This document shows positions 1 through 64,000 of a DNA stretch of 64,000 bases, piece after piece. The translations under genes and the position numbers were made by a program. Under the pieces are notes generated by a model. The model saw only the letters and a program-made list of their open reading frames with translations, did not search any database and was not told the origin of the DNA. This DNA comes from Bombiscardovia coagulans. Lineage in GTDB: Bacteria > Actinomycetota > Actinomycetes > Actinomycetales > Bifidobacteriaceae. Positions within the stretch are counted from its first letter, which is position 1; each line of letters opens with the position of its first letter. Location: positions 62,001 through 126,000 of the forward strand of contig NZ_MWWS01000009.1 of the NCBI RefSeq assembly GCF_002259585.1, in the 5' to 3' direction.

Positions 1-759
1 TTTATTGAGCAAGATGCTCGTGCGGGAGCACTGGCTCAAAGTCTGTTCGTCCCAGCCTTTTCTTCTACAAATCTCGCTTATTACTTAGTAGGAGAAGGTG
101 TTGGTTTAGGGGTCATTGAGCAAGGGAATCTTATCAACGGCGCTCAGGGCGGAGCTACTGAATTAGGACACATCTCTATTGATATAAATGGAAAAACCTG
201 TGAATGTGGAAACCAAGGATGCTTAGAGCGATACTGCTCAGCTGTTGCTATCCACCAAGCCATGTGCCAACCACCCTATGTCAGTCATCTAGCTGACGCT
301 TCAAACCTTAACCATGCAGCTGCCTGTCAACTTCTGTTTTACAGGGCAGAACAGGGTGATGAGCTCGCTCAAACGTTAGTGGAGCACATAGCCGATTACG
401 TTGGATATGGATGCGTAAACATCGTTAACGCCTTCAACCCTGCCCATATTGTGATCGGAGACATTGTAGCCGGAGCTGGACAACCGCTATTGGAAAGAGT
501 GAGAGCAATAGTCGCCAAACGTGCTCTTCCGGCATTAAACAATCAAACTCACATTTGCCTTTCACATCTTCCAGCAGACGCTACACTCATGGGAGCTGCT
601 GCCGTTGCAGTCAGTAACTTCCTCTTATACCCCACCTACTTCGCCCGTCTAGTACAAAAACGAACAATGAACTCAGTAGGTAAACAACAATCACACACAA
701 CAACGATGCCGCCTGCAAACCAAACAAAGGGGCATCTACCAAGGAAGGACAACATATGA
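1..759 (+). CDS. ROK-family protein, 5' truncated by window edge
   Basis: The frame is open from base 1, so the N-terminus lies outside the window; the ATG at 262 is internal. What remains is the C-terminal part of a ROK (repressor/ORF/kinase) protein. It shows the ROK signature with the glycine-rich stretch GVGLGVI, then ELGHISID, then the zinc-binding CECGNQGCLE. A DNA-binding N-terminal domain can be neither confirmed nor excluded, so this may be a sugar kinase or a repressor. The stop overlaps the next gene's ATG by 4 bases (ATGA), which implies translational coupling to a fructokinase and a role in sugar use or its control. The last 40 or so residues are polar and low in ROK character. 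Confidence 0.85.
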   Translation, partial: FIEQDARAGALAQSLFVPAFSSTNLAYYLVGEGVGLGVIEQGNLINGAQGGATELGHISIDINGKTCECGNQGCLERYCSAVAIHQAMCQPPYVSHLADASNLNHAAACQLLFYRAEQGDELAQTLVEHIADYVGYGCVNIVNAFNPAHIVIGDIVAGAGQPLLERVRAIVAKRALPALNNQTHICLSHLPADATLMGAAAVAVSNFLLYPTYFARLVQKRTMNSVGKQQSHTTTMPPANQTKGHLPRKDNI

Positions 760-1652
760 ACAAGCCAATCGTACTGAGCCTGGGAGAAATACTATGGGAT
801 GTACTCCCTTCCGGTAAACGAGCCGGTGGGGCACCAGTCAATTTTAGTTATCACGCCAGTAAAAACGGTGCTGAAGGTTACGCCATCAGCGCTGTAGGAG
901 AAGACGATCTGGGCCAAGAACTAGAGGATGCTGTGTCCAAAGCTGGTGTAGACGCTCGACTCCAGCACAACCATTGGCCCACTTCTACGGTAGAAGTTCA
1001 ACTCACCGAAGGCATCCCAGAATATATTTTCAAAGAAGACGTGGCCTGGGACCACATGGAACTCACAAACAACCTAACAGCACTGGCAGCCAAAGCCGAT
1101 GCTGTCTGCTACGGAACCCTCGGCATGCGCAGCCAGCAGTCCCAAAAAACATTTTGCTCATTACTTGAATCAACGCGCCCCGATGCTATGCGCTTTTTCG
1201 ATATTAATCTGCGAGGAAGCTACTACTCGAAGGAATTGATAGAGCAGCTCTTACACACAGCAAACATGTTCAAACTCAACGACGAAGAACTGGTCCAACT
1301 GCGGGACATGTTCGCTATTCCTGGCCAAACTGATAGCGAACTGTGCTCCTGGTTCTTTAAACAGTACCAGTTGAATACCATCGTGCTCACAGCCGGCAGT
1401 TCCTATTCCACTATCTACTTAGCTGACGGTAGTTCTTCTACGTTGCCTACCCCCCGAGTACCAGTGGCCGACACCGTTGGAGCTGGTGATGCATTTTCCG
1501 GTACTTTCGCTAGTAACAGGCTCAATGGAAAGTCTTTAACCGAGTCACATAGGGCAGCAGTCAACACAGCCGCTTTTGTGTGCACCCAGTCTGGCGCATG
1601 GCCTGCATATCCCTCGCACATGCCTGACTACCTTGCCCAACAAGGCAAGTAA
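756..1652 (+). CDS. PfkB-family carbohydrate kinase, probable fructokinase
   Basis: This 298-residue protein is a ribokinase-fold sugar kinase. The PfkB second signature with the catalytic aspartate is plain near the C-terminus (DTVGAGDAFSG). The N-terminus LSLGEILWDVLPSGKRAGGAPVNF matches fructokinases, with the sugar-binding GGAPVN motif. It would phosphorylate fructose to fructose 6-phosphate in the cytoplasm using ATP. In a bifidobacterium that product enters the phosphoketolase (bifid) shunt. The start overlaps the ROK gene by 4 bases, so the two are probably one operon. The sucrose locus near 52-56 kb releases fructose, which this kinase could use. Substrate is inferred from family resemblance. 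Confidence 0.87.
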   Translation: MNKPIVLSLGEILWDVLPSGKRAGGAPVNFSYHASKNGAEGYAISAVGEDDLGQELEDAVSKAGVDARLQHNHWPTSTVEVQLTEGIPEYIFKEDVAWDHMELTNNLTALAAKADAVCYGTLGMRSQQSQKTFCSLLESTRPDAMRFFDINLRGSYYSKELIEQLLHTANMFKLNDEELVQLRDMFAIPGQTDSELCSWFFKQYQLNTIVLTAGSSYSTIYLADGSSSTLPTPRVPVADTVGAGDAFSGTFASNRLNGKSLTESHRAAVNTAAFVCTQSGAWPAYPSHMPDYLAQQGK

Positions 1653-1665
1653 ACACACAACCGTC

Positions 1666-1725
1666 AACCCTCTTGGCTCATTTTCATCTGCACGAGTTTT
1701 ACAGGTGGAAATAAGCCAGAGGGTT
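1666..1725. terminator. long imperfect hairpin between convergent genes
   Basis: AACCCTCTTGGCT at 1666-1678 pairs with AGCCAGAGGGTT ending at 1725 (one bulged T). Inner pairing runs between TTTTCATCTG and CAGGTGGAAA. It lies past the fructokinase stop and overlaps the last codons of the convergent ROK repressor, so it could serve both strands. There is no long T-run, which lowers confidence. Confidence 0.5.
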
Positions 1726-2949
1726 ATCCACGAATTGACGCAAACCAACTAGTGCAGCACCTCTCAAAGCAGGTCTATCCGCTACTTCTGGCAGGAGAAC
1801 TCTAGGAGAAACCCTGTCCCTAGCCACTATCTGTGAGGCAAGACGACCTTCAAGGGTCTTAATCAGATCACGACTAAAATGAGACCAAAATCCACCTATC
1901 ATAACGGTGTCTATGTCGGCCAGATTGATCGCCGATGCCATAACCGAAACTAGGGCATCTACAGCTCGGTTGACAGCACAGACAGCTTGGTTATCCCCAT
2001 CTTCCCACCTTTGAAATAGTTCCTCAACTGCTTTAGCATTAACAGCTTCCCTGCCCGAAGCAATTCCCGCTGCTTCCACCAGTGCTGTACGACCAGCATA
2101 AGTCTCCAAACAGCCATGGCGCCCACACCGGCAAGATGGTCCATGCAAGTCAACAGAAACGTGCCCTAGCTCACCAGCGAACCCGCGATCCCCCGTTTCA
2201 ATCACTCCACTACGAACTACGGCTCCTCCAATACCGATGTCTGTGGAAATATACATAAACGAATCCGATGGGCTTAGTCTTCCCTTTACTGCCACAGCAG
2301 GTTCACTAGAGTACCGGTACTGGCTCGCATAACCAGGAATTTGTGCCATAGCCGCCATTTTTGCCTCATTACCAGCTATGAGATCTAGTCGACGAACCAG
2401 TTGATAGGCACCTAAATTAAGATGCTTCCAACCTAGGTTCGGTGCCATAAGCAAGTACATGTCGTCAGTCACAAGCCCAGGAAGAGCTAAACCATAGCCT
2501 GTGATAGTGATACCTTTTCGCTTTATCTGACATACCAGGGATCGAACCATGGAGTCAAGTTGGTCAAAAATATCATCTGGATTGGCCCCTCGCATGTCAC
2601 TGTCAACCCACCGGACATCAATAACACTACCGTTTAAGTCTTGGGCCAAACAGCCATAACCATCAGTGTTAATTTGCAGACCAACACCAGCCCACCTATC
2701 AGCAGCCACTGCTAGCGGAGTGCTTGGTCTGCCATACCCAGACAGACTCACTTCAGGTTTCAGCTCACATACCACCCCCTGTTCCAGCAACATTCCACCC
2801 AAAAGAGACAGAGTAGCCTTAGTCAGACCGGTAGCCTTCGCCAAGTCTGCTCGACTCATAGGCCGTGGAGCACGCAGAATAGTGTCAATAATGACAGAGA
2901 GGTTGTGATTGCGCAGATCCTCCTGATTAATGCTCTTGAGCATAGTCAT
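1699..2949 (-). CDS. xylR: ROK-family transcriptional repressor, probable xylose regulator
   Basis: The 416-residue protein has an N-terminal winged helix-turn-helix (about residues 30-65, with MSRADLAKATGLTKATLS) followed by a full ROK domain. The ROK signature ELGHVSVD is followed by the zinc motif CRCGRHGCLE (near 275-285). It is transcribed divergently from xylB, with xylA just beyond, so control of xylose genes is the natural reading; ROK-type XylR proteins lose DNA affinity when xylose binds. The start is the ATG at 2949 with AAGGGTGA upstream; an in-frame ATG two codons later is an alternative. The xylR name rests on context; a regulator of the upstream ROK-fructokinase pair is possible. 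Confidence 0.82.
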   Translation of the reverse strand: MTMLKSINQEDLRNHNLSVIIDTILRAPRPMSRADLAKATGLTKATLSLLGGMLLEQGVVCELKPEVSLSGYGRPSTPLAVAADRWAGVGLQINTDGYGCLAQDLNGSVIDVRWVDSDMRGANPDDIFDQLDSMVRSLVCQIKRKGITITGYGLALPGLVTDDMYLLMAPNLGWKHLNLGAYQLVRRLDLIAGNEAKMAAMAQIPGYASQYRYSSEPAVAVKGRLSPSDSFMYISTDIGIGGAVVRSGVIETGDRGFAGELGHVSVDLHGPSCRCGRHGCLETYAGRTALVEAAGIASGREAVNAKAVEELFQRWEDGDNQAVCAVNRAVDALVSVMASAINLADIDTVMIGGFWSHFSRDLIKTLEGRLASQIVARDRVSPRVLLPEVADRPALRGAALVGLRQFVDNPLAYFHL

Positions 2950-3155
2950 CGAAATGTCACCCTTTTACCTGAAGAATTGTATTGAAAGCTCCATTCACAT
3001 AGTCTCGCACGCCCCCTGCCCTGTTTCAGGTAGGAAACAACTTCATCAGAGCAAAGGAAGTTAGCTATTTTAATTTAATGATTAAACAATATCGTTCTTG
3101 TCCAGTACACTAGACATATATTCCTCCAGCCAAAACAGATATAGGGAGTTGTGCA
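2950..3155. promoter_or_regulatory. divergent xylR-xylB control region with candidate operator
   Basis: This 206-bp A/T-rich spacer must hold the promoters of both divergent genes. An inverted repeat, TTTAAT and ATTAAA separated by 6 bases (3069-3086), is a candidate repressor site. The xylB ribosome site AGGGAG lies about 10 bases before its ATG. I see no unambiguous -35/-10 pair. Confidence 0.4.
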
Positions 3156-4670
3156 ATGAAGCAAATACTGGTTGCGGGCGTAGACACCTCGACCCAATCT
3201 TGCAAGGTACGGGTTACAGATGCTCAAACTGGCGCTTTAGTTCGCTTTGGACAGGCTCCTCACCCAGAAGGAAGTTCAGTGGATCCTGAAGCCTGGTGGC
3301 AAGCCTTCCTCCAGGCAGCTCACGAAGCTGGAGGCCTAGACGACATCTCTGCTATAGCCGTCGGAGGTCAACAGCATGGCATGATTGTACTCGACCAAGA
3401 CGGTGAAGTCATTCGGCCTGCGTTACTTTGGAATGACACTCGTTCAGCACCACAGGCAGAAGAACTGATTCTCAATATAGGTAAGAACGTTCCTACCGGC
3501 ACAAGCACCGATGCCATTGATATGACAGCTGATCCATTGGAAGGCAAACAGCATTGGGTCAAGGCTGTGGGCTCAAGTCCAGTTGCCTCATTAACAATAA
3601 CGAAATTAGCTTGGATAAACCAAGAAGAACCAGAACACGTATCTCATATAGCTGCTGTCTGCTTACCCCACGACTGGCTCAGCTGGCGCATAGCCGGCCA
3701 CGGACCCAGATCAAGCAACCCCCCTCAGGGAGTGGAGCTACATTCACTCTTTACTGACCGCTCTGACGCATCCGGAACAGGCTATTTCGATTCAAGCAAT
3801 AATTGTTACCGGAGAGACCTCTTAGCTATGGCCCTGCCCAACGACATAGCCCAACAGGTATATCTACCTCGAGTGCTTCAACCTCATGAAGTGGGCAGTA
3901 AAGCCGACAGTTCCATAGCAGGCAAGAACATTCCAGGCGGCTGCCTTATCGCCGCTGGCGGAGGCGACAATGCCATGGCAGCTATGGGACTATCGATGGA
4001 GGTTGGTGATGTCTCTATATCTTTAGGTACGTCAGGAGTAGCAGCAGCAGTCAGTCCAGTACCAGCGTACGATATGACTGGAGCCGTCACAGGATTTGCT
4101 GACGCAACGGGACATTGGCTCCCCCTCGCCTGCACCATCAATGCTTCTCGTATCTTAGACGCCGGCCGAGCAACATTGGCGGTCAGCTATGAGGAATTAG
4201 CCACCCTCGCTAATCAATCACAGCCGGGCGCACAAGGTATTACACTGATACCCTACTTTGATGGCGAGCGCACCCCTAACCGTCCACAAGCTAGAGGCCG
4301 GTTAGAGGGCATGACCTTAGCCAATAGCAATCGAGCTAATATAGCCAGAGCTTTCATTGAAGGACTGCTTTGTTCACAAAAAGACTGCCTAGAGCTACTT
4401 AAACGGTTGGGCACAGATATTAAACGCATTTTACTCGTTGGTGGCGGCGTTCAGTCTCCAGCAGTGCGAGCATATGCACCGGGTATTTTTGGTATGGATG
4501 TGCAACTCCCCCAAATCGATCAGTACGTAGCGATCGGAGCAGCCCGCCAGGCCGCATGGGCATTAACCCAAAACCCAGATCCTCCACAATGGCCTGTCAA
4601 TATTGAATCTGTTCTGACAGGTTCACCAACCCCTGAAGTATATGAGCAGTATGTACACTGGCGTCGTTAA
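3156..4670 (+). CDS. xylB: xylulokinase
   Basis: This 504-residue FGGY-family kinase phosphorylates D-xylulose to xylulose 5-phosphate, the entry to the phosphoketolase pathway. The N-terminal ATPase fold starts with VAGVDTSTQSCK (phosphate loop), followed by the xylulokinase motif GGQQHGM and LWNDTRS, the substrate region. The C-terminal domain shows GGGDNAMAAMG, then SLGTSGV, then LLVGGGVQSPA. Length is normal for XylB. It converges on xylA and is divergent from the ROK repressor, so the three form a compact xylose locus. No xylose transporter is visible in the window. Confidence 0.95.
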   Translation: MKQILVAGVDTSTQSCKVRVTDAQTGALVRFGQAPHPEGSSVDPEAWWQAFLQAAHEAGGLDDISAIAVGGQQHGMIVLDQDGEVIRPALLWNDTRSAPQAEELILNIGKNVPTGTSTDAIDMTADPLEGKQHWVKAVGSSPVASLTITKLAWINQEEPEHVSHIAAVCLPHDWLSWRIAGHGPRSSNPPQGVELHSLFTDRSDASGTGYFDSSNNCYRRDLLAMALPNDIAQQVYLPRVLQPHEVGSKADSSIAGKNIPGGCLIAAGGGDNAMAAMGLSMEVGDVSISLGTSGVAAAVSPVPAYDMTGAVTGFADATGHWLPLACTINASRILDAGRATLAVSYEELATLANQSQPGAQGITLIPYFDGERTPNRPQARGRLEGMTLANSNRANIARAFIEGLLCSQKDCLELLKRLGTDIKRILLVGGGVQSPAVRAYAPGIFGMDVQLPQIDQYVAIGAARQAAWALTQNPDPPQWPVNIESVLTGSPTPEVYEQYVHWRR

Positions 4671-4681
4671 AGACCACAGCA

Positions 4682-4720
4682 GGAAGGCTCTCTAGACCTA
4701 CCATAGCTAGAGAGCCTTCC
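4682..4720. terminator. perfect 14-bp hairpin between xylB and xylA
   Basis: GGAAGGCTCTCTAG (4682-4695) is exactly complementary to CTAGAGAGCCTTCC (4707-4720) with an 11-base loop. It lies between two convergent genes and can act in both directions. No strong T-run follows on either strand. Confidence 0.75.
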
Positions 4721-4763
4721 ATTGCATACGCTTATATAAACTGTAAACTTAGCCTATCCACTA

Positions 4764-6110
4764 TCAGGCTTGAGATAGCGCCTCAATCATATAGTTATTG
4801 ATCGTAGCCTTAACAGACTCTAAATGGTCGGACTTGCAAGCAGCAAGCAGTTCAGACTGTGGTTTATCGATTGCATACTCCTCTAGAGCAGCTAGACTGG
4901 CAGTACCCTCTTCAACACTTTTGCCAATTCCAGAGTCAAAGCTGGCATAACGCTGAGCTTGGAGGTCCTCAATATACTTATCCTCATGCATCTTCTCGGC
5001 AACTAAGAGACCTGCTGCGAACGAATCCATTCCAACAATGTGCGAACGGAAAAGATCTTCACAAGTAAACGAAGAACGACGAGGCTTGGCGTCGAAGTTG
5101 AGACCACCGTGAGGTCCAATACCACCAGCCGCTAGCACTTCCCACATGACAGCTGTGGTCTCATACAAATCAGAGGGGAATTCGTCCATGTCCCAGCCTA
5201 CAAGCTTGTCTCCCTGGTTGGCATCAAGAGAACCCAGGAACCCAGCTTCCCGAGCAAGGCGGATCTCATGCTGGTAAGTATGCATGGCAAGATTAGCGTG
5301 ATTGCCTTCTAAATTAAGTTTGAAGTCATCTTGCAGATCGTAGGTGCGCAAGAAATTGATAGTAGTAGCTGCATCGTAATCGTATTGGTGGAGTGTTGGC
5401 TCCTTCGGCTTCGGTTCAATAAGAAATTGGGCATTCATCCCGATTTCATGGGCGTAATCTACGCACATATGGAAGAGTTCAGCAACATGATCCTGTTCAC
5501 GCTTCATTTGCGTATTCCACAGGTTTTCATATCCTTCACGGCCGCCCCAAAACACGTAGTTTTCAGCTCCCAGCTGCTTACCGATCTCAAGAGAGTGCTT
5601 GAGCTGGGCACCTGAATATGCATAAATATCTGCAAAAGGAGAAGTACCGGCACCGGCTTCGAAACGGGCATTAGTAAACAGAGATGATGTGTTCCACAGG
5701 AGTTTAATTCCCGTGCTCTTCATATGATTTTCGATCTTGTTAACAACTCTATCCAAATTGGCATTGGTCTCACGAAGCGTATCTCCTTCAGGAGCTATAT
5801 CTCGATCATGGAAGCAGAAAAAGTCCACACCGAGTTTCTGGAAGAATTCAAAAGCATAATCGACCTTTGCAAGGGCTTGATCCATGGGGTCAGCGTACTG
5901 GTAGTAGGGACGCTGAGCTGTTGGGTCCCCAAAAGGATCTACTAGCCCCTGATTAAACGTGTGCCACCAAGCTACGGCAAAACGTAACCAATCTTTCATA
6001 GGCTTGCCAGCTACTACCCTATCTTTGTCGTAATAGCGAAAGGCCAGTCCCTCCCGAACGTCCGCTGACCTGCCCGCATATGCAACCTTATCTATGTCCC
6101 ATAACCCCAT
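4764..6110 (-). CDS. xylA: xylose isomerase
   Basis: The enzyme interconverts D-xylose and D-xylulose. The protein is 448 residues from the chosen start. It carries the catalytic [12 protein letters not shown] segment, the metal-ligand [18 protein letters not shown] and LDANQGD motifs, and the C-terminal [10 protein letters not shown]. The frame can be extended eight codons upstream to a TTG, but AAAGGAGC lies a few bases before the ATG at 6110 and the protein then begins MGLWDIDK, as in related bifidobacterial enzymes, so 6110 is preferred. It converges on xylB; a promoter with a possible operator lies upstream at 6180-6221. Confidence 0.95.
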
Positions 6111-6150
6111 GGGCTTGCTCCTTTGCTCTACCAATGATTACATGGTTTCA

Positions 6151-6171
6151 GGGGAACTTACAGAGTTCCCC
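6151..6171 (-). promoter_or_regulatory. hairpin at the 5' end of the xylA leader
   Basis: GGGGAACT (6151-6158) pairs perfectly with AGTTCCCC (6164-6171) around a 5-base loop. Given the -10 element at 6180-6185, the transcript should begin almost at this hairpin. It could be a 5' stabilising structure for xylA mRNA. It is some 40 bases before the ATG, so it does not cover the ribosome site. Confidence 0.5.
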
Positions 6172-6179
6172 CAGGAGAT

Positions 6180-6221
6180 ATAGTAAGATAATTGAACTAT
6201 ATTTGTCAATTCGTTGAATTA
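6180..6221 (-). promoter_or_regulatory. xylA promoter with overlapping inverted repeat
   Basis: On the minus strand, TTGACA (6204-6209) and TACTAT (6180-6185) are separated by 18 bases, a good housekeeping promoter. An inverted repeat overlaps it: TAATTGAAC at 6189-6197 and GTTGAATTA at 6213-6221 (8 of 9 matched, 15-base spacer), with arms flanking the -35. A repressor bound there would block RNA polymerase; the ROK repressor is the obvious candidate, but this is inference. Confidence 0.55.
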
Positions 6222-6527
6222 TATGCATCATGTACGCTCATGTTCACTATGGCAGCACAACTGATCCACAACAACAGCATCTGTAGCAACAATTTCCCGA
6301 CCTTGTCTCCTTGAAGTCGCCACCGGGCATACAAGTATATAGTTCACGTAAGCAGCTTGCACTCAAGCCTATCCTCAGATGTTTCTCACTTCAAACGCCC
6401 CCCCACACGAAACAGTATGAGCGAGAACACTGGCATTATCCATTCAATGCAACTGGCAACAATGGCAAAAAGTGTCTTTCATCAGTTTGATAACGAGACA
6501 ATCCAGTAGTTTTTACAGGTCCCACCA
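6222..6527. other. non-coding stretch upstream of xylA
   Basis: About 300 bases lie between the xylA promoter and the end of the GrpB gene. I see no convincing ORF, RNA gene or strong hairpin. It contains a short C7 run near 6401. Confidence 0.4.
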
Positions 6528-7058
6528 CTAGAGCAAGCCACAAGTCTGATATATGTGTTCTATTACTGGAGCCTTGTATGCCATATAGTTTTCAATATCA
6601 TCAGGATAACGTTGTGCAGCTTCACGTTTAACTCGTGAATATTCCCCCACAGCTTCCGGATGTGTCTGTAAGTAATTTCTAAAAACGATATGTCGATTCA
6701 ATTCAGACGAATTTTGCGGACAGGCATAGAGATGGTGCGCCATAAGTCCAGGTAGCTGCCTATAGGTGAACGCTTCACGATTCTTTATACCAAGGTCCCC
6801 CTCATCTATATACTCTAAAGCCTGCAAAGCTTCAATTACGGAGGGTAAATCTTCGGTTGTACGATACACCAAGTCCACATCGAGAATTGGCTTAGCCCAC
6901 AATCCGCAAACGGCCGTTGAGCCAACATGCTCCACAGCCACCAAACAATCTGCAATTCCGGATTGTTCGAACCGCCAAACGATCCTGCGTCGAATAATGC
7001 TCCATTCTGCATGCCAACGCTCATTATGGCGAACAACAATAATATGTTGCGTCTTCAT
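6528..7058 (-). CDS. GrpB family protein (nucleotidyltransferase fold)
   Basis: This 176-residue protein belongs to the GrpB/UPF0157 family, a nucleotidyltransferase-like fold of unknown substrate. The hallmark is VEHVGSTAV followed by KPILDVDLVY, matching the family's GSTAVPGLxAKPIIDID pattern; here the usual proline of 'VPGL' is a cysteine (VCGL). The ATG at 7058 is chosen; the frame can start four codons earlier at a TTG with no better ribosome site. It sits alone between the xylose locus and ssrA. A function beyond the family is not assignable. Confidence 0.8.
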   Translation of the reverse strand: MKTQHIIVVRHNERWHAEWSIIRRRIVWRFEQSGIADCLVAVEHVGSTAVCGLWAKPILDVDLVYRTTEDLPSVIEALQALEYIDEGDLGIKNREAFTYRQLPGLMAHHLYACPQNSSELNRHIVFRNYLQTHPEAVGEYSRVKREAAQRYPDDIENYMAYKAPVIEHIYQTCGLL

Positions 7059-7133
7059 CTGTCCACCCAACTTTATTTAAGGTAAGATGTGCCATCCTAT
7101 TTCAATTTTACCTACGCCGTCGAAGATATAGGA

Positions 7134-7139
7134 TATAAT
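7134..7139 (+). promoter_or_regulatory. probable -10 element of the tmRNA gene
   Basis: A consensus TATAAT stands 43 bases before the mature tmRNA 5' end. A convincing -35 is not visible. A small hairpin (CGGCA, TGCCG; 7148-7161) falls in the short leader that RNase P would remove. Confidence 0.5.
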
Positions 7140-7182
7140 GAGTAGTTCGGCAGTAATGCCGTAGGTTTGATAATTCAATATT

Positions 7183-7580
7183 GGGGCTGATCGGTTTCGA
7201 CGGTGATCTGTTCGTCACAGGGAAGCGCGCCGAGAACGCGGGGGTCCGCTCGTTAATGTCCTCCCGCAACAATTAAGTGCTAAATCTAATCGCACTGAGT
7301 TCGCTCTCGCTGCCTGAGTTTTAAACCAGGATTAACCAGCGAGCTACGGCTCCGTTCACTCTCCTTTGCCTTTGGGGAGAAGCTGAGCGTCATTAAGAAG
7401 GCTAGCTTGAATTGCTGAGTTGCAGGGCAATCCAGGGACTTTAACTGTACCTATGCCAGCTGTCAGTTGTCTGCGATATAGACAGGGGCAGATAAATAGC
7501 CATACGGCCAGCAGACTACGCACGTAGAAGACTGGGAGTACGGTCACCGGACCGGGGTTCAATTCCCCGCAGCTCCACCA
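7183..7580 (+). ncRNA. ssrA: transfer-messenger RNA (tmRNA)
   Basis: The gene is about 398 bases. The 5' end GGGGCTG pairs with CAGCTCC at the 3' end, closing the tRNA-like acceptor stem, and CCA is encoded (7578-7580). The 5' part has GATCGGTTTCGACGG, and the 3' part has the T-arm GGTTCAATTCC. The tag reading frame starts at the GCT at 7279 and ends at the TGA at 7315-7317, giving AKSNRTEFALAA, a tag of the type found in bifidobacteria. tmRNA with SmpB (not in this window) rescues stalled ribosomes and tags the peptide for proteolysis. Confidence 0.97.
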
Positions 7581-7590
7581 ATATAAGAAA

Positions 7591-7620
7591 CGTCACCTCA
7601 CACCAGGGGTGGCGTTTTGT
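7591..7620 (+). terminator. Rho-independent terminator after ssrA
   Basis: CGTCACC (7591-7597) and GGTGGCG (7608-7614) form a 7-bp stem with one G-T pair and a 10-base loop, followed by TTTTGTT. It starts 10 bases beyond the CCA end. Confidence 0.8.
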
Positions 7621-7736
7621 TAGTACAGCCACCTAGGCAAATTATGAGTTCGTAGACCCATCAACGATTAGCTACACACATGGCCCCTTCCTTTACCCCA
7701 GTTCAATCGCTTGGGCACCACGTACAATAAGAAATT

Positions 7737-8228
7737 ATGAAGGTTCTTATACAGAGGGTTAGCCAGGCAAACGTGGACGTGGTAGACCCTATGAGCAGGC
7801 AAGTAGATCAATCTTTCGACCCACAAGAGATACATCGTGGTCTTCTTTTGCTGGTAGGCGTGAGTAATGCAGACGGTGAACAGGAGGTCGCATACGCCGC
7901 ACGCAAGATTGCCAATATGCGCATTTTTGAAGATACAAACGGCAGAATGAACCGTTCTGTCATAGACGTAACAGGCGAAATCCTCTCAATTTCACAGTTT
8001 ACTTTATATGCCGACACGAGGCACGGAAACCGTCCCAGCTTCCACAATGCTGGAAAACCCGATCATGCTGAAACGGTATGGAATAACTTCAACAGAACCC
8101 TATCCACCTACGGAATACCAGTAAAAACAGGACGTTTTGGAGCCCACATGCGGGTTCAGCTGCTCAATGACGGACCAGTTACCATCTCCCTAGACACAGC
8201 CGAAACGCAAAGGTCACAACAACCTTGA
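7737..8228 (+). CDS. dtd: D-aminoacyl-tRNA deacylase
   Basis: The 163-residue enzyme hydrolyses D-amino acids wrongly attached to tRNA, acting as a cytoplasmic proofreading factor. The family motifs are present: MKVLIQRV at the N-terminus, SQFTLYAD in the middle (near 82-89), and NRPSF (near 98-102), the segment carrying the Gly-cisPro-type substrate pocket. Length is slightly above the usual 145-150 because of a short insert after residue 18 (PMSRQVDQSFDPQE). The ribosome site is weak. It converges on ftsQ. Confidence 0.93.
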   Translation: MKVLIQRVSQANVDVVDPMSRQVDQSFDPQEIHRGLLLLVGVSNADGEQEVAYAARKIANMRIFEDTNGRMNRSVIDVTGEILSISQFTLYADTRHGNRPSFHNAGKPDHAETVWNNFNRTLSTYGIPVKTGRFGAHMRVQLLNDGPVTISLDTAETQRSQQP

Positions 8229-8263
8229 CAACAGCAAAGCTGCCGGTTGGTCTGTGGTCGTAA

Positions 8264-9475
8264 TTACTTAATAATTGGTCGCATAGGAGCCGAAACGTCA
8301 ACTTGATGTTTGTCAGCAATCTTGGTGGGATCGTTGATGATTTTGTCAACCACAGCTATCTTCAATGCAAGATCAGAGGCGTCACCCCAAAGAACAATCC
8401 TTTGTCCACCATCAAGCTCAGTAGTCACCGAATCCTGAGTTTGTGCAGTGACCTTAGAAATTCGTGCGCGCATACTCCCCGGGAGCGCAGACAGGACTTT
8501 AAGGGCCTGTTGAACGGCACGATTTTTTACTCCAGATTCTGCTGTACCAACTTCGATGAGGGGTATCCCCTTAGGCTGGTCGCCAACTGTATTCAGAACA
8601 CCCCCGTCGCGGTCCACAGCGGTAATCTTACCATCCGCGGCTTTAAGTACAGCTGCTGGCTCTTGTGCCTTGAAAGTGACCTCCAACCCATGAGGAAAAT
8701 GCTTAGTCACTTTTGCCTGCGTTACACCAGGCAATGCACCCATGTCACGCTCGATATCCGAAGACGAGATGAGCAGCAGCGATCTGCCTTCTTCTCGTTT
8801 AACGATCGTCGATACTTGTTGATTTGATACCCATTCATTGCCACCAGAAACCACTATCTGCTGACCTTGAAGGAGTAATGCAGGAGAGAAACACAGGCCC
8901 CAAATCATGGCAGTAATCACAAGAACAACCATCAAAGCCATTGACCAGCGAACCACTAAAGCCTGCATGTCAGCTCGTTTACGTTCCTCGAGACGGGCTT
9001 TAAAATCTACAACTTTGGGCTTTACAAATACGTCTATAGATGGGACACCATCATCAGACGTTCTCTTCAAAACTGCTTCGTCCGTTTGAAGGGCTCGTGC
9101 ATCAACAAAAGCACCGGAGGCAGAACGAGTTCGGGATCCTGCATGTGTATCAGAAAGTCTAACACTGCTTCTTTGCCCTGTTCTGCCAGCTACAGTTCTT
9201 GGATGCTTCCTGTCAACCTGCTTAAGTGATTTCTTAGTACCAGCAGCTGATTTCCGTTTAGAAAATGTATGAGATTGAGATTGCTGATCCTTGATAGGAC
9301 GCTTTGAAGTATTTGCAGGTGATTTGTCCGCATGCTGTTCAGAACTGCGGATACCACGCCCAGCAGCTGTTCTTGCTGCTTCGGCCCTAGTTGAGGTCGT
9401 CTTCCTTCCAGACTTCTGCCAACTATTATCGGCTGGAGTCGTTGAGCGCCGGGAACTTACAATCTTGCGGCTCAT
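8264..9475 (-). CDS. ftsQ: cell division protein FtsQ
   Basis: The 403-residue bitopic membrane protein is part of the FtsQ-FtsL-FtsB divisome complex. A long basic, serine/arginine-rich cytoplasmic region (about 1-175) precedes one membrane helix (about 180-198, with MALMVVLVITAMIWGL). Then comes the POTRA/FtsQ domain (QQIVVSGGNEWVSNQQVSTIV, then LPGVTQAKVTKHFPHGLEV). The cytoplasmic part is longer than in most bacteria, as often in actinobacteria. Its ATG overlaps the murC stop by 4 bases. It is the last gene of the dcw cluster; ftsZ does not follow but lies near 47-48 kb. Confidence 0.92.
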   Translation of the reverse strand: MSRKIVSSRRSTTPADNSWQKSGRKTTSTRAEAARTAAGRGIRSSEQHADKSPANTSKRPIKDQQSQSHTFSKRKSAAGTKKSLKQVDRKHPRTVAGRTGQRSSVRLSDTHAGSRTRSASGAFVDARALQTDEAVLKRTSDDGVPSIDVFVKPKVVDFKARLEERKRADMQALVVRWSMALMVVLVITAMIWGLCFSPALLLQGQQIVVSGGNEWVSNQQVSTIVKREEGRSLLLISSSDIERDMGALPGVTQAKVTKHFPHGLEVTFKAQEPAAVLKAADGKITAVDRDGGVLNTVGDQPKGIPLIEVGTAESGVKNRAVQQALKVLSALPGSMRARISKVTAQTQDSVTTELDGGQRIVLWGDASDLALKIAVVDKIINDPTKIADKHQVDVSAPMRPIIK

Positions 9476-11181
9476 TTGCTGAGATTCCTGTGAGTTTCAG
9501 ATAAGCCTTCTGTAGATATGAATTCCTGCCCAGAAGACCGGAGTCGTTCCAAAATAACCTGACCCATCTGGGTAACATCACCTGCCCCCACTGTCAAAAT
9601 AACATCACCACTGGCTGCCTTATCAGCCAGCTGGCGAGCAGCGTCAGTCATATTATCAACTGCCACCATCGGTATAGGCTGTGAACTCTCATCCAGCAAC
9701 TTCTGCTCATTGCACACGTCATGATAGGCATCAACGATCGTTTGTGCACTCACGCGAGGAAAGTCACTCGCTCGCTCCCTGGCTGGATAAATGCTGGTAA
9801 TAATAACATCATCCGCATCACTAAGAGCCCTTGCAAAATCTCTGGCAAACGTTTGCGTTCGCGAGAAAAGATGTGGCTGAAAGAGCACATGAATGTGAGC
9901 TTCAGGGTACCGCCTACGGGCCGCGGACAACAGGGCGGCGATTTCAGTAGGATGATGGGCATAGTCGTCTATTACCCCTACCCCTCGTTCCTCTCCTTGT
10001 ACTTCAAAGCGCCGTGATGCACCGAGAAAAGATGACGCAGCAGCAGCAGCAGCCTGGAGCTCTACACCTAGTATGGTGGCCACAATTATAGCCGCAGAGG
10101 CATTGCGAGCATTATGAATACCTGGAACCGCAAGACCTACTGTGACGCTATCGTGTTCTCTATCAAAGCCTAGTTGCTCTACCAAGTCAACCGGCAGTTC
10201 AAGACGGAAATGTTCCCTACCTGAACCACTGCTCTCCCGCTCGGAAGTAATACGGACCACATGTGCCCAAACATCCCAGCCAGCTTCATCAATTTCTGTT
10301 TCACTAGCAGTAGTATATACAACTACTCGCGCAGGGCAGTCATGCCGTAACGCTTGTAGAAGTCTACGAGAACCCTGATCATCCCCACAGATTACGACGC
10401 TATCTTGAACGTGACGAGCGTGCTCAGTGAATGCTCGAAGAAAAGCCTCAGAACTACCGTAATGGTCTAAATGATCAGCTTCAACATTAGTAATAATAGC
10501 AATCGAAGGGTGATACTTTTCAAAAGAGCCATCTGACTCGTCAGCTTCAGCCACCAGTACTTGCCCGCTTCCTAAATGTCCTCCATCCTGGACACCCTGG
10601 GGAGACTGGATAGAAGCTCCGATGGCATACGATGGGTCTGCCAAATCTCCTGTACCAGCTAAGCGCAAAATATGTGCCAAGAAAGCACTGGTCGTGCTCT
10701 TACCGTGAGCACCAGCTACAGTGACACCCGTATGTGAAGCTAACAACAGTGCCAAAATATCGGAGCGATGAGCAAGAACAGATCCCTGCTTGCGAGCTGC
10801 TACTATTTCAGGGTTATCTGGTTTAATCGCTGATGACCAGACAACCGTCTGAGCATTCAGCACGTTGCTAGCAGATTGACCTATGACGACAGGGATTCCT
10901 AGATCTTGCATTTTGCGAGTTTGAGCGTTCTCTTGTTGGTCTGATCCAGTTACCGTCAGACCAGCTTCATTGAGCATTTCAGCAAGAACGCTCATACCAG
11001 CCCCACCAATACCAACAAAATGAGTGTGACCTAAATCCAAGAGAGGTCGATCCCAGCCCGCAAACACATCTTTCTGCGGATCTAGCTTTTCTGTCTGCGT
11101 AGTGGTAGCAGCTACGGAAGTATGGACTTGCAAGTCGGACACAGCAATCTCCTCATCGTCTTTCTGTATTCCATTATGCAC
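9472..11181 (-). CDS. murC: UDP-N-acetylmuramate-L-alanine ligase
   Basis: This cytoplasmic Mur ligase adds the first peptide residue, L-alanine, to UDP-MurNAc. It has HFVGIGGAGMS (nucleotide-sugar site), the ATP loop GAHGKSTT (near 157-164), EADESDGSF in the central domain and DYAHHPTEI in the C-terminal domain. At 569 residues it is longer than the usual 460-490, owing to an N-terminal extension of about 45 residues and inserts. The start is a GTG with AAGG upstream; no good later start precedes the fold, so the extension may be real. The stop overlaps ftsQ by 4 bases. Confidence 0.94.
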   Translation of the reverse strand: MHNGIQKDDEEIAVSDLQVHTSVAATTTQTEKLDPQKDVFAGWDRPLLDLGHTHFVGIGGAGMSVLAEMLNEAGLTVTGSDQQENAQTRKMQDLGIPVVIGQSASNVLNAQTVVWSSAIKPDNPEIVAARKQGSVLAHRSDILALLLASHTGVTVAGAHGKSTTSAFLAHILRLAGTGDLADPSYAIGASIQSPQGVQDGGHLGSGQVLVAEADESDGSFEKYHPSIAIITNVEADHLDHYGSSEAFLRAFTEHARHVQDSVVICGDDQGSRRLLQALRHDCPARVVVYTTASETEIDEAGWDVWAHVVRITSERESSGSGREHFRLELPVDLVEQLGFDREHDSVTVGLAVPGIHNARNASAAIIVATILGVELQAAAAAASSFLGASRRFEVQGEERGVGVIDDYAHHPTEIAALLSAARRRYPEAHIHVLFQPHLFSRTQTFARDFARALSDADDVIITSIYPARERASDFPRVSAQTIVDAYHDVCNEQKLLDESSQPIPMVAVDNMTDAARQLADKAASGDVILTVGAGDVTQMGQVILERLRSSGQEFISTEGLSETHRNLSK

Positions 11182-11274
11182 CGGAACAGCCTTAGCAAAC
11201 AGTGTCTATCGTCTTTGTGCTACGAACGCTTACAAGCCTGACATCTTGCAGCAGCTTATGTGAGAGTTCAAACG

Positions 11275-12450
11275 CTAAGCTATCTCGAGGACACGCTGCG
11301 CCATGACTTGAGCAGCATCACGAATGCCATACTTCCAAGCAGCTTGCCCCATACTTTTCATCTTAGATTGGTTAGATATGAGGGCCGGCAGTTGTTCGCT
11401 TACCCATTCACAGGTCAAATCCTGGTCAGCAACTAACATGCCCCCTCCAGCAGCAACTACTGGCTCAGCATTAAACCGTTGTTCACCGTTACCTATAGGT
11501 AGAGGCACATAAACCGCAGGCAAGCCAAGAGCTGTCAATTCCGAAACGGTTCCTGCTCCTGACCTGCAAACCACTACATCAGCACAGGCAAAAGCCAAAT
11601 CTATACGCTCGAGGTATGCAGCGAGATGATAATCTCCCGCTCCAAGGTGTGCCGGATTCAGATCATTAACAGCATGAGGCCCCAGTTGCCCAACAACCTC
11701 TGATCTCACAGCTTCATCCTTACCATGTCCCGTTAAATGCACTAACTGACAAACACCCAGTAAGGGCTTAGCAGCAGCAGCAATCGCCCTGTTCAAACTT
11801 GCAGCCCCCAAAGATCCCCCAGTAACAAGAAGTATCGGACGGTCAGGGTCGAGTCCCAGCCTGACAGCCCCATGACGTCTTGCTTCGTCAGGGGAAGTCG
11901 TAAGTTGTTGACTCAGTTGGGCTATAGCTGGCCTCAATGGCAAGCCAACACGCTCAATCTGTGCACCATCCCTAACCTTGATGCCGGTGCCCTCATAAGC
12001 CGTCCCCACATACCTAGCCCACCGGGCACCTAGCTTGTTAGCCATTCCAGCTTTAGCATTCTGCTCATGCACAGCAATAGGCAGTCCCAGCTGATGTGCA
12101 GCCCAATACACAGGCGCTGAAGCGTATCCGCCGAAACCAACTACGATATCTGCTTGTCTTTTGCGCAAAATACTTGTAACTCTTTGAACCTGCTGTTGCC
12201 AACGTCTAGGAAAGTACAAAGCATCTAATGTTGGCTTCCGAGGAAATGGTAACTTGTCAATAGTGTCAAGCTCTAGACCTGCTTGGGGCACTAGTTGAGC
12301 TTCCAGTCCTTCCGCGGTCCCAGTAACAGAAACTTTTGCTGTAGGACACTGCACCTCAATAGCTTTTGCCACTGCGAGTAGTGGATTTACATGCCCTGCT
12401 GTGCCACCACCAGCTAAAACAATACGAACGTCAGCTGCAGCCATTGTCAT
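11275..12450 (-). CDS. murG: undecaprenyl-PP-MurNAc-pentapeptide GlcNAc transferase
   Basis: This 391-residue GT-B glycosyltransferase makes lipid II by adding GlcNAc from UDP-GlcNAc to lipid I on the inner face of the membrane. It has the N-terminal [10 protein letters not shown] loop, the hydrophobic membrane-facing patch [20 protein letters not shown] in the linker and [11 protein letters not shown] in the C-terminal sugar-nucleotide site. AAAGGAG lies just before the ATG at 12450; a second ATG is two codons in. It lies between ftsW and murC, as in other actinobacteria. Confidence 0.96.
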
Positions 12451-12523
12451 GATGCTCCTTTAACTATTATCTCGGTTAGAGCATAGCCTGCGAACCCGTC
12501 AATGTGTATGTAAAACATTGCTG

Positions 12524-13837
12524 TTAATGACTTGAGACTGCGGCTTGTATATCTGGATGTGTCCGCATCATCTGCACCGCAACGCCTGCTGCAGTCAAAC
12601 ACAGTACCAATGCCGTACCTCCGGCAGAAACAAATGGAAGCGGCAGTCCAATAACTGGCAAAAGACCTAAAACTACACAAATATTGATTAACGCTTGACC
12701 AACAATCCACGAAGCTAAGCATATAAGCACGATTCGAGCGTAGTGGTCAGGAGTCGTTAAGGCCACACGCAACATACACCAACCAACTGCCAAGAAAGCC
12801 AGGACTACCAAGGCTGCACCAATAAAGCCCATTTCTTCACCAATGACTGCAAATATAAAATCATTGTGTGCTTCTGGTAGGTAATTCCATTTTTCTCGAG
12901 AATTCCCTAAACCGACGCCAGTCAATCTACCAGAAGCCATTGCATACAACCCATGTACAGACTGATAGCACACCCCTTGCAGGTCATCACTGGAGCACTG
13001 CCCATATGCAGCCAAGATGCGTTGCATACGGTTACCAGAACCCACAACAAAAAAACCGACTATGCCTGAAAGACCAAGCACGGCAGCAGTAAGGAACCAC
13101 TTAAGTGGGAAACCACTCACGAAAAACGCCACTAAGCCTATGATGACTATGATCATGTCGGTTCCTAAATCTTTACCCATCATAATCAGCCCGAAAGCCG
13201 CCATGAAACCGAGAGCAGGTTTCCAATAAGCCTTTAAACCTTCACCGATTTTTTGAGCTTGCTGAGATTCGATGAGCATGGCAGGAAGCCATATGCATAA
13301 AGCTAATTTCAAAATCTCTGCCGGCTGTAGGGAAATGCCTCCAATAAAAATCCAGCCCGAATTACCTCCTGCTGAACGGCCTAATGGTGTAAATGTAAGC
13401 AGTTGCATGAACAGACCGAACCACAGAAAAAAAGTACTGAACTTTCGATACAGAGCAGCTGGTATAAACACAGCAATTCCTGCCATGACGAAACCTACCA
13501 GGCAATAGATGCACTGCCTGATGGCTTGAGACCATGGAGAATTGCCCTGAGCGACCATATCAACGGCCGAGCTTGAGAATACCATCATCAAACCAAAAAC
13601 CGTCAAAGCCGCGATAGCAGTAATAAAACCGTAATAGCACCACAGAGGATTGAGAAGCGCCCGGATGCCTTGATATGACGTATGCGCTTGTTTCGATGGC
13701 AATGAATTGGAACGTTTTCCCCGGACTCTTTGCTTCTGTCCACGAGATACATCTACCAATGATTGATTGTTTCGTTGCTGATCCCGCGAAGAAGCAGAAC
13801 GCGGTTTGCGACCATTGTCTCGATCAATGATTCTCAT
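12524..13837 (-). CDS. ftsW: FtsW, SEDS peptidoglycan glycosyltransferase
   Basis: A polytopic SEDS protein of about 437 residues that polymerises lipid II at the septum together with FtsI. A basic N-terminal tail of about 60 residues is followed by some ten membrane helices. The family segment with PEAHNDFIFAVIGEEMGFIG and the C-terminal GLPLPFVSAGG are present. The ATG at 13837 is preferred to the GTG two codons upstream; either way the start overlaps the murD stop. Position between murD and murG supports FtsW rather than RodA. Confidence 0.94.
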   Translation of the reverse strand: MRIIDRDNGRKPRSASSRDQQRNNQSLVDVSRGQKQRVRGKRSNSLPSKQAHTSYQGIRALLNPLWCYYGFITAIAALTVFGLMMVFSSSAVDMVAQGNSPWSQAIRQCIYCLVGFVMAGIAVFIPAALYRKFSTFFLWFGLFMQLLTFTPLGRSAGGNSGWIFIGGISLQPAEILKLALCIWLPAMLIESQQAQKIGEGLKAYWKPALGFMAAFGLIMMGKDLGTDMIIVIIGLVAFFVSGFPLKWFLTAAVLGLSGIVGFFVVGSGNRMQRILAAYGQCSSDDLQGVCYQSVHGLYAMASGRLTGVGLGNSREKWNYLPEAHNDFIFAVIGEEMGFIGAALVVLAFLAVGWCMLRVALTTPDHYARIVLICLASWIVGQALINICVVLGLLPVIGLPLPFVSAGGTALVLCLTAAGVAVQMMRTHPDIQAAVSSH

Positions 13838-15260
13838 GATCACTCACCCACCTTTGTGCTTCTTGTGCAAAGAGCTGACCGCGTTGCTTGTACGACGTGA
13901 ACTGGTCCATAGATGCACAGGCAGGTGCCAACAGCACCACCTGACCTGGACGAGCGTACGCTGCGGCGGCGGCAACAGTACGTTCCATAAGACTACTTGC
14001 AGGTTCGGGCTCCACCCGAGTATATGGCACTTGAGGAGCCTGCTCCTGCAAAGCCTCCACTACCGGCTCCGGATCGATTCCAAGAACGACGACTGCTGCC
14101 AGACGAGATGCTTGAGAAGCAATAAGCTGATCGAAGCGAGAACCCTTTGACAATCCTCCTGCAATCCAAACAACTGATCCCGGTTCATAACTGGCAAGGG
14201 AAGCTTGTGCAGCATGCGCATTAGTAGCTTTAGAATCGTCAACAAAACGAATTGTTTGATCACCTTGCCCGATTTGCGCTACTGTTTCAATTCTGTGATC
14301 ACCAGGCTTAAATGACTCTATAGCTTTGCAGGCCGCCACTCTGTCGGCTCCCGCTCCAAGAGCAAGTGCGAAAGCACACAAAGCATCAGCGAGAAGATGA
14401 GGATATAGATGCCCGTTTGGCTCTCTTAAACCATGCAACTGTTCGATAGGTATAATTCTTTCGAGCTGACCGAACTCGTTACCAGCTACACCACTGCGGT
14501 CAACTATCCAACCCTGACTCACACCTATTTGCCCTGCCTTGGGTTCGCTCAGGGTACATCCAATGTTCAAGCAACCAGGAGCAGTGGAAGCAGCCGCAGC
14601 CAACGCACTTACTCTTGGATCGTCAGCATTGTATACTAATGCCTTTTGAACACCATGATACACTTTAGCCTTATCTTCTATGTATGATTCAAAGCCTCCA
14701 TGCCAGTCCAAGTGGTCAGCTGCTAGGTTAGTTATAGCAGCACATTCCAGAGCAAGCGATTGGGTAAAATGGAGCTGAAACGAACTTAACTCGACACACA
14801 GCACATCGTGAAGAGGATCCACTACAGCCTGCGACACCGCTTGACCGATATTACCCACAGCTGGAGCATCCCAACCTGCTGCTGACATCATAGCTGCCGT
14901 CATCTGAGTAGTTGATGTCTTACCGTTAGTTCCAGTAATACCAATCCATGGAGCTGGATTACCCGTGCGGAGAGTTGGAACCCTCAACTGCCAAGCAGCT
15001 TCAACCTCACTCAACACAGGGATATTGAGTTTCTGAGCTGTACGAATAAACGATGTACGAGGATTAAAACCAGGTGAAACAACCACCGAATCTATCTGCG
15101 ACCAGTTTATCTGATCAAAAGAGTGCAGGTCTGCTTGCTCACTTTGTTCATCGACGCTAGTTACCGAGCGAGCTTGACCCTGCAAGGCCTTTACTACGCC
15201 CTTCCCCGACACACCCAGGCCGGCGACTAACACCCGCTTATCAGTCATATCCAGATTCAT
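13824..15260 (-). CDS. murD: UDP-N-acetylmuramoylalanine-D-glutamate ligase
   Basis: The enzyme adds D-glutamate to UDP-MurNAc-L-Ala. It starts LDMTDKRVLVAGLGVSGKG (UDP-binding domain), has the ATP loop GITGTNGKTSTTQM, the central NLAADHLDWHGG segment, and the C-terminal DDSKATNAHA and LLAPACASMDQF motifs. The frame extends upstream to 15362 and would overlap mraY. AAGGAG stands six bases before the ATG at 15260 and the protein then has the usual length (478 residues), so that start is chosen. The stop overlaps ftsW. Confidence 0.95.
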   Translation of the reverse strand: MNLDMTDKRVLVAGLGVSGKGVVKALQGQARSVTSVDEQSEQADLHSFDQINWSQIDSVVVSPGFNPRTSFIRTAQKLNIPVLSEVEAAWQLRVPTLRTGNPAPWIGITGTNGKTSTTQMTAAMMSAAGWDAPAVGNIGQAVSQAVVDPLHDVLCVELSSFQLHFTQSLALECAAITNLAADHLDWHGGFESYIEDKAKVYHGVQKALVYNADDPRVSALAAAASTAPGCLNIGCTLSEPKAGQIGVSQGWIVDRSGVAGNEFGQLERIIPIEQLHGLREPNGHLYPHLLADALCAFALALGAGADRVAACKAIESFKPGDHRIETVAQIGQGDQTIRFVDDSKATNAHAAQASLASYEPGSVVWIAGGLSKGSRFDQLIASQASRLAAVVVLGIDPEPVVEALQEQAPQVPYTRVEPEPASSLMERTVAAAAAYARPGQVVLLAPACASMDQFTSYKQRGQLFAQEAQRWVSDHENH

Positions 15261-15312
15261 TACTGCTCCTTGCAGCCTCTGACTCATTTCACTAGCGTAC
15301 GCTACCCAATCC

Positions 15313-16416
15313 TCACAAAGCCATACCAGAACGCGCCAGCCAATCCACATAGAAGAGAACAACTGCTATGAGGACAAAGATTAATTCAATCATCCAAAAC
15401 CGAACCACGACCTTTGACTCAGGCCATCCCAAAAGCTCAAAATGATGGTGGATTGGTGCCATCTTAAAGACCCTTTTGTGAGTTAGTTTAAAGAAACCCA
15501 CCTGGATGACATCAGAGCATGTTTCCATTACAAACAGCCCTCCCATGATAACCGCCAACAGCTCAGTATGAGTAGCTATAGAAAGGGCAGCAAAAAGTCC
15601 TCCTAGAGCTAACGAACCGGTATCGCCCATAAAAATAGAGGCTGGATTAGTGTTGTACCACAAAAAACCAAAACAAGCTACTGCTGCGCAGCAGGCAATA
15701 ATTGTCAGATCTAAGGGATCTGAAACAGCATAAGCATGACCAGCGTGACCAGCACCTTTGAGGTGGTAGGACTCCCAAAATGCTATGAGAATATACCCAG
15801 TGAAGGCTATCATCGAAGAACCCGAAGCTAGACCATCTAGACCATCAGTCAAATTGACAGCGTTACTCCAGGCTGTCATGAGCAGGTTAACCCAGAGAAC
15901 GAAAAGAATGATAGCAACGGCTTTACCGGCAAATGTGAAAGAAATGACTGGTTGCTCCACAAACGAAATACCCGCTTGAGCACTAGGGAAGCCTGTTTTA
16001 GTGGGTAACAACAACGCTAAGACTGCATATATTGTTGCCAAAATGAACTGACCAATAAACTTACCTGCAACCGATAGACCCAGATTTTGTTTTTTGGTAA
16101 CTTTAATGAAGTCATCAATAAAACCCAGCAATCCCATGGATAGCATCGCAAACAACACCAGCATGGCCGACTGAGATGGCTTATCACCCCGGGCGAAATA
16201 CCTATACAAGGCAGACCCCAACCAACCTAATACGATAGCTAGGTTGATAATGAGTCCCCCCATTGTCGGTGTTCCACGCTTAATCTGATGCGACTTAGGA
16301 CCGTCTTGACGGATATACTGCCCGTAATGACGGCGTTGCAGTATGTGTATCAGTAACGGCGTACCACCGAAAGAAACGATCAGCGAGATGACGATGCCTA
16401 TGATGAGGGAAATCAC
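15313..16416 (-). CDS. mraY: phospho-N-acetylmuramoyl-pentapeptide transferase
   Basis: This integral membrane enzyme transfers phospho-MurNAc-pentapeptide to undecaprenyl phosphate, giving lipid I. Motifs in order: KRGTPTMGGLI, NLTDGLDGLASG, FMGDTGSLALGG and MAPIHHHFELLGWPE, among about ten membrane helices. The frame can begin at 16446, but GGAG stands seven bases before a GTG at 16416. That GTG overlaps the murF stop by 4 bases (GTGA), as elsewhere in this cluster, so 16416 is chosen (367 residues). Confidence 0.95.
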   Translation of the reverse strand: MISLIIGIVISLIVSFGGTPLLIHILQRRHYGQYIRQDGPKSHQIKRGTPTMGGLIINLAIVLGWLGSALYRYFARGDKPSQSAMLVLFAMLSMGLLGFIDDFIKVTKKQNLGLSVAGKFIGQFILATIYAVLALLLPTKTGFPSAQAGISFVEQPVISFTFAGKAVAIILFVLWVNLLMTAWSNAVNLTDGLDGLASGSSMIAFTGYILIAFWESYHLKGAGHAGHAYAVSDPLDLTIIACCAAVACFGFLWYNTNPASIFMGDTGSLALGGLFAALSIATHTELLAVIMGGLFVMETCSDVIQVGFFKLTHKRVFKMAPIHHHFELLGWPESKVVVRFWMIELIFVLIAVVLFYVDWLARSGMAL

Positions 16417-17969
16417 CTTGTTACTCCAAATCTTTTGCCCTGCCAACGCTCAGCCAAGTTACATAGACCAGAGAAATGCGACCCCTTGAGCAAGACCACA
16501 CTTCCGGGATGTTCACTGGCCAGCTTACGCACTATCTGATCTGCCTCATCTGTATCTGCGGCTTGGAATAGTGCTAGAGCTGCTGAATTCCCAGCCTCTC
16601 CACCAACCTGCACCTGAGCACCCTCTACCATAGCTTGTGCCATGACTGAAAGCTCACCCCGCCTGCCACCAACAGCCACTAACGCATCCACATTCAATTG
16701 AGCGCAGTATGCACCAACATCACGATGCAAAGCCAGAGTCTGCTCGCCTAGCTCGAGCATTCCCCCCAGTACAGCAATTCGATAGGTACTGTCTTGCGTC
16801 TTATCTTCGGCGTTTCCCCATGTCGACAAAGCCGTAAGACCGGCCTTCATGGAATCGGGATTCGCATTAAAAGAATCGTCAATGAGTGTAAATTCAACGT
16901 CTTCCACATCTACATGACTGATAGCCATCCTATGCGGACTAACGAAACCAACATCTGAGAGAACTTGTGAAATCTGCTCAGTTGATAGGCCCAATTCATG
17001 AGCCACAGTAGCGGCGGCCAACGCGTTGACAACATTATGAACACCGCTGATGTTGAGTTTGCTGTCTACAGCTGACTCCCCCGCTGCTAAAAGCTGAAAA
17101 CTGGGATGGTCTGCATCATCAGTACGAATGTTACTTGCACTCATATCTAGCTGCTGCTGAGGTCTGCTACCATCAGCGAGGCCGAACCACAGCACCCGCC
17201 CTGGAGCCAGTTTGTCCATTGCTGCTACCCGCTCATCATCTGCATTGAGGACGCTGATGCCTCCCGGCAGCAGTCCTGTGATGAGTTCGCTCTTGGCTTG
17301 TGCTATGCGATCCACAGAACCGAAGACACCCAAGTGTGCTACACCAACTTTGAGCTCAACCGCTATGTCCAGAGGCACAATCGAAGTCAAGTAAGCCAAA
17401 TCTCCCACTTGACTGGCACCCATTTCTGCCACTAGAAAGCGAGTAGACTCATTGACTCGGAGTGCAGTTAGGGGCAACCCTATTTCATTGTTAAACGAAC
17501 CAATTGGAGCCACCGTTGGACCAAGTTCTCTAAGCATAGCTGCTAGCAAGTCTTTAGTCGTCGTTTTTCCCACAGATCCGGTGATACCAACAACTTCAAA
17601 CGGGGTAGGCAGAGCCCGTCGTCGTTCGAGATTGTGGGCTGCCAAAAGCCCCAATGCTTTCACTGTATCGTTTACGACTACCTGTGGAAGAGACACATGT
17701 TCAACGATGTGGTCAACTAGAGCTCCACAAGCGCCCTGTTTGGCAGCTGTCTCGATAAAATCATGACCATCCACATGCTCCCCTGGTATAGCCACAAATA
17801 ATGAACCGTCTTGCGCCTGTCGGGAGTCAGTAACGACACTATGGACAAGTACGTCCGTGTTATCACGATCATGAATCGCAGTTGCCTGCTTCAGCATCCG
17901 ACCATAGGTCACCTGCGCTATTTCCGTTAGACTCACAGGTATCATTCCTGGCCGTTTAGCCTCTACCAT
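16413..17969 (-). CDS. murF: UDP-MurNAc-tripeptide-D-alanyl-D-alanine ligase
   Basis: The enzyme adds the D-Ala-D-Ala dipeptide to complete the UDP-MurNAc-pentapeptide. It has an N-terminal domain with VTDSRQAQDGSLFVAIPGE, the ATP loop GITGSVGKTTTKDLL, GASQVGDLAYL, and the C-terminal DDSFNANPDSM motif diagnostic of MurF. About 518 residues from the ATG at 17969, which has AGAGG five bases upstream; an in-frame GTG lies two codons earlier. It overlaps mraY by 4 bases. Upstream lies the MurE-like gene, as in a standard murE-murF order. Confidence 0.95.
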   Translation of the reverse strand: MVEAKRPGMIPVSLTEIAQVTYGRMLKQATAIHDRDNTDVLVHSVVTDSRQAQDGSLFVAIPGEHVDGHDFIETAAKQGACGALVDHIVEHVSLPQVVVNDTVKALGLLAAHNLERRRALPTPFEVVGITGSVGKTTTKDLLAAMLRELGPTVAPIGSFNNEIGLPLTALRVNESTRFLVAEMGASQVGDLAYLTSIVPLDIAVELKVGVAHLGVFGSVDRIAQAKSELITGLLPGGISVLNADDERVAAMDKLAPGRVLWFGLADGSRPQQQLDMSASNIRTDDADHPSFQLLAAGESAVDSKLNISGVHNVVNALAAATVAHELGLSTEQISQVLSDVGFVSPHRMAISHVDVEDVEFTLIDDSFNANPDSMKAGLTALSTWGNAEDKTQDSTYRIAVLGGMLELGEQTLALHRDVGAYCAQLNVDALVAVGGRRGELSVMAQAMVEGAQVQVGGEAGNSAALALFQAADTDEADQIVRKLASEHPGSVVLLKGSHFSGLCNLAERWQGKRFGVTR

Positions 17970-18063
17970 TTTCACCTCTCGTACGTGCCTATTCCTTCAT
18001 TTAGAGGAGGAAGAGTTCCTTATCATTCATCACAAAATAGGAGAACTAGTCTCAATGTTCCAT

Positions 18064-19125
18064 TCATGTCAACTCTTGCGAAGCCTCAAGAGCACTACGA
18101 ATATGACTACGTTTAACGCCTGCAGCCATTGTCATCGCTATGTTCAAGGAAAGCTCCTCTGTTTGGGAAGGATCATCGCTATGCATAGTCTGCCTTGCTA
18201 TTTCATCAGTCATATCTGAGGGGTGTGCCACCTGTAATTGCGAGCTGAGTGCAAAGCCATAATGCCGGGCCACAGAATTGAGACGATTATGCCGCATCTC
18301 ATGTAAGCGACCAACAGGACCTATTGCCCGGGAATGCTGTTCTTGACCTGCTGGCACACCTAAAACGTCAATGTGGACACCTTGTAGAGCATCGGCCTGC
18401 ATGCTTGCACTATCAACAGCAATGACAACCGCAGCTGCACCATCTTCCAAACAGACGGACAAGGCTCGCTGCACGTCAAACATGTTCAATGGCACTTCCA
18501 TGTCTAAGCTTCTGTCAAGAGAGGTGAGTTTGTGCTTACTCAGCAATCCAACAGGATTGCCGAGCGTATGTAGAAAGTCAGCTAACTGCTCAGCAGCTGC
18601 ACTAGTATCTTCACCAACAAGAGCAAAAACTGCTAAAGAAGCCGAAGGATCGCCAGCTGCTTTCGAAAGGACCTGACCTAACTTTGCGGCATCTAAATCA
18701 CCAACTAACGCCGGTATACTCAGTTCACCTGAATAACGTTTAGCTATTTCTGGGGGCAGCAGTACTGCATACGCCCCACGCAACTCAGCCTGCCGAAGTA
18801 TGTTTGACACATCTTCTGCACCCGGCATAGAGTCAATGGCGTCGTGACTATCACCTAAGTCTGTCTCGGCTGCATGAGAAGACTCAGTATCATCACTAAT
18901 ACCTTGGCTTCCTTCTGTTAGAGCTAAACGTAGCTGGTCCGTTTTAGTATCTATGTCCCTTAAAAAAGGTAGGTACAGTGACCCAGGCCTCACAGATGCC
19001 AAATCATCGACAAAAGAAGTGATAGTAACCTCTTCAGCATAATTGGGAACTAGCTTGAGACCATAGTGACTACGCAAATAGCCTAGAGTCATTCGCTGAG
19101 AAATTGACTCGCTCAACGCGCTCAT
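18064..19125 (-). CDS. degenerate MurE-like protein lacking the ATP-binding loop
   Basis: This 353-residue protein occupies the place of murE between ftsI and murF. Residues 33-54 (VTITSFVDDLASVRPGSLYL) resemble the Mur ligase N-terminal domain pattern of MurE. Residues 163-197 align with the MurE central-domain start, but where MurE has GTNGKTTT there is GEDTSAAA (171-178), so the P-loop lysine is lost. Residues 233-257 recall MurE's 'EVSSHAL...G..FD' segment. The C-terminal ligase domain is missing, and residues 72-105 are an acidic insert. GAGGTGG precedes the ATG. Catalysis is very unlikely. A structural or regulatory role, or slow decay, is possible; a functional MurE must lie elsewhere. 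The homology is my own reading. Confidence 0.75.
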   Translation of the reverse strand: MSALSESISQRMTLGYLRSHYGLKLVPNYAEEVTITSFVDDLASVRPGSLYLPFLRDIDTKTDQLRLALTEGSQGISDDTESSHAAETDLGDSHDAIDSMPGAEDVSNILRQAELRGAYAVLLPPEIAKRYSGELSIPALVGDLDAAKLGQVLSKAAGDPSASLAVFALVGEDTSAAAEQLADFLHTLGNPVGLLSKHKLTSLDRSLDMEVPLNMFDVQRALSVCLEDGAAAVVIAVDSASMQADALQGVHIDVLGVPAGQEQHSRAIGPVGRLHEMRHNRLNSVARHYGFALSSQLQVAHPSDMTDEIARQTMHSDDPSQTEELSLNIAMTMAAGVKRSHIRSALEASQELT

Positions 19126-19204
19126 ACTTCCACCTCTTCCTGAGACGGGAGCAAACGCTTCTGCTCGGCTACTCGTTTGCCTTGCTCTGTGTCACTCATT
19201 CTAA

Positions 19205-21019
19205 TCACCATTCAACAGGAATAGCATCTGTGCGAGGCGACGAGGGTGGCACTTCATATTTCTGCATAAGGAATTCACCAATTTGTGCAAATACAGGACC
19301 TGCTGTTAAACCTCCGAAGGTACCCTGCGGATCCTTCATCACTACGGTAACCACAAATCTAGGATTATCAGCAGGAATTATGCCCGACCAATCGCTCACA
19401 ATTGATGTCAGCCCGCCGTTCTTACCAGGCACCTCAGCCGTTCCAGTTTTTGATGCTACCCTATAACCATCAACTGAGGCCACATTTTTGAACTTCTCGG
19501 CAACTGACTCCATACCATTCATTACTTGACCAGCAACTTGCTCATCAATAACTCGAACTGGCTGTTTCGCAGTTTCCTGATTCGTTTTACCATCAACATC
19601 AGTGACCGTTTTAATGAGGCTTTGCGAGTTGCGTACACCTTTATTGGCAATTGTGGAGATTGCATTGGTGAGTTGAATTGCATTTGTTGCATACCCCTGG
19701 CCAAACAAAACTGTGTTACGGGTACGACGGTCCCATGCCTGAGGACTCGTCAACAAACCTCGAGATTCTCCTTGCAAACCCAAACCTGAAGGTTGCCCGA
19801 TACCGAATTTTGTCAAGTAATCGTACCTCATCTGGTCCGTATACTTATCACTTGCCATTACCATACCGACATTTGAAGAATTTTGTAGGATTCCTGCCAT
19901 AGTCCAACGTTCTGGCTTGTGATTGTTGGCATCGCGGTACTCTTGTCCATCAAACTTCAGGTGATCTGGCACAGTGAACTGATCTGTCATATGGCGGACA
20001 TTCTCTTGCAGCATACCGGAAAGTGTAATTGTTTTACCAATCGAACCAGGTTCAAAAGTTTGCGTAACCACTAACGGAGGATTCATCTTCGCTTCTACAC
20101 TTCCAGCAGAACGGTTCTCAGTATCTGCCAAGGCAATAATCTGCCCTGTCGCACAGTCCTGAACTACAGCCATTGCCCATCCAGCTTGATAGGTCGCCTT
20201 ACCATCTGCCAAGGCTTTCTGAACATACCACTGTACATCACCATCAATAGTCAGTCGTACATCCTTCCCGTTTACTGGCTGCTTCGACTGTGTTTCTGTT
20301 CCGGGAATTTGTTGGCCTTGACCACCCTGCTGGTAGATTTCATACCCATCTTTACCGGTAAGAAGACCGTTTTCCATATATTCAATACCTGCTACGCCTT
20401 TTCCAGTAGCATCCACTCCACCAATGAGCGATCCCATAAGATCACCATGAGGATATGAACGCTGGTTGCTCAGTTCTGCAGATATAACACCAGCGAGATT
20501 AAGTTTGTCGATTGACCTCTTTACCTGTGGGGTGACATCTTTTTTAATAATGACATAGCTGCCTTTGCCACTCAGTTGGGCCCCAAGCTCCATAGCATTC
20601 AAACCTAGCTCTGGAGCAAGTAAACGAGCAACGGCTGCTGGACCACTAACCCCCAGTGGTTTTCCATTAATTTCATGGCAGTACCGCTTGGTCTGTTGGG
20701 TGCATGCGACAGGAACAAAGTCGCCAGCTGCCTTTGGAGAACCTACGATAGTATACCGTTCTAGACTTTGAGCTAAAACCATGCCGTTAGCATCAAGAAT
20801 GCGACCTCGCTGCGCTCGCAAGGTACGAGGAACAGTCCTACTTTTGGTCGCAGCCTCAGCTGTGCTGCTCCCGTCGAAGAGCTGAATCCATGCGAGCTTA
20901 CCGAGAGCAACAACCGCCACGAGAGACAAAATCACAGCAATAACCGTAGAACGCTGAGCAAAGGTAACCAGACTGTCATTACTTGTACCCTTCTTAGCGT
21001 TCCGCCGCTTATTACTCAA
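19205..21019 (-). CDS. ftsI: FtsI / class B penicillin-binding protein (septal transpeptidase)
   Basis: The 604-residue protein cross-links septal peptidoglycan with FtsW. It has a basic cytoplasmic tail, one membrane helix (about 28-46), a dimerisation domain (RTLRAQRGRILDANG) and a transpeptidase domain. The active-site SxxK is SIGK (near 326), SxN is in SSNVGM (near 380) and KTG is in SKTGTAEVPG (near 523). The start is a TTG overlapping the ftsL-like stop by 4 bases. It is supported by GGAGGGGG 6 bases upstream and by the lack of another early start. No PASTA domains are seen. Confidence 0.95.
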   Translation of the reverse strand: MSNKRRNAKKGTSNDSLVTFAQRSTVIAVILSLVAVVALGKLAWIQLFDGSSTAEAATKSRTVPRTLRAQRGRILDANGMVLAQSLERYTIVGSPKAAGDFVPVACTQQTKRYCHEINGKPLGVSGPAAVARLLAPELGLNAMELGAQLSGKGSYVIIKKDVTPQVKRSIDKLNLAGVISAELSNQRSYPHGDLMGSLIGGVDATGKGVAGIEYMENGLLTGKDGYEIYQQGGQGQQIPGTETQSKQPVNGKDVRLTIDGDVQWYVQKALADGKATYQAGWAMAVVQDCATGQIIALADTENRSAGSVEAKMNPPLVVTQTFEPGSIGKTITLSGMLQENVRHMTDQFTVPDHLKFDGQEYRDANNHKPERWTMAGILQNSSNVGMVMASDKYTDQMRYDYLTKFGIGQPSGLGLQGESRGLLTSPQAWDRRTRNTVLFGQGYATNAIQLTNAISTIANKGVRNSQSLIKTVTDVDGKTNQETAKQPVRVIDEQVAGQVMNGMESVAEKFKNVASVDGYRVASKTGTAEVPGKNGGLTSIVSDWSGIIPADNPRFVVTVVMKDPQGTFGGLTAGPVFAQIGEFLMQKYEVPPSSPRTDAIPVEW

Positions 21020-21564
21020 CGCTGTCCCCCTCCGGAGCTTGACAGTGACTGCATGGGGTTGCTATCAGCTGGCTGCTTTGGTGGAACCTGTGGAGTTCCT
21101 ACCTGCTTGTGATCAATAGACCGATAACCCTGCAAGTCAACTGAGTTAGTACCCTGCTGCGGTACCATGCCCATTTTCTGAGCTTTTTCAGGTAAAGCCG
21201 CCTGCAGTTCATCTAACCTATTCTGATCGTCCTGCACATCTTGAGTCAACTGGCTAATTGACTTCTGTACAGAACTAGCCTCGAATGAGTGCTGAACCAT
21301 CTGTGTCCGTAAAAGAAGCGACCCCAGTAGGCAAGCAATGAGGAAACTAAATGCCAAGACAAAGTGGATGAGTGGAGTTGACTGCGCACTTGCCCACTCT
21401 ACTACCCCACGAGCCCGTTGCCCCAGATTGCCGGTCACAGCGTTCGTCGATTCACGACCACCCTGAACCACACTCAGCTGTGGGCGACGTGCTTCCGATT
21501 GACGAGCTGGCCTTCGCTTGTCTGGTGCCGTTTTTGAACGGACAGAACGAGCTACTGAACTCAT
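21016..21564 (-). CDS. FtsL-like septum protein
   Basis: This 182-residue bitopic protein has a basic N-terminal region (1-60), one membrane helix (about 66-88, with HFVLAFSFLIACLLGSLL), and then a coiled-coil-like stretch (about 95-130, HSFEASSVQKSISQLTQDVQ and on). The tail is rich in proline, glutamine and serine. Sequence is poorly conserved in this family, so the call rests on topology and position between rsmH and ftsI. It would join FtsQ in the divisome scaffold. The start and stop overlap rsmH and ftsI by 4 bases each. Confidence 0.8.
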   Translation of the reverse strand: MSSVARSVRSKTAPDKRRPARQSEARRPQLSVVQGGRESTNAVTGNLGQRARGVVEWASAQSTPLIHFVLAFSFLIACLLGSLLLRTQMVQHSFEASSVQKSISQLTQDVQDDQNRLDELQAALPEKAQKMGMVPQQGTNSVDLQGYRSIDHKQVGTPQVPPKQPADSNPMQSLSSSGGGQR

Positions 21565-22640
21565 GCTCTTCTCCTTTCCAAATGCTGCCTATGAGTGTGT
21601 TGAACTGCTTCCGTACGCCAGAGCTGGACACGATGAGCAGGAATTGTCCGAGTCAATTCCACACCTCTCAATCGCACGGAAGCAGACCGAGAATTATCAG
21701 TTACTTGCTCAGGACTGGCCTTGAGAGCCCCGTGAGTAAGATCTGCAAAAAATGGCTGGGCCTGCTCGGGGATGACCGGTAATCCTGGAGGTAGATTTAC
21801 TCGCAATCCTGAAGCCATAAATTGTTTAACGGCACGATCCTCCAGAGAGTGGTATGACTCCACAACCAACCGTCCGCCAACTTGTAAGTGAGCAGCAGCT
21901 TGAGGCAGAGTAGACACCAATTTGTCGAGTTCGCCGTTAACTTCAATGCGCAGAGCCTGAAAGACCCGTTTTGCCGGATTACCAGGAGCCCTGTGAGATC
22001 GAGGAATACACTGGTCAACCAAAGCACTGAGCTGGGCCGAAGATGTTAGTGGTTCCTTTTCACGAACCTCAACAATCTTGCGAGCAATCTTATTAGCAAA
22101 CCGCTCTTCACCATAAGTTTTGAAGATTCTAGTAAGGTCTTCACACGAGTAGGTAGCTACCACATAGGCCGCTGTGAGTTCTTGCCCACTGTCCATCCGC
22201 ATATCCAATGGTGCGTCCTGGTTATATGAGAAACCACGGTCACGCTCATCGATTTGCAAACTCGACAAGCCTAAGTCCATGAACACAGCGCTTACCTGGC
22301 TGATTCCGACATCAGCAAGAATGGCTTCGAACTGATCAAACGGGGCATGAACTGGTAAGAAGCGGTCTTCCAAACCTTCTTCCCGCAACCGTTCCTGAGC
22401 TAAACTCAAAGCCTCTCGATCGCGGTCAATTCCCAATACCCGAGCGTTTGGGGCGGCTTTGAGAAAAGCAGTCGTGTGTCCTGCCAGGCCTTCTGTGCAG
22501 TCAACAATCCAAGATCCAGGCTGACTAGCAGCAGGTACTACCAGATGAACACATTCATCCAAAAGAACAGGCTTGTGGATATTTTGCAGGCGGTTTAAGT
22601 GCTCACGCCGCTTCTCAGTACTCTGCAATTGCGTATCCAT
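21561..22640 (-). CDS. rsmH: 16S rRNA (cytosine(1402)-N(4))-methyltransferase
   Basis: RsmH (MraW) methylates N4 of C1402 in 16S rRNA using S-adenosylmethionine. Diagnostic segments: HKPVLLDECV near the N-terminus, DCTEGLAGHTTAFL (SAM loop; most homologues have D-x-T-x-G-x-GGH), FMDLGLSSLQID, GFSYNQDAPLDMRMD, and the C-terminal VVESYHSLEDR. The ATG at 22640 shares one base with the mraZ stop (TGATG); a TTG one codon earlier is an alternative. About 359 residues. Confidence 0.95.
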   Translation of the reverse strand: MDTQLQSTEKRREHLNRLQNIHKPVLLDECVHLVVPAASQPGSWIVDCTEGLAGHTTAFLKAAPNARVLGIDRDREALSLAQERLREEGLEDRFLPVHAPFDQFEAILADVGISQVSAVFMDLGLSSLQIDERDRGFSYNQDAPLDMRMDSGQELTAAYVVATYSCEDLTRIFKTYGEERFANKIARKIVEVREKEPLTSSAQLSALVDQCIPRSHRAPGNPAKRVFQALRIEVNGELDKLVSTLPQAAAHLQVGGRLVVESYHSLEDRAVKQFMASGLRVNLPPGLPVIPEQAQPFFADLTHGALKASPEQVTDNSRSASVRLRGVELTRTIPAHRVQLWRTEAVQHTHRQHLERRRA

Positions 22641-23167
22641 CAAAAGTCCACCGCCGGAAGAACGTCATCAGTTATGTCCGAATACACCTGCTCGTTACTC
22701 TCCAAGTATGACTGCCAAGCAGCCTTGTCCCAGATTTCCGCACGGGTACCCACACCAATCACAACAACTTCTTGATCGAGGTGGGCGTAGTCACGCAGCA
22801 TGGGTGGCACCAGCACACGCCCCTGCTTATCAGGCTCTTGGTCCACTGCACCAGATAGGAAGATTCGTAGATACTCTCGAGCTGCCCTGTTCCCCATAGA
22901 AGTATGTTGGATTTGAACAGCTATCCTACGGAATTCGTCAACTGGTAACAGGTATACGCAGCGTTCCTGTCCTCGAGCCATCACTAAGCCCGCTCCTAGC
23001 CGACTACGGAATTTTGCAGGTAAAGCCATGCGCCCCTTGGTGTCCATTTTGGGAGTATAAGTACCCAGCAGTAAGGGAGGCATACTACATTGCTGGTCAC
23101 CCGCTGCCCCATCCGATTGAGCTTGTACAGGAGGAACCGATGCCAGATTCTGCAGATCGTCTACCAT
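22640..23167 (-). CDS. mraZ: transcriptional regulator MraZ
   Basis: MraZ is a DNA-binding regulator of the dcw cluster with two AbrB-like repeats: LLGTYTPKMDTKGRMALPAKF and, in the second half, VDQEPDKQGRVLVPPML. The protein is about 175 residues; an N-terminal extension of some 32 residues precedes the fold. GGGAGG lies just before the ATG at 23167; the GTG two codons upstream is less well placed. As first gene of the cluster it probably represses its own promoter through the repeated boxes at 23229-23262. Confidence 0.94.
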   Translation of the reverse strand: MVDDLQNLASVPPVQAQSDGAAGDQQCSMPPLLLGTYTPKMDTKGRMALPAKFRSRLGAGLVMARGQERCVYLLPVDEFRRIAVQIQHTSMGNRAAREYLRIFLSGAVDQEPDKQGRVLVPPMLRDYAHLDQEVVVIGVGTRAEIWDKAAWQSYLESNEQVYSDITDDVLPAVDF

Positions 23168-23228
23168 CGTCACCTCCCTACCAGCACTACAAGCTTCATT
23201 CCGGTTACAGCATTTTTAACGCCACACT

Positions 23229-23262
23229 CCACTCTACCCCACTTATCACCACATATCACCCT
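23229..23262 (-). promoter_or_regulatory. MraZ-type operator: 10-bp-phased GTGG repeats
   Basis: On the minus strand GTGG occurs at 23249-23252, 23239-23242 and 23229-23232, exactly 10 bases apart, preceded in phase by a degenerate AGGG at 23259-23262. MraZ proteins bind short G-rich direct repeats with a 10-base period just upstream of mraZ. The array sits between the probable promoter (23274-23303) and the mraZ start, so bound MraZ would block transcription of the cluster. Confidence 0.7.
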
Positions 23263-23273
23263 AAAATAGGTTT

Positions 23274-23303
23274 TTTATAGAATATTCACTCTTGCTTGCA
23301 CAA
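23274..23303 (-). promoter_or_regulatory. probable promoter of the mraZ/dcw operon
   Basis: Minus-strand TTGTGC (23298-23303) and TATAAA (23274-23279) are separated by 18 bases, about 107 bases upstream of the mraZ ATG. The match is moderate, but the placement directly before the MraZ boxes fits. Confidence 0.45.
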
Positions 23304-23450
23304 TCTGAACCCCTGTTTACTTCCTTGACCTTCGTGAAGACTAGAAATAGACCTCAGCAAAAGCACAAACAGATCTAGTAGCTGGTCTGCGATATAGTTA
23401 AGTGCCTAGTTTTACTAGTATTTGCGATTCACGGGAACGGACAAAAACCT

Positions 23451-25706
23451 ATGTCGACCTACTCCTCACAGTTACAGGAAGAACAAGGTGCAGTAGACCG
23501 CGCTTACGGTCGATTGGACGATTTACGGACACAAACCCGCAGTCGCTTGGACGCAGTACGAGCAACCGGCTCTCATGGATCACCAACACAACGTACCGAA
23601 CGTGATTCTTTCGCCAGTTTGTACGAAGATCGACTCACTCAGTTGCGTGCCGTTGAAGACAGACTAGTCTTTGGACGCTTGGATCATCGAGACAGCAGCC
23701 GTCAGTATATTGGAAGAATAGGTCTATCAAATGAGTCTCACGAGCCTATTTTGACTGATTGGCGCGCTGAAGCAGCCCGCCCCTTTTACGAGGCTACCGC
23801 TTCAAACCACGGCACCATAACCATGCGCAGGCACATAGGCCTGAGTTTTAGAACAGTCGTCAGCGTAGAAGATGAAGTTCTCGACCTGAACTCTTCTCAG
23901 GTGGAACGAGCTGCCAACCAGGGTACATTGGCCGGTGAAGGGGCCCTATTAGCCAGTTTATCTAGCAGCCGCACCAGTAAAATGACCGATATAGTCTCAA
24001 CAATCCAAGCGGAGCAAGATCGTATCATACGCTCCGATCTCGGTCACGCCGTCGTAGTTCAAGGCGGACCGGGTACAGGCAAAACCGCTGTTGCCCTACA
24101 CAGGGCGGCTTATCTTTTGTACACACACCGGTCCGTTCTTGAACGTTCAGGAGTGCTGATTATTGGACCCAGCAGTAGCTTCTTACGCTATATCGATCAG
24201 GTACTGCCATCACTAGGCGAAACAGGTGTCTTAAGCAGGACTATCAGCAATCTTATTCCTGGCGTCACAGCAAAAGCTACAGATGCACCACATGTGGCCC
24301 GACTCAAGGGTGACTCACGGATGGCTTCAGTTATAGCCTCCGCTGTGCGAACACGCGAACGAGTACCTTCAGACCTACCTGTAGTCTCAATCGATGGCGT
24401 CACTGTACCTATGCTGAAGGTAGATATACAGCAAGCTCTTAGCGATGCCCACCGAACCAGACAGCCTCATAACAAGGCACGAGAGACATTTGCTAGTTCA
24501 GTCCTTCAGTCTTTACTGAACCGCTACACCAACCAGCTCAATTACTCACCCGAGCCGGATGAGCTTTCCCGGGTACGCTCGCTCATACGAATGAACAACA
24601 AGATACGCAAAACCATTAACCTAGCTTGGCTGCCTATGGAACCACTGTGGCTTCTCGATAACCTCTGGTCACACCCAGCGCTGTTATCTCGATTGGCCCC
24701 GTGGCTCACACCAACAGATATCGAATCCCTAACCAAACCAAAAGGTTCACCCATAACCACATCAGACATAGCACTTATTGACGAAGCAATGGAACTCCTG
24801 GGACCCGACCCTCATCAAATGGATCAGCAAACAGCACAAGCAGCACGCCGAGCCGAAGAACATCAATTTGCCCGAGATACCCTAGCTCAAAACGGCATAG
24901 GAAATGGTCTCATCAACTCTCAGATGCTTCTTGACAATATCAATGGTCTCGACAGCCAGGACGCTTCTGAGAGAGCATCAGAAGACCGTGAATGGGTATT
25001 CGGACATATTGTTGTTGATGAAGCTCAAGAGTTAACAGCTATGGATTGGCGTATGCTGATCCGTCGCTGTCCGTCCAGGTCCTTTACCATCGTAGGTGAT
25101 ATTGCGCAAACATCAGCCTTGGGTGGCACTAGGTCTTGGACCAAGACCATGAACCAGCTGTTCGGGGAAGACGGCTGGGACTTAAACGAACTCACCATTG
25201 ACTACCGAAATCCGCAGGAGGTATCTGAATTAGCATCTACTGTTGCCCGATCAGAAGGCCTTCATATTTCCACAGTCAAGGCTGTGCGTGCAGTTAATAA
25301 TTCGGTACAGCGAATCCAAACTACAACAGAAGAAGCATGCATAAACGCAGCAGGACATGCTGGAGCTGACCTTGCTCAAGAATTCATTCATGCTGACGGC
25401 AGTGGGCGCATTGCCCTGATTTGCACTCAAGAACTAATCACAAGCTTACGAGACAGCGTTATGGCACAATATCGAAAGCTTGCAGGCGAAAAGGCTACGC
25501 AAATCGTAACCAACCAAGAAGATTGGGACAAGCAAATTGTTGTCACCAGTGCACAAGGTACCAAAGGATTAGAATTTGATGCTGTGGTGCTAGTGGACCC
25601 AGAACGTATAGCAGAAAATGCACCTTCACGGCTCGTAGGAGCCTCAGATATATATGTAGCTATGACAAGACCCACACAACGCCTAGTCATAGTTGAAACA
25701 ACATGA
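23451..25706 (+). CDS. helD: HelD-type superfamily 1 helicase (RNA polymerase recycling factor)
   Basis: This 751-residue UvrD/Rep-like ATPase has a coiled-coil N-terminal region (QLQEEQGAVDRAYGRLDDL), the Walker A motif GGPGTGKTAVALHRA (near 206-220), Walker B VVDEAQEL, motif III IVGDIAQTSALGG, and late helicase motifs VTSAQGTKGLEFDAVV and YVAMTRPTQRL. A split UvrD domain with an N-terminal coiled coil is typical of HelD, which removes stalled RNA polymerase from DNA. It diverges from mraZ and converges on nrdR. The ribosome site is weak. Another UvrD-like role cannot be excluded from sequence alone. Confidence 0.85.
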   Translation: MSTYSSQLQEEQGAVDRAYGRLDDLRTQTRSRLDAVRATGSHGSPTQRTERDSFASLYEDRLTQLRAVEDRLVFGRLDHRDSSRQYIGRIGLSNESHEPILTDWRAEAARPFYEATASNHGTITMRRHIGLSFRTVVSVEDEVLDLNSSQVERAANQGTLAGEGALLASLSSSRTSKMTDIVSTIQAEQDRIIRSDLGHAVVVQGGPGTGKTAVALHRAAYLLYTHRSVLERSGVLIIGPSSSFLRYIDQVLPSLGETGVLSRTISNLIPGVTAKATDAPHVARLKGDSRMASVIASAVRTRERVPSDLPVVSIDGVTVPMLKVDIQQALSDAHRTRQPHNKARETFASSVLQSLLNRYTNQLNYSPEPDELSRVRSLIRMNNKIRKTINLAWLPMEPLWLLDNLWSHPALLSRLAPWLTPTDIESLTKPKGSPITTSDIALIDEAMELLGPDPHQMDQQTAQAARRAEEHQFARDTLAQNGIGNGLINSQMLLDNINGLDSQDASERASEDREWVFGHIVVDEAQELTAMDWRMLIRRCPSRSFTIVGDIAQTSALGGTRSWTKTMNQLFGEDGWDLNELTIDYRNPQEVSELASTVARSEGLHISTVKAVRAVNNSVQRIQTTTEEACINAAGHAGADLAQEFIHADGSGRIALICTQELITSLRDSVMAQYRKLAGEKATQIVTNQEDWDKQIVVTSAQGTKGLEFDAVVLVDPERIAENAPSRLVGASDIYVAMTRPTQRLVIVETT

Positions 25707-25741
25707 TTAATGAGATCTCGATCTCTAACAAACGCCTCTGA

Positions 25742-26200
25742 TCACTTGTCCGAAAGATCTTCAGCTCTGAGATCGTCGATAGCCTTCTGGAAATCTTCCA
25801 ATCCATTAAAGTTCTGGTAAACGGAAGCAAACCGTAGATACGCCACTTCATCTAGCTTGCGCAGAGGTCTCAAAATTGCCTTGCCGACTTCCTCTGAATC
25901 GACTTGAGCTAGACCACGTGAGCGCAAATCTTCTTCAACTTGCTGACCTAACTGTTTCAGGGCATCTTCCTCTATGTGTCTCCCCTGGCAGGCTTTTCGG
26001 ACTCCCGAAACTACTTTATCCCTATTAAACGGTTCACTGTTACCAGAGTGCTTGGTAACCATCAAAGCAGAGGTTTCAATCGTCGTGAACCGATGGTTAC
26101 ATATAGGACATTCCCGACGCCGACGAATGGCATAACCATCGTCACTAATACGCGTATCAACCACTTTAGTGTCTGAGTTCTGGCAGAAAGGACAATGCAT
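25742..26200 (-). CDS. nrdR: transcriptional repressor NrdR
   Basis: NrdR is the ATP/dATP-sensing repressor of ribonucleotide reductase genes. The zinc ribbon is at the extreme N-terminus ([17 protein letters not shown], then [10 protein letters not shown]), followed by an ATP-cone domain ([20 protein letters not shown]). The frame can be extended to a TTG at 26227, but NrdR proteins begin directly with the zinc ribbon, so the ATG at 26200 is chosen (152 residues). It follows the LysM gene, giving the lexA / LysM / nrdR layout also seen in mycobacteria and corynebacteria. Confidence 0.94.
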
Positions 26201-26264
26201 AGTAATCGATAATAGCCTGTCTTCCAACGAAAGAGAAGATAGGCCACGTCAGAATTGACTTGAT

Positions 26265-26660
26265 TCAGCATTTTGGTACGACTATCCTCTGTCCAGCCTG
26301 CAATACGGGTGTATTCAGATTATTGAGCTTCATGAGTCGATCAACACTGTAAGAGACATCTCCTCCTTCAGGCGTTACCATCTGTGCATACGTCCACAAG
26401 TTATCTCCGGGACGAACTGTGTAACTTGTGACTTCTTGAACACTCATATCAGTGTGAGAACTGCTAGTACCAATGACATTCGAACCAATAACGCCCACAC
26501 TAACTGCTAGCAATGCAATAATGATCTTACCTTTTGTAGTAAGAGTCGTTTTACTAACTTTTGCAGGCAACTTTTCCTTATTACGAACCACAGAGTTCAC
26601 ATACCTGGTCCTTGAAGTTGTCCGATCCATACGACCCGGTGTATACATCGCTATACTCAT
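26265..26660 (-). CDS. SOS-regulated LysM membrane protein, probable division suppressor
   Basis: From the ATG at 26660 (AAGGGAG upstream) the protein is 131 residues. It has a basic N-terminus, one membrane helix (about 45-63, KIIIALLAVSVGVIGSNV) and a C-terminal LysM domain (79-131, SYTVRPGDNLWTYAQMV, ending QAGQRIVVPKC). It diverges from lexA and its promoter carries two LexA boxes. Small LysM proteins at this position include YneA (Bacillus), DivS (Corynebacterium) and Rv2719c/ChiZ (Mycobacterium), which halt division during the SOS response. No catalytic domain is visible, so a division-arrest role is favoured over hydrolase activity. Function is inferred from context and architecture. 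Confidence 0.8.
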   Translation of the reverse strand: MSIAMYTPGRMDRTTSRTRYVNSVVRNKEKLPAKVSKTTLTTKGKIIIALLAVSVGVIGSNVIGTSSSHTDMSVQEVTSYTVRPGDNLWTYAQMVTPEGGDVSYSVDRLMKLNNLNTPVLQAGQRIVVPKC

Positions 26661-26674
26661 CAGCCATCTCCCTT

Positions 26675-26704
26675 CGAACACCTGTTCTATAGAACATATG
26701 TTCT
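26675..26704. promoter_or_regulatory. two tandem LexA (SOS) boxes, LysM-gene side
   Basis: CGAACACCTGTTCT (26675-26688) and AGAACATATGTTCT (26691-26704) match the Gram-positive SOS box CGAAC-N4-GTTCG; the second is a perfect palindrome. They lie 15-44 bases upstream of the LysM gene's ATG and overlap its promoter region. Confidence 0.85.
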
Positions 26705-26741
26705 ATATTGGCACAACATCAGATCAATTGCAAGCCCCATT

Positions 26742-26755
26742 CGAACATTTGTTTG
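26742..26755. promoter_or_regulatory. LexA (SOS) box in the lexA promoter
   Basis: CGAACATTTGTTTG is a near-consensus SOS box. It overlaps the -35 region (TTTGTT, 26752-26757) paired with the -10 TATACT at 26775-26780, so LexA would block its own transcription. Confidence 0.82.
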
Positions 26756-26780
26756 TTTTTTACTTTTTTTTCGCTATACT
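26752..26780 (+). promoter_or_regulatory. lexA promoter
   Basis: TTTGTT (26752-26757) and TATACT (26775-26780) are 17 bases apart, ending 25 bases before the GTG start. The -35 is weak but the -10 is good, and a T8 run lies between them. Confidence 0.6.
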
Positions 26781-26805
26781 GTTGCTTATAACGAAAGGAG
26801 TCCCC

Positions 26806-27537
26806 GTGGGCACCATCCCCTTTACAGGGCCAGAGAGCAGCAACAAGGATCTTGGTCCTACAAGTACCAAACAATTAACCAAGCGGCAGCAGCAAGTCTT
26901 AGACGCTATCCGTGCCCATCTCAACAATAACGGCTTTGCTCCTTCATATCGTGAAATTGGAGAGGCAGCAGGATTAAAAAGTCCCTCCTCTGTTAAACAT
27001 CAATTGGCAGTTCTCGAAGAGTTGGGATACATTCGCACCAATGCTAACAAAGGCCGTGCTATAGAACTTGTAGAGGGTTCTCAGACAAAGGATAATGAGC
27101 GACATAGCTCTATTGTTATCGATTTTCCACAGACTTACTCTGGTGCTAGCAATATGCTGGAGGATTCCAACGACATTCCATTAGTTGGACGCATAGCTGC
27201 TGGTCAGCCAATAACAGCCGAACAGCACGTTGACGATGTCATGAGGTTACCCGAACGACTCACTGGTTCAGGGCAGCTCTTCATGCTGGAAGTTCACGGT
27301 GATTCGATGATTGAAGCTGCTATCTGCGACGGCGATTATGTAGTGGTCCGTGAGCAACATGAAGCCGAAAACGGTGACATAGTTGCAGCCCTCCTAGACG
27401 ACGAAGCTACTGTTAAAACCCTACGCAAGGAGGGGGGGCACATTTGGCTTATGCCACACAATCCTGCATACTCCCCTATCGACGGAACTCATGCCACAAT
27501 TATGGGAAAAGTTGTCACAGTCTTACGGCGAATCTGA
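26806..27537 (+). CDS. lexA: LexA repressor
   Basis: LexA represses DNA-damage genes and self-cleaves when RecA is activated. The 243-residue protein begins at a GTG with AAAGGAG five bases upstream; the open frame runs further 5' but that part holds the promoter and SOS box. It has a winged HTH (about 24-85, with LTKRQQQVLDAIRAHL and SPSSVKHQLAVLEELGYI) and the cleavage site Ala132-Gly133 (GRIAAGQP). The serine-lysine dyad is Ser167 (HGDSMIE) and Lys204 (ATVKTL). It diverges from the LysM gene and has its own LexA box. Confidence 0.96.
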   Translation: MGTIPFTGPESSNKDLGPTSTKQLTKRQQQVLDAIRAHLNNNGFAPSYREIGEAAGLKSPSSVKHQLAVLEELGYIRTNANKGRAIELVEGSQTKDNERHSSIVIDFPQTYSGASNMLEDSNDIPLVGRIAAGQPITAEQHVDDVMRLPERLTGSGQLFMLEVHGDSMIEAAICDGDYVVVREQHEAENGDIVAALLDDEATVKTLRKEGGHIWLMPHNPAYSPIDGTHATIMGKVVTVLRRI

Positions 27538-27581
27538 CAGTCTTCCAGCAGTCACCATGAATGCAACAAAAGAAGAAACCC

Positions 27582-28565
27582 TCACATTTCTAAATGCTCT
27601 TGCGACGTTTTGCCATAATTTTGCGTTTCAATCTGAAAGGTTGTGTGTTCTACCGTTACCGGGAAATGTTCACGCAGACACACTTGCATAAGATGCAAAA
27701 TTTCTTCAGCCTGTTCCATCGTAGTTCCACCTCGAACCCTCACGTGGGCAGACAGCTCGGGCAATCCTGTTGCCACAGTAGTGGCATGCAGATCATGCAC
27801 TTCCTCCACACCAGGAACTTCTTGCAGGTGCCGGCGGACCTGCTGCAAGTCTAGGCCAGACGGCACTTCTTCCAGAAGCACCTTTACACTACTAACCAAC
27901 AGGGATATAGCTCTAGGAATCATCAGCAGAGCGATAAGTCCACCAGCTATTGCATCAAACGCACCCCAACCTGTGCACAACATCACCACTGCAGAAATAA
28001 CTACAGCTACTGACCCCATCGCATCATTCAGAACCTCAAGGAAGGCTGCTTTCATATTCATATTGTCGTTGTGCTGTCCATGTAAGGTCAGTAGCGACAG
28101 GAGGTTAGCAACCAAACCCAATAATCCGAAAAACAGTAAAAGGCTAGGGTCATGCACCTCGGTACCGCCAGGACCAGCAATCCTAATAACTGCCTCAATT
28201 AGGGCATATACTCCCACAATCAAAAGCACAACAGCACCACCAGCAGCTGTAAGAACCTCAAGCCTAGCCCAGCCCCAAGTTCGCCTCGATGTCGGCTTGC
28301 GCTGCATTAAGATAGCAGTCACTGTTGATGCAGTAAGAACAGATATGTCCGTAAGCATATGACCAGCATCCACAAAAAGTGCCAAACTTTGAGTAAGTAT
28401 GGCACCTACAACTTCTGCAATAAAGACTGTCGCAGTTAAGAGCAGTGTTATAGATAGTTTGTTACGGTGCTTTTGAGATGAAAAAAGGCCAGCTGGCTTA
28501 GCGGCGCTTTCATCAAGAGGGTCTTTCTTACTGACTTCCTGCTGACGAGAATGCACATGAGCCAT
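27582..28565 (-). CDS. cation diffusion facilitator (Zn/metal exporter)
   Basis: A 327-residue CDF-family antiporter that exports divalent metal, usually zinc, in exchange for protons. It has six membrane helices followed by a C-terminal cytoplasmic domain (from about 215). The metal site in helix II is FVDAGHMLTD (His69, Asp73). In helix V the usual HxxxD of zinc exporters reads EVLND, so glutamate (177) replaces the histidine beside Asp181. The N-terminus has a short His-containing stretch (MAHVHSR). AGGAAGAGG precedes the ATG. It converges on lexA; no metal regulator is adjacent. Zinc is inferred. Confidence 0.9.
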   Translation of the reverse strand: MAHVHSRQQEVSKKDPLDESAAKPAGLFSSQKHRNKLSITLLLTATVFIAEVVGAILTQSLALFVDAGHMLTDISVLTASTVTAILMQRKPTSRRTWGWARLEVLTAAGGAVVLLIVGVYALIEAVIRIAGPGGTEVHDPSLLLFFGLLGLVANLLSLLTLHGQHNDNMNMKAAFLEVLNDAMGSVAVVISAVVMLCTGWGAFDAIAGGLIALLMIPRAISLLVSSVKVLLEEVPSGLDLQQVRRHLQEVPGVEEVHDLHATTVATGLPELSAHVRVRGGTTMEQAEEILHLMQVCLREHFPVTVEHTTFQIETQNYGKTSQEHLEM

Positions 28566-28647
28566 GCTGACCTCTTCCTATGCTACTGAGAACGTTTCCT
28601 ATGATCACCCTTGATGGGGTCACCCAGTGTAGCAGAGTATGAGACAA

Positions 28648-29616
<969 letters not shown>

Positions 29617-29742
29617 TCAGACCTCTCTATTATGAGTCCCCTAGAGCAAAGGACCTCCTGTGTTCATCATATTCACTGTATCCACACTTGTTGACGTTTT
29701 GACGATAACATCGTTTTTTCAAGTCATCCCCACAACACCAAT

Positions 29743-31266
29743 TCACACGGTATCTATAGATGCTTTCATGACCTGAGAGGCTATGTGATCATCAACGTCT
29801 GCAACGATGTCAACACCATCACCCTGGTAATCAACACTTTGGACCTGCCCATATTGCCTCACTTTGGAAAGCAAGGAACCAGCAGAATAAGGCAGTTTTG
29901 CTTCCACACGAACACTGGGCTTCGGCAGCAATACCTCTAACCGCTGACGCAAATCACCTAAACCTTCGCTTGTACGGGCAGAAACAATACAAGCTTGAGG
30001 CTCCAACCGGATGACACGCTCTCTAGCAGTTGCATCCATCCGATCAGCCTTGTTGATAACGAGTATATGCGGTATGTCAGCTGTTCCATCAACCTGTTCC
30101 AGCACTTTGTTTACAGCTTCTATTTGTGAGAATGGATCAGGATGAGAGCCGTCAACCACATGCATGATAACATCAGCCTCCGCTACTTCTTCTAAGGTTG
30201 ATTTGAATGCTTCAACCAGCTGAGTGGGTAACCGACGGACAAAACCAACTGTATCAACTAGGGTGTAGACACGGCCGTCTGCTGCTGTGGCCCGTCTCAC
30301 AGCGGTATCTAATGTAGCGAAAAGCGCATTTTCTACAAGTTCTTGAGAACCTGTCAAGCGATTCATCAACGAAGACTTTCCTGCATTGGTATACCCCACT
30401 ACCGCAACCGATGGCAGACCATAACGTCGACGAGACCCTCGTTTAACTTCTCTGGCGGGCGCCATCTGTTCTATCTGCCGCTTCAATCTTGAGATTTGGC
30501 GGCGAATAACCCTTCGGTCAGTCTCAATCTTGGTCTCACCTGGACCACGAGAACCTATGCCACCAGACTGACCAGCAGCTTGACCTCCCGCCTGCCGCGA
30601 AAGCGAAGCTCCCCATCCACGCAAGCGAGGCAACATATATTCAAGCTGAGCCAGCTGAACCTGGGCCTTACCCTCACGACTGGTTGCATGCTGAGCGAAA
30701 ATATCTAGGATCAGTGCTGTACGATCAACCACTTTAACCTTGGTTACATCTTCCAGTGCTCGACGCTGGGATGGCTGAAGATCATCATCGACAATAATCG
30801 TATCAGCCTCTTGGGCAGCCACGAGGTTCGCTAATTCTCGGGCTTTTCCTGAACCCACATACGTGGCAGAATCCGGCTTGTCTCTCTGCTGAAGCAGACC
30901 GTCCAACACCTGAGCACCAGCAGTCTGTGCTAATGCTGCCAGCTCACGCAAGGACTCCTCTGCCTCTTCTTGCGTAGTGTTATGAGAAGAATATACACCG
31001 ACTAATACCACTCGTTCCAAACGAACTTTGCGGTACTCAACCTCGGTAACGTCCTCTAACTCACCTAAACCCTCTACTTGTTTGAATGAGTTACGATGTT
31101 GTCGCTCTTGCCAGGATTGACTGCCCCCATCACCGTTAGACCAACTGTCTTGGCTACTCTGAAGGACTTGGGACTGACCACTTAAGGCTGCCTCATCACT
31201 GTCCCAGAGGTAGCTTGTGTCCTGCTGTATTACTTGCTCTTGTTCTTGCTCCGACTCTTGAGTCAC
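29743..31266 (-). CDS. hflX: ribosome-associated GTPase HflX
   Basis: HflX is a GTPase that splits or rescues stalled 70S ribosomes. An N-terminal HflX domain (with QQRDKPDSATYVGSGKA) is followed by the conserved linker GGIGSRGPGETKIETDRR. The G domain follows with Walker A VVGYTNAGKSSLMN, G3 DTVGFVRRLP and G4 NKADR. The first about 90 residues are acidic and glutamine-rich, an extension common in actinobacteria. A GTG at 31266 is well spaced from AAGAGG; a GTG two codons earlier is also possible. It is divergent from the methyltransferase gene. Confidence 0.94.
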   Translation of the reverse strand: MTQESEQEQEQVIQQDTSYLWDSDEAALSGQSQVLQSSQDSWSNGDGGSQSWQERQHRNSFKQVEGLGELEDVTEVEYRKVRLERVVLVGVYSSHNTTQEEAEESLRELAALAQTAGAQVLDGLLQQRDKPDSATYVGSGKARELANLVAAQEADTIIVDDDLQPSQRRALEDVTKVKVVDRTALILDIFAQHATSREGKAQVQLAQLEYMLPRLRGWGASLSRQAGGQAAGQSGGIGSRGPGETKIETDRRVIRRQISRLKRQIEQMAPAREVKRGSRRRYGLPSVAVVGYTNAGKSSLMNRLTGSQELVENALFATLDTAVRRATAADGRVYTLVDTVGFVRRLPTQLVEAFKSTLEEVAEADVIMHVVDGSHPDPFSQIEAVNKVLEQVDGTADIPHILVINKADRMDATARERVIRLEPQACIVSARTSEGLGDLRQRLEVLLPKPSVRVEAKLPYSAGSLLSKVRQYGQVQSVDYQGDGVDIVADVDDHIASQVMKASIDTV

Positions 31267-31462
31267 TGACACCTCTTCTTGTGCGTAATAGGTCTTAGTC
31301 TATACTTCCCCCCGACCTAGTCAGCCCAAAGCCTAGATTAACAACCATAACACTTGAACCTGTTCACTCACCGCTTGCTAGACCATATAGGTAGATACAA
31401 TCAAAGGACACAGTATTTGTCATCTATGCGGTGACTCAAGACAGGATGAGGGAGCAGCAAGC

Positions 31463-32098
31463 GTGGCTGACAGGCAGCAGACAGGTTCCAATAGAAATGA
31501 GCAGTATTTCGCCGCTCAACCTTCCTCGTCAGATACCCGTCGTCACCTTACCGTTAATTTGGTGGGGCGACCAACAACCGTTGAAGTTTCGAACGGTGTT
31601 TTTTCATCCTCGCGCTTAGATTTGGGAACTTCAGTCTTACTCCGCCACACTCCAGAACCACCAACCCAAGGCAACTTTTTAGACCTTGGCTGCGGCTGGG
31701 GTCCTATTGCCCTACGCATGGCCTTCCTGCGCCCCCAAGCAACAATCTGGGCAATCGACAGCAATGAACGAGCACTTGAATTAACCCGCCACAATGCGAA
31801 ACTGAATGCGATTACTAATATCGAAGCAGTATCAGCTGACCATCTCCCGGATGGACTTACATTTGACCTTATATGGTCCAATCCACCTATCCGCATAGGC
31901 AAAGAAGCCCTTCACCAGCTGTTGATGACATACCTACCCCGTCTGACTGATGGTGGTGCAGCCTACTTAGTCGTTCAACGTAACCTCGGATCAGATTCAC
32001 TGATAACATGGTTACAAGCTCAGCTGCCACAAAACTGGACAGTCTCAAAATATGCCTCATCCAAGGGGTATCGCGTAATTGAGGTCTTGCATCCATGA
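31463..32098 (+). CDS. class I SAM-dependent methyltransferase, RsmC-like
   Basis: The 211-residue protein has the SAM motif FLDLGCGWGPIALRM and the catalytic NPPY-like motif SNPPIRIG, placing it with RsmC/RlmG-type N2-guanine rRNA methyltransferases. It corresponds to the catalytic half only, as in many Gram-positive homologues. The start is a GTG with GGGAGC upstream. Its stop overlaps the hrpA ATG by 4 bases (ATGA), so the two are coupled, suggesting RNA metabolism. The rRNA target is inferred from family. Confidence 0.85.
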   Translation: MADRQQTGSNRNEQYFAAQPSSSDTRRHLTVNLVGRPTTVEVSNGVFSSSRLDLGTSVLLRHTPEPPTQGNFLDLGCGWGPIALRMAFLRPQATIWAIDSNERALELTRHNAKLNAITNIEAVSADHLPDGLTFDLIWSNPPIRIGKEALHQLLMTYLPRLTDGGAAYLVVQRNLGSDSLITWLQAQLPQNWTVSKYASSKGYRVIEVLHP

Positions 32099-35000
32099 GG
32101 TATACATACCCTAGTGAATTGCCAGTCTCATCGTCTCGGGAAGACATTGAACAGGCAGTTCGTACCAGTCAAGTGGTCATCGTTTCTGGCCAGACTGGTT
32201 CTGGTAAGACGACACAAATCCCAAAGATGCTCCTACAAATGGGCCGAGGTACTCATGGGCACCAGATAGTTCACACCCAACCTCGTCGCATTGCCGCACG
32301 CACAGTAGCCGAACGCATAGCATCGGAACTCGAAGTCGAACTCGGCAACGAAGTCGGTTACCAAGTACGCTTCGATGACAAAAGTTCACCAAGAACACGC
32401 TTGCGGGTAGTAACAGACGGTATTCTTTTAGCACACATACAACGCGACCCAAAACTGACTGCTTATGACACAATCGTCATCGATGAAGCACATGAGCGAA
32501 GCCTTAATATTGACTTTCTCCTAGGCTACATAACCGCACTGCTACCTAAGCGCCGAGATCTCAAACTCATTATTACCTCAGCAACTATTGATTCCTTGAA
32601 ATTCCAAGAGCACTTTGCTAAGGCGTTACACATTAATGTGCCCGTTATTGAAGTATCAGGACGCACCTACCCTGTGCAAACTATTTATGAGCCTCTGGGC
32701 ACTCCCCCCGCACTAGTGAATACAGTCCCTGGTTTTACTGCCCCACGAATTGATCCGGACAGTGGTAATCCATTAGAGACCATAGAAACGGATCTGCCAA
32801 CATCTGTTGCGAGGGCCTGTGCGGAATTAGTTATCCATTCCTCCCACACCACCGGTCCCAAAGACATTCTAGTATTCGCAGCTGGAGAACACGACATCCA
32901 CGACTATCAAAACGCCCTGAATCATCACTTTGGTCCCCGTGCTTCAGATATGAACCGACCTGATGCCATAGAGATAGTACCTCTCTACGCTCGACTCTCC
33001 GCAAAAGACCAGCACAGAGCCTTCCAAGTTCGTTCACACCAGCGCATCATTATTGCCACTAATATTGCCGAGACATCGCTGACAGTTCCCGGCATTCGTT
33101 ATGTAGTTGACCCCGGGTTGGCACGCATTTCCCGTTATTCCAAGTCAGCTAAAGTTCAACGATTACCAATTGAACCTATTTCGCAGGCTTCGGCCAATCA
33201 GAGAGCTGGTCGCTGCGGACGAGTCGCTGACGGCATCGCCATCCGTTTGTATTCTCGGGACGATTATGAATCAAGGCCTCGCTTTACTGAACCGGAAATT
33301 TTGCGCACTTCCTTAGGATCTGTTGTTTTACACATGCTGTCAGTAGGCGTAGCTCATACTGCCCAAGATGTCATCGATTTTGGTTTTATCGACCCACCAG
33401 ATGTCAAAGCTGTTGCCGATGGCTTCAATGAACTCACAGAACTGGGTGCAATCAACCGTAAGCGTACTGAAATCCGGTTAAATAGGTTGGGGCACAAACT
33501 CTCTCGCCTTCCTATTGATATCCGCTTAGGGCGCATGATACTCCAAGCCGAGCATTACTCAACGCCAAACACTTTGGCAGCAGTCATTGTCATTGTAGCC
33601 TTTTTGAGTCTGCAAGACCCCCGCGAGCGCCCAGATGACCAAAGGGATGAGGCAGACAAACTTCACGCTCGTTTTTCTGATCCTTCCTCAGACTTTATAT
33701 CCATCTTGAACTTGTGGAATTACTGTTTCCCAGAAGGAAAGCACCTGTCTTCGTCGGCGTTACGTCGGTTGTCTAAAAATGAGTTCCTCAGCTTCCTTCG
33801 TTTACGACAGTGGCATGATCTCTACAGGCAACTTGTCCAAATGTGCCAAGACATGCACATGACTGTGGGGCTTCCCAGGCCTTCCTCAACCCCTACAACT
33901 GAGGTAACGAGTCTTCCTCTTGCCCAACAAGGTCGGGGGTCACTAGCCTGCACTTGGGATAGTGACAGTATCCATCAGTCAATACTCTCAGGATTGCTTT
34001 CTAGCATTGGTATGCAAGTAATCAATGACCCTAAGGCTTCTCAATTCGCAGGCCTGAAGGGTAACGCACGAGCCAAGGCAATCGCCAAGGCTCAAAAACG
34101 CTCATTAAACGAATATCGAGGTGCCCGAGGCACCCATTTCGCAATTTTCCCTGGTTCGACAGTCGCGAAGAATCCACCACCTTGGGTTATGTCTGCCGGG
34201 CTAGTAGAAACATCGCGTCTCTGGGCCCGCTACTGTGCCAAGATTGATCCTGCCTGGGCTGAACGTTTAGCAGGCAATCTTACAAGGATCACCTACGCCG
34301 AACCACACTGGTCGGCCACCAAAGGCGCGGCAGTAGCTTCCTCCACTGTCTTACTGTATGGATTGCCCATCGTTAGCTCACGACCCGTATTATGGGGTTC
34401 TGTTAATCCGGCCCAAGCCCGCGACATGCTTATTCGTCAGGGACTCGTTGGTGGTGATATCCGTCAGCGATTTTCGTACGACTCATTTATAGGCAGCAAC
34501 TTACACCAATTGGAAGAGGCCAGTGATGAAGCCAGCAGAACCCGCTTGCTGGCACAGACTGCCTCGGATGAGGATTTAGCTGACTTTTACAACGAGCGGA
34601 TACCTCAAACAATTACTTCCATGGCACAACTTGCTCAATGGTGGAAGCATGAACATCGTAAGCAGCCTGATCTTTTAACGTTCGATCCAAGCAAAGTTGA
34701 CCGACTCAATCAGAAAGAGCCTTCTGCACGACCGGGCGATTATCCAGACCACTGGCATATACGCACCACAGATGGATCCGAATTTGACTTACGTCTGAGC
34801 TATGTTTACGACCCCCATTCAGCCGACGATGGTGTTACCGTGCATGTCCCCTTACAAGCCCTTAATCGATTAACACCTGAACCGTTCACATGGAATGTTC
34901 CCGGTCTTTTGGACGAGTTGATTATCGGAACTATTAAGTCTCTCCCTAAGACTTTGCGCGTCCAGTTCGTCCCTGCTCCCGACACAGCTCGTTCAATCCG

Positions 35001-36165
35001 CAGCTGGATTGACAACCATTACCCAACACTCCCAGGTTGTCTCAACCTAGAATCTGCTGAGAATCACGCCATCGAGATTGAAACAGAGCCGAAACAGTGG
35101 CCCAGCTTCGACGAAGCTTTTACTCAGGCAGCCATTGAAGTGGTCGGTGCTCAGCTCCATCCGGAGGTTTTTTCTGCTGCCCAGCGAGAACGTCTCGCAC
35201 CATATTTACGAATAACCTTTGCCGTGGAAGAAACCACCAAGACTAGCCATCATCACAACAAACCTCAGATGATGAAGAACAAGGTCCTCGGCAAGTCCAA
35301 GTCTTTACTTGCCTTACAACAAGAGTTTGCCGAATTAGCCCAACGTTCAGCCCATGACCATGTTTCCACACAAGTTCAAGCAGCAGCGGACCACGGTCAG
35401 GTCGTCAAACAAGCCAACCTTCTACAAGATTCTGGCGCTACTACTAGCTCCCGAAGTGAGATACTGTGGAAAGGTGCACTCAAGACACTGAGTCTGCCCA
35501 GCGAGCGAATTTCATCACGTTGGCTCAGCAATCAAGCAGTAATGCTGGCTTCTGCCCCTTACCAGTCAACTAAGAAACTGGTAGATGACTTGCAAATGGC
35601 GGCAGTTAAGAAGTTACTTCCCCGGATTGATGAATTACCAGACGACCACGCATTGCAAGAAGCGGTCTACAAAGTTTCAAGCGTATACGAAGATACGGTT
35701 TATCAGGTGGCCCAAGAAACCGTTGATATACTCCAGAGCTTTGCACAGGTTGATCATGCTATTTCGGGACCAGCAGATTTACCCTTACTCTCTGTTTTAC
35801 AGTGGATTCGCAAACATATGAATTCGTTAGTGTATCCGGGTTTTATTGCCGATACAGCCCCACAAGCATTTCCTCGACTGACCATCTATCTTCAAGCTGA
35901 CCTCATGCGGTTGCAGAAGGCCCACAAGGATCGAGACCGTGACGTACGCTGGGCTTGGGAAGCAGACGAAGCTCAACATCTAGTCAAGACAGCTCAGGAC
36001 AAAGCAGAACAACAACCGGCCGGACCCCTAAGGGAGAAACTTCTGATGCAAGCCAACCAAGCACGTTGGATGCTAGAAGAGTTTTATGTTTCTCTATGGT
36101 CACAAGAGCTGGGAACCAACGGACCAGTCAGTTTGCAGCGCATCCGTAAATTATTGGAGGCATAA
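32095..36165 (+). CDS. hrpA: ATP-dependent RNA helicase HrpA (DEAH box)
   Basis: A 1356-residue DEAH-box helicase. Motif I is SGQTGSGKTTQIPKM (31-45), motif II is DEAHERS, motif III is SAT, and motif VI is QRAGRCGR. The C-terminal half holds the HA2/OB-fold region and the long DUF3418 domain typical of HrpA (about 750-1356). HrpA proteins act on mRNA and stalled ribosomes. It is translationally coupled to the methyltransferase, and the next gene starts three bases after its stop, so the three form an operon. Confidence 0.95.
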   Translation: MRYTYPSELPVSSSREDIEQAVRTSQVVIVSGQTGSGKTTQIPKMLLQMGRGTHGHQIVHTQPRRIAARTVAERIASELEVELGNEVGYQVRFDDKSSPRTRLRVVTDGILLAHIQRDPKLTAYDTIVIDEAHERSLNIDFLLGYITALLPKRRDLKLIITSATIDSLKFQEHFAKALHINVPVIEVSGRTYPVQTIYEPLGTPPALVNTVPGFTAPRIDPDSGNPLETIETDLPTSVARACAELVIHSSHTTGPKDILVFAAGEHDIHDYQNALNHHFGPRASDMNRPDAIEIVPLYARLSAKDQHRAFQVRSHQRIIIATNIAETSLTVPGIRYVVDPGLARISRYSKSAKVQRLPIEPISQASANQRAGRCGRVADGIAIRLYSRDDYESRPRFTEPEILRTSLGSVVLHMLSVGVAHTAQDVIDFGFIDPPDVKAVADGFNELTELGAINRKRTEIRLNRLGHKLSRLPIDIRLGRMILQAEHYSTPNTLAAVIVIVAFLSLQDPRERPDDQRDEADKLHARFSDPSSDFISILNLWNYCFPEGKHLSSSALRRLSKNEFLSFLRLRQWHDLYRQLVQMCQDMHMTVGLPRPSSTPTTEVTSLPLAQQGRGSLACTWDSDSIHQSILSGLLSSIGMQVINDPKASQFAGLKGNARAKAIAKAQKRSLNEYRGARGTHFAIFPGSTVAKNPPPWVMSAGLVETSRLWARYCAKIDPAWAERLAGNLTRITYAEPHWSATKGAAVASSTVLLYGLPIVSSRPVLWGSVNPAQARDMLIRQGLVGGDIRQRFSYDSFIGSNLHQLEEASDEASRTRLLAQTASDEDLADFYNERIPQTITSMAQLAQWWKHEHRKQPDLLTFDPSKVDRLNQKEPSARPGDYPDHWHIRTTDGSEFDLRLSYVYDPHSADDGVTVHVPLQALNRLTPEPFTWNVPGLLDELIIGTIKSLPKTLRVQFVPAPDTARSIRSWIDNHYPTLPGCLNLESAENHAIEIETEPKQWPSFDEAFTQAAIEVVGAQLHPEVFSAAQRERLAPYLRITFAVEETTKTSHHHNKPQMMKNKVLGKSKSLLALQQEFAELAQRSAHDHVSTQVQAAADHGQVVKQANLLQDSGATTSSRSEILWKGALKTLSLPSERISSRWLSNQAVMLASAPYQSTKKLVDDLQMAAVKKLLPRIDELPDDHALQEAVYKVSSVYEDTVYQVAQETVDILQSFAQVDHAISGPADLPLLSVLQWIRKHMNSLVYPGFIADTAPQAFPRLTIYLQADLMRLQKAHKDRDRDVRWAWEADEAQHLVKTAQDKAEQQPAGPLREKLLMQANQARWMLEEFYVSLWSQELGTNGPVSLQRIRKLLEA

Positions 36166-36167
36166 GC

Positions 36168-37148
36168 ATGACCGCTAAAAAATCAACGCCTACACGTTCA
36201 CGAACTTCAGCAGCCCAAAGCAAGAGGGCAAAAACCAAAAACGTCCGCTCTCTGCACCAGCGCTGGCTCCACTTGCCCCTAGCGCAACGTATCGAAACAG
36301 TCTTAGCTAGCTTGGTAGCTATTATCTTAGTGCTCGCACTCATAATTACTGGTCTCAAATTTTTAGGCTACCAGGTGCATGTTAGTGATGTGCGTCAGCA
36401 TCAAGATCAATCAGACCACATCTATGGCTTTAATCCTGGAGAAATCATCACAGACAGTCACTTTTTTGACACTACCAGCATGAATGAAGACGATGTACAA
36501 GTCTTCCTCAACCAAAAAGGTGTCCAGTGCACAGCCCAAACCACCAAAGACAGTGAACCTTGCTTGAAGAACTATAAGGTTGACACACCTTCTAAGCCAG
36601 CCGACGATTTGTGCGATGCATACCAAGGAAGTACCAATCAATCAGCTGCTGCCATTATAGATGGTGCGGCACGTTCCTGCGGTGTCAGTCAGAAAGTGCT
36701 GCTTACCATGTTACAAAAAGAACAGCACCTAGTTTCAGCTGTCTCCCCCACACACATACAGTACAAGGCCGCCATGGGACTCTCTTGCCCAGACGATGCC
36801 TCTTGCGACCCTCAATATGCAGGTTTCTTTAACCAAGTGTACGGCGCAGCTCAACGTTATCGGTACTATCAAAAGCACATGGACAACTATCAATTCAAGC
36901 CGGGCCGCATCAACCAAGTTCGGTATTCACCCGATGCCTCTTGTGGTAGTTCAGATGTGTACATCGAAAATGTCGCTACAGCATTGTTGTATATTTACAC
37001 ACCTTATCAGCCTAATACTGCTGCCCTAAGAGCAGGGACAGGTGAGGGAGACTCCTGTTCAGCGTACGGAAACCGTAACTTCGCCATTATCTACAACGGC
37101 TGGTTCAACCAAACGCAATCTCAAAACACCGGTTCCCAACACCAGTAA
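36168..37148 (+). CDS. membrane-anchored secreted protein, lysozyme-like actinobacterial family
   Basis: This 326-residue protein has a basic cytoplasmic tail (1-42), one membrane helix (about 45-63) and an exported domain with several cysteines, apt for disulfides. The segment LLTMLQKEQHLVSAVSP, followed by AAMGLSCPD, YAGFFNQVYGAAQRY, the CGSSDVYIENVATALL part, YTPYQPNTAAL and GDSCSAYGNRNF, matches a widespread actinobacterial exported family. That family is usually left as hypothetical or mislabelled 'hemagglutinin', and looks like a lysozyme/transglycosylase fold with the glutamate of QKEQ as possible catalyst. GGAGG precedes the ATG. The enzymatic role is inference; cell-wall turnover is plausible. 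Confidence 0.75.
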   Translation: MTAKKSTPTRSRTSAAQSKRAKTKNVRSLHQRWLHLPLAQRIETVLASLVAIILVLALIITGLKFLGYQVHVSDVRQHQDQSDHIYGFNPGEIITDSHFFDTTSMNEDDVQVFLNQKGVQCTAQTTKDSEPCLKNYKVDTPSKPADDLCDAYQGSTNQSAAAIIDGAARSCGVSQKVLLTMLQKEQHLVSAVSPTHIQYKAAMGLSCPDDASCDPQYAGFFNQVYGAAQRYRYYQKHMDNYQFKPGRINQVRYSPDASCGSSDVYIENVATALLYIYTPYQPNTAALRAGTGEGDSCSAYGNRNFAIIYNGWFNQTQSQNTGSQHQ

Positions 37149-37165
37149 TGTCGAGACCGGTGTTT
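37124..37165. terminator. hairpin between convergent genes, overlapping the stop codon
   Basis: AAACACCGGT (37124-37133) and ACCGGTGTTT (37156-37165) form a perfect 10-bp stem with a 22-base loop that includes the stop of the upstream gene. glnA ends 17 bases further on, on the other strand, so it may serve both. The large loop and lack of a T-run lower confidence. Confidence 0.5.
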
Positions 37166-37181
37166 CAGACGCGACACTTAT

Positions 37182-38519
37182 TTATAGCCTCGGTAGGTAG
37201 TATTCCAACTCATAAGGAGTTACCTGTCGGTTGTACTCATTCCATTCTTGGCGCTTATTGCGGATAAAGTATTCAAACGCATGCTCTCCGAGGACTTCTG
37301 CTACGAAATCGGATTTTTCCATTATTTTTAATGCCGTATCCAAACTATCCGGAAGAGGCTGGATACCCATGGCCTGACGCTCGGCATCAGTCAACTCCCA
37401 GACATCATCAGACGTTGGCTCCCCTAGAGTCATTTTCTGCTCAATACCATCCAAGCCAGCAGCCAGGAGTACAGAAAATGCTAGGTAGGGATTGGCTACC
37501 GGATCCAGGGCACGGAATTCCATACGCGCAGAATTTCCCTTCCCAGGCTTGTACTGCGGAATGCGCAAAAGAGCAGACCTGTTGTTATGTCCCCAGCAAA
37601 TGTAGGAAGGAGCTTCAGAACCGCCCCATAAACGCTTGTAGGAGTTAACGTACTGGTCTGTAACCGCACAAATCTCAGCAGCGTGAGCCAAGATACCAGC
37701 AGCAAACTGGCGGGCGGTGGCTGACATATTGAACTCTTGCCCTACCTCATAGAAGGCATTTGCGTCTCCTTCAAAAAGACTCAAATGGGTATGCATGCCA
37801 GAACCAGGCTTGTCTGTGAAAGGCTTAGGAATAAAGGAGGCACGCATGCCTCGTTCCAAAGAAACTTCCTTAACGACCGTACGGAAGGTCATTATATTGT
37901 CAGCAGTTGCCAAAGCGTCTGCATACCGCAAATCAATTTCGTTCTGTCCAGGTCCAGCCTCGTGATGAGAATACTCGACTGAAATACCCATCTGCTCTAG
38001 CACGCTCACACAGGAGCGCCTAAAGTCCATAGCTGGACTGCGAGGAACATGATCAAAATATCCGCCCTCATCGATAGGCACAGGGGTTTGAGACCAATCT
38101 TCTTGCCCCTTGAACAAGTAGAATTCGATTTCAGGGTGCACATAGAAGGTAAAACCCTTTTCTTTAGCCTGCGCCAGGGCCCTCTTCAGTACATGACGAG
38201 GATCAGCCCGGCTGGGTTCACCATCAGGAGTGAGCACATCACAGAAAATACGAGCTGTGCTTTGGGACCCCCCATGAGAAGGCAAGATTTGGAAGGTCGA
38301 TGGATCAGGCTTGACAATCATGTCATCTTCAGAAATCCTTGTCATGCCCTCAATAGCTGAACCGTCAAATCCTAATCCTTCATCGAAGGCTTTTTCTAAT
38401 TCAGCAGGTGCAATAGCTACAGATTTCAAAGTCCCTAGTACATCAGTAAACCAGAGGCGAATGAAGCGCACGTCTCGCTCTTCTACAGTGCGCAGGGCGA
38501 ACTCTTCTTGTTTTTCCAT
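37182..38519 (-). CDS. glnA: glutamine synthetase, type I
   Basis: The enzyme makes glutamine from glutamate, ammonia and ATP. The 445-residue protein has GFDGSAIEGM, the ATP-site KPFTDKPGSGMHTHLS, the glutamate site YKRLWGGSEAPSYICWGHNNRS in overlap, and RMEFRALDPVANPYLAFS. Length fits the GSI-alpha/GlnA2 group. The NLYDLP-type adenylylation segment of GSI-beta enzymes is absent: the corresponding region reads TDAERQAMGIQPLP. So it is probably not controlled by adenylylation. Convergent with the secreted-protein gene. Confidence 0.94.
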   Translation of the reverse strand: MEKQEEFALRTVEERDVRFIRLWFTDVLGTLKSVAIAPAELEKAFDEGLGFDGSAIEGMTRISEDDMIVKPDPSTFQILPSHGGSQSTARIFCDVLTPDGEPSRADPRHVLKRALAQAKEKGFTFYVHPEIEFYLFKGQEDWSQTPVPIDEGGYFDHVPRSPAMDFRRSCVSVLEQMGISVEYSHHEAGPGQNEIDLRYADALATADNIMTFRTVVKEVSLERGMRASFIPKPFTDKPGSGMHTHLSLFEGDANAFYEVGQEFNMSATARQFAAGILAHAAEICAVTDQYVNSYKRLWGGSEAPSYICWGHNNRSALLRIPQYKPGKGNSARMEFRALDPVANPYLAFSVLLAAGLDGIEQKMTLGEPTSDDVWELTDAERQAMGIQPLPDSLDTALKIMEKSDFVAEVLGEHAFEYFIRNKRQEWNEYNRQVTPYELEYYLPRL

Positions 38520-38606
38520 ATGAATATAGTCCCATGTTCATATTTCCACGACAGACTCATCTATGTTAACGCTATGTCGCTACCGTGTAATGAGCCAGAA
38601 AAGACT

Positions 38607-39311
38607 CTACTCTATGCTACCGCCAGTATTATTGCCACCTGTACCAAAATGGGTATGGGAAGCAATAATCGTCATAGCCTTATCTCGATCTAAGCTGCCG
38701 GAATCATGCACATTCATCCCCTGACTTTCGAGGAAGGGTACATCACTAGCCCCAATAAGCAGGTCTTCAACGAATGGTGCAGCTGCAGCGAAAAGGATTG
38801 GAGGTGGAAAAGATTGTCCTGCTTGACCGTCAATCCATAATTTAGCTTCTAACTGATCAGCGCGATTAACGACCAGCATGGCCGAAAGACCAGAAACCAC
38901 CGTCGTTAAATCCTTAACTGCTGCTTCAGGTCCATCACCACCGAGATTCTTCAGCACCGCAACAGCCCCTTCAGGCGCATCAATACAGTATGCCGATATA
39001 TCTGAAAGTTGGCAGAACGCAGCCAAGAGTTCGGCTGAAGCCAAACGGGTAACGACCAAAGCAACTTTTGCGCGATTGCCAATCAGCCCCTGTAGCTCTT
39101 CATCGAATACATCGGAGCCTAGCATATCGATATCGTCTTCAAAGGAGGCTGAGCGACCTTGCTTTTCGTTCTCTAACGAATTAGAAAACGACCCTTGGTC
39201 TTCTGCAAACTCTTGCTCGAACCCCGCCAGAGCACGTTCTATTTCTTCGTCAGTCAGGTGACTGCCATCGTCATCAGCTGGGTCAAACAACCCTCGTTCT
39301 TGATCACCCAT
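38607..39311 (-). CDS. conserved hypothetical protein, acidic N-terminus
   Basis: I do not recognise this 234-residue protein. Residues 1-75 are strongly acidic and likely disordered (FDPADDDGSHLTDEEIERAL). Residues 78-220 look like a compact alpha/beta domain (KVALVVTRLASAELLAAF, SAMLVVNRADQLEAKLWI, PILFAAAAPFVEDLLIG). The tail is glycine/asparagine-rich. There is no signal peptide, membrane helix or known catalytic motif. AGGAAGGGG precedes the ATG. It lies between dnaE and glnA on the same strand, 71 bases after dnaE, and may be co-transcribed with it. Confidence 0.7.
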   Translation of the reverse strand: MGDQERGLFDPADDDGSHLTDEEIERALAGFEQEFAEDQGSFSNSLENEKQGRSASFEDDIDMLGSDVFDEELQGLIGNRAKVALVVTRLASAELLAAFCQLSDISAYCIDAPEGAVAVLKNLGGDGPEAAVKDLTTVVSGLSAMLVVNRADQLEAKLWIDGQAGQSFPPPILFAAAAPFVEDLLIGASDVPFLESQGMNVHDSGSLDRDKAMTIIASHTHFGTGGNNTGGSIE

Positions 39312-39382
39312 AGCATCCCCTTCCTTAGGTTTACTATTCTACTCGTTAACCTACTCGCGACAGGCGAAAACGACGCACTGCG

Positions 39383-42300
39383 TCATACGGCAGGAAGGCA
39401 AGAAGGACCAAATGCTGCCTTGATTTCTGCCAGCATAGACGGATCATGCTTGGTTCGGAAATTATCACCAAAAGTAAACAGTTTAACATTGCCTTTGTCG
39501 TCAGAAACAGCCAGCTTAACCTGACTATACCCAGGATGGTCCTTGATAATCTGTGCCAGTTTGAGCATTCGGTCTCGGTCTAGAGCAGGCCTTGGCAAGG
39601 TAATAATCACTGGTCGTTCATCTACCGACTCCAGGCTAGGAACTTCCATTTCTTGTGCCCGCAGGCTAACACCCTCATCCCGAATATCTACCTGCCCTCG
39701 CACTCGTATAACCGTATCGAGAGCTAGCTGCTCACTGGCCCCTTCATACGCCTTACCGAAGAACATGCAAACGATTGAGCTCTCCATATCCTCTATAGTC
39801 ACCCTAGCCCAAGGATTACCGCGCTTGGAAACCCGGCGGTCTACTGATGTCACTAGACCTGCCAGCGTCACACTCTGATTCTCACCGAGAGTGGGAGCAC
39901 GGTCAATTAGTTGAGCAATTGACAGGTCACTCAAACTCGAAAGCACCGACGCCATACCAGACAAGGGATGATCAGAGACGTACAAGCCCAACATTTCGCG
40001 TTCAAAGTTGAGTTTAGTTTTCTTGTCCCACTCTTCAATTTCAGGCACTGACACATCTGCATCACCTAACATGTCAGCTTCTGAAGTATCATCTTCGTCA
40101 GCAAAAAGATCAAATTGCCCTTCAGCCTGCTTGCGCTTAAGCGGCACAACCTGATCAATGGCCGTTTCATGGATATGGAAGAGCGCACGCCGATTGCCAT
40201 CCGTTTGATCAAAGGCTCCAGCTTTGATCAGAGATTCCACGGTACGTTTATTGAGGGCATCCATGGAGACACGCTTCACGAAATCAAGGAAGTTAACGAA
40301 CTTACCTTGCTTACTCTCGCGCTGCTTGATAATCTCATCCACAGCTTTATCACCGACGTTGCGAATAGCGCCCAGACCGAAACGAACAACATCACCAACA
40401 GCAGAATAGGCTGCCACAGACTCGTTGATATCTGGTGGCAAAACCTTGATACCCATCCGCCTCGCTTCACCCAAATAGAGGGCTGTCTTATCTTTGTTGC
40501 TGCGTTCTCCCTGTAGAAGAGCAGCCATGAACTCGACAGGATAATGAGTCTTGAGAAAGGCGGTCCAGTATGCAATCAAAGCATAGGCGGCAGAGTGGGC
40601 TTTATTGAAGGCGTAACCAGAGAATGGAACGAGGATATCCCATACCGCTTGAGCGGCCTCCTGGGAGTATCCATGCTCCTTCATACCTGCAAAGAAGGGT
40701 ACCTTTTCTTTTGCTAGCACTTCAGGTTTCTTCTTACCCATAGCACGGCGAAGAACGTCTGCCTTTCCCAAAGAGTATCCTGCCAGTATTCGAGCTGCTG
40801 ATTGCACCTGTTCCTGGTAAACAATCAGACCGTAAGTCTCGTCTAAGACCTCTTTGAGTGGCTCTGCTACTTCTGGATGGATTGGCTCGATCTTTTGTAA
40901 GCCGTTCTTCCGTTTAGCATAGTTGGCATGCGAGTTCATATCCATAGGACCAGGCCGATATAAGGCGATCAGAGCGGATATATCATTAAAATTATCGGGT
41001 TTGAGCATGCGTAGAAGCGAGCGCATACCGTCACCATCAAGCTGGAAGACTCCGAGAGTGTCCCCTCTCGACAACAACTCGTAGGTTTCCTTGTCATCAA
41101 GGGGTATTTCCTGGTAAGTAATAGGCTCCTTGCCATTTCGAGCAATATTCTTCAGACAGTCACGAATGACACTTAAATTGGCTAGACCTAAGAAGTCCAT
41201 TTTTACCAGACCCATTGTTTCGCAGGTATGGTATTCGAAGGTCGTGGTCACTGTACCGTCGTTGCGCTCCATCAAAGGTGAGGTATTAGTTATAGGCTCG
41301 GCACCCATGATGGTTGCACAGGCATGGACACCAGTCTGGCGGATAATGCCTTCCAAACCTTTGGCTTCGTCCGTAATACTTTTCACATCGGGATCTGTAT
41401 CATACAACTCCCTAAATTCTGCTGCCTCTGCATACCGCTTGGAATCTGGATCGAAAATGTCTTTGAGACTCATGTCCTTACCATTGGCGGATGGAGGTAA
41501 AGCTTTGGTTACCTTGTCGCCCATCGAATATTCGTAACCCATAATGCGAGCAGAATCTTTTAAGGCGTTTTTGGTTTTAATGGTGCCGTAGGTCACGCAT
41601 TGTGCCACTTTGTCGGATCCGTATTTTTCGGCCACATAATCTAACACCTTCATACGGCCTTCAGGGTCAAAATCCACATCAATATCAGGCAGGGAAACAC
41701 GCTCTGGGTTAAGGAACCGTTCAAAGATCAGTCCATGTTTGAGAGGGTCCAGCTCAGTTATTCCCATTGCGTAAGCTACCATCGAACCTGCTGCAGAACC
41801 TCTACCGGGCCCCACCATGATTCCGTGTTCTTTTGCCCAATTGATGTAGTCGGAAACCACTAAGAAATACCCGCAGAACTGCATCTGGCAGATCACACCA
41901 CACTCGTAGTCCGCCTGGTGAGACACTTCCTCCGGAATTCCGTTCGGATAACGATTTTGAAGACCTTCGTTTACTTTCCGTAAGAAGAGTGAGGTCTCAT
42001 CCCATCCTTCTGGACAATCAAAACGAGGCATAAAAGCGCCATCTTCGTGATCATCGAACATAACATTGCAGCGATCAGCAATTTCCAAGGTGTTATCACA
42101 GGCTTCTGGAAATTCTTTGAAAAGTTCACGCATCTCCTGAGCGGAACGTACATAGTAACCCGAACCATCAAACTTAAAACGCCCAGGATCGTTCAAGTGT
42201 GAGCCCGAATTGATGCACAAGAGCGCATCTTGAGCTCCTGCATCCTCTTTCCGTACATAATGGGCATCGTTTGTCGCAACAAGAGGAGCATGCAAACGCT

Positions 42301-42946
42301 TAGCTATCTCCAGAAGTTCTTTCGTTACCCTCTGTTCGATTTCCAGTCCATGGTCCATCAGTTCCACGTAATAATTATCTTTACCAAAGATATCCTGGAA
42401 CTCACCAGCAGCCCGTAAAGCCTCGTCAAACTGCCCTAGTCGCAGACGCGTCTGCACTATTCCTGAAGGGCAGCCGGTAGTAGCAATAACGCCTTTGTGA
42501 TGAGTGGAAAGCAGGTCTTTGTCCATACGGGGCCATTTACCAACTAAACCTTCAAGGTTAGCAATCGATGACGCCTTAATGAGATTCACTAAGCCAGTGT
42601 CATTTTCAGCCCATAGGGTCATGTGAGTGATAAAACCGCCACCAGACACATCGTCTGAGCGTTGGGTCTCATCTCCCCAACGCACTCTTGTCTTATCCTG
42701 TCTGGCAGTCTCAGGGGTCACATACGCTTCGATGCCAAGAATTGGCTTAACGTCATTATCAACTGCTGTCCGCCACAACTCATATGCGCCATGCATATTA
42801 CCGTGATCTGTAATAGCAATAGCAGTCTGACCGATTGACTTGACTTGCTGAACCAAGTCAGGCACTTTTGAAGCACCATCCAAGGTGGAATAGTGCGTGT
42901 GATTATGAAGGTGAACGAAACTGTCAGATGATGCAGAAGAAGCCAT
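39383..42946 (-). CDS. dnaE: DNA polymerase III subunit alpha
   Basis: The replicative polymerase catalytic subunit, 1187 residues. An N-terminal PHP domain (HLHNHTHYSTLDGASKV, ITDHGNMHGAYELW) is followed by the polymerase core with the catalytic aspartates in LPDIDVDFDPEGR and the finger segment GPGRGSAAGSMVAYA. Then come YRPGPMDMN, VYQEQVQSAARILAGY, the helix-hairpin-helix region, and an OB-fold near 1000-1080 (VTLAGLVTSVDRR). Length is typical for DnaE1. The ribosome site (AGAGG) is unusually close to the ATG. Confidence 0.96.
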   Translation of the reverse strand: MASSASSDSFVHLHNHTHYSTLDGASKVPDLVQQVKSIGQTAIAITDHGNMHGAYELWRTAVDNDVKPILGIEAYVTPETARQDKTRVRWGDETQRSDDVSGGGFITHMTLWAENDTGLVNLIKASSIANLEGLVGKWPRMDKDLLSTHHKGVIATTGCPSGIVQTRLRLGQFDEALRAAGEFQDIFGKDNYYVELMDHGLEIEQRVTKELLEIAKRLHAPLVATNDAHYVRKEDAGAQDALLCINSGSHLNDPGRFKFDGSGYYVRSAQEMRELFKEFPEACDNTLEIADRCNVMFDDHEDGAFMPRFDCPEGWDETSLFLRKVNEGLQNRYPNGIPEEVSHQADYECGVICQMQFCGYFLVVSDYINWAKEHGIMVGPGRGSAAGSMVAYAMGITELDPLKHGLIFERFLNPERVSLPDIDVDFDPEGRMKVLDYVAEKYGSDKVAQCVTYGTIKTKNALKDSARIMGYEYSMGDKVTKALPPSANGKDMSLKDIFDPDSKRYAEAAEFRELYDTDPDVKSITDEAKGLEGIIRQTGVHACATIMGAEPITNTSPLMERNDGTVTTTFEYHTCETMGLVKMDFLGLANLSVIRDCLKNIARNGKEPITYQEIPLDDKETYELLSRGDTLGVFQLDGDGMRSLLRMLKPDNFNDISALIALYRPGPMDMNSHANYAKRKNGLQKIEPIHPEVAEPLKEVLDETYGLIVYQEQVQSAARILAGYSLGKADVLRRAMGKKKPEVLAKEKVPFFAGMKEHGYSQEAAQAVWDILVPFSGYAFNKAHSAAYALIAYWTAFLKTHYPVEFMAALLQGERSNKDKTALYLGEARRMGIKVLPPDINESVAAYSAVGDVVRFGLGAIRNVGDKAVDEIIKQRESKQGKFVNFLDFVKRVSMDALNKRTVESLIKAGAFDQTDGNRRALFHIHETAIDQVVPLKRKQAEGQFDLFADEDDTSEADMLGDADVSVPEIEEWDKKTKLNFEREMLGLYVSDHPLSGMASVLSSLSDLSIAQLIDRAPTLGENQSVTLAGLVTSVDRRVSKRGNPWARVTIEDMESSIVCMFFGKAYEGASEQLALDTVIRVRGQVDIRDEGVSLRAQEMEVPSLESVDERPVIITLPRPALDRDRMLKLAQIIKDHPGYSQVKLAVSDDKGNVKLFTFGDNFRTKHDPSMLAEIKAAFGPSCLPAV

Positions 42947-43514
42947 ACCTCTAATGTACCGAAAGCTTTGACACCTTCGTGTTTCACCTGAGCTAACAGC
43001 ATATAGGGCGACGTAATTGCTCTAACGTTTCAACAGTTCACTCACTCTGAGCATGGTAACCGGACCAAGTGTTTTAGAGTACAGACAGAGGGAGTTAGCG
43101 TCTTGCAACTGTCAAGAACATATAAAGATGAGCACCTACCTTTAGCCTCAAGAGTATGAAGAGTAAACAAACACACCGTTGAAACCGTGTCATCACGCTA
43201 CTGCACTCTGTGACAGTAATCATACACAGTAAGGTGATAAGTACCTTTACCATGCGCACTCAGCTTTGCACTGTCTGAGCCCCTTCTACAAGCAACTTAC
43301 GTAAGTGGTGCCACCAAACAATAGAAGACAACAAGTCCACATAGTCTATCCGCTAACCATAGGCAGAACTCCACCCATCTGGCACACAGGGCATTTTACG
43401 TAGTCCAGCAATGTGATCAAGAGAAGCTAGTAACGAACCGCACTAACCTGGGAAAGCCAACACGTCGTGCAGAGTCTCGTGTACTTGTGCCAACTCGTAG
43501 ATGCAAGCATAGAC
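42947..43514. other. 568-bp non-coding gap between dnaE and rluD
   Basis: No ORF with coding character, tRNA or recognised RNA family was found. It contains a perfect 12-bp palindrome ACTTACGTAAGT (43295-43306), directly followed by TGGTGCCACCA (43306-43316), and a weak hairpin near 43230-43251 (GTAAGGT with ACCTTTAC). It should hold the dnaE promoter; no clear -35/-10 pair stands out. Confidence 0.5.
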
Positions 43515-44450
43515 TTATATTTGCTCTTCTTCACTGAGCTCTGAGTGCAGCATGTCGAGCGAAACTCGCAGGTCGGGCGGATATTGCGAATCCACCGTAG
43601 TCCAAATCTTCGTACGTGGATGACGAAACTCAAGATGGGTTGCGTGAAGCCATTGACGGTTCAAACGTAACCGTTCTGCTAGCACCGGATTAGCCCCATA
43701 CATATGATCACCCACCAGAGGATGGCCGATAGACGAAAAATGCACACGAATCTGGTGTGTACGACCCGTCTCTAAATTCACTTGGACAAGGGTCGCTCCA
43801 CGAAGACGTTCAAGTACATCCCAGTGTGTGATTGCCTCTTTACCGGCTGGGGTAACAGTAAAGCGAAAATCAGAGACTCGTGCTCTTCCAATTGGAGCCT
43901 CAATTGTTGCTTTGTCCTGTTTCAACGAACCTTGTACGAGGGCATGATAGATTTTAACAACTTCGTGATGAGTGAACTGCTTACGCATTTCCTTGTATGC
44001 AAGATCTGACTTGCATACCAGCATCAGCCCACTAGTACCGGCATCTAAACGTGAAACAATACCTTGACGACCTTGTGCACCAAGATTCGTGATGTGGACA
44101 CCTCGGTCTAGTAAAGAACCTAAGACCGTAGGCCCTACCCAACCTGGAGAAGCATGCGCAGCAACACCAACTGGTTTATCGACAACAACTACGTCATCAT
44201 CCTCATAGACAACAGCCATTTCTTCTGAAATAGGCTCCCCTTCAGCAGCTGGTGAGGATTCATCTACCTCTATCATGTCGCCTGACTGCAAGATCGTAGC
44301 TTTGTGAACGTTGCGGTTGAGGAGCCGGGCACGATCTGACTGAATCAGCTCGCCTGCTTTGGCTCGAGAGATCCCTAACATTTTTGCTAGCGCCATATCA
44401 AGTCGGAGTCCAATGAGGGCATCCGGTGCCGGCAACAGTTTGTTACTCAC
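43515..44450 (-). CDS. RluA/RluD-family 23S rRNA pseudouridine synthase
   Basis: The 311-residue enzyme isomerises uridines in rRNA. An N-terminal S4 RNA-binding domain (about 15-75, MALAKMLGISRAKAGELI) precedes the catalytic domain with the invariant aspartate in RLDAGTSGLML, then GRTHQIRVHF and HPLVGDHMYG. Position after lspA is the common place of RluD (YlyB) in many bacteria. The start is a GTG overlapping the lspA stop by 4 bases (GTGA). The exact uridine target cannot be read from sequence. Confidence 0.92.
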   Translation of the reverse strand: MSNKLLPAPDALIGLRLDMALAKMLGISRAKAGELIQSDRARLLNRNVHKATILQSGDMIEVDESSPAAEGEPISEEMAVVYEDDDVVVVDKPVGVAAHASPGWVGPTVLGSLLDRGVHITNLGAQGRQGIVSRLDAGTSGLMLVCKSDLAYKEMRKQFTHHEVVKIYHALVQGSLKQDKATIEAPIGRARVSDFRFTVTPAGKEAITHWDVLERLRGATLVQVNLETGRTHQIRVHFSSIGHPLVGDHMYGANPVLAERLRLNRQWLHATHLEFRHPRTKIWTTVDSQYPPDLRVSLDMLHSELSEEEQI

Positions 44451-45010
44451 AGCACAACCTCTTGAAAGTCAGCAGCTTCCGTCACAAGGTCAGTTTTAGT
44501 GTCTTGTACAGTTGCTTTAAACGGTTTTCCCATCATAATCAACACAATGATCAAGAGGGCTGCCATAGTCAAATAGATGTCAGCTACATTGCCAACTGAC
44601 CAACCATAGTCAATAAAGTCTACGACTCGCCCATCAAGAAAACCGTGGGCGTACACAACTCGATCGATTAAATTGCCTACAGCTCCTGAAAAAGCTAAAG
44701 CAAAAGCTATGGTCCAAGCCATTGAGTCAGTCGATACAAACAAAATGATAAAAGCGACACAGGCCACGACTGCAACCAGTGATATCAGCCATGTGTAATC
44801 AGATCCTAAACCAAGTGACGCCCCTGGATTGCGTAAAAGGCGCAAAGACAGCACTTTGGGGATAAGAACCTCAGCCCTGCCCTCAGTCAGCCTCACTTGC
44901 GCCAGAGCTTTGGTTACCTGGTCCAAGCCAGTTGCAATAAGAACTAGGCATGCGAAGACGGCCACGCGTCTGCGCAGCCGTCTAGATTTCCTTTGTACTG
45001 TTGTACTCAC
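44447..45010 (-). CDS. lspA: lipoprotein signal peptidase (signal peptidase II)
   Basis: An integral membrane aspartyl protease that removes the signal peptide from prolipoproteins after lipidation. At 187 residues it has four membrane helices. The conserved LLRNPGASLGLG matches the family's RNxGAAF region. The catalytic aspartates are in GAVGNLIDRV and GRVVDFID, followed by the NVADI motif. The GTG start at 45010 lies 18 bases after divIVA on the same strand. Coupled to the downstream pseudouridine synthase by a 4-base overlap. Confidence 0.94.
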   Translation of the reverse strand: MSTTVQRKSRRLRRRVAVFACLVLIATGLDQVTKALAQVRLTEGRAEVLIPKVLSLRLLRNPGASLGLGSDYTWLISLVAVVACVAFIILFVSTDSMAWTIAFALAFSGAVGNLIDRVVYAHGFLDGRVVDFIDYGWSVGNVADIYLTMAALLIIVLIMMGKPFKATVQDTKTDLVTEAADFQEVVL

Positions 45011-45027
45011 AGATCCGCAGCCTGACT

Positions 45028-46377
45028 TTAATATCGTGGGCTGCTGCTGCTATCTTTATTCTCAACCAACTGGTAGTTATTGGTATCAGATACTTGAGAA
45101 ACAAGCTGTCCCAAGAACTCTGTCAACCTGCTACGATATTCAGCCTCGAATTGCTTGAGGTTCTGAATATTTCCTTCCACGACCTTTGACTGAGCCATGA
45201 GCTTCTCTTGAATGTTTGCGGCATAGCGCTCAGCCGATTCACGAGTACTTCTATCGTAGGACTGGGCCCTCTGCTGAACCTGAAGCTCGTATTCATCGGC
45301 TTCATTACGCTTACTCTTGGAATACGATTCGGCGTCTTCTCGTATCTTAGAAGCGTAAGTATCGGCTTGGTTATGTACGTTCTGTGAGTAAGCATCTGCC
45401 TCAGAATGAGTACGTTTTGCATAGTCATCAGCCTCAGAACGAGTCTTTCGAGCATAGGAGTCCGCTTTTGACATTGCTTCGTCGACTTTAGACTGGCTAG
45501 AGGCCACTATCTCTGCGCCCTTGGCTTTGCCCTTGTCTACGTACTGGTCATGGAGTTGCATAGCCAGAGTGAGCATAGCTGTAGCACGCTCAGCTTCAGT
45601 GCTCGCATTTGCACCGGCGCCTGCGATCTGCTGGAGACTTCCAGTTACGGGAGCAGGTTCAGCTTTGGCCATTTGCGTACGTAGCTCTTCTTCACGCTTG
45701 CGGGCTTCTTCTAGCTGGCGGGACAGTTGGGCTGTCTTCGAGCTTTCTTCTTGGATGGTCTGCTGGAAGTGTGCAATCTGCTGGCGTGCGCCAGTAGCAT
45801 TCTGCTGGGCAGCAGCCAAATCCCTCTTGGTGGAATTGAGCTCTTGATTAAGTGCGTCAATTTGACGGCGAGCTTCGTCACGTTCACGCTCAACGGTAAG
45901 CATACGATTACTATCTACAGGTTGCGCAATGGAACCTTGTGCGGCCTGCGCGGTCAGCTGGTCAATCTGCTGGTTAAGCTGAGCGACCTGCTTTTTCAAT
46001 TGCTCATTCTGCTGAGATATCGTGCGGGATCGCTCTTCCGCTTCAGCAACCCGCTGTTGCATCTGTGGGTTCATCTGCATAGGTTGTGCATTCTGTTGGG
46101 GCACTGAAGCGAGCTGAACCTTTAAATTACGGTTTTCATTTTGCAGAGACTGAACCTGTGCGGTCAGTTCAGAAATTTTTGAGTTTAAATTAGCTACATC
46201 AGGACCGAAGGACTGCGTAGAAGCGCCGTTCCCCTGAACTGCTTGCTTACCTAGAGCCTCTACAGTCTCGGTAACTTGGTCAAGGAAGTCATCGACTTCA
46301 TCGACGTCATAACCTTCCTTGAACCGTACCGTTTGGAAGGTATGCTCCCGTATATCTTTGGGCGTCAAAAGAGCCAT
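45028..46377 (-). CDS. divIVA: DivIVA / Wag31 cell-pole scaffold protein
   Basis: The 449-residue coiled-coil protein marks cell poles and directs polar growth in actinobacteria. The N-terminal DivIVA domain starts ALLTPKDIREHTFQTVRFKE and includes GYDVDEVDDFLDQV. Long glutamine-rich coiled coils follow, with a repeated segment near 300-400 (SEADDYAKRTHSEADAYSQN and similar) of SEAD-Y units. The frame extends to 46416, but GGTGGAG stands just before the ATG at 46377, where homologues start. It follows yggT and precedes lspA, as is usual in actinobacteria. Confidence 0.95.
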   Translation of the reverse strand: MALLTPKDIREHTFQTVRFKEGYDVDEVDDFLDQVTETVEALGKQAVQGNGASTQSFGPDVANLNSKISELTAQVQSLQNENRNLKVQLASVPQQNAQPMQMNPQMQQRVAEAEERSRTISQQNEQLKKQVAQLNQQIDQLTAQAAQGSIAQPVDSNRMLTVERERDEARRQIDALNQELNSTKRDLAAAQQNATGARQQIAHFQQTIQEESSKTAQLSRQLEEARKREEELRTQMAKAEPAPVTGSLQQIAGAGANASTEAERATAMLTLAMQLHDQYVDKGKAKGAEIVASSQSKVDEAMSKADSYARKTRSEADDYAKRTHSEADAYSQNVHNQADTYASKIREDAESYSKSKRNEADEYELQVQQRAQSYDRSTRESAERYAANIQEKLMAQSKVVEGNIQNLKQFEAEYRSRLTEFLGQLVSQVSDTNNYQLVENKDSSSSPRY

Positions 46378-46538
46378 GTGTATCTCCACCTCGCTTCGGC
46401 AACAGTCTACCTGCATTCCTGTTCTTACAATAATGCTAGCACGCTAACCGTCTCAACATCTCTGAAAACTCAGACCAACCTAAAGCCTTCACGTACTTTT
46501 GGGCAAAAGTTAGGTATGTCACCTTCATCCACCTTTTA

Positions 46539-46832
46539 TCAGATGACAAAGTTCACAGCCATTTGCAAAACAATTAGAGCAAACCATAGCACCAAAAAAC
46601 TGACATCTAACTGAATTCTACCCAATGGCAAAGGAGGAATATATCTTCTCAGCCATCGCAAAGGCGGTTCTGTCAGCTGGTATATGATCGATATAATCGA
46701 TGCAACCAAACCACGTGGATACCACCGTGGCGACAAAACCAATATCCAATCTACAATCATACGCATGAATAGGACGAAAATATACGCGTCTATCAACCAA
46801 TTGATAATATATGACACCAAGCCAAGTAACAT
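46539..46832 (-). CDS. YggT family membrane protein
   Basis: A 97-residue membrane protein with two hydrophobic helices (about 3-30 and 75-95) separated by the conserved segment YQLTEPPLRWLRRYIPPLPL, a YggT hallmark. YggT proteins lie beside sepF and divIVA in Gram-positive bacteria and are thought to assist division or osmotic tolerance; the mechanism is unknown. AAGGAG lies about 10 bases before the ATG. It is 48 bases after sepF. Confidence 0.9.
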   Translation of the reverse strand: MLLGLVSYIINWLIDAYIFVLFMRMIVDWILVLSPRWYPRGLVASIISIIYQLTEPPLRWLRRYIPPLPLGRIQLDVSFLVLWFALIVLQMAVNFVI

Positions 46833-46879
46833 TGAAGTGCAGCTCCTTACAGCAAGTTCATCATGCGTATAGGGCGAAA

Positions 46880-47368
46880 CTAGTTACCAAAAAAAGCCTG
46901 AGCAGGCGATTGTGGCTGGGGTTCTTCCACTTTAATATTGACCTGTGCAGGGCTCAACAAAAAGACACGTGGGGTGACTCGCTCAATGGAACCCCGCACA
47001 CCAAAGACTACTCCGGCAGAAAAGTCTACTATTCTGTACGCTACAGACTCACTGACTCCGCTCAGGTTGAGAACTACAGGCACACCATCTCGAATAGCCC
47101 GCCCAACCATCTGTGCATCCTCATATGTCTTGGGATGAATAGTAGTTATGCGGTTAAGACGGTTCTGGAATGGGGTAACGCTAGCCGAAGACGTTGTCGA
47201 TGCTGAATCAACAGCAGTCGAAGCATGAGTAGAAGCTATAGGGGTAACCGAGTAATCAGTGTCAAAGCCGGCTTCTTGTACATCTTCTTCCTGGTCCATC
47301 TCGTTCTCGTCATCGACTACGTCAGCCATACCGAAGTACGACATAGCGTTCTTCATTAATCCGGCCAT
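46880..47368 (-). CDS. sepF: cell division protein SepF
   Basis: SepF anchors FtsZ filaments to the membrane, and is the main anchor where FtsA is absent, as here. The 162-residue protein has an N-terminal amphipathic helix (MAGLMKNAMSYFGM), an acidic/serine linker (15-70) and the C-terminal SepF domain (about 74-150, TIHPKTYEDAQMVGRAI, VVLNLSGV, VFGVRGSIERVTPRVFLLSP). AGGAG is nine bases before the ATG. It follows ftsZ by 53 bases. Confidence 0.95.
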   Translation of the reverse strand: MAGLMKNAMSYFGMADVVDDENEMDQEEDVQEAGFDTDYSVTPIASTHASTAVDSASTTSSASVTPFQNRLNRITTIHPKTYEDAQMVGRAIRDGVPVVLNLSGVSESVAYRIVDFSAGVVFGVRGSIERVTPRVFLLSPAQVNIKVEEPQPQSPAQAFFGN

Positions 47369-47421
47369 GACTTCTTACTCCTATCGCTTTTGTCACTTAC
47401 ATCTTATTCGAGGGTACTTGC

Positions 47422-48648
47422 TCAACGCAGGAAGTCTGGGATATCTAAGTATCCGCTATTGTCTATTGGCTTTTCATCATCACTGGCAGGAGCGGCAAGC
47501 TTCTGCCCTTGGCTTTCAACTTCAGCTGACTCAGTCTGCCAAGTCTGATTAGCTTCCTGGTCAATATCCTCGCTCTCAGCGTTGGCGTGTGTATGCTCTT
47601 CTGGGTTCTCCTGTACCTGAATCTCATCGACGTCAGCAGCAGACAAGTCGTGAGAGGCTTGTTCATAGGAGGAGACCTTCTGCGCATTAGGATCGAAACC
47701 AGCAGCTATGACCGTAACACGAACTTCATCACCATAAGCGTCATCCAGTGCCAGACCCCAGATGATCTGAGCCTCTGGGTGTATAGCATCCTGAACCAGT
47801 TTGGCAGCCGCGGAAGCTTCTTGCATAGTCAAATCTGTTGGACCTGCCACGTTAATGAGAGCACCGTGGGCACCTTCGATAGACTCTTCCAGAAGTGGTG
47901 AAGAGATAGCGATCTCAGCAGCTTGTGTAGCACGATCTTCCCCACGTGCAGCACCGATACCGAAGAGTGCTGTACCAGCATCCTTCAAAATAGCGGTAAC
48001 ATCAGAGAAATCAACATGAATGTATGAATTCATAGTAATGAGATCAGTGATACCCTGAACTCCGGCGAGCAATGCTGTATCGGCTGTCTTGAAAGCATCC
48101 ATAACCGAAACAGTGCGATCGGACAAGTCTAGAAGACGATCATTCGGAATAACAATGAGTGCATCTACTTCTTTACGAAGATTTTCGATGCCGGATTCTG
48201 CTGAAGCCGCACGACGTGGACCTTCAAAGGTAAATGGCCGTGTGACTACTGCAATGGTAAGAGCACCCTGTTGACGGGCTGCACGAGCAACGACAGGACT
48301 GGCACCTGTACCGGTACCACCGCCCTCTCCCGCTGTTACGAAAACCATATCTGAGCCTTTGAGGACTTCCTCAATATCGCTCTGATGGTCTTTTGCTGCC
48401 TTGGCACCCTTTTCTGGGTCAGCACCAGCACCCAAACCGCGTGAATTCATGTCCGACAAGGAAATCTTCACATTTGCATCTGAGCGTAGCAAATCCTTGG
48501 CATCAGTGTTTATTGCGACAAATTCTACGTTTTGCAAGCCCTCTGCAATCATACGATTGACAGCATTGCCGCCTGCGCCACCGACACCGACGACCTTGAT
48601 ATTGGTCTTGTCATTGAAATTGTCAGTCTGGGCAATCTCGCTCACCAT
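47422..48648 (-). CDS. ftsZ: cell division protein FtsZ
   Basis: The tubulin-like GTPase forms the Z-ring. The 408-residue protein has VVGVGGAGGNAVNRM near the N-terminus, the tubulin signature GGGTGTGASPV (near 107-117) and the T7 loop segment NVDFSDV-like HVDFSDV. The acidic linker of about 85 residues ends in the conserved C-terminal peptide LDIPDFLR that binds SepF. AGGAG precedes the ATG; a GTG one codon later is also possible. Unlike in most actinobacteria, it is not directly after ftsQ. Confidence 0.97.
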   Translation of the reverse strand: MVSEIAQTDNFNDKTNIKVVGVGGAGGNAVNRMIAEGLQNVEFVAINTDAKDLLRSDANVKISLSDMNSRGLGAGADPEKGAKAAKDHQSDIEEVLKGSDMVFVTAGEGGGTGTGASPVVARAARQQGALTIAVVTRPFTFEGPRRAASAESGIENLRKEVDALIVIPNDRLLDLSDRTVSVMDAFKTADTALLAGVQGITDLITMNSYIHVDFSDVTAILKDAGTALFGIGAARGEDRATQAAEIAISSPLLEESIEGAHGALINVAGPTDLTMQEASAAAKLVQDAIHPEAQIIWGLALDDAYGDEVRVTVIAAGFDPNAQKVSSYEQASHDLSAADVDEIQVQENPEEHTHANAESEDIDQEANQTWQTESAEVESQGQKLAAPASDDEKPIDNSGYLDIPDFLR

Positions 48649-48889
48649 ATGCTCCTGTCACTCCACGTTACGGTCAACTCTAGCGCAAGCCTGATACGCC
48701 AACACGCACACATACAGACATATTCTAGACTAACACCCAACTCTTTCACTATTATATAGAGCTTCCTAACTTTGTCTGCACAGTTTGCTGTTTTCTTTTA
48801 CGAACGAACATATACGCAATAAACTGCAATTCAATATGGTAAAACAGTTAGTCTTGCTCTGTATGCACTTCCACAGGACTTGTTGGTAC

Positions 48890-50053
48890 TCAGTATGAAG
48901 CGTCCATCGGATCATCACCAAAAAGAGCTTTCCGCTCTTCGTCCGAAGTGGCACGACTATCGAGCCAACCGTATGGAAGATGTACTTTTTTAGCGTAACG
49001 CACCCTTCCACGAGGCTTTGCAGCGACTGACTCAGGATAGGCCTGTTCTTGTGGCAGCAAGGCTATTTGTTTCTCAACATCAGCTATGCTTTCACATTCC
49101 ATGAAAGCTCGCCGCGTAGAACCACCAACTGGAAAGCCCTTCAGATACCAGGCAACATGCTTACGCATATCATGCACAGCCATTTGCTCATCCCCATCAT
49201 AAAACTCCACCAGCAGCCGAGCATGAAGGATCATAATGCGACCAACTTGACCAAGCGTAGGTTCAAAACGCTCACTGTTTCCAGAAAAAGCATGAGCTAT
49301 ATCACTAAAAAGCCAAGGGCGGCCCTGACATCCACGCCCAATAGCAACGCCTGCACAGCCGGTTTGTGCAACCATTGCTGCTGCGTCTTCAGCTGTCCAA
49401 ATGTCACCGTTACCAAACACAGGAATGTCTAATGCTTGCACCAATTGCCCAATTCGTGACCAATCCGAGTGCCCTCCATAGTATTCAGCTGTCGTACGCG
49501 CGTGCAAGGTGACTGCGGCACATCCTTCTTCTTGTACTATGTGCCCAGCTTCCAGGAAAGTTGTATGGTCGGCATCAATACCAACACGGATCTTTGCTGT
49601 CACTGGAATACCAGCTGTACTGCATACGCTGACTACCCGATGCACAAGCTCAGCGAATAGATCCAACTTCCAAGGCAGGGCCGACCCACCACCACGCCGA
49701 GTAACTTTAGGAACAGGGCATCCAAAATTTAAGTCAATATGGTCTGCCATCTGTCCATCTACTACCATGTGAGCAGCTTGTTCCACAATTACTGGATCTA
49801 CTCCGTACAACTGGAGGGATCGAACGCGCTCACTGGAATGAAAACGACATAAGCGAAATGCCTTGGGATTCTTAGCTACCAAGGCTCTGGCGGTGACCAT
49901 TTCCGCTACATACAGACCGTCAGGCCCAAATTCCTCGCACAAGACACGAAAAGGCCAATTTGTGACCCCTGCCATCGGTGAAAGAACTACAGGGGTTGGT
50001 ATTGTTATTGAGCCCAGTTGCACTGGGCTCAATGCGACTTGCTGATTTACCAT
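48890..50053 (-). CDS. dusB: tRNA-dihydrouridine synthase (DusB-like)
   Basis: This FMN-dependent enzyme reduces uridines to dihydrouridine in tRNA D-loops. Motifs: VVLSPMAGVTNWPFR (FMN site), the catalytic-cysteine segment DLNFGCPVPKVTRRGGGSAL, VTLHARTTAEYYGG, VFGNGDIWTAEDA and GVAIGRGCQGRPWLF. About 387 residues from the ATG at 50053. A GTG at 50068 would overlap the glyS stop. It follows glyS at once and is probably co-transcribed with it. Confidence 0.93.
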   Translation of the reverse strand: MVNQQVALSPVQLGSITIPTPVVLSPMAGVTNWPFRVLCEEFGPDGLYVAEMVTARALVAKNPKAFRLCRFHSSERVRSLQLYGVDPVIVEQAAHMVVDGQMADHIDLNFGCPVPKVTRRGGGSALPWKLDLFAELVHRVVSVCSTAGIPVTAKIRVGIDADHTTFLEAGHIVQEEGCAAVTLHARTTAEYYGGHSDWSRIGQLVQALDIPVFGNGDIWTAEDAAAMVAQTGCAGVAIGRGCQGRPWLFSDIAHAFSGNSERFEPTLGQVGRIMILHARLLVEFYDGDEQMAVHDMRKHVAWYLKGFPVGGSTRRAFMECESIADVEKQIALLPQEQAYPESVAAKPRGRVRYAKKVHLPYGWLDSRATSDEERKALFGDDPMDASY

Positions 50054-50057
50054 AAAT

Positions 50058-51575
50058 TTAGTATTCACCGCCGGCTTCAGCCACGGTTACCGGAGCAGAC
50101 TCATCTGCCCCTACCTCTTTTGCTACGTCTACAGCTCCATCAGCAGCAGTTGTACCTGTCACAGCAACAGGTCCTTCAGGATACCGCACACGTTTCTCGT
50201 TAATACGCTCTCGCACATATGCTTCTACCTGACTAAGGTTGACACGTTCCTGAGTCATGGTGTCTCGATCACGAATAGTCACAGCTTGGTCTTCAAGCGT
50301 ATCGAAGTCAACAGTGACGCATAGGGGCGTGCCAATCTCATCTTCACGCCGGTAACGACGACCAATTGCTCCAGCCTCGTCATAGTCAATCATCCATTCA
50401 TTTTGGCGCAGGTCAGCAGCCAAATTGTGGGCAAGACCTTGTAGGTCCGGTTTCTTAGACAGGGGCAACACAGCAGCCTTGATGGGAGCTAAGCGGGGAT
50501 CTAGACGCAGTACTGTGCGACGGTCGACTCCGCCTTTGGTATTGGGCGCCTCATCCACGTCATATGCGTCAACCAGGAAGGCCATAAGAGAGCGTGTCAG
50601 GCCTGCCGCGGGCTCGATGACATAAGGAACGTACTTCTTACCTGTTGTTTGGTCGAAGTATGAAAGATCTTCACCTGAGTGCTTAGCATGGGCTTTGAGG
50701 TCATAGTCAGTCCTGTTGGCAACACCTTCTAACTCTCCCCACAAAGAACCAGTGAAACCAAACTTGTACTCGATGTCAACAGTCCGCTTCGAGTAATGAG
50801 CTAGTTTCTCACGAGGATGCTCATAATGTCGCAAATTCTCAGGATTAATGCCTAGATCGGTATACCAGCGAGTACGAGCATCAATCCAATACTGATGCCA
50901 CTCTTCGTCAGTACCCGGCTCTACAAAAAACTCCATCTCCATTTGTTCGAACTCACGGGTTCGGAAAATGAAGTTGCCAGGGGTTATCTCATTTCTGAAG
51001 GACTTACCCATGTTAGCAATGCCAAAAGGTGGCTTGGAACGAGAAGAACTCATGACGTTCTTAAAGTCCACAAATATTCCTTGCGCAGTCTCTGGACGTA
51101 AGTAGTGCAAACTATGGTCATCTTGCACCGGCCCCAGATGTGTCTGGAGCATCATATTAAAATCTCGTGGCTCAGTCCATTGCCCTTTAGTTCCACAATC
51201 AGGGCAAGGGATGTCTTCCAAGCCATGTTCTGGGGCATGACCGTGCTTTTCTTGGTACGCTTCTTCGAGGGTGTCAGCGCGGTGCCGTTTGTGGCAGTTG
51301 AGGCATTCAATGAGAGGGTCATTAAATACGGAAACATGACCGGAGGCTACCCAAACGTCTGTAGGTAGGATCACTGAAGTATCTACACCGACTACATCCT
51401 GCCGGGTAACAACCATCGACCGCCACCATTCACGCTTAATGTTGTCCTTAAGCGCCACACCTAGGGGACCATAATCCCAAGCTGAGCGTGTGCCGCCATA
51501 GATCTCACCTGCAGGAAAGACAAACCCACGTCGCTTCGCCAGGGAGACGACTTCATCAAGTTTTGACGTTGCCAC
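50058..51575 (-). CDS. glyS: glycine-tRNA ligase, dimeric type
   Basis: A 505-residue class II synthetase of the alpha2 type that charges tRNA-Gly. It has [36 protein letters not shown], a zinc-ribbon-like insert (CLNCHKRH and CPDCGTKG), the class II segment [35 protein letters not shown] in part, and the motif 3 region [12 protein letters not shown]. The start is a GTG with AAGG upstream. The extreme C-terminus is an alanine/valine-rich tail of about 35 residues. No T-box leader was seen upstream. Confidence 0.95.
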
Positions 51576-51973
51576 TAGTCACACCTTCTGTTATGAAATT
51601 AATTGCAAAGATACACGTAAACTCTATCGTTAACTTATGACCATGCAAAGCACGAATTTGCCATAGTAGGCAATAATCTAGCCCGATCACCCGTTCGGTG
51701 ATTAACTATTGAAATAGTAGATTTCAACCTGCAAACGCTGTCTCAAGGAGTACCTAGGCTTACGAGTATATGCGGGCAAACTTACACAGAGTTTTAAGAA
51801 AGGCTTGCGAACTGGCCCTTGGAAGCTGTCGGATGAGACCAGCGTGATAAGGCATTTTACCAATGCCGCACACGTCGTCATTGACTCCACTCTCATGGTG
51901 TCTGCAAGACCCCCATCCTCTATTTACGTGAACCTGCTGACCAACAGATTATCGAGCAGTAAAGGACCATCCA
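51576..51973. other. non-coding divergent region between glyS and thiamine-binding-like gene
   Basis: This 398-bp spacer must carry promoters for both divergent genes. A 6-bp hairpin (ATCACC with GGTGAT, 51686-51702) is visible; no T-box specifier or antiterminator motif is present. Open frames here are short and lack coding character. AAAGGA precedes the plus-strand ATG at 51974. Confidence 0.45.
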
Positions 51974-52318
51974 ATGCCAGAACTCACAACTCATGCAGAC
52001 GAGGATTATGTCAACACTGTAGCAGCTGTTTCCATTGCACCTTCCGGCACTGGTGAAGAACTCTCAGAATACGTAGCACAAGTAGTAGCTGTCATACGTG
52101 ATTCCGGTCTCAAGAACGAGACAAACGCCATGTTTACCAATATTGAAGGAAACCTAGATGATGTCATGAGAGTTGTACGAGATGCAACCATGACACTTGT
52201 CTCGCAGGGCTACCGTACAGGTGTATCCCTCAAACTCGATATTCGCCCAGGAATGCATGATCAAATGGAACGAAAACCTCAACTCGTCAACGAGATTTTA
52301 GACCGCCAAAGCAAGTAG
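51974..52318 (+). CDS. thiamine-binding-fold protein (MTH1187/YkoF-like, UPF0045)
   Basis: The 114-residue protein belongs to the small ferredoxin-like family typified by MTH1187, some members of which bind thiamine or a precursor. Hallmarks are SIAPSGTGEELSEYVAQVV, VIRDSGLKNETNAMFTNIEG and the closing KLDIRPGMHDQMERK. It stands alone, with no thiamine transporter or riboswitch visible nearby. Thiamine binding is inferred from family. It ends seven bases before a run of ten cytosines. Confidence 0.8.
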   Translation: MPELTTHADEDYVNTVAAVSIAPSGTGEELSEYVAQVVAVIRDSGLKNETNAMFTNIEGNLDDVMRVVRDATMTLVSQGYRTGVSLKLDIRPGMHDQMERKPQLVNEILDRQSK

Positions 52319-52324
52319 CCTCCT

Positions 52325-52334
52325 CCCCCCCCCC
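52325..52334 (+). repeat. C10 homopolymer tract
   Basis: Ten consecutive cytosines lie between the thiamine-binding-like stop (52318) and the LacI regulator start (52442). Such tracts slip during replication and can vary in length. Confidence 0.85.
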
Positions 52335-52441
52335 TTAACATCAGCAACGAAAGTCTGTATTAGCGGTTTCCCTGCAGCTTCTGCAAGGTGTAGGCGTTTA
52401 AGGCTCATTATAAGCTGAAAGAAGCTGAGCAGGAGGATGCA

Positions 52442-53488
52442 ATGACAACTATGAAGGAGATAGCCGTCAAGACTGGGGTGTCGGTTTCGACTGTCTCTCT
52501 GGTTCTCAACGGTAGAGACAAGGGGCGAGTCAAAGCTGATATTGCACAAAAGGTAAAAGCACAAGCCAAAGCAATGGGCTACAGGCCCAACCCACTTGCC
52601 AGATCCTTGCGCACTTCTCACACCCGGATAATCGGTTTCATCTCCGAAGAAGTTGCTACTACCCCATATGCAGGCAATATTATCGTTGGTGCTCAAGAAG
52701 CAGCGGCAAACTTAGGATACATGCTCATCATCGTATCGGCAGATGGTTCTTACGAAGAAGGCAAACAGATCGCTGCTCTCAAGCGGTATGGGGTAGATGG
52801 GTTCCTCTATGCCAAAATGTACAACCGTGTGACCAACGTCCCTGCGACCCTCAGTAGCCACCCTGTCGTGATAGTAAATGCCAGTGAGCCTACAGGTAGG
52901 TATTCATCTATCTCACCGAATGAATTCACTATTGGCTATGATGCCACCCAATACTTGCTGGCTGCTGGCTGCCAGCGTATTGCCTATATCGGTGACTCTG
53001 AACCGATCTTGGCACAAGGAAAACGATTTAATGGCTACCAGGCTGCACTGAAAGACGCTGGGCAGGCCTTCCGTCCAGAATTAGTTACCCAGGTCTCACG
53101 AAATCAAGAAGCCATGGACAGTGTGGAACACATGATTCAAGGTGCACACCCAGACGGTTTTTTCTGCTTTAACGATTCGCGCTCATGGTACGTGTATGAG
53201 GCAGCAGCGAGACGTGGATTGCACATAGGGCAGGATTGGAGTTTGGTAGGTGTTGATAACCACCGGGTTTTTGCCGAGACTGTCGCTCCCCGACTAACCA
53301 CTATCGAACTCCCCCACTACGAAATGGGGTATTGGGCTACCTGCAAACTCATTTCACACATAGAACACATCGATCCATCAACAATGACGCTGCCAGCAAC
53401 TACGGCGCCACTACCTCCTCTTCAGGCTGATGGCACAACACTTATTCATTGCCAACTATTAGAAAAAGAATCAGTCGTCAACCACTAA
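52442..53488 (+). CDS. LacI-family regulator of the sucrose genes
   Basis: This 348-residue protein has an N-terminal LacI HTH (residues 3-50, TMKEIAVKTGVSVSTVSLVL, then the hinge helix region NPLARSLRT). A periplasmic-binding-protein-like effector domain follows (GFISEEVATTPYAGNIIVG, then the late DWSLVGVDNHRVFAETVAP segment). It sits directly upstream of the sucrose permease and GH32 genes, and the spacer behind it carries a LacI-type palindrome (53530-53547), so it most likely represses them until sucrose or a product binds. AGGAGG stands six bases before the ATG. Confidence 0.9.
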   Translation: MTTMKEIAVKTGVSVSTVSLVLNGRDKGRVKADIAQKVKAQAKAMGYRPNPLARSLRTSHTRIIGFISEEVATTPYAGNIIVGAQEAAANLGYMLIIVSADGSYEEGKQIAALKRYGVDGFLYAKMYNRVTNVPATLSSHPVVIVNASEPTGRYSSISPNEFTIGYDATQYLLAAGCQRIAYIGDSEPILAQGKRFNGYQAALKDAGQAFRPELVTQVSRNQEAMDSVEHMIQGAHPDGFFCFNDSRSWYVYEAAARRGLHIGQDWSLVGVDNHRVFAETVAPRLTTIELPHYEMGYWATCKLISHIEHIDPSTMTLPATTAPLPPLQADGTTLIHCQLLEKESVVNH

Positions 53489-53529
53489 TCGCAAGAACCT
53501 TCGTTAATTTGACACAACTGCGAAGTAAA

Positions 53530-53569
53530 ACGTCAATCGTTTGACGTAAATCGTTTGACACTCTATACT
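53530..53569 (+). promoter_or_regulatory. sucrose operon promoter with overlapping LacI-type operator
   Basis: TTGACG (53541-53546) and TATACT (53564-53569) are 17 bases apart. The near-perfect palindrome ACGTCAATCGTTTGACGT (53530-53547; 7-bp arms, central TCGT) covers the -35. A further half-site-like TCGTTTGACA follows at 53551-53560. Repressor binding here would exclude RNA polymerase. The transcript would carry a leader of about 85 bases. Confidence 0.75.
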
Positions 53570-53662
53570 GCTTGTCATAGGCATTGCTCAGCAACGACAG
53601 CTGCGCATGTACAAAGGGAAGCCTGGCAGTGATGCCAGTCTCACGATAAGAAAGAGGCAACA

Positions 53663-54958
53663 ATGACAAAAAAGATGTCTGCTTGGAGGAATCCCTCTTA
53701 CTTGGAAAGTTCCACTGGCATATTCCTATTCTTCTGCTCTTGGGGCATCTGGTGGTCTTTCTACCAACGCTGGTTAGCAACCGACCTACACCTGACCAAT
53801 ACTCAAGTCGGTACTGTGTATTCAATTAACTCCCTGGGTACCTTAATCATTATGTTTGCCTATGGAGTCATTCAGGACGAGCTAGGGATTAAGCGACGGC
53901 TAACCATCTTCATCTCTGCGATTGCAGCATTGGTCGGCCCCTTTGTGCAGTTCATCTATGCCCCACTTATGCGCAGCAATTTGATGCTCGGAACCATTAT
54001 CGGCTCTATCGTCCTATCAGCGGGCTTTATGTCAGGGTGTTCATTGCTTGAAGCTGTCACTGAGCGCTACTCACGTAAGTTTGGTTTCGAATATGGCCAG
54101 TCTCGAGCTTGGGGCTCATTCGGCTACGCTATTGTAGCCTTGGTTGCAGGGTTTGTTTTCAATATCAACCCCCTCATTAACTTCTGGCTCGGCTCAGCCT
54201 TTGGTCTGGGCATGCTGATGGTATATGCCTTCTGGGTACCTGCTGAACAAAAAGAGGAGATCAAGAAGGAGGCTGACCCCAATGAAAGAACCAACCCTTC
54301 TCTCAAGGAAATGATAAGCGTTTTAGGCATGCCAACCCTATGGCTGCTGATTGTTTTCATGATGTTTACCAATACCTTCTACACCGTCTTCGACCAGCAG
54401 ATGTTTCCCACGTATTATGCCAATCTATTCTCTACTCCAGAAATCGGCAACAGCGTCTATGGCACCCTAAATGGCATTCAAGTCTTCCTCGAGTCAGCCA
54501 TGATGGGCGTCGTCCCTATTATTATGCGTAAGATAGGTGTTCGCAATGCCCTGCTCCTGGGGGCTACCGTCATGTTCCTGCGTATAGGCTTGTGTGGCTT
54601 CTTCCATGATCCAATTATGGTTTCAGTCGTCAAACTCTTCCACTCAATAGAAGTGCCACTTTTCTCCCTACCTGCCTTCCGCTACTTCACCCTCCACTTC
54701 AACCCGAAGCTGTCAGCTACGTTATACATGGTGGGCTTCCAGATTGCCTCTCAGGTAGGTCAGGTCCTTTTGTCCACACCCTTGGGCGCCTTGCACGATA
54801 CGGCCGGCGATCGAACGACCTTCTACACGATTTCCGCAGTAGTTTTCGTTGCACTCATATATGGCATGTTCGTGTTAAAGAAGGACAACCAGCAGGTAGA
54901 TGGTGACCCCTTCTTTACTGACAAACAACTGGCCGCAAAACAGCAGGCAGCTGCCTAA
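53663..54958 (+). CDS. MFS sucrose/oligosaccharide:H+ symporter
   Basis: A 431-residue major facilitator protein with about 12 membrane helices, of the oligosaccharide:H+ symporter type (LacY/CscB group). It opens YLESSTGIFLFFCSWGIWWS, has the loop DELGIKRRLTIF between helices 2 and 3, EYGQSRAWGSFGYA near helix 5, and a conserved C-terminal half. Being proton-driven, not PTS, it brings in free sucrose. GAAAGAGGCAAC precedes the ATG. A perfect 15-bp hairpin separates it from the hydrolase gene. Confidence 0.9.
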   Translation: MTKKMSAWRNPSYLESSTGIFLFFCSWGIWWSFYQRWLATDLHLTNTQVGTVYSINSLGTLIIMFAYGVIQDELGIKRRLTIFISAIAALVGPFVQFIYAPLMRSNLMLGTIIGSIVLSAGFMSGCSLLEAVTERYSRKFGFEYGQSRAWGSFGYAIVALVAGFVFNINPLINFWLGSAFGLGMLMVYAFWVPAEQKEEIKKEADPNERTNPSLKEMISVLGMPTLWLLIVFMMFTNTFYTVFDQQMFPTYYANLFSTPEIGNSVYGTLNGIQVFLESAMMGVVPIIMRKIGVRNALLLGATVMFLRIGLCGFFHDPIMVSVVKLFHSIEVPLFSLPAFRYFTLHFNPKLSATLYMVGFQIASQVGQVLLSTPLGALHDTAGDRTTFYTISAVVFVALIYGMFVLKKDNQQVDGDPFFTDKQLAAKQQAAA

Positions 54959-54979
54959 ACCCCTAGCCGTAAAAGAATG

Positions 54980-55020
54980 ACTTGGCCTTATGCTGAGTAA
55001 GGAAAAGCATAAGGCCAAGT
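54980..55020 (+). terminator. 15-bp perfect hairpin between permease and hydrolase genes
   Basis: ACTTGGCCTTATGCT (54980-54994) pairs completely with AGCATAAGGCCAAGT (55006-55020), loop 11 bases. No T-run follows and the next gene starts 34 bases on, so it may be a partial terminator or an mRNA-stabilising element that sets permease and hydrolase levels apart. Confidence 0.65.
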
Positions 55021-55054
55021 CGCAGACAGCACCAATAAGAAAGGATGCTTGACG

Positions 55055-56575
55055 ATGAACATAGAGAGCCTGCCTACATACCACCAAGACGAGCAACTCG
55101 CACAAGCAGAAGCGGGCGTTGAGAAACTTTTCAAACAACGCAATGACCGGTGGTATCCCTTGGAACACATCGCTTCACCAGGTGGTTGGATTAACGACCC
55201 CAATGGATTGTGCTACTACAAGGGTCGCTACCACGTTTATTACCAGCTCCATCCATATGGAACCAAGTGGGGACCTATGCACTGGGGTCATGTCTCTAGT
55301 GAAAACTTAGTAACTTGGAGGCACGAACCCATTGCTATGGCCCCGTCTTTTGAAGCAGAACGAGACGGAGTATTTTCAGGTTCAGCAGTCATCTCCGACG
55401 ACAACAAGCTAGTCATCTACTACACAGGCCACCGCTGGCGCAATGGAATAGATGAGCGAGAAGGCAACCTCCAAGAACAGTGCATGGCTATTTCAGAAGA
55501 TGGGATCCATTTTGAGAAAAAGGGTGTCGTAATCCCCTGCCCGGACGACCGCATCTTACACTTCCGCGACCCTAAAGTCTGGAAGCAAGGCAGCGAATGG
55601 CGTATGGTTTTTGGTGTCAGCACACCAGAGCACCGCGGTGAAATTTGGATGTACCATTCAAACGACATGATTCATTGGGAGTTCGACCGTCCAATTTATC
55701 AGCATCCAGATCCTGACGTATTCATGTTGGAATGCCCCGACATGTTCCCACTGGGAGACAAATGGGTTATTTGCTATTCCGCCATGGGATTGAAGCACAC
55801 AGGATTCGAGGCACGAAACCACAATAACGCCGGCTATGTCATTGGTAGCTGGCAAGCCGGTGGAGACTTCCACCAGGAAAGTGACTTCCACCTATGGGAC
55901 AGGGGGCACAATTTTTACGCACCTCAAACCTTCCAAGCACCCGATGGTAGGCGCTTAGTTTTCGGCTGGATGAGTCCTTTCACTGAACCAATCCCTATGC
56001 AAGACGATAGTTGGTGCGGACAGCTCACAATACCACGTGTAGTGAGCTTAGCTGGCGACCATCTACGTACCCAGCCAGTACATGAATTCGAGCAACTCAA
56101 GAGCAATATTCAAGATTTTGGATCGGTCAATCTTGCCGTCAATGCAAGCCAGAAGCTTCTAAGCGACGTTCAAACAGCCGACATCGAAATGGAGATTGAT
56201 CTCAAACGTAGTCAGGCTGAGCGCATTGGACTCGAAATACACCGCACCAGCAATGGCGATCACACTCTGGTATGCTATGACGACCAGTTACAAGGTGTTG
56301 TCATCGACCGCCATTGCAATACTTATGGTGACCGGGGCTACCGAACCGCTCCTCTTGATACGACTGACGATACCCTCAAGCTGCATATCATTGTAGACCG
56401 TAACTCAGTTGAAGTGTATATCAACGATGGATTAGAAGTCATGAGTTCTTATTCCTTCCCAGCTGAAGGGCCACGTGAGATACGTCTCATTGCGGAGTCT
56501 GGCGAGGGATCGGCTTACATTAACAGGATCTCTATTGCTCAACTCACTACCATTTGGGAAGGCAATGACAGGTGA
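55055..56575 (+). CDS. GH32 beta-fructofuranosidase (sucrose hydrolase)
   Basis: The enzyme splits sucrose to glucose and fructose. The 506-residue protein has the GH32 nucleophile motif WINDPNGLCYYKG, FSGSAV, FRDPKVW (transition-state aspartate), and the acid/base ECPDMFPLGDKWV, all in the five-bladed propeller, then a C-terminal beta-sandwich. As the partner uptake system is a proton symporter, the substrate is free sucrose rather than sucrose 6-phosphate. AAGGA lies nine bases before the ATG at 55055; a TTG at 55049 is too close to it. No signal peptide, so cytoplasmic. Confidence 0.94.
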   Translation: MNIESLPTYHQDEQLAQAEAGVEKLFKQRNDRWYPLEHIASPGGWINDPNGLCYYKGRYHVYYQLHPYGTKWGPMHWGHVSSENLVTWRHEPIAMAPSFEAERDGVFSGSAVISDDNKLVIYYTGHRWRNGIDEREGNLQEQCMAISEDGIHFEKKGVVIPCPDDRILHFRDPKVWKQGSEWRMVFGVSTPEHRGEIWMYHSNDMIHWEFDRPIYQHPDPDVFMLECPDMFPLGDKWVICYSAMGLKHTGFEARNHNNAGYVIGSWQAGGDFHQESDFHLWDRGHNFYAPQTFQAPDGRRLVFGWMSPFTEPIPMQDDSWCGQLTIPRVVSLAGDHLRTQPVHEFEQLKSNIQDFGSVNLAVNASQKLLSDVQTADIEMEIDLKRSQAERIGLEIHRTSNGDHTLVCYDDQLQGVVIDRHCNTYGDRGYRTAPLDTTDDTLKLHIIVDRNSVEVYINDGLEVMSSYSFPAEGPREIRLIAESGEGSAYINRISIAQLTTIWEGNDR

Positions 56576-56602
56576 CAGCATGCAGCTAAGGCGTTCGTAA
56601 AA

Positions 56603-56646
56603 TCAAGACCCAATTCAGCCAATACATATGCTGGATTGGGTCTTGA
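56603..56646. terminator. strong 17-bp terminator hairpin after the GH32 gene
   Basis: TCAAGACCCAATTCAGC (56603-56619) pairs with GCTGGATTGGGTCTTGA (56630-56646) with one G-T pair and a 10-base loop. It lies between the convergent GH32 and uppS genes, and uppS ends 13 bases beyond, so it probably serves both strands. Confidence 0.8.
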
Positions 56647-56658
56647 CTGTGCTTGCGT

Positions 56659-57453
56659 CTACGACTTCTTTACTCCACCGAACCGCCGGTCACGATGGAC
56701 ATATTCATCAATGGCCCGCCAGAGTACCTCTCGTCCGCAGTCAGGAAACAGCTCAGGAACAAAGGCTAACTCTGCGTATGCCGCCTCCCAGGGTAAAAAG
56801 TTGGAGGTTCGTTGCTCACCGGATGTGCGGATCACCAGATCACAATCAGGGATATCCGGATTGTACAAGTGCTCAGCGATCATTTTTTCGCTTACCTTCG
56901 ACCCTTTGATGTTTCCTGCCGCTACTTCCTGAGCAATTGCCGTAGCAGCATCAGCAATCTCGGCTCGTCCGCCATAATTGATGCAAAACACCACATCAAT
57001 GGTAGTGTTCTGTTTCGTACGCTCCATAGCTGTTTCGAGCTCATTGATTACTGACTTCCACAACCGAGGACGCCTGCCAGACCAACGAACCCGTACACCC
57101 CATTCGTCCATCTGGGACACTCGCCGATGAATAATATCGCGAGAAAAACCCATGAGAAAATGTACTTCACTGGGGCTGCGCTTCCAATTTTCCGTCGAAA
57201 ATGTGTACAGGCTTAAATATCGAACACCAGCTTCAATTGCTCCTGCAATCGTATCGAACACTACTGGTTCAGCTGCCCTGTGTCCTTCAGTACGCACTAG
57301 ACCTCGCTGCTGAGCCCAGCGTCCATTGCCATCCATAATGACACCAACGTGCCTAGGTACCGCACCAGCTGGAAAAGCCGGCACTCTACCGCCTTCCGCG
57401 AAGGGCGCCGCTGGTACATCCAAGGACTGATAATCCACTGCTTTGAAACTCAT
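56659..57453 (-). CDS. uppS: isoprenyl transferase (undecaprenyl diphosphate synthase type)
   Basis: This cis-prenyltransferase builds the polyprenyl lipid carrier used by MraY and MurG. The 264-residue protein has the signature HVGVIMDGNGRWAQQRG (catalytic aspartate, diphosphate loop), LSLYTFSTENWKR, and the C-terminal DLVIRTSGEQRTSNFLPW. The open frame reaches 57513, but the ATG at 57453 overlaps the recO stop by 4 bases (ATGA) and gives the usual length. Co-transcribed with recO, as in many actinobacteria. Confidence 0.95.
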   Translation of the reverse strand: MSFKAVDYQSLDVPAAPFAEGGRVPAFPAGAVPRHVGVIMDGNGRWAQQRGLVRTEGHRAAEPVVFDTIAGAIEAGVRYLSLYTFSTENWKRSPSEVHFLMGFSRDIIHRRVSQMDEWGVRVRWSGRRPRLWKSVINELETAMERTKQNTTIDVVFCINYGGRAEIADAATAIAQEVAAGNIKGSKVSEKMIAEHLYNPDIPDCDLVIRTSGEQRTSNFLPWEAAYAELAFVPELFPDCGREVLWRAIDEYVHRDRRFGGVKKS

Positions 57454-58187
57454 AATGACGAATCTAGTAGCCTTAACGATCGAATGGGACGTTCCAAGTA
57501 GTATTCGCCCCATTTCTCAACAAGCCGATCAGTAAGTGGATCTAATTGGGAAGAACCGAGCTGCTTCCAGTTTCCAGTTGTGAGAGCGCAAAACTGAGTC
57601 ACTACCACCGGTGATATACGAATAGACTCAGGAGTATGATCTGCCTGACAGAGCAAACCGCCGCCGGGAATAGAAAAGTATGTGAGCTCAGTTTGATGCG
57701 GAGTTCGCCCGCATACGGTACAAGCATCAAAGCGAGGCTGCCAGCCTGCTATAGCTAATGCTCGCATGAGGTAGGAAGCTGATAGCATTCGCGGATCATG
57801 AGCAGCTGTAGAAAGCGCCTTTAAGGCGGAAATCAATAATAGGTACTGGGATTGAGCAGACTCGTGTTCAGTAGTGACTAATTTATCTGCTGTCTCTAGA
57901 ATAACTCCTCCATTAGTGTACAAATCATAATCAGCACAAATTGAGTCAGCATATGTTGATAATAAAGCGGCTTGAGATACCACATCCAAACTGCGTCCTT
58001 CAGCCAATAACAGCTTAGCCCTCATAAAAGGTTCCAGTCGTGCACCAAAGCGAGATTTAGTACGTCTTACTCCTTTAGCAACTGCACGCACTTTACCGTG
58101 ATAGCGGGTCAGCAGCGTGATAATGCGATCAGCTTCTCCAAGTTTGGTGGTGCGCAGAACCACTCCTTCGTCCTGGTATGTAGCCAC
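57450..58187 (-). CDS. recO: DNA repair protein RecO
   Basis: RecO helps load RecA on gapped DNA. The 245-residue protein opens TYQDEGVVLRTTKLGEADRI with the OB-fold (to about 80, KGVRRTKSRFGARLEPF), then a helical domain with a zinc-binding-like site (CTVCGRTP and LLCQAD; the fourth ligand is not a simple cysteine). The start is a GTG with a G-rich ribosome site (GGGGGTGAGC). It overlaps uppS. Confidence 0.93.
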   Translation of the reverse strand: MATYQDEGVVLRTTKLGEADRIITLLTRYHGKVRAVAKGVRRTKSRFGARLEPFMRAKLLLAEGRSLDVVSQAALLSTYADSICADYDLYTNGGVILETADKLVTTEHESAQSQYLLLISALKALSTAAHDPRMLSASYLMRALAIAGWQPRFDACTVCGRTPHQTELTYFSIPGGGLLCQADHTPESIRISPVVVTQFCALTTGNWKQLGSSQLDPLTDRLVEKWGEYYLERPIRSLRLLDSSL

Positions 58188-58295
58188 TGCTCACCCCCTA
58201 CTGTTACTCGTCATTCCCTATTTCCACCAGTATCCTGCCTATCGAGGCGGACAAGTGGTCAGATAGTACCCAGCATGCACTCATCATTAGTGAGA

Positions 58296-60035
58296 TTAAT
58301 AGATAAATAGCCCCCAAAAGGCAAATACGAGTAGGAGGCAAAACATAGCTATAGCAGCTATCCAGAAGAAGACTATCCCAAACTTCGTAGATGCGAGCAC
58401 TGGATTTGGATCATTCGTCTTGAGCTGGCGAACTATCGCAGTCCCACTGAAACCCTGCCCTTTTATCTGCGCAGGAATTTCATAGACACCCTTCATTCTA
58501 CCAACCTCATACATCCTGACAAGAACTCGAGACCAAGCCCAAACGACTACTGCCGTAACAAGTTGAATGACAGGCCATGACCAATCGCTCACACCAGCTG
58601 GGTCTGGCACTCCCCCCCAGCCTAACTTAACCAGAGCAATAATCACCTGCCCCAAGCCAGCAGCAAAAAGCAGCAGAGCGGCGATAGTCGAACCAGCTAT
58701 AGCCACTAGCGTTCCTCCAAAACCGTGTGCAAAACCAAAAACTGGTTTCCTGTTTCGCCGAACAAGTCGAATCAATTTCATAGCACACGCCACGAGAGCT
58801 AACATGACAGCAACAATCAGGAAAATGACAGCACTAGCGTGAACGACAAGCATATACAGAGTAAGTTTGCGACGACCTTGTAAGTCTACTGGAACAGCAA
58901 TAGATTGGTGGATTGTCGATCCAGCTACAGGCTGTGAGGTTTGTTTCAGTCCATGAATCTGACCTTGAGCCCAATCAGCAACATCCTCTTGATAGTGGTC
59001 TGCCAGTGGAGTGCCAGTCAGAGCCTCATCACCTAGGCGCAGCACGTGATTAGAGATAGCATAGGATCGTACCGTTACATTCCAGTTCCCAGCCGAATGC
59101 GCTAAAGCCAGTATTTTCTGCACTCCCTCTACTTGTGCAGTCATCACATCTTTAGTTCCATACGCCACAAATGTCGGAACCGCAAACGCTGGCTTGATTT
59201 GAGTCTTAATATCTGGATTGTCTAAACCGAAGAGGGCCGTATCGGTTGAAAACAAGCGACGTACCACTGATTGATAACCCTGATTAGCACCGGCTATAGC
59301 AAAGTCCTGGGCCACAAAAAAGCCCATGGCGTGCCTAGGCGAATAGACCATAGGGCTCAGCAAGATCTGAAAAGCTACTTTAGGATCATCACGCAGCAGG
59401 TAGGCAGAAATCCATGTCGATTCACTGGTTGCGTAAAGACCTACCGAATCTGGATTCACGTTGGGCAGTGAACGCAAATAGTTAATGACTTGATCGTACA
59501 CTTTAGCTGATGCGGGATAATCTCGATCAATGTCGGAGGTTGACCACACGGGTTTATCTATAACAGCAGTGACAAAACCTACCGAAGCCATAGTAGTAGC
59601 CACATCACCGAATGAGTTATCACAAGTTCCATATCCAGCACCATGCATAAACATGACAGCAGCTCGCCTACCTGCTGCACCTATAGGCTCACGAATAAGC
59701 GCATGAATATTTTGTACTTCCCCAGTCGATGGACGTACAGCTTTAATCCACATGTAGCGCTTAGCAACCTTATAGGTCCCAACTTTTTCAAGAGGGACAT
59801 TGTTGGGATTCTCATAGGTTACTGCTGTGTCTGGAGACAAGGTAGGAAAGTTCTGGTCAACTGGATCATATTTCCAAGGAACCGCAGTTAGGTGCGATAT
59901 AGAAACGAGAATACCCATCAGAACGACAAAAACAGGAACACTCGCCATCATTCGTCTAGCCCAAGTCCAACGACCGCGTAAGTCCGTATCAGAAAGTGTA
60001 CTGGGCTTGATTGATTGACTAACTTGCTGTGACAC
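58296..60035 (-). CDS. alpha/beta hydrolase with C-terminal membrane domain
   Basis: The 579-residue protein has one N-terminal membrane helix (about 31-50), then an alpha/beta hydrolase domain (about 90-350). The oxyanion segment is HGAG (131-134). The likely triad is Ser204 in ATSES, a variant of GxSxG, Asp296 in YGTKD and His330 in SNHVLRLG. From about residue 385 four hydrophobic helices follow, with a cytoplasmic-looking basic loop (KLIRLVRRNRKP). The hydrolase would face outward if the N-terminal helix is a signal anchor. The substrate is unknown: a lipid, ester or peptide. The start is a GTG with a poor ribosome site. It is followed by recO. Confidence 0.75.
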   Translation of the reverse strand: MSQQVSQSIKPSTLSDTDLRGRWTWARRMMASVPVFVVLMGILVSISHLTAVPWKYDPVDQNFPTLSPDTAVTYENPNNVPLEKVGTYKVAKRYMWIKAVRPSTGEVQNIHALIREPIGAAGRRAAVMFMHGAGYGTCDNSFGDVATTMASVGFVTAVIDKPVWSTSDIDRDYPASAKVYDQVINYLRSLPNVNPDSVGLYATSESTWISAYLLRDDPKVAFQILLSPMVYSPRHAMGFFVAQDFAIAGANQGYQSVVRRLFSTDTALFGLDNPDIKTQIKPAFAVPTFVAYGTKDVMTAQVEGVQKILALAHSAGNWNVTVRSYAISNHVLRLGDEALTGTPLADHYQEDVADWAQGQIHGLKQTSQPVAGSTIHQSIAVPVDLQGRRKLTLYMLVVHASAVIFLIVAVMLALVACAMKLIRLVRRNRKPVFGFAHGFGGTLVAIAGSTIAALLLFAAGLGQVIIALVKLGWGGVPDPAGVSDWSWPVIQLVTAVVVWAWSRVLVRMYEVGRMKGVYEIPAQIKGQGFSGTAIVRQLKTNDPNPVLASTKFGIVFFWIAAIAMFCLLLVFAFWGLFIY

Positions 60036-60097
60036 GCTGGTTATTCTATCTGCTGGGAACGAACACGGTCGTTATCTGTTTCCTCTGTTATCGACGG

Positions 60098-61504
60098 CTA
60101 TTTGTTACGGGTTTCGTCGTCGTCATAGGCAGGGAAAGCAAGATTAGGGATATCTACATCGACTTGTGGTAGCTCAAAGTCAAAGAGTGACTCCTTAGGA
60201 GCTGGCATAGGTGCAGTTGTATTCCTTGGAGGATCTTGAGGCAATTGCCCGCCCTTGCTGGAAATAGGACGAGTTGCCGGTGCTGCCGGTGCTGGTACTG
60301 AAGGCTGCTGTCCATCGGTATCATCATCCCAATCGGTAAGGGGATTAAACTGCGTAGTCTCTTCACCAACTCGAGTGACAGGTTCTTGGCTCAACCTGCT
60401 CTGAGACATAGGCACAGTGCGTGAAGCAGACTCAACCGGAGTGTTGACTGTTTCATCAGTAGGTGTCTTCGCTAAGGCAGCAAGCGAGGGGCTGACTGCT
60501 TTTGCTGAACCTGATGGTTTTGACGATGCTGGCGATGGGACGGGAACAGGCGCTGGTGCCGGTGGTGCCAGAACTGGAGTTTGAGCAGAGGCAGAACCGT
60601 CAAATATTGCTTGTTCTACTTGGTGTAGCTGATCAAACTGAGCCTCTTCAGCAGCATCAACTGGTCTTACAGAATGTGTATCGGTATTGTCCGTTTTGTC
60701 GGCCGACAACGGAGACATTCCTACTATTGTGTCAGCATTGTTGATATCTCGCTGTGGTGTGTCTTTTCTGACAGCATGGGAAGCGGGAGACACAGCTTTC
60801 TTCTGTCTCTTTGCATGAGTGACATGGGTTTGAATTTCCTCATCTGAATCTGTACCCGATTGTTCACCATCACCGAGGCGGATATACGACTCCAACTGCT
60901 GAAGCAGCTCAACCACTCTTACGAAGAAGTAATCCACCTGGCGTTCATCATAGCCATGCTTCCCCTTACGCTGAGTAAAGATGACATTCGAAACACGATC
61001 CGCGGTAATATCAACCAGATTCGAATCACTTATATTATCAGTCCGCTCGATACCAAGCTGACTTGCGGTCTTGGCGATAACCTGGTCCACCAGTCTATCT
61101 ACCTGCTTACGGTCATATGAAGGATCACCTGAACGTCCAGGAGCAAAACGCTCACGGTAAGCTCTCAAGGCATGAACTGAAAGCTGCTGCTGCAACGTAA
61201 TTGCCTTGTCTAACCATTGCTGACGCCCATACTGGTTAATCTGCCAAGAAGTATACCTGTCCGAAACAGCTCGTTCGAGCCGTGCCAACGCAGCATCAAC
61301 CTGGGAAATAATGTAACCGTTCTTACGCAAATCAAATGAGATATTACCAATATCACGTTGCGTCAACTTTGGTACATCACTCTCATACAGCTTGTGCGCA
61401 CGAGACAGGAAGGTGTCAACCTGCTGAATGTCATAACCCCATTTACGTTTGCCCGCACGTGCGATAGTCGCATCGCTACGATTGGATTCAGGCTCATGTG
61501 CCAT
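60098..61504 (-). CDS. DivIVA-domain repeat protein
   Basis: A 468-residue protein with four DivIVA-like motifs: KWGYDIQQVDTF (21-32), KNGYIISQVDAAL (61-73), PSYDRKQVDRL (128-138) and KHGYDERQVDYFF (182-194). Each is preceded by a basic or hydrophobic strand, as in the DivIVA N-terminal domain. The remainder (about 215-468) is acidic then proline/alanine-rich (LAPPAPAPVPVPSPAS), probably disordered, ending in an acidic tail. No coiled coil or membrane helix. It resembles the actinobacterial DivIVA-repeat family, thought to bind membrane curvature or division proteins; its role is unknown. AGGAGG precedes the ATG. Confidence 0.8.
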   Translation of the reverse strand: MAHEPESNRSDATIARAGKRKWGYDIQQVDTFLSRAHKLYESDVPKLTQRDIGNISFDLRKNGYIISQVDAALARLERAVSDRYTSWQINQYGRQQWLDKAITLQQQLSVHALRAYRERFAPGRSGDPSYDRKQVDRLVDQVIAKTASQLGIERTDNISDSNLVDITADRVSNVIFTQRKGKHGYDERQVDYFFVRVVELLQQLESYIRLGDGEQSGTDSDEEIQTHVTHAKRQKKAVSPASHAVRKDTPQRDINNADTIVGMSPLSADKTDNTDTHSVRPVDAAEEAQFDQLHQVEQAIFDGSASAQTPVLAPPAPAPVPVPSPASSKPSGSAKAVSPSLAALAKTPTDETVNTPVESASRTVPMSQSRLSQEPVTRVGEETTQFNPLTDWDDDTDGQQPSVPAPAAPATRPISSKGGQLPQDPPRNTTAPMPAPKESLFDFELPQVDVDIPNLAFPAYDDDETRNK

Positions 61505-61748
61505 AGGGACACCGACCTCCTGCCTTGTTCTTCCGGTAAGAATGTTCTATACCTAGCTTACGTGTTCACGCAGACGGCAAACCGAACCAAGCAAATAACT
61601 TGCCTCTGTGCGCCCTATCCCTGCGTACGTTACCTCACGGCACGCCACATATCCTGTTGATGGACTATTATAGTATGCTGTACATGTGGTCATCATGACA
61701 AGGCAGTGTTAACACATACACTGTCTGAGGGATTGGTGGCACATCAGC

Positions 61749-61823
<75 letters not shown>

Positions 61824-61838
61824 AAGATACTGGACAAG

Positions 61839-61867
61839 CAAGCGTAATTAATAACGCTTGTGTTTGT
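61839..61867 (+). terminator. terminator after tRNA-Val
   Basis: CAAGCGT (61839-61845) and ACGCTTG (61854-61860) form a perfect 7-bp stem with an 8-base loop, followed by TGTTTGT. It begins 17 bases after the tRNA. Confidence 0.7.
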
Positions 61868-62087
61868 AATCCTGATGTTGACTTTACAAGACTGCGCAGC
61901 GAATGGTGAATACTGTTTATTGGCACGCCAGTACGTAGCGACTATCACATCTTTAACGCGCTAGCCGCCATACATATCCCTAGCGAAAGCACTAGAAGCA
62001 GGACGACACCCTAACCTGCTACAAGCACACAGCACTCCACTGACAACCACGTCAGTGTATTGGCTTTACGAATATCGCAAAGAGACG

Positions 62088-62510
62088 TTAGGACTGACGC
62101 CCTTTTCCGAAAGCCCGTAAGCGCGTGGCATTCCAGTCAGAGCTGACCGTCAGAGGCATCGCTACATTCATGCCGGCAGTCTTGGCTGCATTGGATACGG
62201 TACTTGGACCAGGCGCACCGAGACGACCTGGCTTGGGCGTCAGCACCCACACCGGCGTATCGTTCTCTAAAGATGTGGAAGCGTCGACAATGGTATCAGC
62301 CAAATCGTCTTCTTCGTCCCCATCGCGCCACCAGATGATTACCCCATCCACCTGTGCGTCGTAATCTTCATCTACCAGCTCCTCACCAGTCAGGTTTTCA
62401 ATCCTCTGGCGGATGCTGTCATCGACATCATCATCCCAGAGCCATTCTTGCACAATAGACCCTGTGTGAAAGTCGAATTCTTCTGCTCTCTTGGTTGTAG
62501 TCTCAGCCAC
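62088..62510 (-). CDS. DUF3052 family protein
   Basis: A cytoplasmic protein of about 140 residues, acidic, with the DUF3052-type pattern QEWLWDDDVDDSIRQRIE, GVIIWWRDGDEEDDLADTIVD, VWVLTPKPGRLG and AAKTAGM. The family is nearly confined to actinobacteria and has no known function. The frame runs to a TTG at 62534; the GTG at 62510 (reading VAETTTKRAEEF) is chosen on homologue length and a nearby GGA, so the start is uncertain. Alone on its strand between tRNA-Val and the protease gene. Confidence 0.75.
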   Translation of the reverse strand: MAETTTKRAEEFDFHTGSIVQEWLWDDDVDDSIRQRIENLTGEELVDEDYDAQVDGVIIWWRDGDEEDDLADTIVDASTSLENDTPVWVLTPKPGRLGAPGPSTVSNAAKTAGMNVAMPLTVSSDWNATRLRAFGKGRQS

Positions 62511-62705
62511 ATATCCAGCATAGCAACTTACCAAGGACAGCGCTACATAGTAAGCCTCTTTTCTGAGAAAAATATCACAGTTATAGCTTGGACAACTGGA
62601 TGATGGTGAGCAGTTTGAATATCGGCCAGTTATGAAACACGATCAGCGTAACCCTATAACAGGTACCCGAGCACAAGAATCTATCCATGCCAATGAACGC
62701 TTACA

Positions 62706-62740
62706 AAGGCTTACCTTGCACCTAACAGCAGGCAAGCCTT
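62706..62740 (-). terminator. hairpin at the 3' end of the S16 protease gene
   Basis: AAGGCTTACC (62706-62715) and GGCAAGCCTT (62731-62740) pair with one mismatch around a 15-base loop, overlapping the protease stop codon by two bases. T-rich sequence after it is weak. Confidence 0.45.
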
Positions 62741-63671
62741 ACTGTGGCGCAACAGTGGTGCAGTGAGGCAAAGCATCACCCCTCCCCTGCCCGATCTCCG
62801 TCAGCGCTGTATACGCTTCCTCCAATGTAGATACGCGTACATCTCGTAAACCTTGCGGAACATTGCCTACTACTTCTTTGCAATTGTCTGCTGGAGCTAA
62901 AAACCAACTCGCACCATCACGACGGGCCCCTATCATTTTCAAGCGGATACCACCAATTTCCCCTACTGTTCCGTCCTTATTCATGGTTCCGGTACCAGCT
63001 ATGACCTGACCAGCAGTCTCATCTTGAGGAGTCAGTTTGTCGATAGCACCTAAGGTATACATAAGACCAGCAGAAGGTCCACCAATATCATCTACATGCA
63101 TGAATATTTTAATACCAGCAGTATTTTTTCCACGAGAACGCAAAAATTGCAAGGCTTGCGCACTAGCAACGTCCTGTGAGCTTGTCATAGCTTTATGGTT
63201 GGCCTGTTCATACTCTGCAACAGACTGGTCAGGAGGCATCACCACTTCTTTCGGCAGTACGGTAGCATGAGGATCTGCCCATCCGATAAGTGTTTGTATA
63301 CCAGAACCACCTGAAAGACCAGCTGCATTTACTGTAGTTAGCAACAATTTGCCATCAGCTTTGCTGTGATAAGTAGGGGCTCCCTTAACGGTAATCACCG
63401 ATTGGGAACCTGATGAACCAAGCACATCTTGAGTAGGACCTGGTGCCTCAACCACGTACGGACTGGGCGCAATGAACACGAAAACTGCCAAGAAGAGTGT
63501 GATAGCAAGAGCTGTCCGCCTGCGGCGGTGAGCACGAGACTCTTTTTTAGGCCTAATCAAAGTCCCTAGTGGAACATGCGGATCGGAATCCACCCCGGTT
63601 GACTGGTGAGTAGCTTGTGCGCTTGCCGCGTACGAAGAGCCTTCAGCGTGCAAATATGTCATAAGACCCAT
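62739..63671 (-). CDS. membrane-anchored S16 (Lon-type) serine protease without PDZ domain
   Basis: The 310-residue protein has a basic N-terminus, one membrane helix (about 53-70) and the extracytoplasmic opening PYVVEAPGPTQDVLG typical of YlbL/Rv3194c-like proteases. A C-terminal Lon proteolytic domain follows: catalytic Ser200 in GGPSAGLMYTLG and Lys245 in GGIRLKMIGA. In the relatives a PDZ domain separates the two parts. Here only about 20 residues (FLRSRGKNTAGIKIFMHVD) fill that space, and no PDZ-like pattern is seen. It diverges from the DUF2342-type gene, as Rv3194c does from Rv3195. The start codon is uncertain (no clear ribosome site). Confidence 0.8.
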   Translation of the reverse strand: MGLMTYLHAEGSSYAASAQATHQSTGVDSDPHVPLGTLIRPKKESRAHRRRRTALAITLFLAVFVFIAPSPYVVEAPGPTQDVLGSSGSQSVITVKGAPTYHSKADGKLLLTTVNAAGLSGGSGIQTLIGWADPHATVLPKEVVMPPDQSVAEYEQANHKAMTSSQDVASAQALQFLRSRGKNTAGIKIFMHVDDIGGPSAGLMYTLGAIDKLTPQDETAGQVIAGTGTMNKDGTVGEIGGIRLKMIGARRDGASWFLAPADNCKEVVGNVPQGLRDVRVSTLEEAYTALTEIGQGRGDALPHCTTVAPQ

Positions 63672-63783
63672 ATTATGGAAGAAAGCGACGAATTCGCTAA
63701 CATGTAGATATGCAGGATCAGATTCTGTAATTACAGCCCAGCGTAAAAGCAGCTCGCAAGCGCAACCTAGAGGACGGAACAGT

Positions 63784-64000
63784 ATGGATGAGAACGCAAT
63801 CCACCAATGGATGCTTGAGTGCTTCGGCCCTATACAGGGTGAGATGGCTTGGAAACAGTTCTCTCAACTGCCAGAAGAGATGAGACAACACATTATTGCC
63901 CAAAACGGGAACCAACTTCCTGATCCAGCTCAAGTTAAAGCAATGCTCAGCGCCTTTACCATGGGCGGGCTTAACACACCTGGAGATATGCAAAAAGCTG
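63784..64000 (+). CDS. DUF2342-type zinc-dependent metalloprotease, N-terminal fragment
   Basis: The first 72 codons of a gene cut by the window end, starting at the ATG at 63784 with AGAGGA nine bases upstream. The visible part includes AIHQWMLECFGPIQGEMAWK, QFSQLPEEMRQHIIAQ and LSAFTMGGLNTPGDMQK. The assignment rests mostly on position: in actinobacteria a DUF2342 protein (zinc-dependent metalloprotease fold) is divergent from the YlbL-like protease. The catalytic region lies outside the window. Confidence 0.55.
   Translation, partial: MDENAIHQWMLECFGPIQGEMAWKQFSQLPEEMRQHIIAQNGNQLPDPAQVKAMLSAFTMGGLNTPGDMQKA

Follow-up and report, generated by a model that had tools for sequence, protein, structure and literature searches.

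A catalytically dead MurE homologue between ftsI and murF in nearly all Bifidobacteriaceae, with a putative non-catalytic role in the Mur pathway

MurE is the UDP-MurNAc-L-Ala-D-Glu:diamino-acid ligase. Among the described systems closest to the locus reported here, the bifunctional MurE-MurF fusion of Bordetella (8f5d) physically couples a MurE body with MurF and with MurG, which the fusion binds (PMC6420597). An interaction network between mycobacterial Mur synthetases and division proteins is likewise reported (PMC3605390). CwlM, a cytoplasmic amidase homologue, activates MurA in mycobacteria; it has a demonstrated partner, control by phosphorylation, and an enzymatic function that is not the essential one (PMC4946905). 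The angiosperm protein PAP11 is derived from MurE and has a non-wall role as a peripheral component of the plastid RNA polymerase, where its C-terminal domain makes contacts (PMC12681378); alignment with the profile described below shows that it retains the P-loop (NGKTTT).

The window analysed here is a stretch of 64,000 nucleotides from Bombiscardovia coagulans (NCBI RefSeq assembly GCF_002259585.1, contig NZ_MWWS01000009.1, positions 62,001 to 126,000). With ftsI on one side and murF on the other, it encodes on its minus strand a MurE-derived protein that we call the relic, whose reading frame runs from an ATG at 19125 to a stop at 18064 (Table 1). The relic resembles MurE (TIGR01085; M. 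tuberculosis 2wtz/2xja) in its domains 1 and 2 and in its gene position, but has neither P-loop nor ligase domain, and its carbamyl-lysine and substrate residues are mostly replaced. It differs from the Bordetella fusion in being a separate gene with an inactive MurE body, and from PAP11, a longer, eukaryotic protein whose contacts are made partly by a C-terminal domain that the relic does not possess. CwlM is comparable by analogy only, as another actinobacterial wall-enzyme homologue, being related to amidases and not to Mur ligases. Literature on bifidobacterial MurE and the dcw cluster, essential genes and inactive Mur proteins, including PMC5514069, PMC4255298, PMC7231273, PMC6327494 and PMC12844806, contained no description of the relic in the portions available, supplements aside.

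Table 1. Features of the relic locus, in window coordinates.
Feature	Position	Strand	Details and basis
MurE-derived pseudoenzyme CDS	18064..19125	-	353 aa; MurE domains 1 and 2, without ligase domain; ORF, translation, profile and fold matches
Domain 1 equivalent, about residues 1-143	18697..19125	-	Gap counts, pLDDT
Central-domain equivalent, about residues 145-353	18067..18693	-	VIA-align against 2xja; alignment with MurEs
Former P-loop GEDTSAAA, residues 171-178	18592..18615	-	Aligned to MurE GTNGKTTT
Relic-specific motif LHTLGNP, residues 185-191	18553..18573	-	L, H, L, G, N, P invariant in 42/42 and 63/63
Ribosome-binding region 5' of ATG	19126..19145	-	Read from sequence
murF, downstream neighbour, P-loop intact	16413..17975	-	ORF and family match
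ftsI, upstream neighbour	19205..21019	-	ORF

Upstream of the ATG, a purine-rich stretch containing GGAAGAGGTGG can be read from the sequence. The promoter and terminator scan performed at chance level, with 8 found against 9.0 expected and 8 against 6.4, respectively. Domain 1 of the relic carries an acidic insert of lowered model confidence (about residues 60-106, window 18808-18948). Of 81 sequences in a named set, 79 have a gap there and only the window relic and that of B. xylocopae possess the insert; it occurs in 5 of 42 sequences of a second set.

Single-sequence searches barely recover the ancestry of this protein. The window relic matches no Pfam family up to E 10, including Mur_ligase_C, and within NCBIfam it matches PRK11929 (the MurE part) at E 2.4e-7 and murE at E 1.1e-4; its score of 21.2 bits on the MurE model TIGR01085 lies below the curated cut-off of 257.3. 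The 42 orthologues behave similarly, with none matching a Pfam Mur family at E 0.01, 38 matching PRK11929 and 27 matching murE. A profile built from them reaches M. tuberculosis MurE and chloroplast PAP11, both at E 1.1e-15, and E. coli MurE at E 3.9e-6. An AlphaFold model, computed from 63 sequences (the window relic and 62 of 80 named loci, near-identical ones removed), has a pLDDT of 87.9 and a pTM of 0.84; confidence is low at residues 1-7 and reduced at about 60-100 and at 261-270. Its top Foldseek matches are PAP11 (8r6s_Q, E 3.7e-13) and then mycobacterial MurE (E 5.0e-13). VIA-align places model residues 4-350 onto residues 26-373 of M. tuberculosis MurE (2xja_A, a chain of 502 residues in the structure library), with Z 21.6, rmsd 4.0 and 282 residues aligned.

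Since the match ends at 2xja residue 373, the relic comprises MurE domains 1 and 2 without the ligase domain, its C-terminus coinciding with the end of the MurE central domain. The preliminary description had recognised a 353-residue MurE homologue between ftsI and murF, with GEDTSAAA in place of the P-loop GTNGKTTT and no C-terminal ligase domain. Coordinates, fold and profile agree with it, as does alignment with 28 intact MurEs for the P-loop, and the comparison with MurE by profile and AlphaFold that it had proposed yielded a structural match to a Mur ligase. By fold, sequence and position, the relic is a descendant of the MurE usually found between ftsI and murF. In a MurE tree it sits on a long branch whose position is not fixed, and for this reason we argue its descent from gene position and profile similarity.

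The loss of catalytic capacity extends well beyond the P-loop. We compared 18 diverse relics, chosen from the 42, with 28 intact MurEs in E. coli numbering (E. coli, 7 outgroup cluster MurEs, 7 from family genomes that have no relic, 12 second MurEs described below and 1 from the draft genome G058). G119, K120, T158, T159, E183, S185, S186, R193 and K225 are each present in 28/28 intact MurEs. Among the relics, E183 and R193 are never retained, the latter position being alanine in 17/18; G119, T158, T159, S186 and K225 survive in one relic each, the K225 column lying in a poorly aligned stretch; and K120 and S185 survive in two each. Of the seven residues G119, K120, T158, T159, E183, R193 and K225, each relic retains at most one. 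The window relic has none of T158, T159, E183, S185, R193 and K225, which we take to be the substrate residues and carbamyl-lysine of E. coli MurE. The first P-loop glycine (G116) is kept in 17/18, yet GxxGK[ST] occurs in 0/80 named orthologues and 0/42 of the second set. The proposal that the cluster retains a MurE without catalytic activity is thus borne out, and to it we add that the relic is a family-wide orthologue that has mostly lost its substrate-site residues as well as the P-loop.

These losses bear on whether the relic could still sense precursor levels by binding UDP-MurNAc-peptides, as the preliminary description suggested, or UDP-MurNAc. Domain 1 and the overall fold are retained, and residues 33-51 are well conserved (0.69), as such a sensor might require. 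However, ATP binding and most known substrate contacts are gone, the MurE substrate site having been replaced in nearly all of the 18 relics, so the suggestion of peptide binding loses support. The evidence argues against retained UDP-MurNAc-peptide binding, and we regard a sensor of either kind as a distinctly improbable role.

In place of the old active site, the relics have acquired invariant residues of their own. The alignment of 42 rows has 21 invariant columns and that of 63 rows has 26, among them L185, H186, L188, G189, N190 and P191. Y119, A165, F167, H186, L188, N190 and P191 are invariant in relics and not conserved in MurE; G229 and D253 are common to both, and their invariance is probably structural. 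Conservation across the 81 named-set sequences (overall mean 0.49) is low at the old P-loop (0.33 at 171-175), at 196-199 (0.34) and at 238-245 (0.40), and is higher at 184-191 (0.90), 335-338 (0.83), 226-231 (0.77), 250-253 (0.59) and 157-164 (0.55). Judged from predicted secondary structure, not coordinates, the conserved turns would lie opposite the old active site, although the helix-to-strand turn at 289-297 on the same edge departs from this pattern (0.38). In the central domain, the conserved surface thus seems to have shifted away from the nucleotide and substrate side towards the helix-to-strand edge across from it (LHxLGNP, EDG), and also to the C-terminal helices. The invariant polar residues along that edge (H186, N190, E227, D228, D253) might be read as a new active site, but MurE, too, commonly has D253 and an acidic residue at 227, and the edge placement is itself predicted. 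A new enzymatic activity seems to us very unlikely.

The relic is retained across almost all of the family. Profile searches found it in 177 of 189 Bifidobacteriaceae genomes and in every one of the 161 that are at least 90% complete, with no internal stops among the matches listed; the relatives set gave 52 of 61 family genomes. The 12 misses, each in a genome no more than 89% complete, fall in g4 (4), g5 (4), g9, g10, g15 and one g16 draft at 76%. A FastTree phylogeny of MraY, MurF, FtsI and FtsW (FtsW in only 6 rows; g9 and g15 not placed) groups 34 relic-bearing loci in a single clade (0.988) and 7 relic-less loci from g4, g5 and g10 in its sister clade (0.998), alongside 7 outgroup loci. 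The sister clade has the cluster without the relic, and in the four genomes with a readable junction (G035, G044, G045, G056) ftsI abuts or nearly abuts murF. In g4, g5 and g10, all seven of the MurE loci that were read encode an intact MurE (GTDGKT) away from that junction; the MurEs of this sister clade (L189, L194, L213, L215) form a third lineage. A full-length MurE occupies the position of the relic in the 7 sampled outgroup loci.

Gene order was examined in the best 80 of 95 candidate loci of a named scan, drawn from Bifidobacterium, Gardnerella, Pseudoscardovia and unclassified family members. A script recovered the order ftsI-relic-murF in 75/80, and reading the coordinates gave the same order in the other five, which had been missed through over-extended relic ORFs (L095, L116, L151), an over-extended murF ORF (L110) or an unexpected place (L113). 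Apparent relic fusions in G152 and G160 (frames of 976 and 657 aa) were rejected, as these frames are over-extended across ftsI in another frame. Of the short frames outside the family, the two that were read (G487, G290) were also set aside, being likely truncations near contig ends. In a search of 394 genomes across the class, the top score outside the family among the matches listed was 82 bits; the window genome, which alone represented the family in that list, scored 379, and 203 genomes had no match. Other dead MurEs are possible elsewhere in the class.

Selection acts strongly on the relic over short distances. Close pairs provide our main figure because dN/dS across all pairs is near saturation. 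In 36 such pairs from 11 B. asteroides-type loci, the relic has a median dN/dS of 0.056, compared with 0.127 for murF, 0.101 for ftsI, 0.057 for mraY and 0.102 for rsmH, with the relic below murF in 36/36, ftsI in 26/36, mraY in 19/36 and rsmH in 34/36. Across 352 other, mostly near-saturated pairs, the relic evolves faster (0.647, where murF has 0.459 and ftsI 0.598); its value is lower than that of murF in 58 pairs, of ftsI in 129, of mraY in none and of rsmH in 30. Close relatives thus show a strongly constrained protein and distant ones a more labile one, in which the core is fixed and long inserts vary.

A decaying pseudogene or passenger ORF, kept merely by its operon location, could account for the loss of catalytic residues and of a whole domain, the variable inserts, the faster change than murF in distant pairs, and a sister clade that has the cluster without the relic. 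Nevertheless, we find this exceedingly improbable given the presence of the relic in all good family genomes, without internal stops among the matches listed, its low close-pair dN/dS, its 26 invariant columns and confident single fold, and its retention in all seven genomes of the reduced genus g13 (0.6-0.9 Mb). The family survey and dN/dS comparison that the preliminary description had called for therefore uphold its view that this is not a fresh pseudogene. Loss of catalytic residues combined with purifying selection in close pairs marks the relic as a pseudoenzyme.

Genus g13 also bears on a possible partnership with the division machinery. The preliminary description had raised a scaffold role for FtsI, and a cytoplasmic adaptor of FtsI/FtsW might couple precursor supply to the septum. 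The relic adjoins ftsI in every relic locus read with ftsI in the cluster, and across 79 named loci its partial distance correlation is strongest with ftsI (0.67, against 0.37 with murF), a descriptive value and not a statistical test. However, in the four g13 loci read (G038, G050, G222, G226), rsmH, relic and murF adjoin or overlap one another, and neither ftsL nor ftsI was detected. One SEDS protein and two transpeptidases were counted in each of six of the seven g13 genomes; in the seventh, which is 87% complete, the counts are none and one. The SEDS/PBP pair left in G038 and G050 corresponds in gene order to the RodA/PbpA block of the window genome, and the window FtsI as query found no match in these two genomes at E 1e-5. 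Since g13 keeps the relic and the four loci read have no dcw ftsI, FtsI scaffolding is unlikely as its core role, and we give this adaptor model only a small share of our belief. The relic seems not to need dcw FtsI, and its linkage with murF persists. As a separate matter, the absence of ftsL and ftsI from the cluster at L055, L056, L229 and L230 (g13), together with a single, RodA-like SEDS protein, bears on the mode of division in this genus.

The persistence of murF linkage even where ftsI is lost also points to wall synthesis, and so away from a co-option comparable to that of PAP11. By analogy, a MurE-like protein might serve outside the wall, as both sequence and fold searches place PAP11 among the leading matches of the relic, and a peripheral polymerase role for angiosperm MurE is documented (PMC12681378). 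Yet the similarity to PAP11 reflects shared MurE ancestry, and PAP11 has kept the P-loop and contact-making domain that the relic has lost. A role outside wall synthesis is, in our estimation, quite unlikely.

If the relic does not catalyse, an active MurE should lie elsewhere, as was proposed from the window alone, and a genome search located one. The window genome has one further MurE, an intact protein of 527 aa whose P-loop reads GITGTKGKTTT; its gene, at about G000:C15:48188-49771, lies beyond the window, roughly 30 kb away from the relic. Each of the 52 relic-bearing genomes in the relatives set also carries a MurE match at another place; in 51 of them the E value is 1.2e-76 or lower, and in G058 it is 4.1e-51 (31% identity). 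The open frames at these matches are at least 480 aa, except in G032, where the gene starts at a contig end. In a sampled tree, 12 second MurEs form a lineage distinct from the 7 outgroup cluster MurEs, and this separation makes displacement of the cluster MurE likely, rather than a simple move. Two further loci deserve mention. The sole MurE match of G058 (draft, 87% complete; L196:4738-6282) is of a distant type and is followed by a glycosyltransferase-like gene, and matches at G033:C29:47278-50400 suggest two adjoining second-type MurE genes.

The second MurE is probably of the L-Lys/L-Orn type. An L-lysine MurE model gives it 374 bits, and two models of DAP ligases give 257 and 229; its best score of 731 is on another model also named DAP ligase, below the cut-off of 762, and for this reason the specificity stands as a prediction. 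Bifidobacterial wall chemistry supports it, as does a diamino-acid ligase reportedly described in B. globosum in 1977 (cited in PMC12844806). At L077:7189-10734, outside the window, the second MurE is followed by a 412-aa protein and then by a 237-aa Asp/Glu racemase (PF01177, 1.4e-42). No Pfam family matches the 412-aa protein; its relative in L200 gives a weak hit to an ATP-grasp family that falls short of the cut-off. The two genes after the second MurE may constitute a D-Asp cross-bridge cassette.

On balance, we favour the view that the relic is a family-wide, catalytically dead MurE that now serves as a putative non-catalytic partner of the cytoplasmic Mur steps. A second MurE, probably of L-Lys/L-Orn type, would have taken over catalysis in the ancestor of the relic-bearing bifidobacteria, and the old cluster MurE, freed from catalysis, may have come to work through protein contacts. 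We favour such a role because the catalytic site has been lost, new invariant residues have appeared and linkage with murF is maintained. The relic would most likely bind one or more cytoplasmic Mur proteins, whether MurF, encoded beside it, or the new MurE, MurG or MraY. Contacts of this kind are made plausible by MurE-MurF fusions and the mycobacterial Mur network. It might act as an adaptor or as an activity switch, by analogy with the control of MurA by CwlM. More tentatively, and with less than even confidence, we propose that after this takeover the relic became a dedicated and probably essential adaptor of the Mur pathway, acting through the new LHxLGNP face independently of FtsI and FtsW.

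A gene in a well-known operon of a major human gut family is not the enzyme that its position implies. Because a MurE with intact catalytic residues is encoded elsewhere, annotation of murE by position would misassign the pathway in Bifidobacteriaceae. If the relic is indeed a non-catalytic organiser, it would provide a bacterial test case for the old idea of Mur enzymes as a physical complex, and may offer a bifidobacteria-specific handle on wall synthesis.
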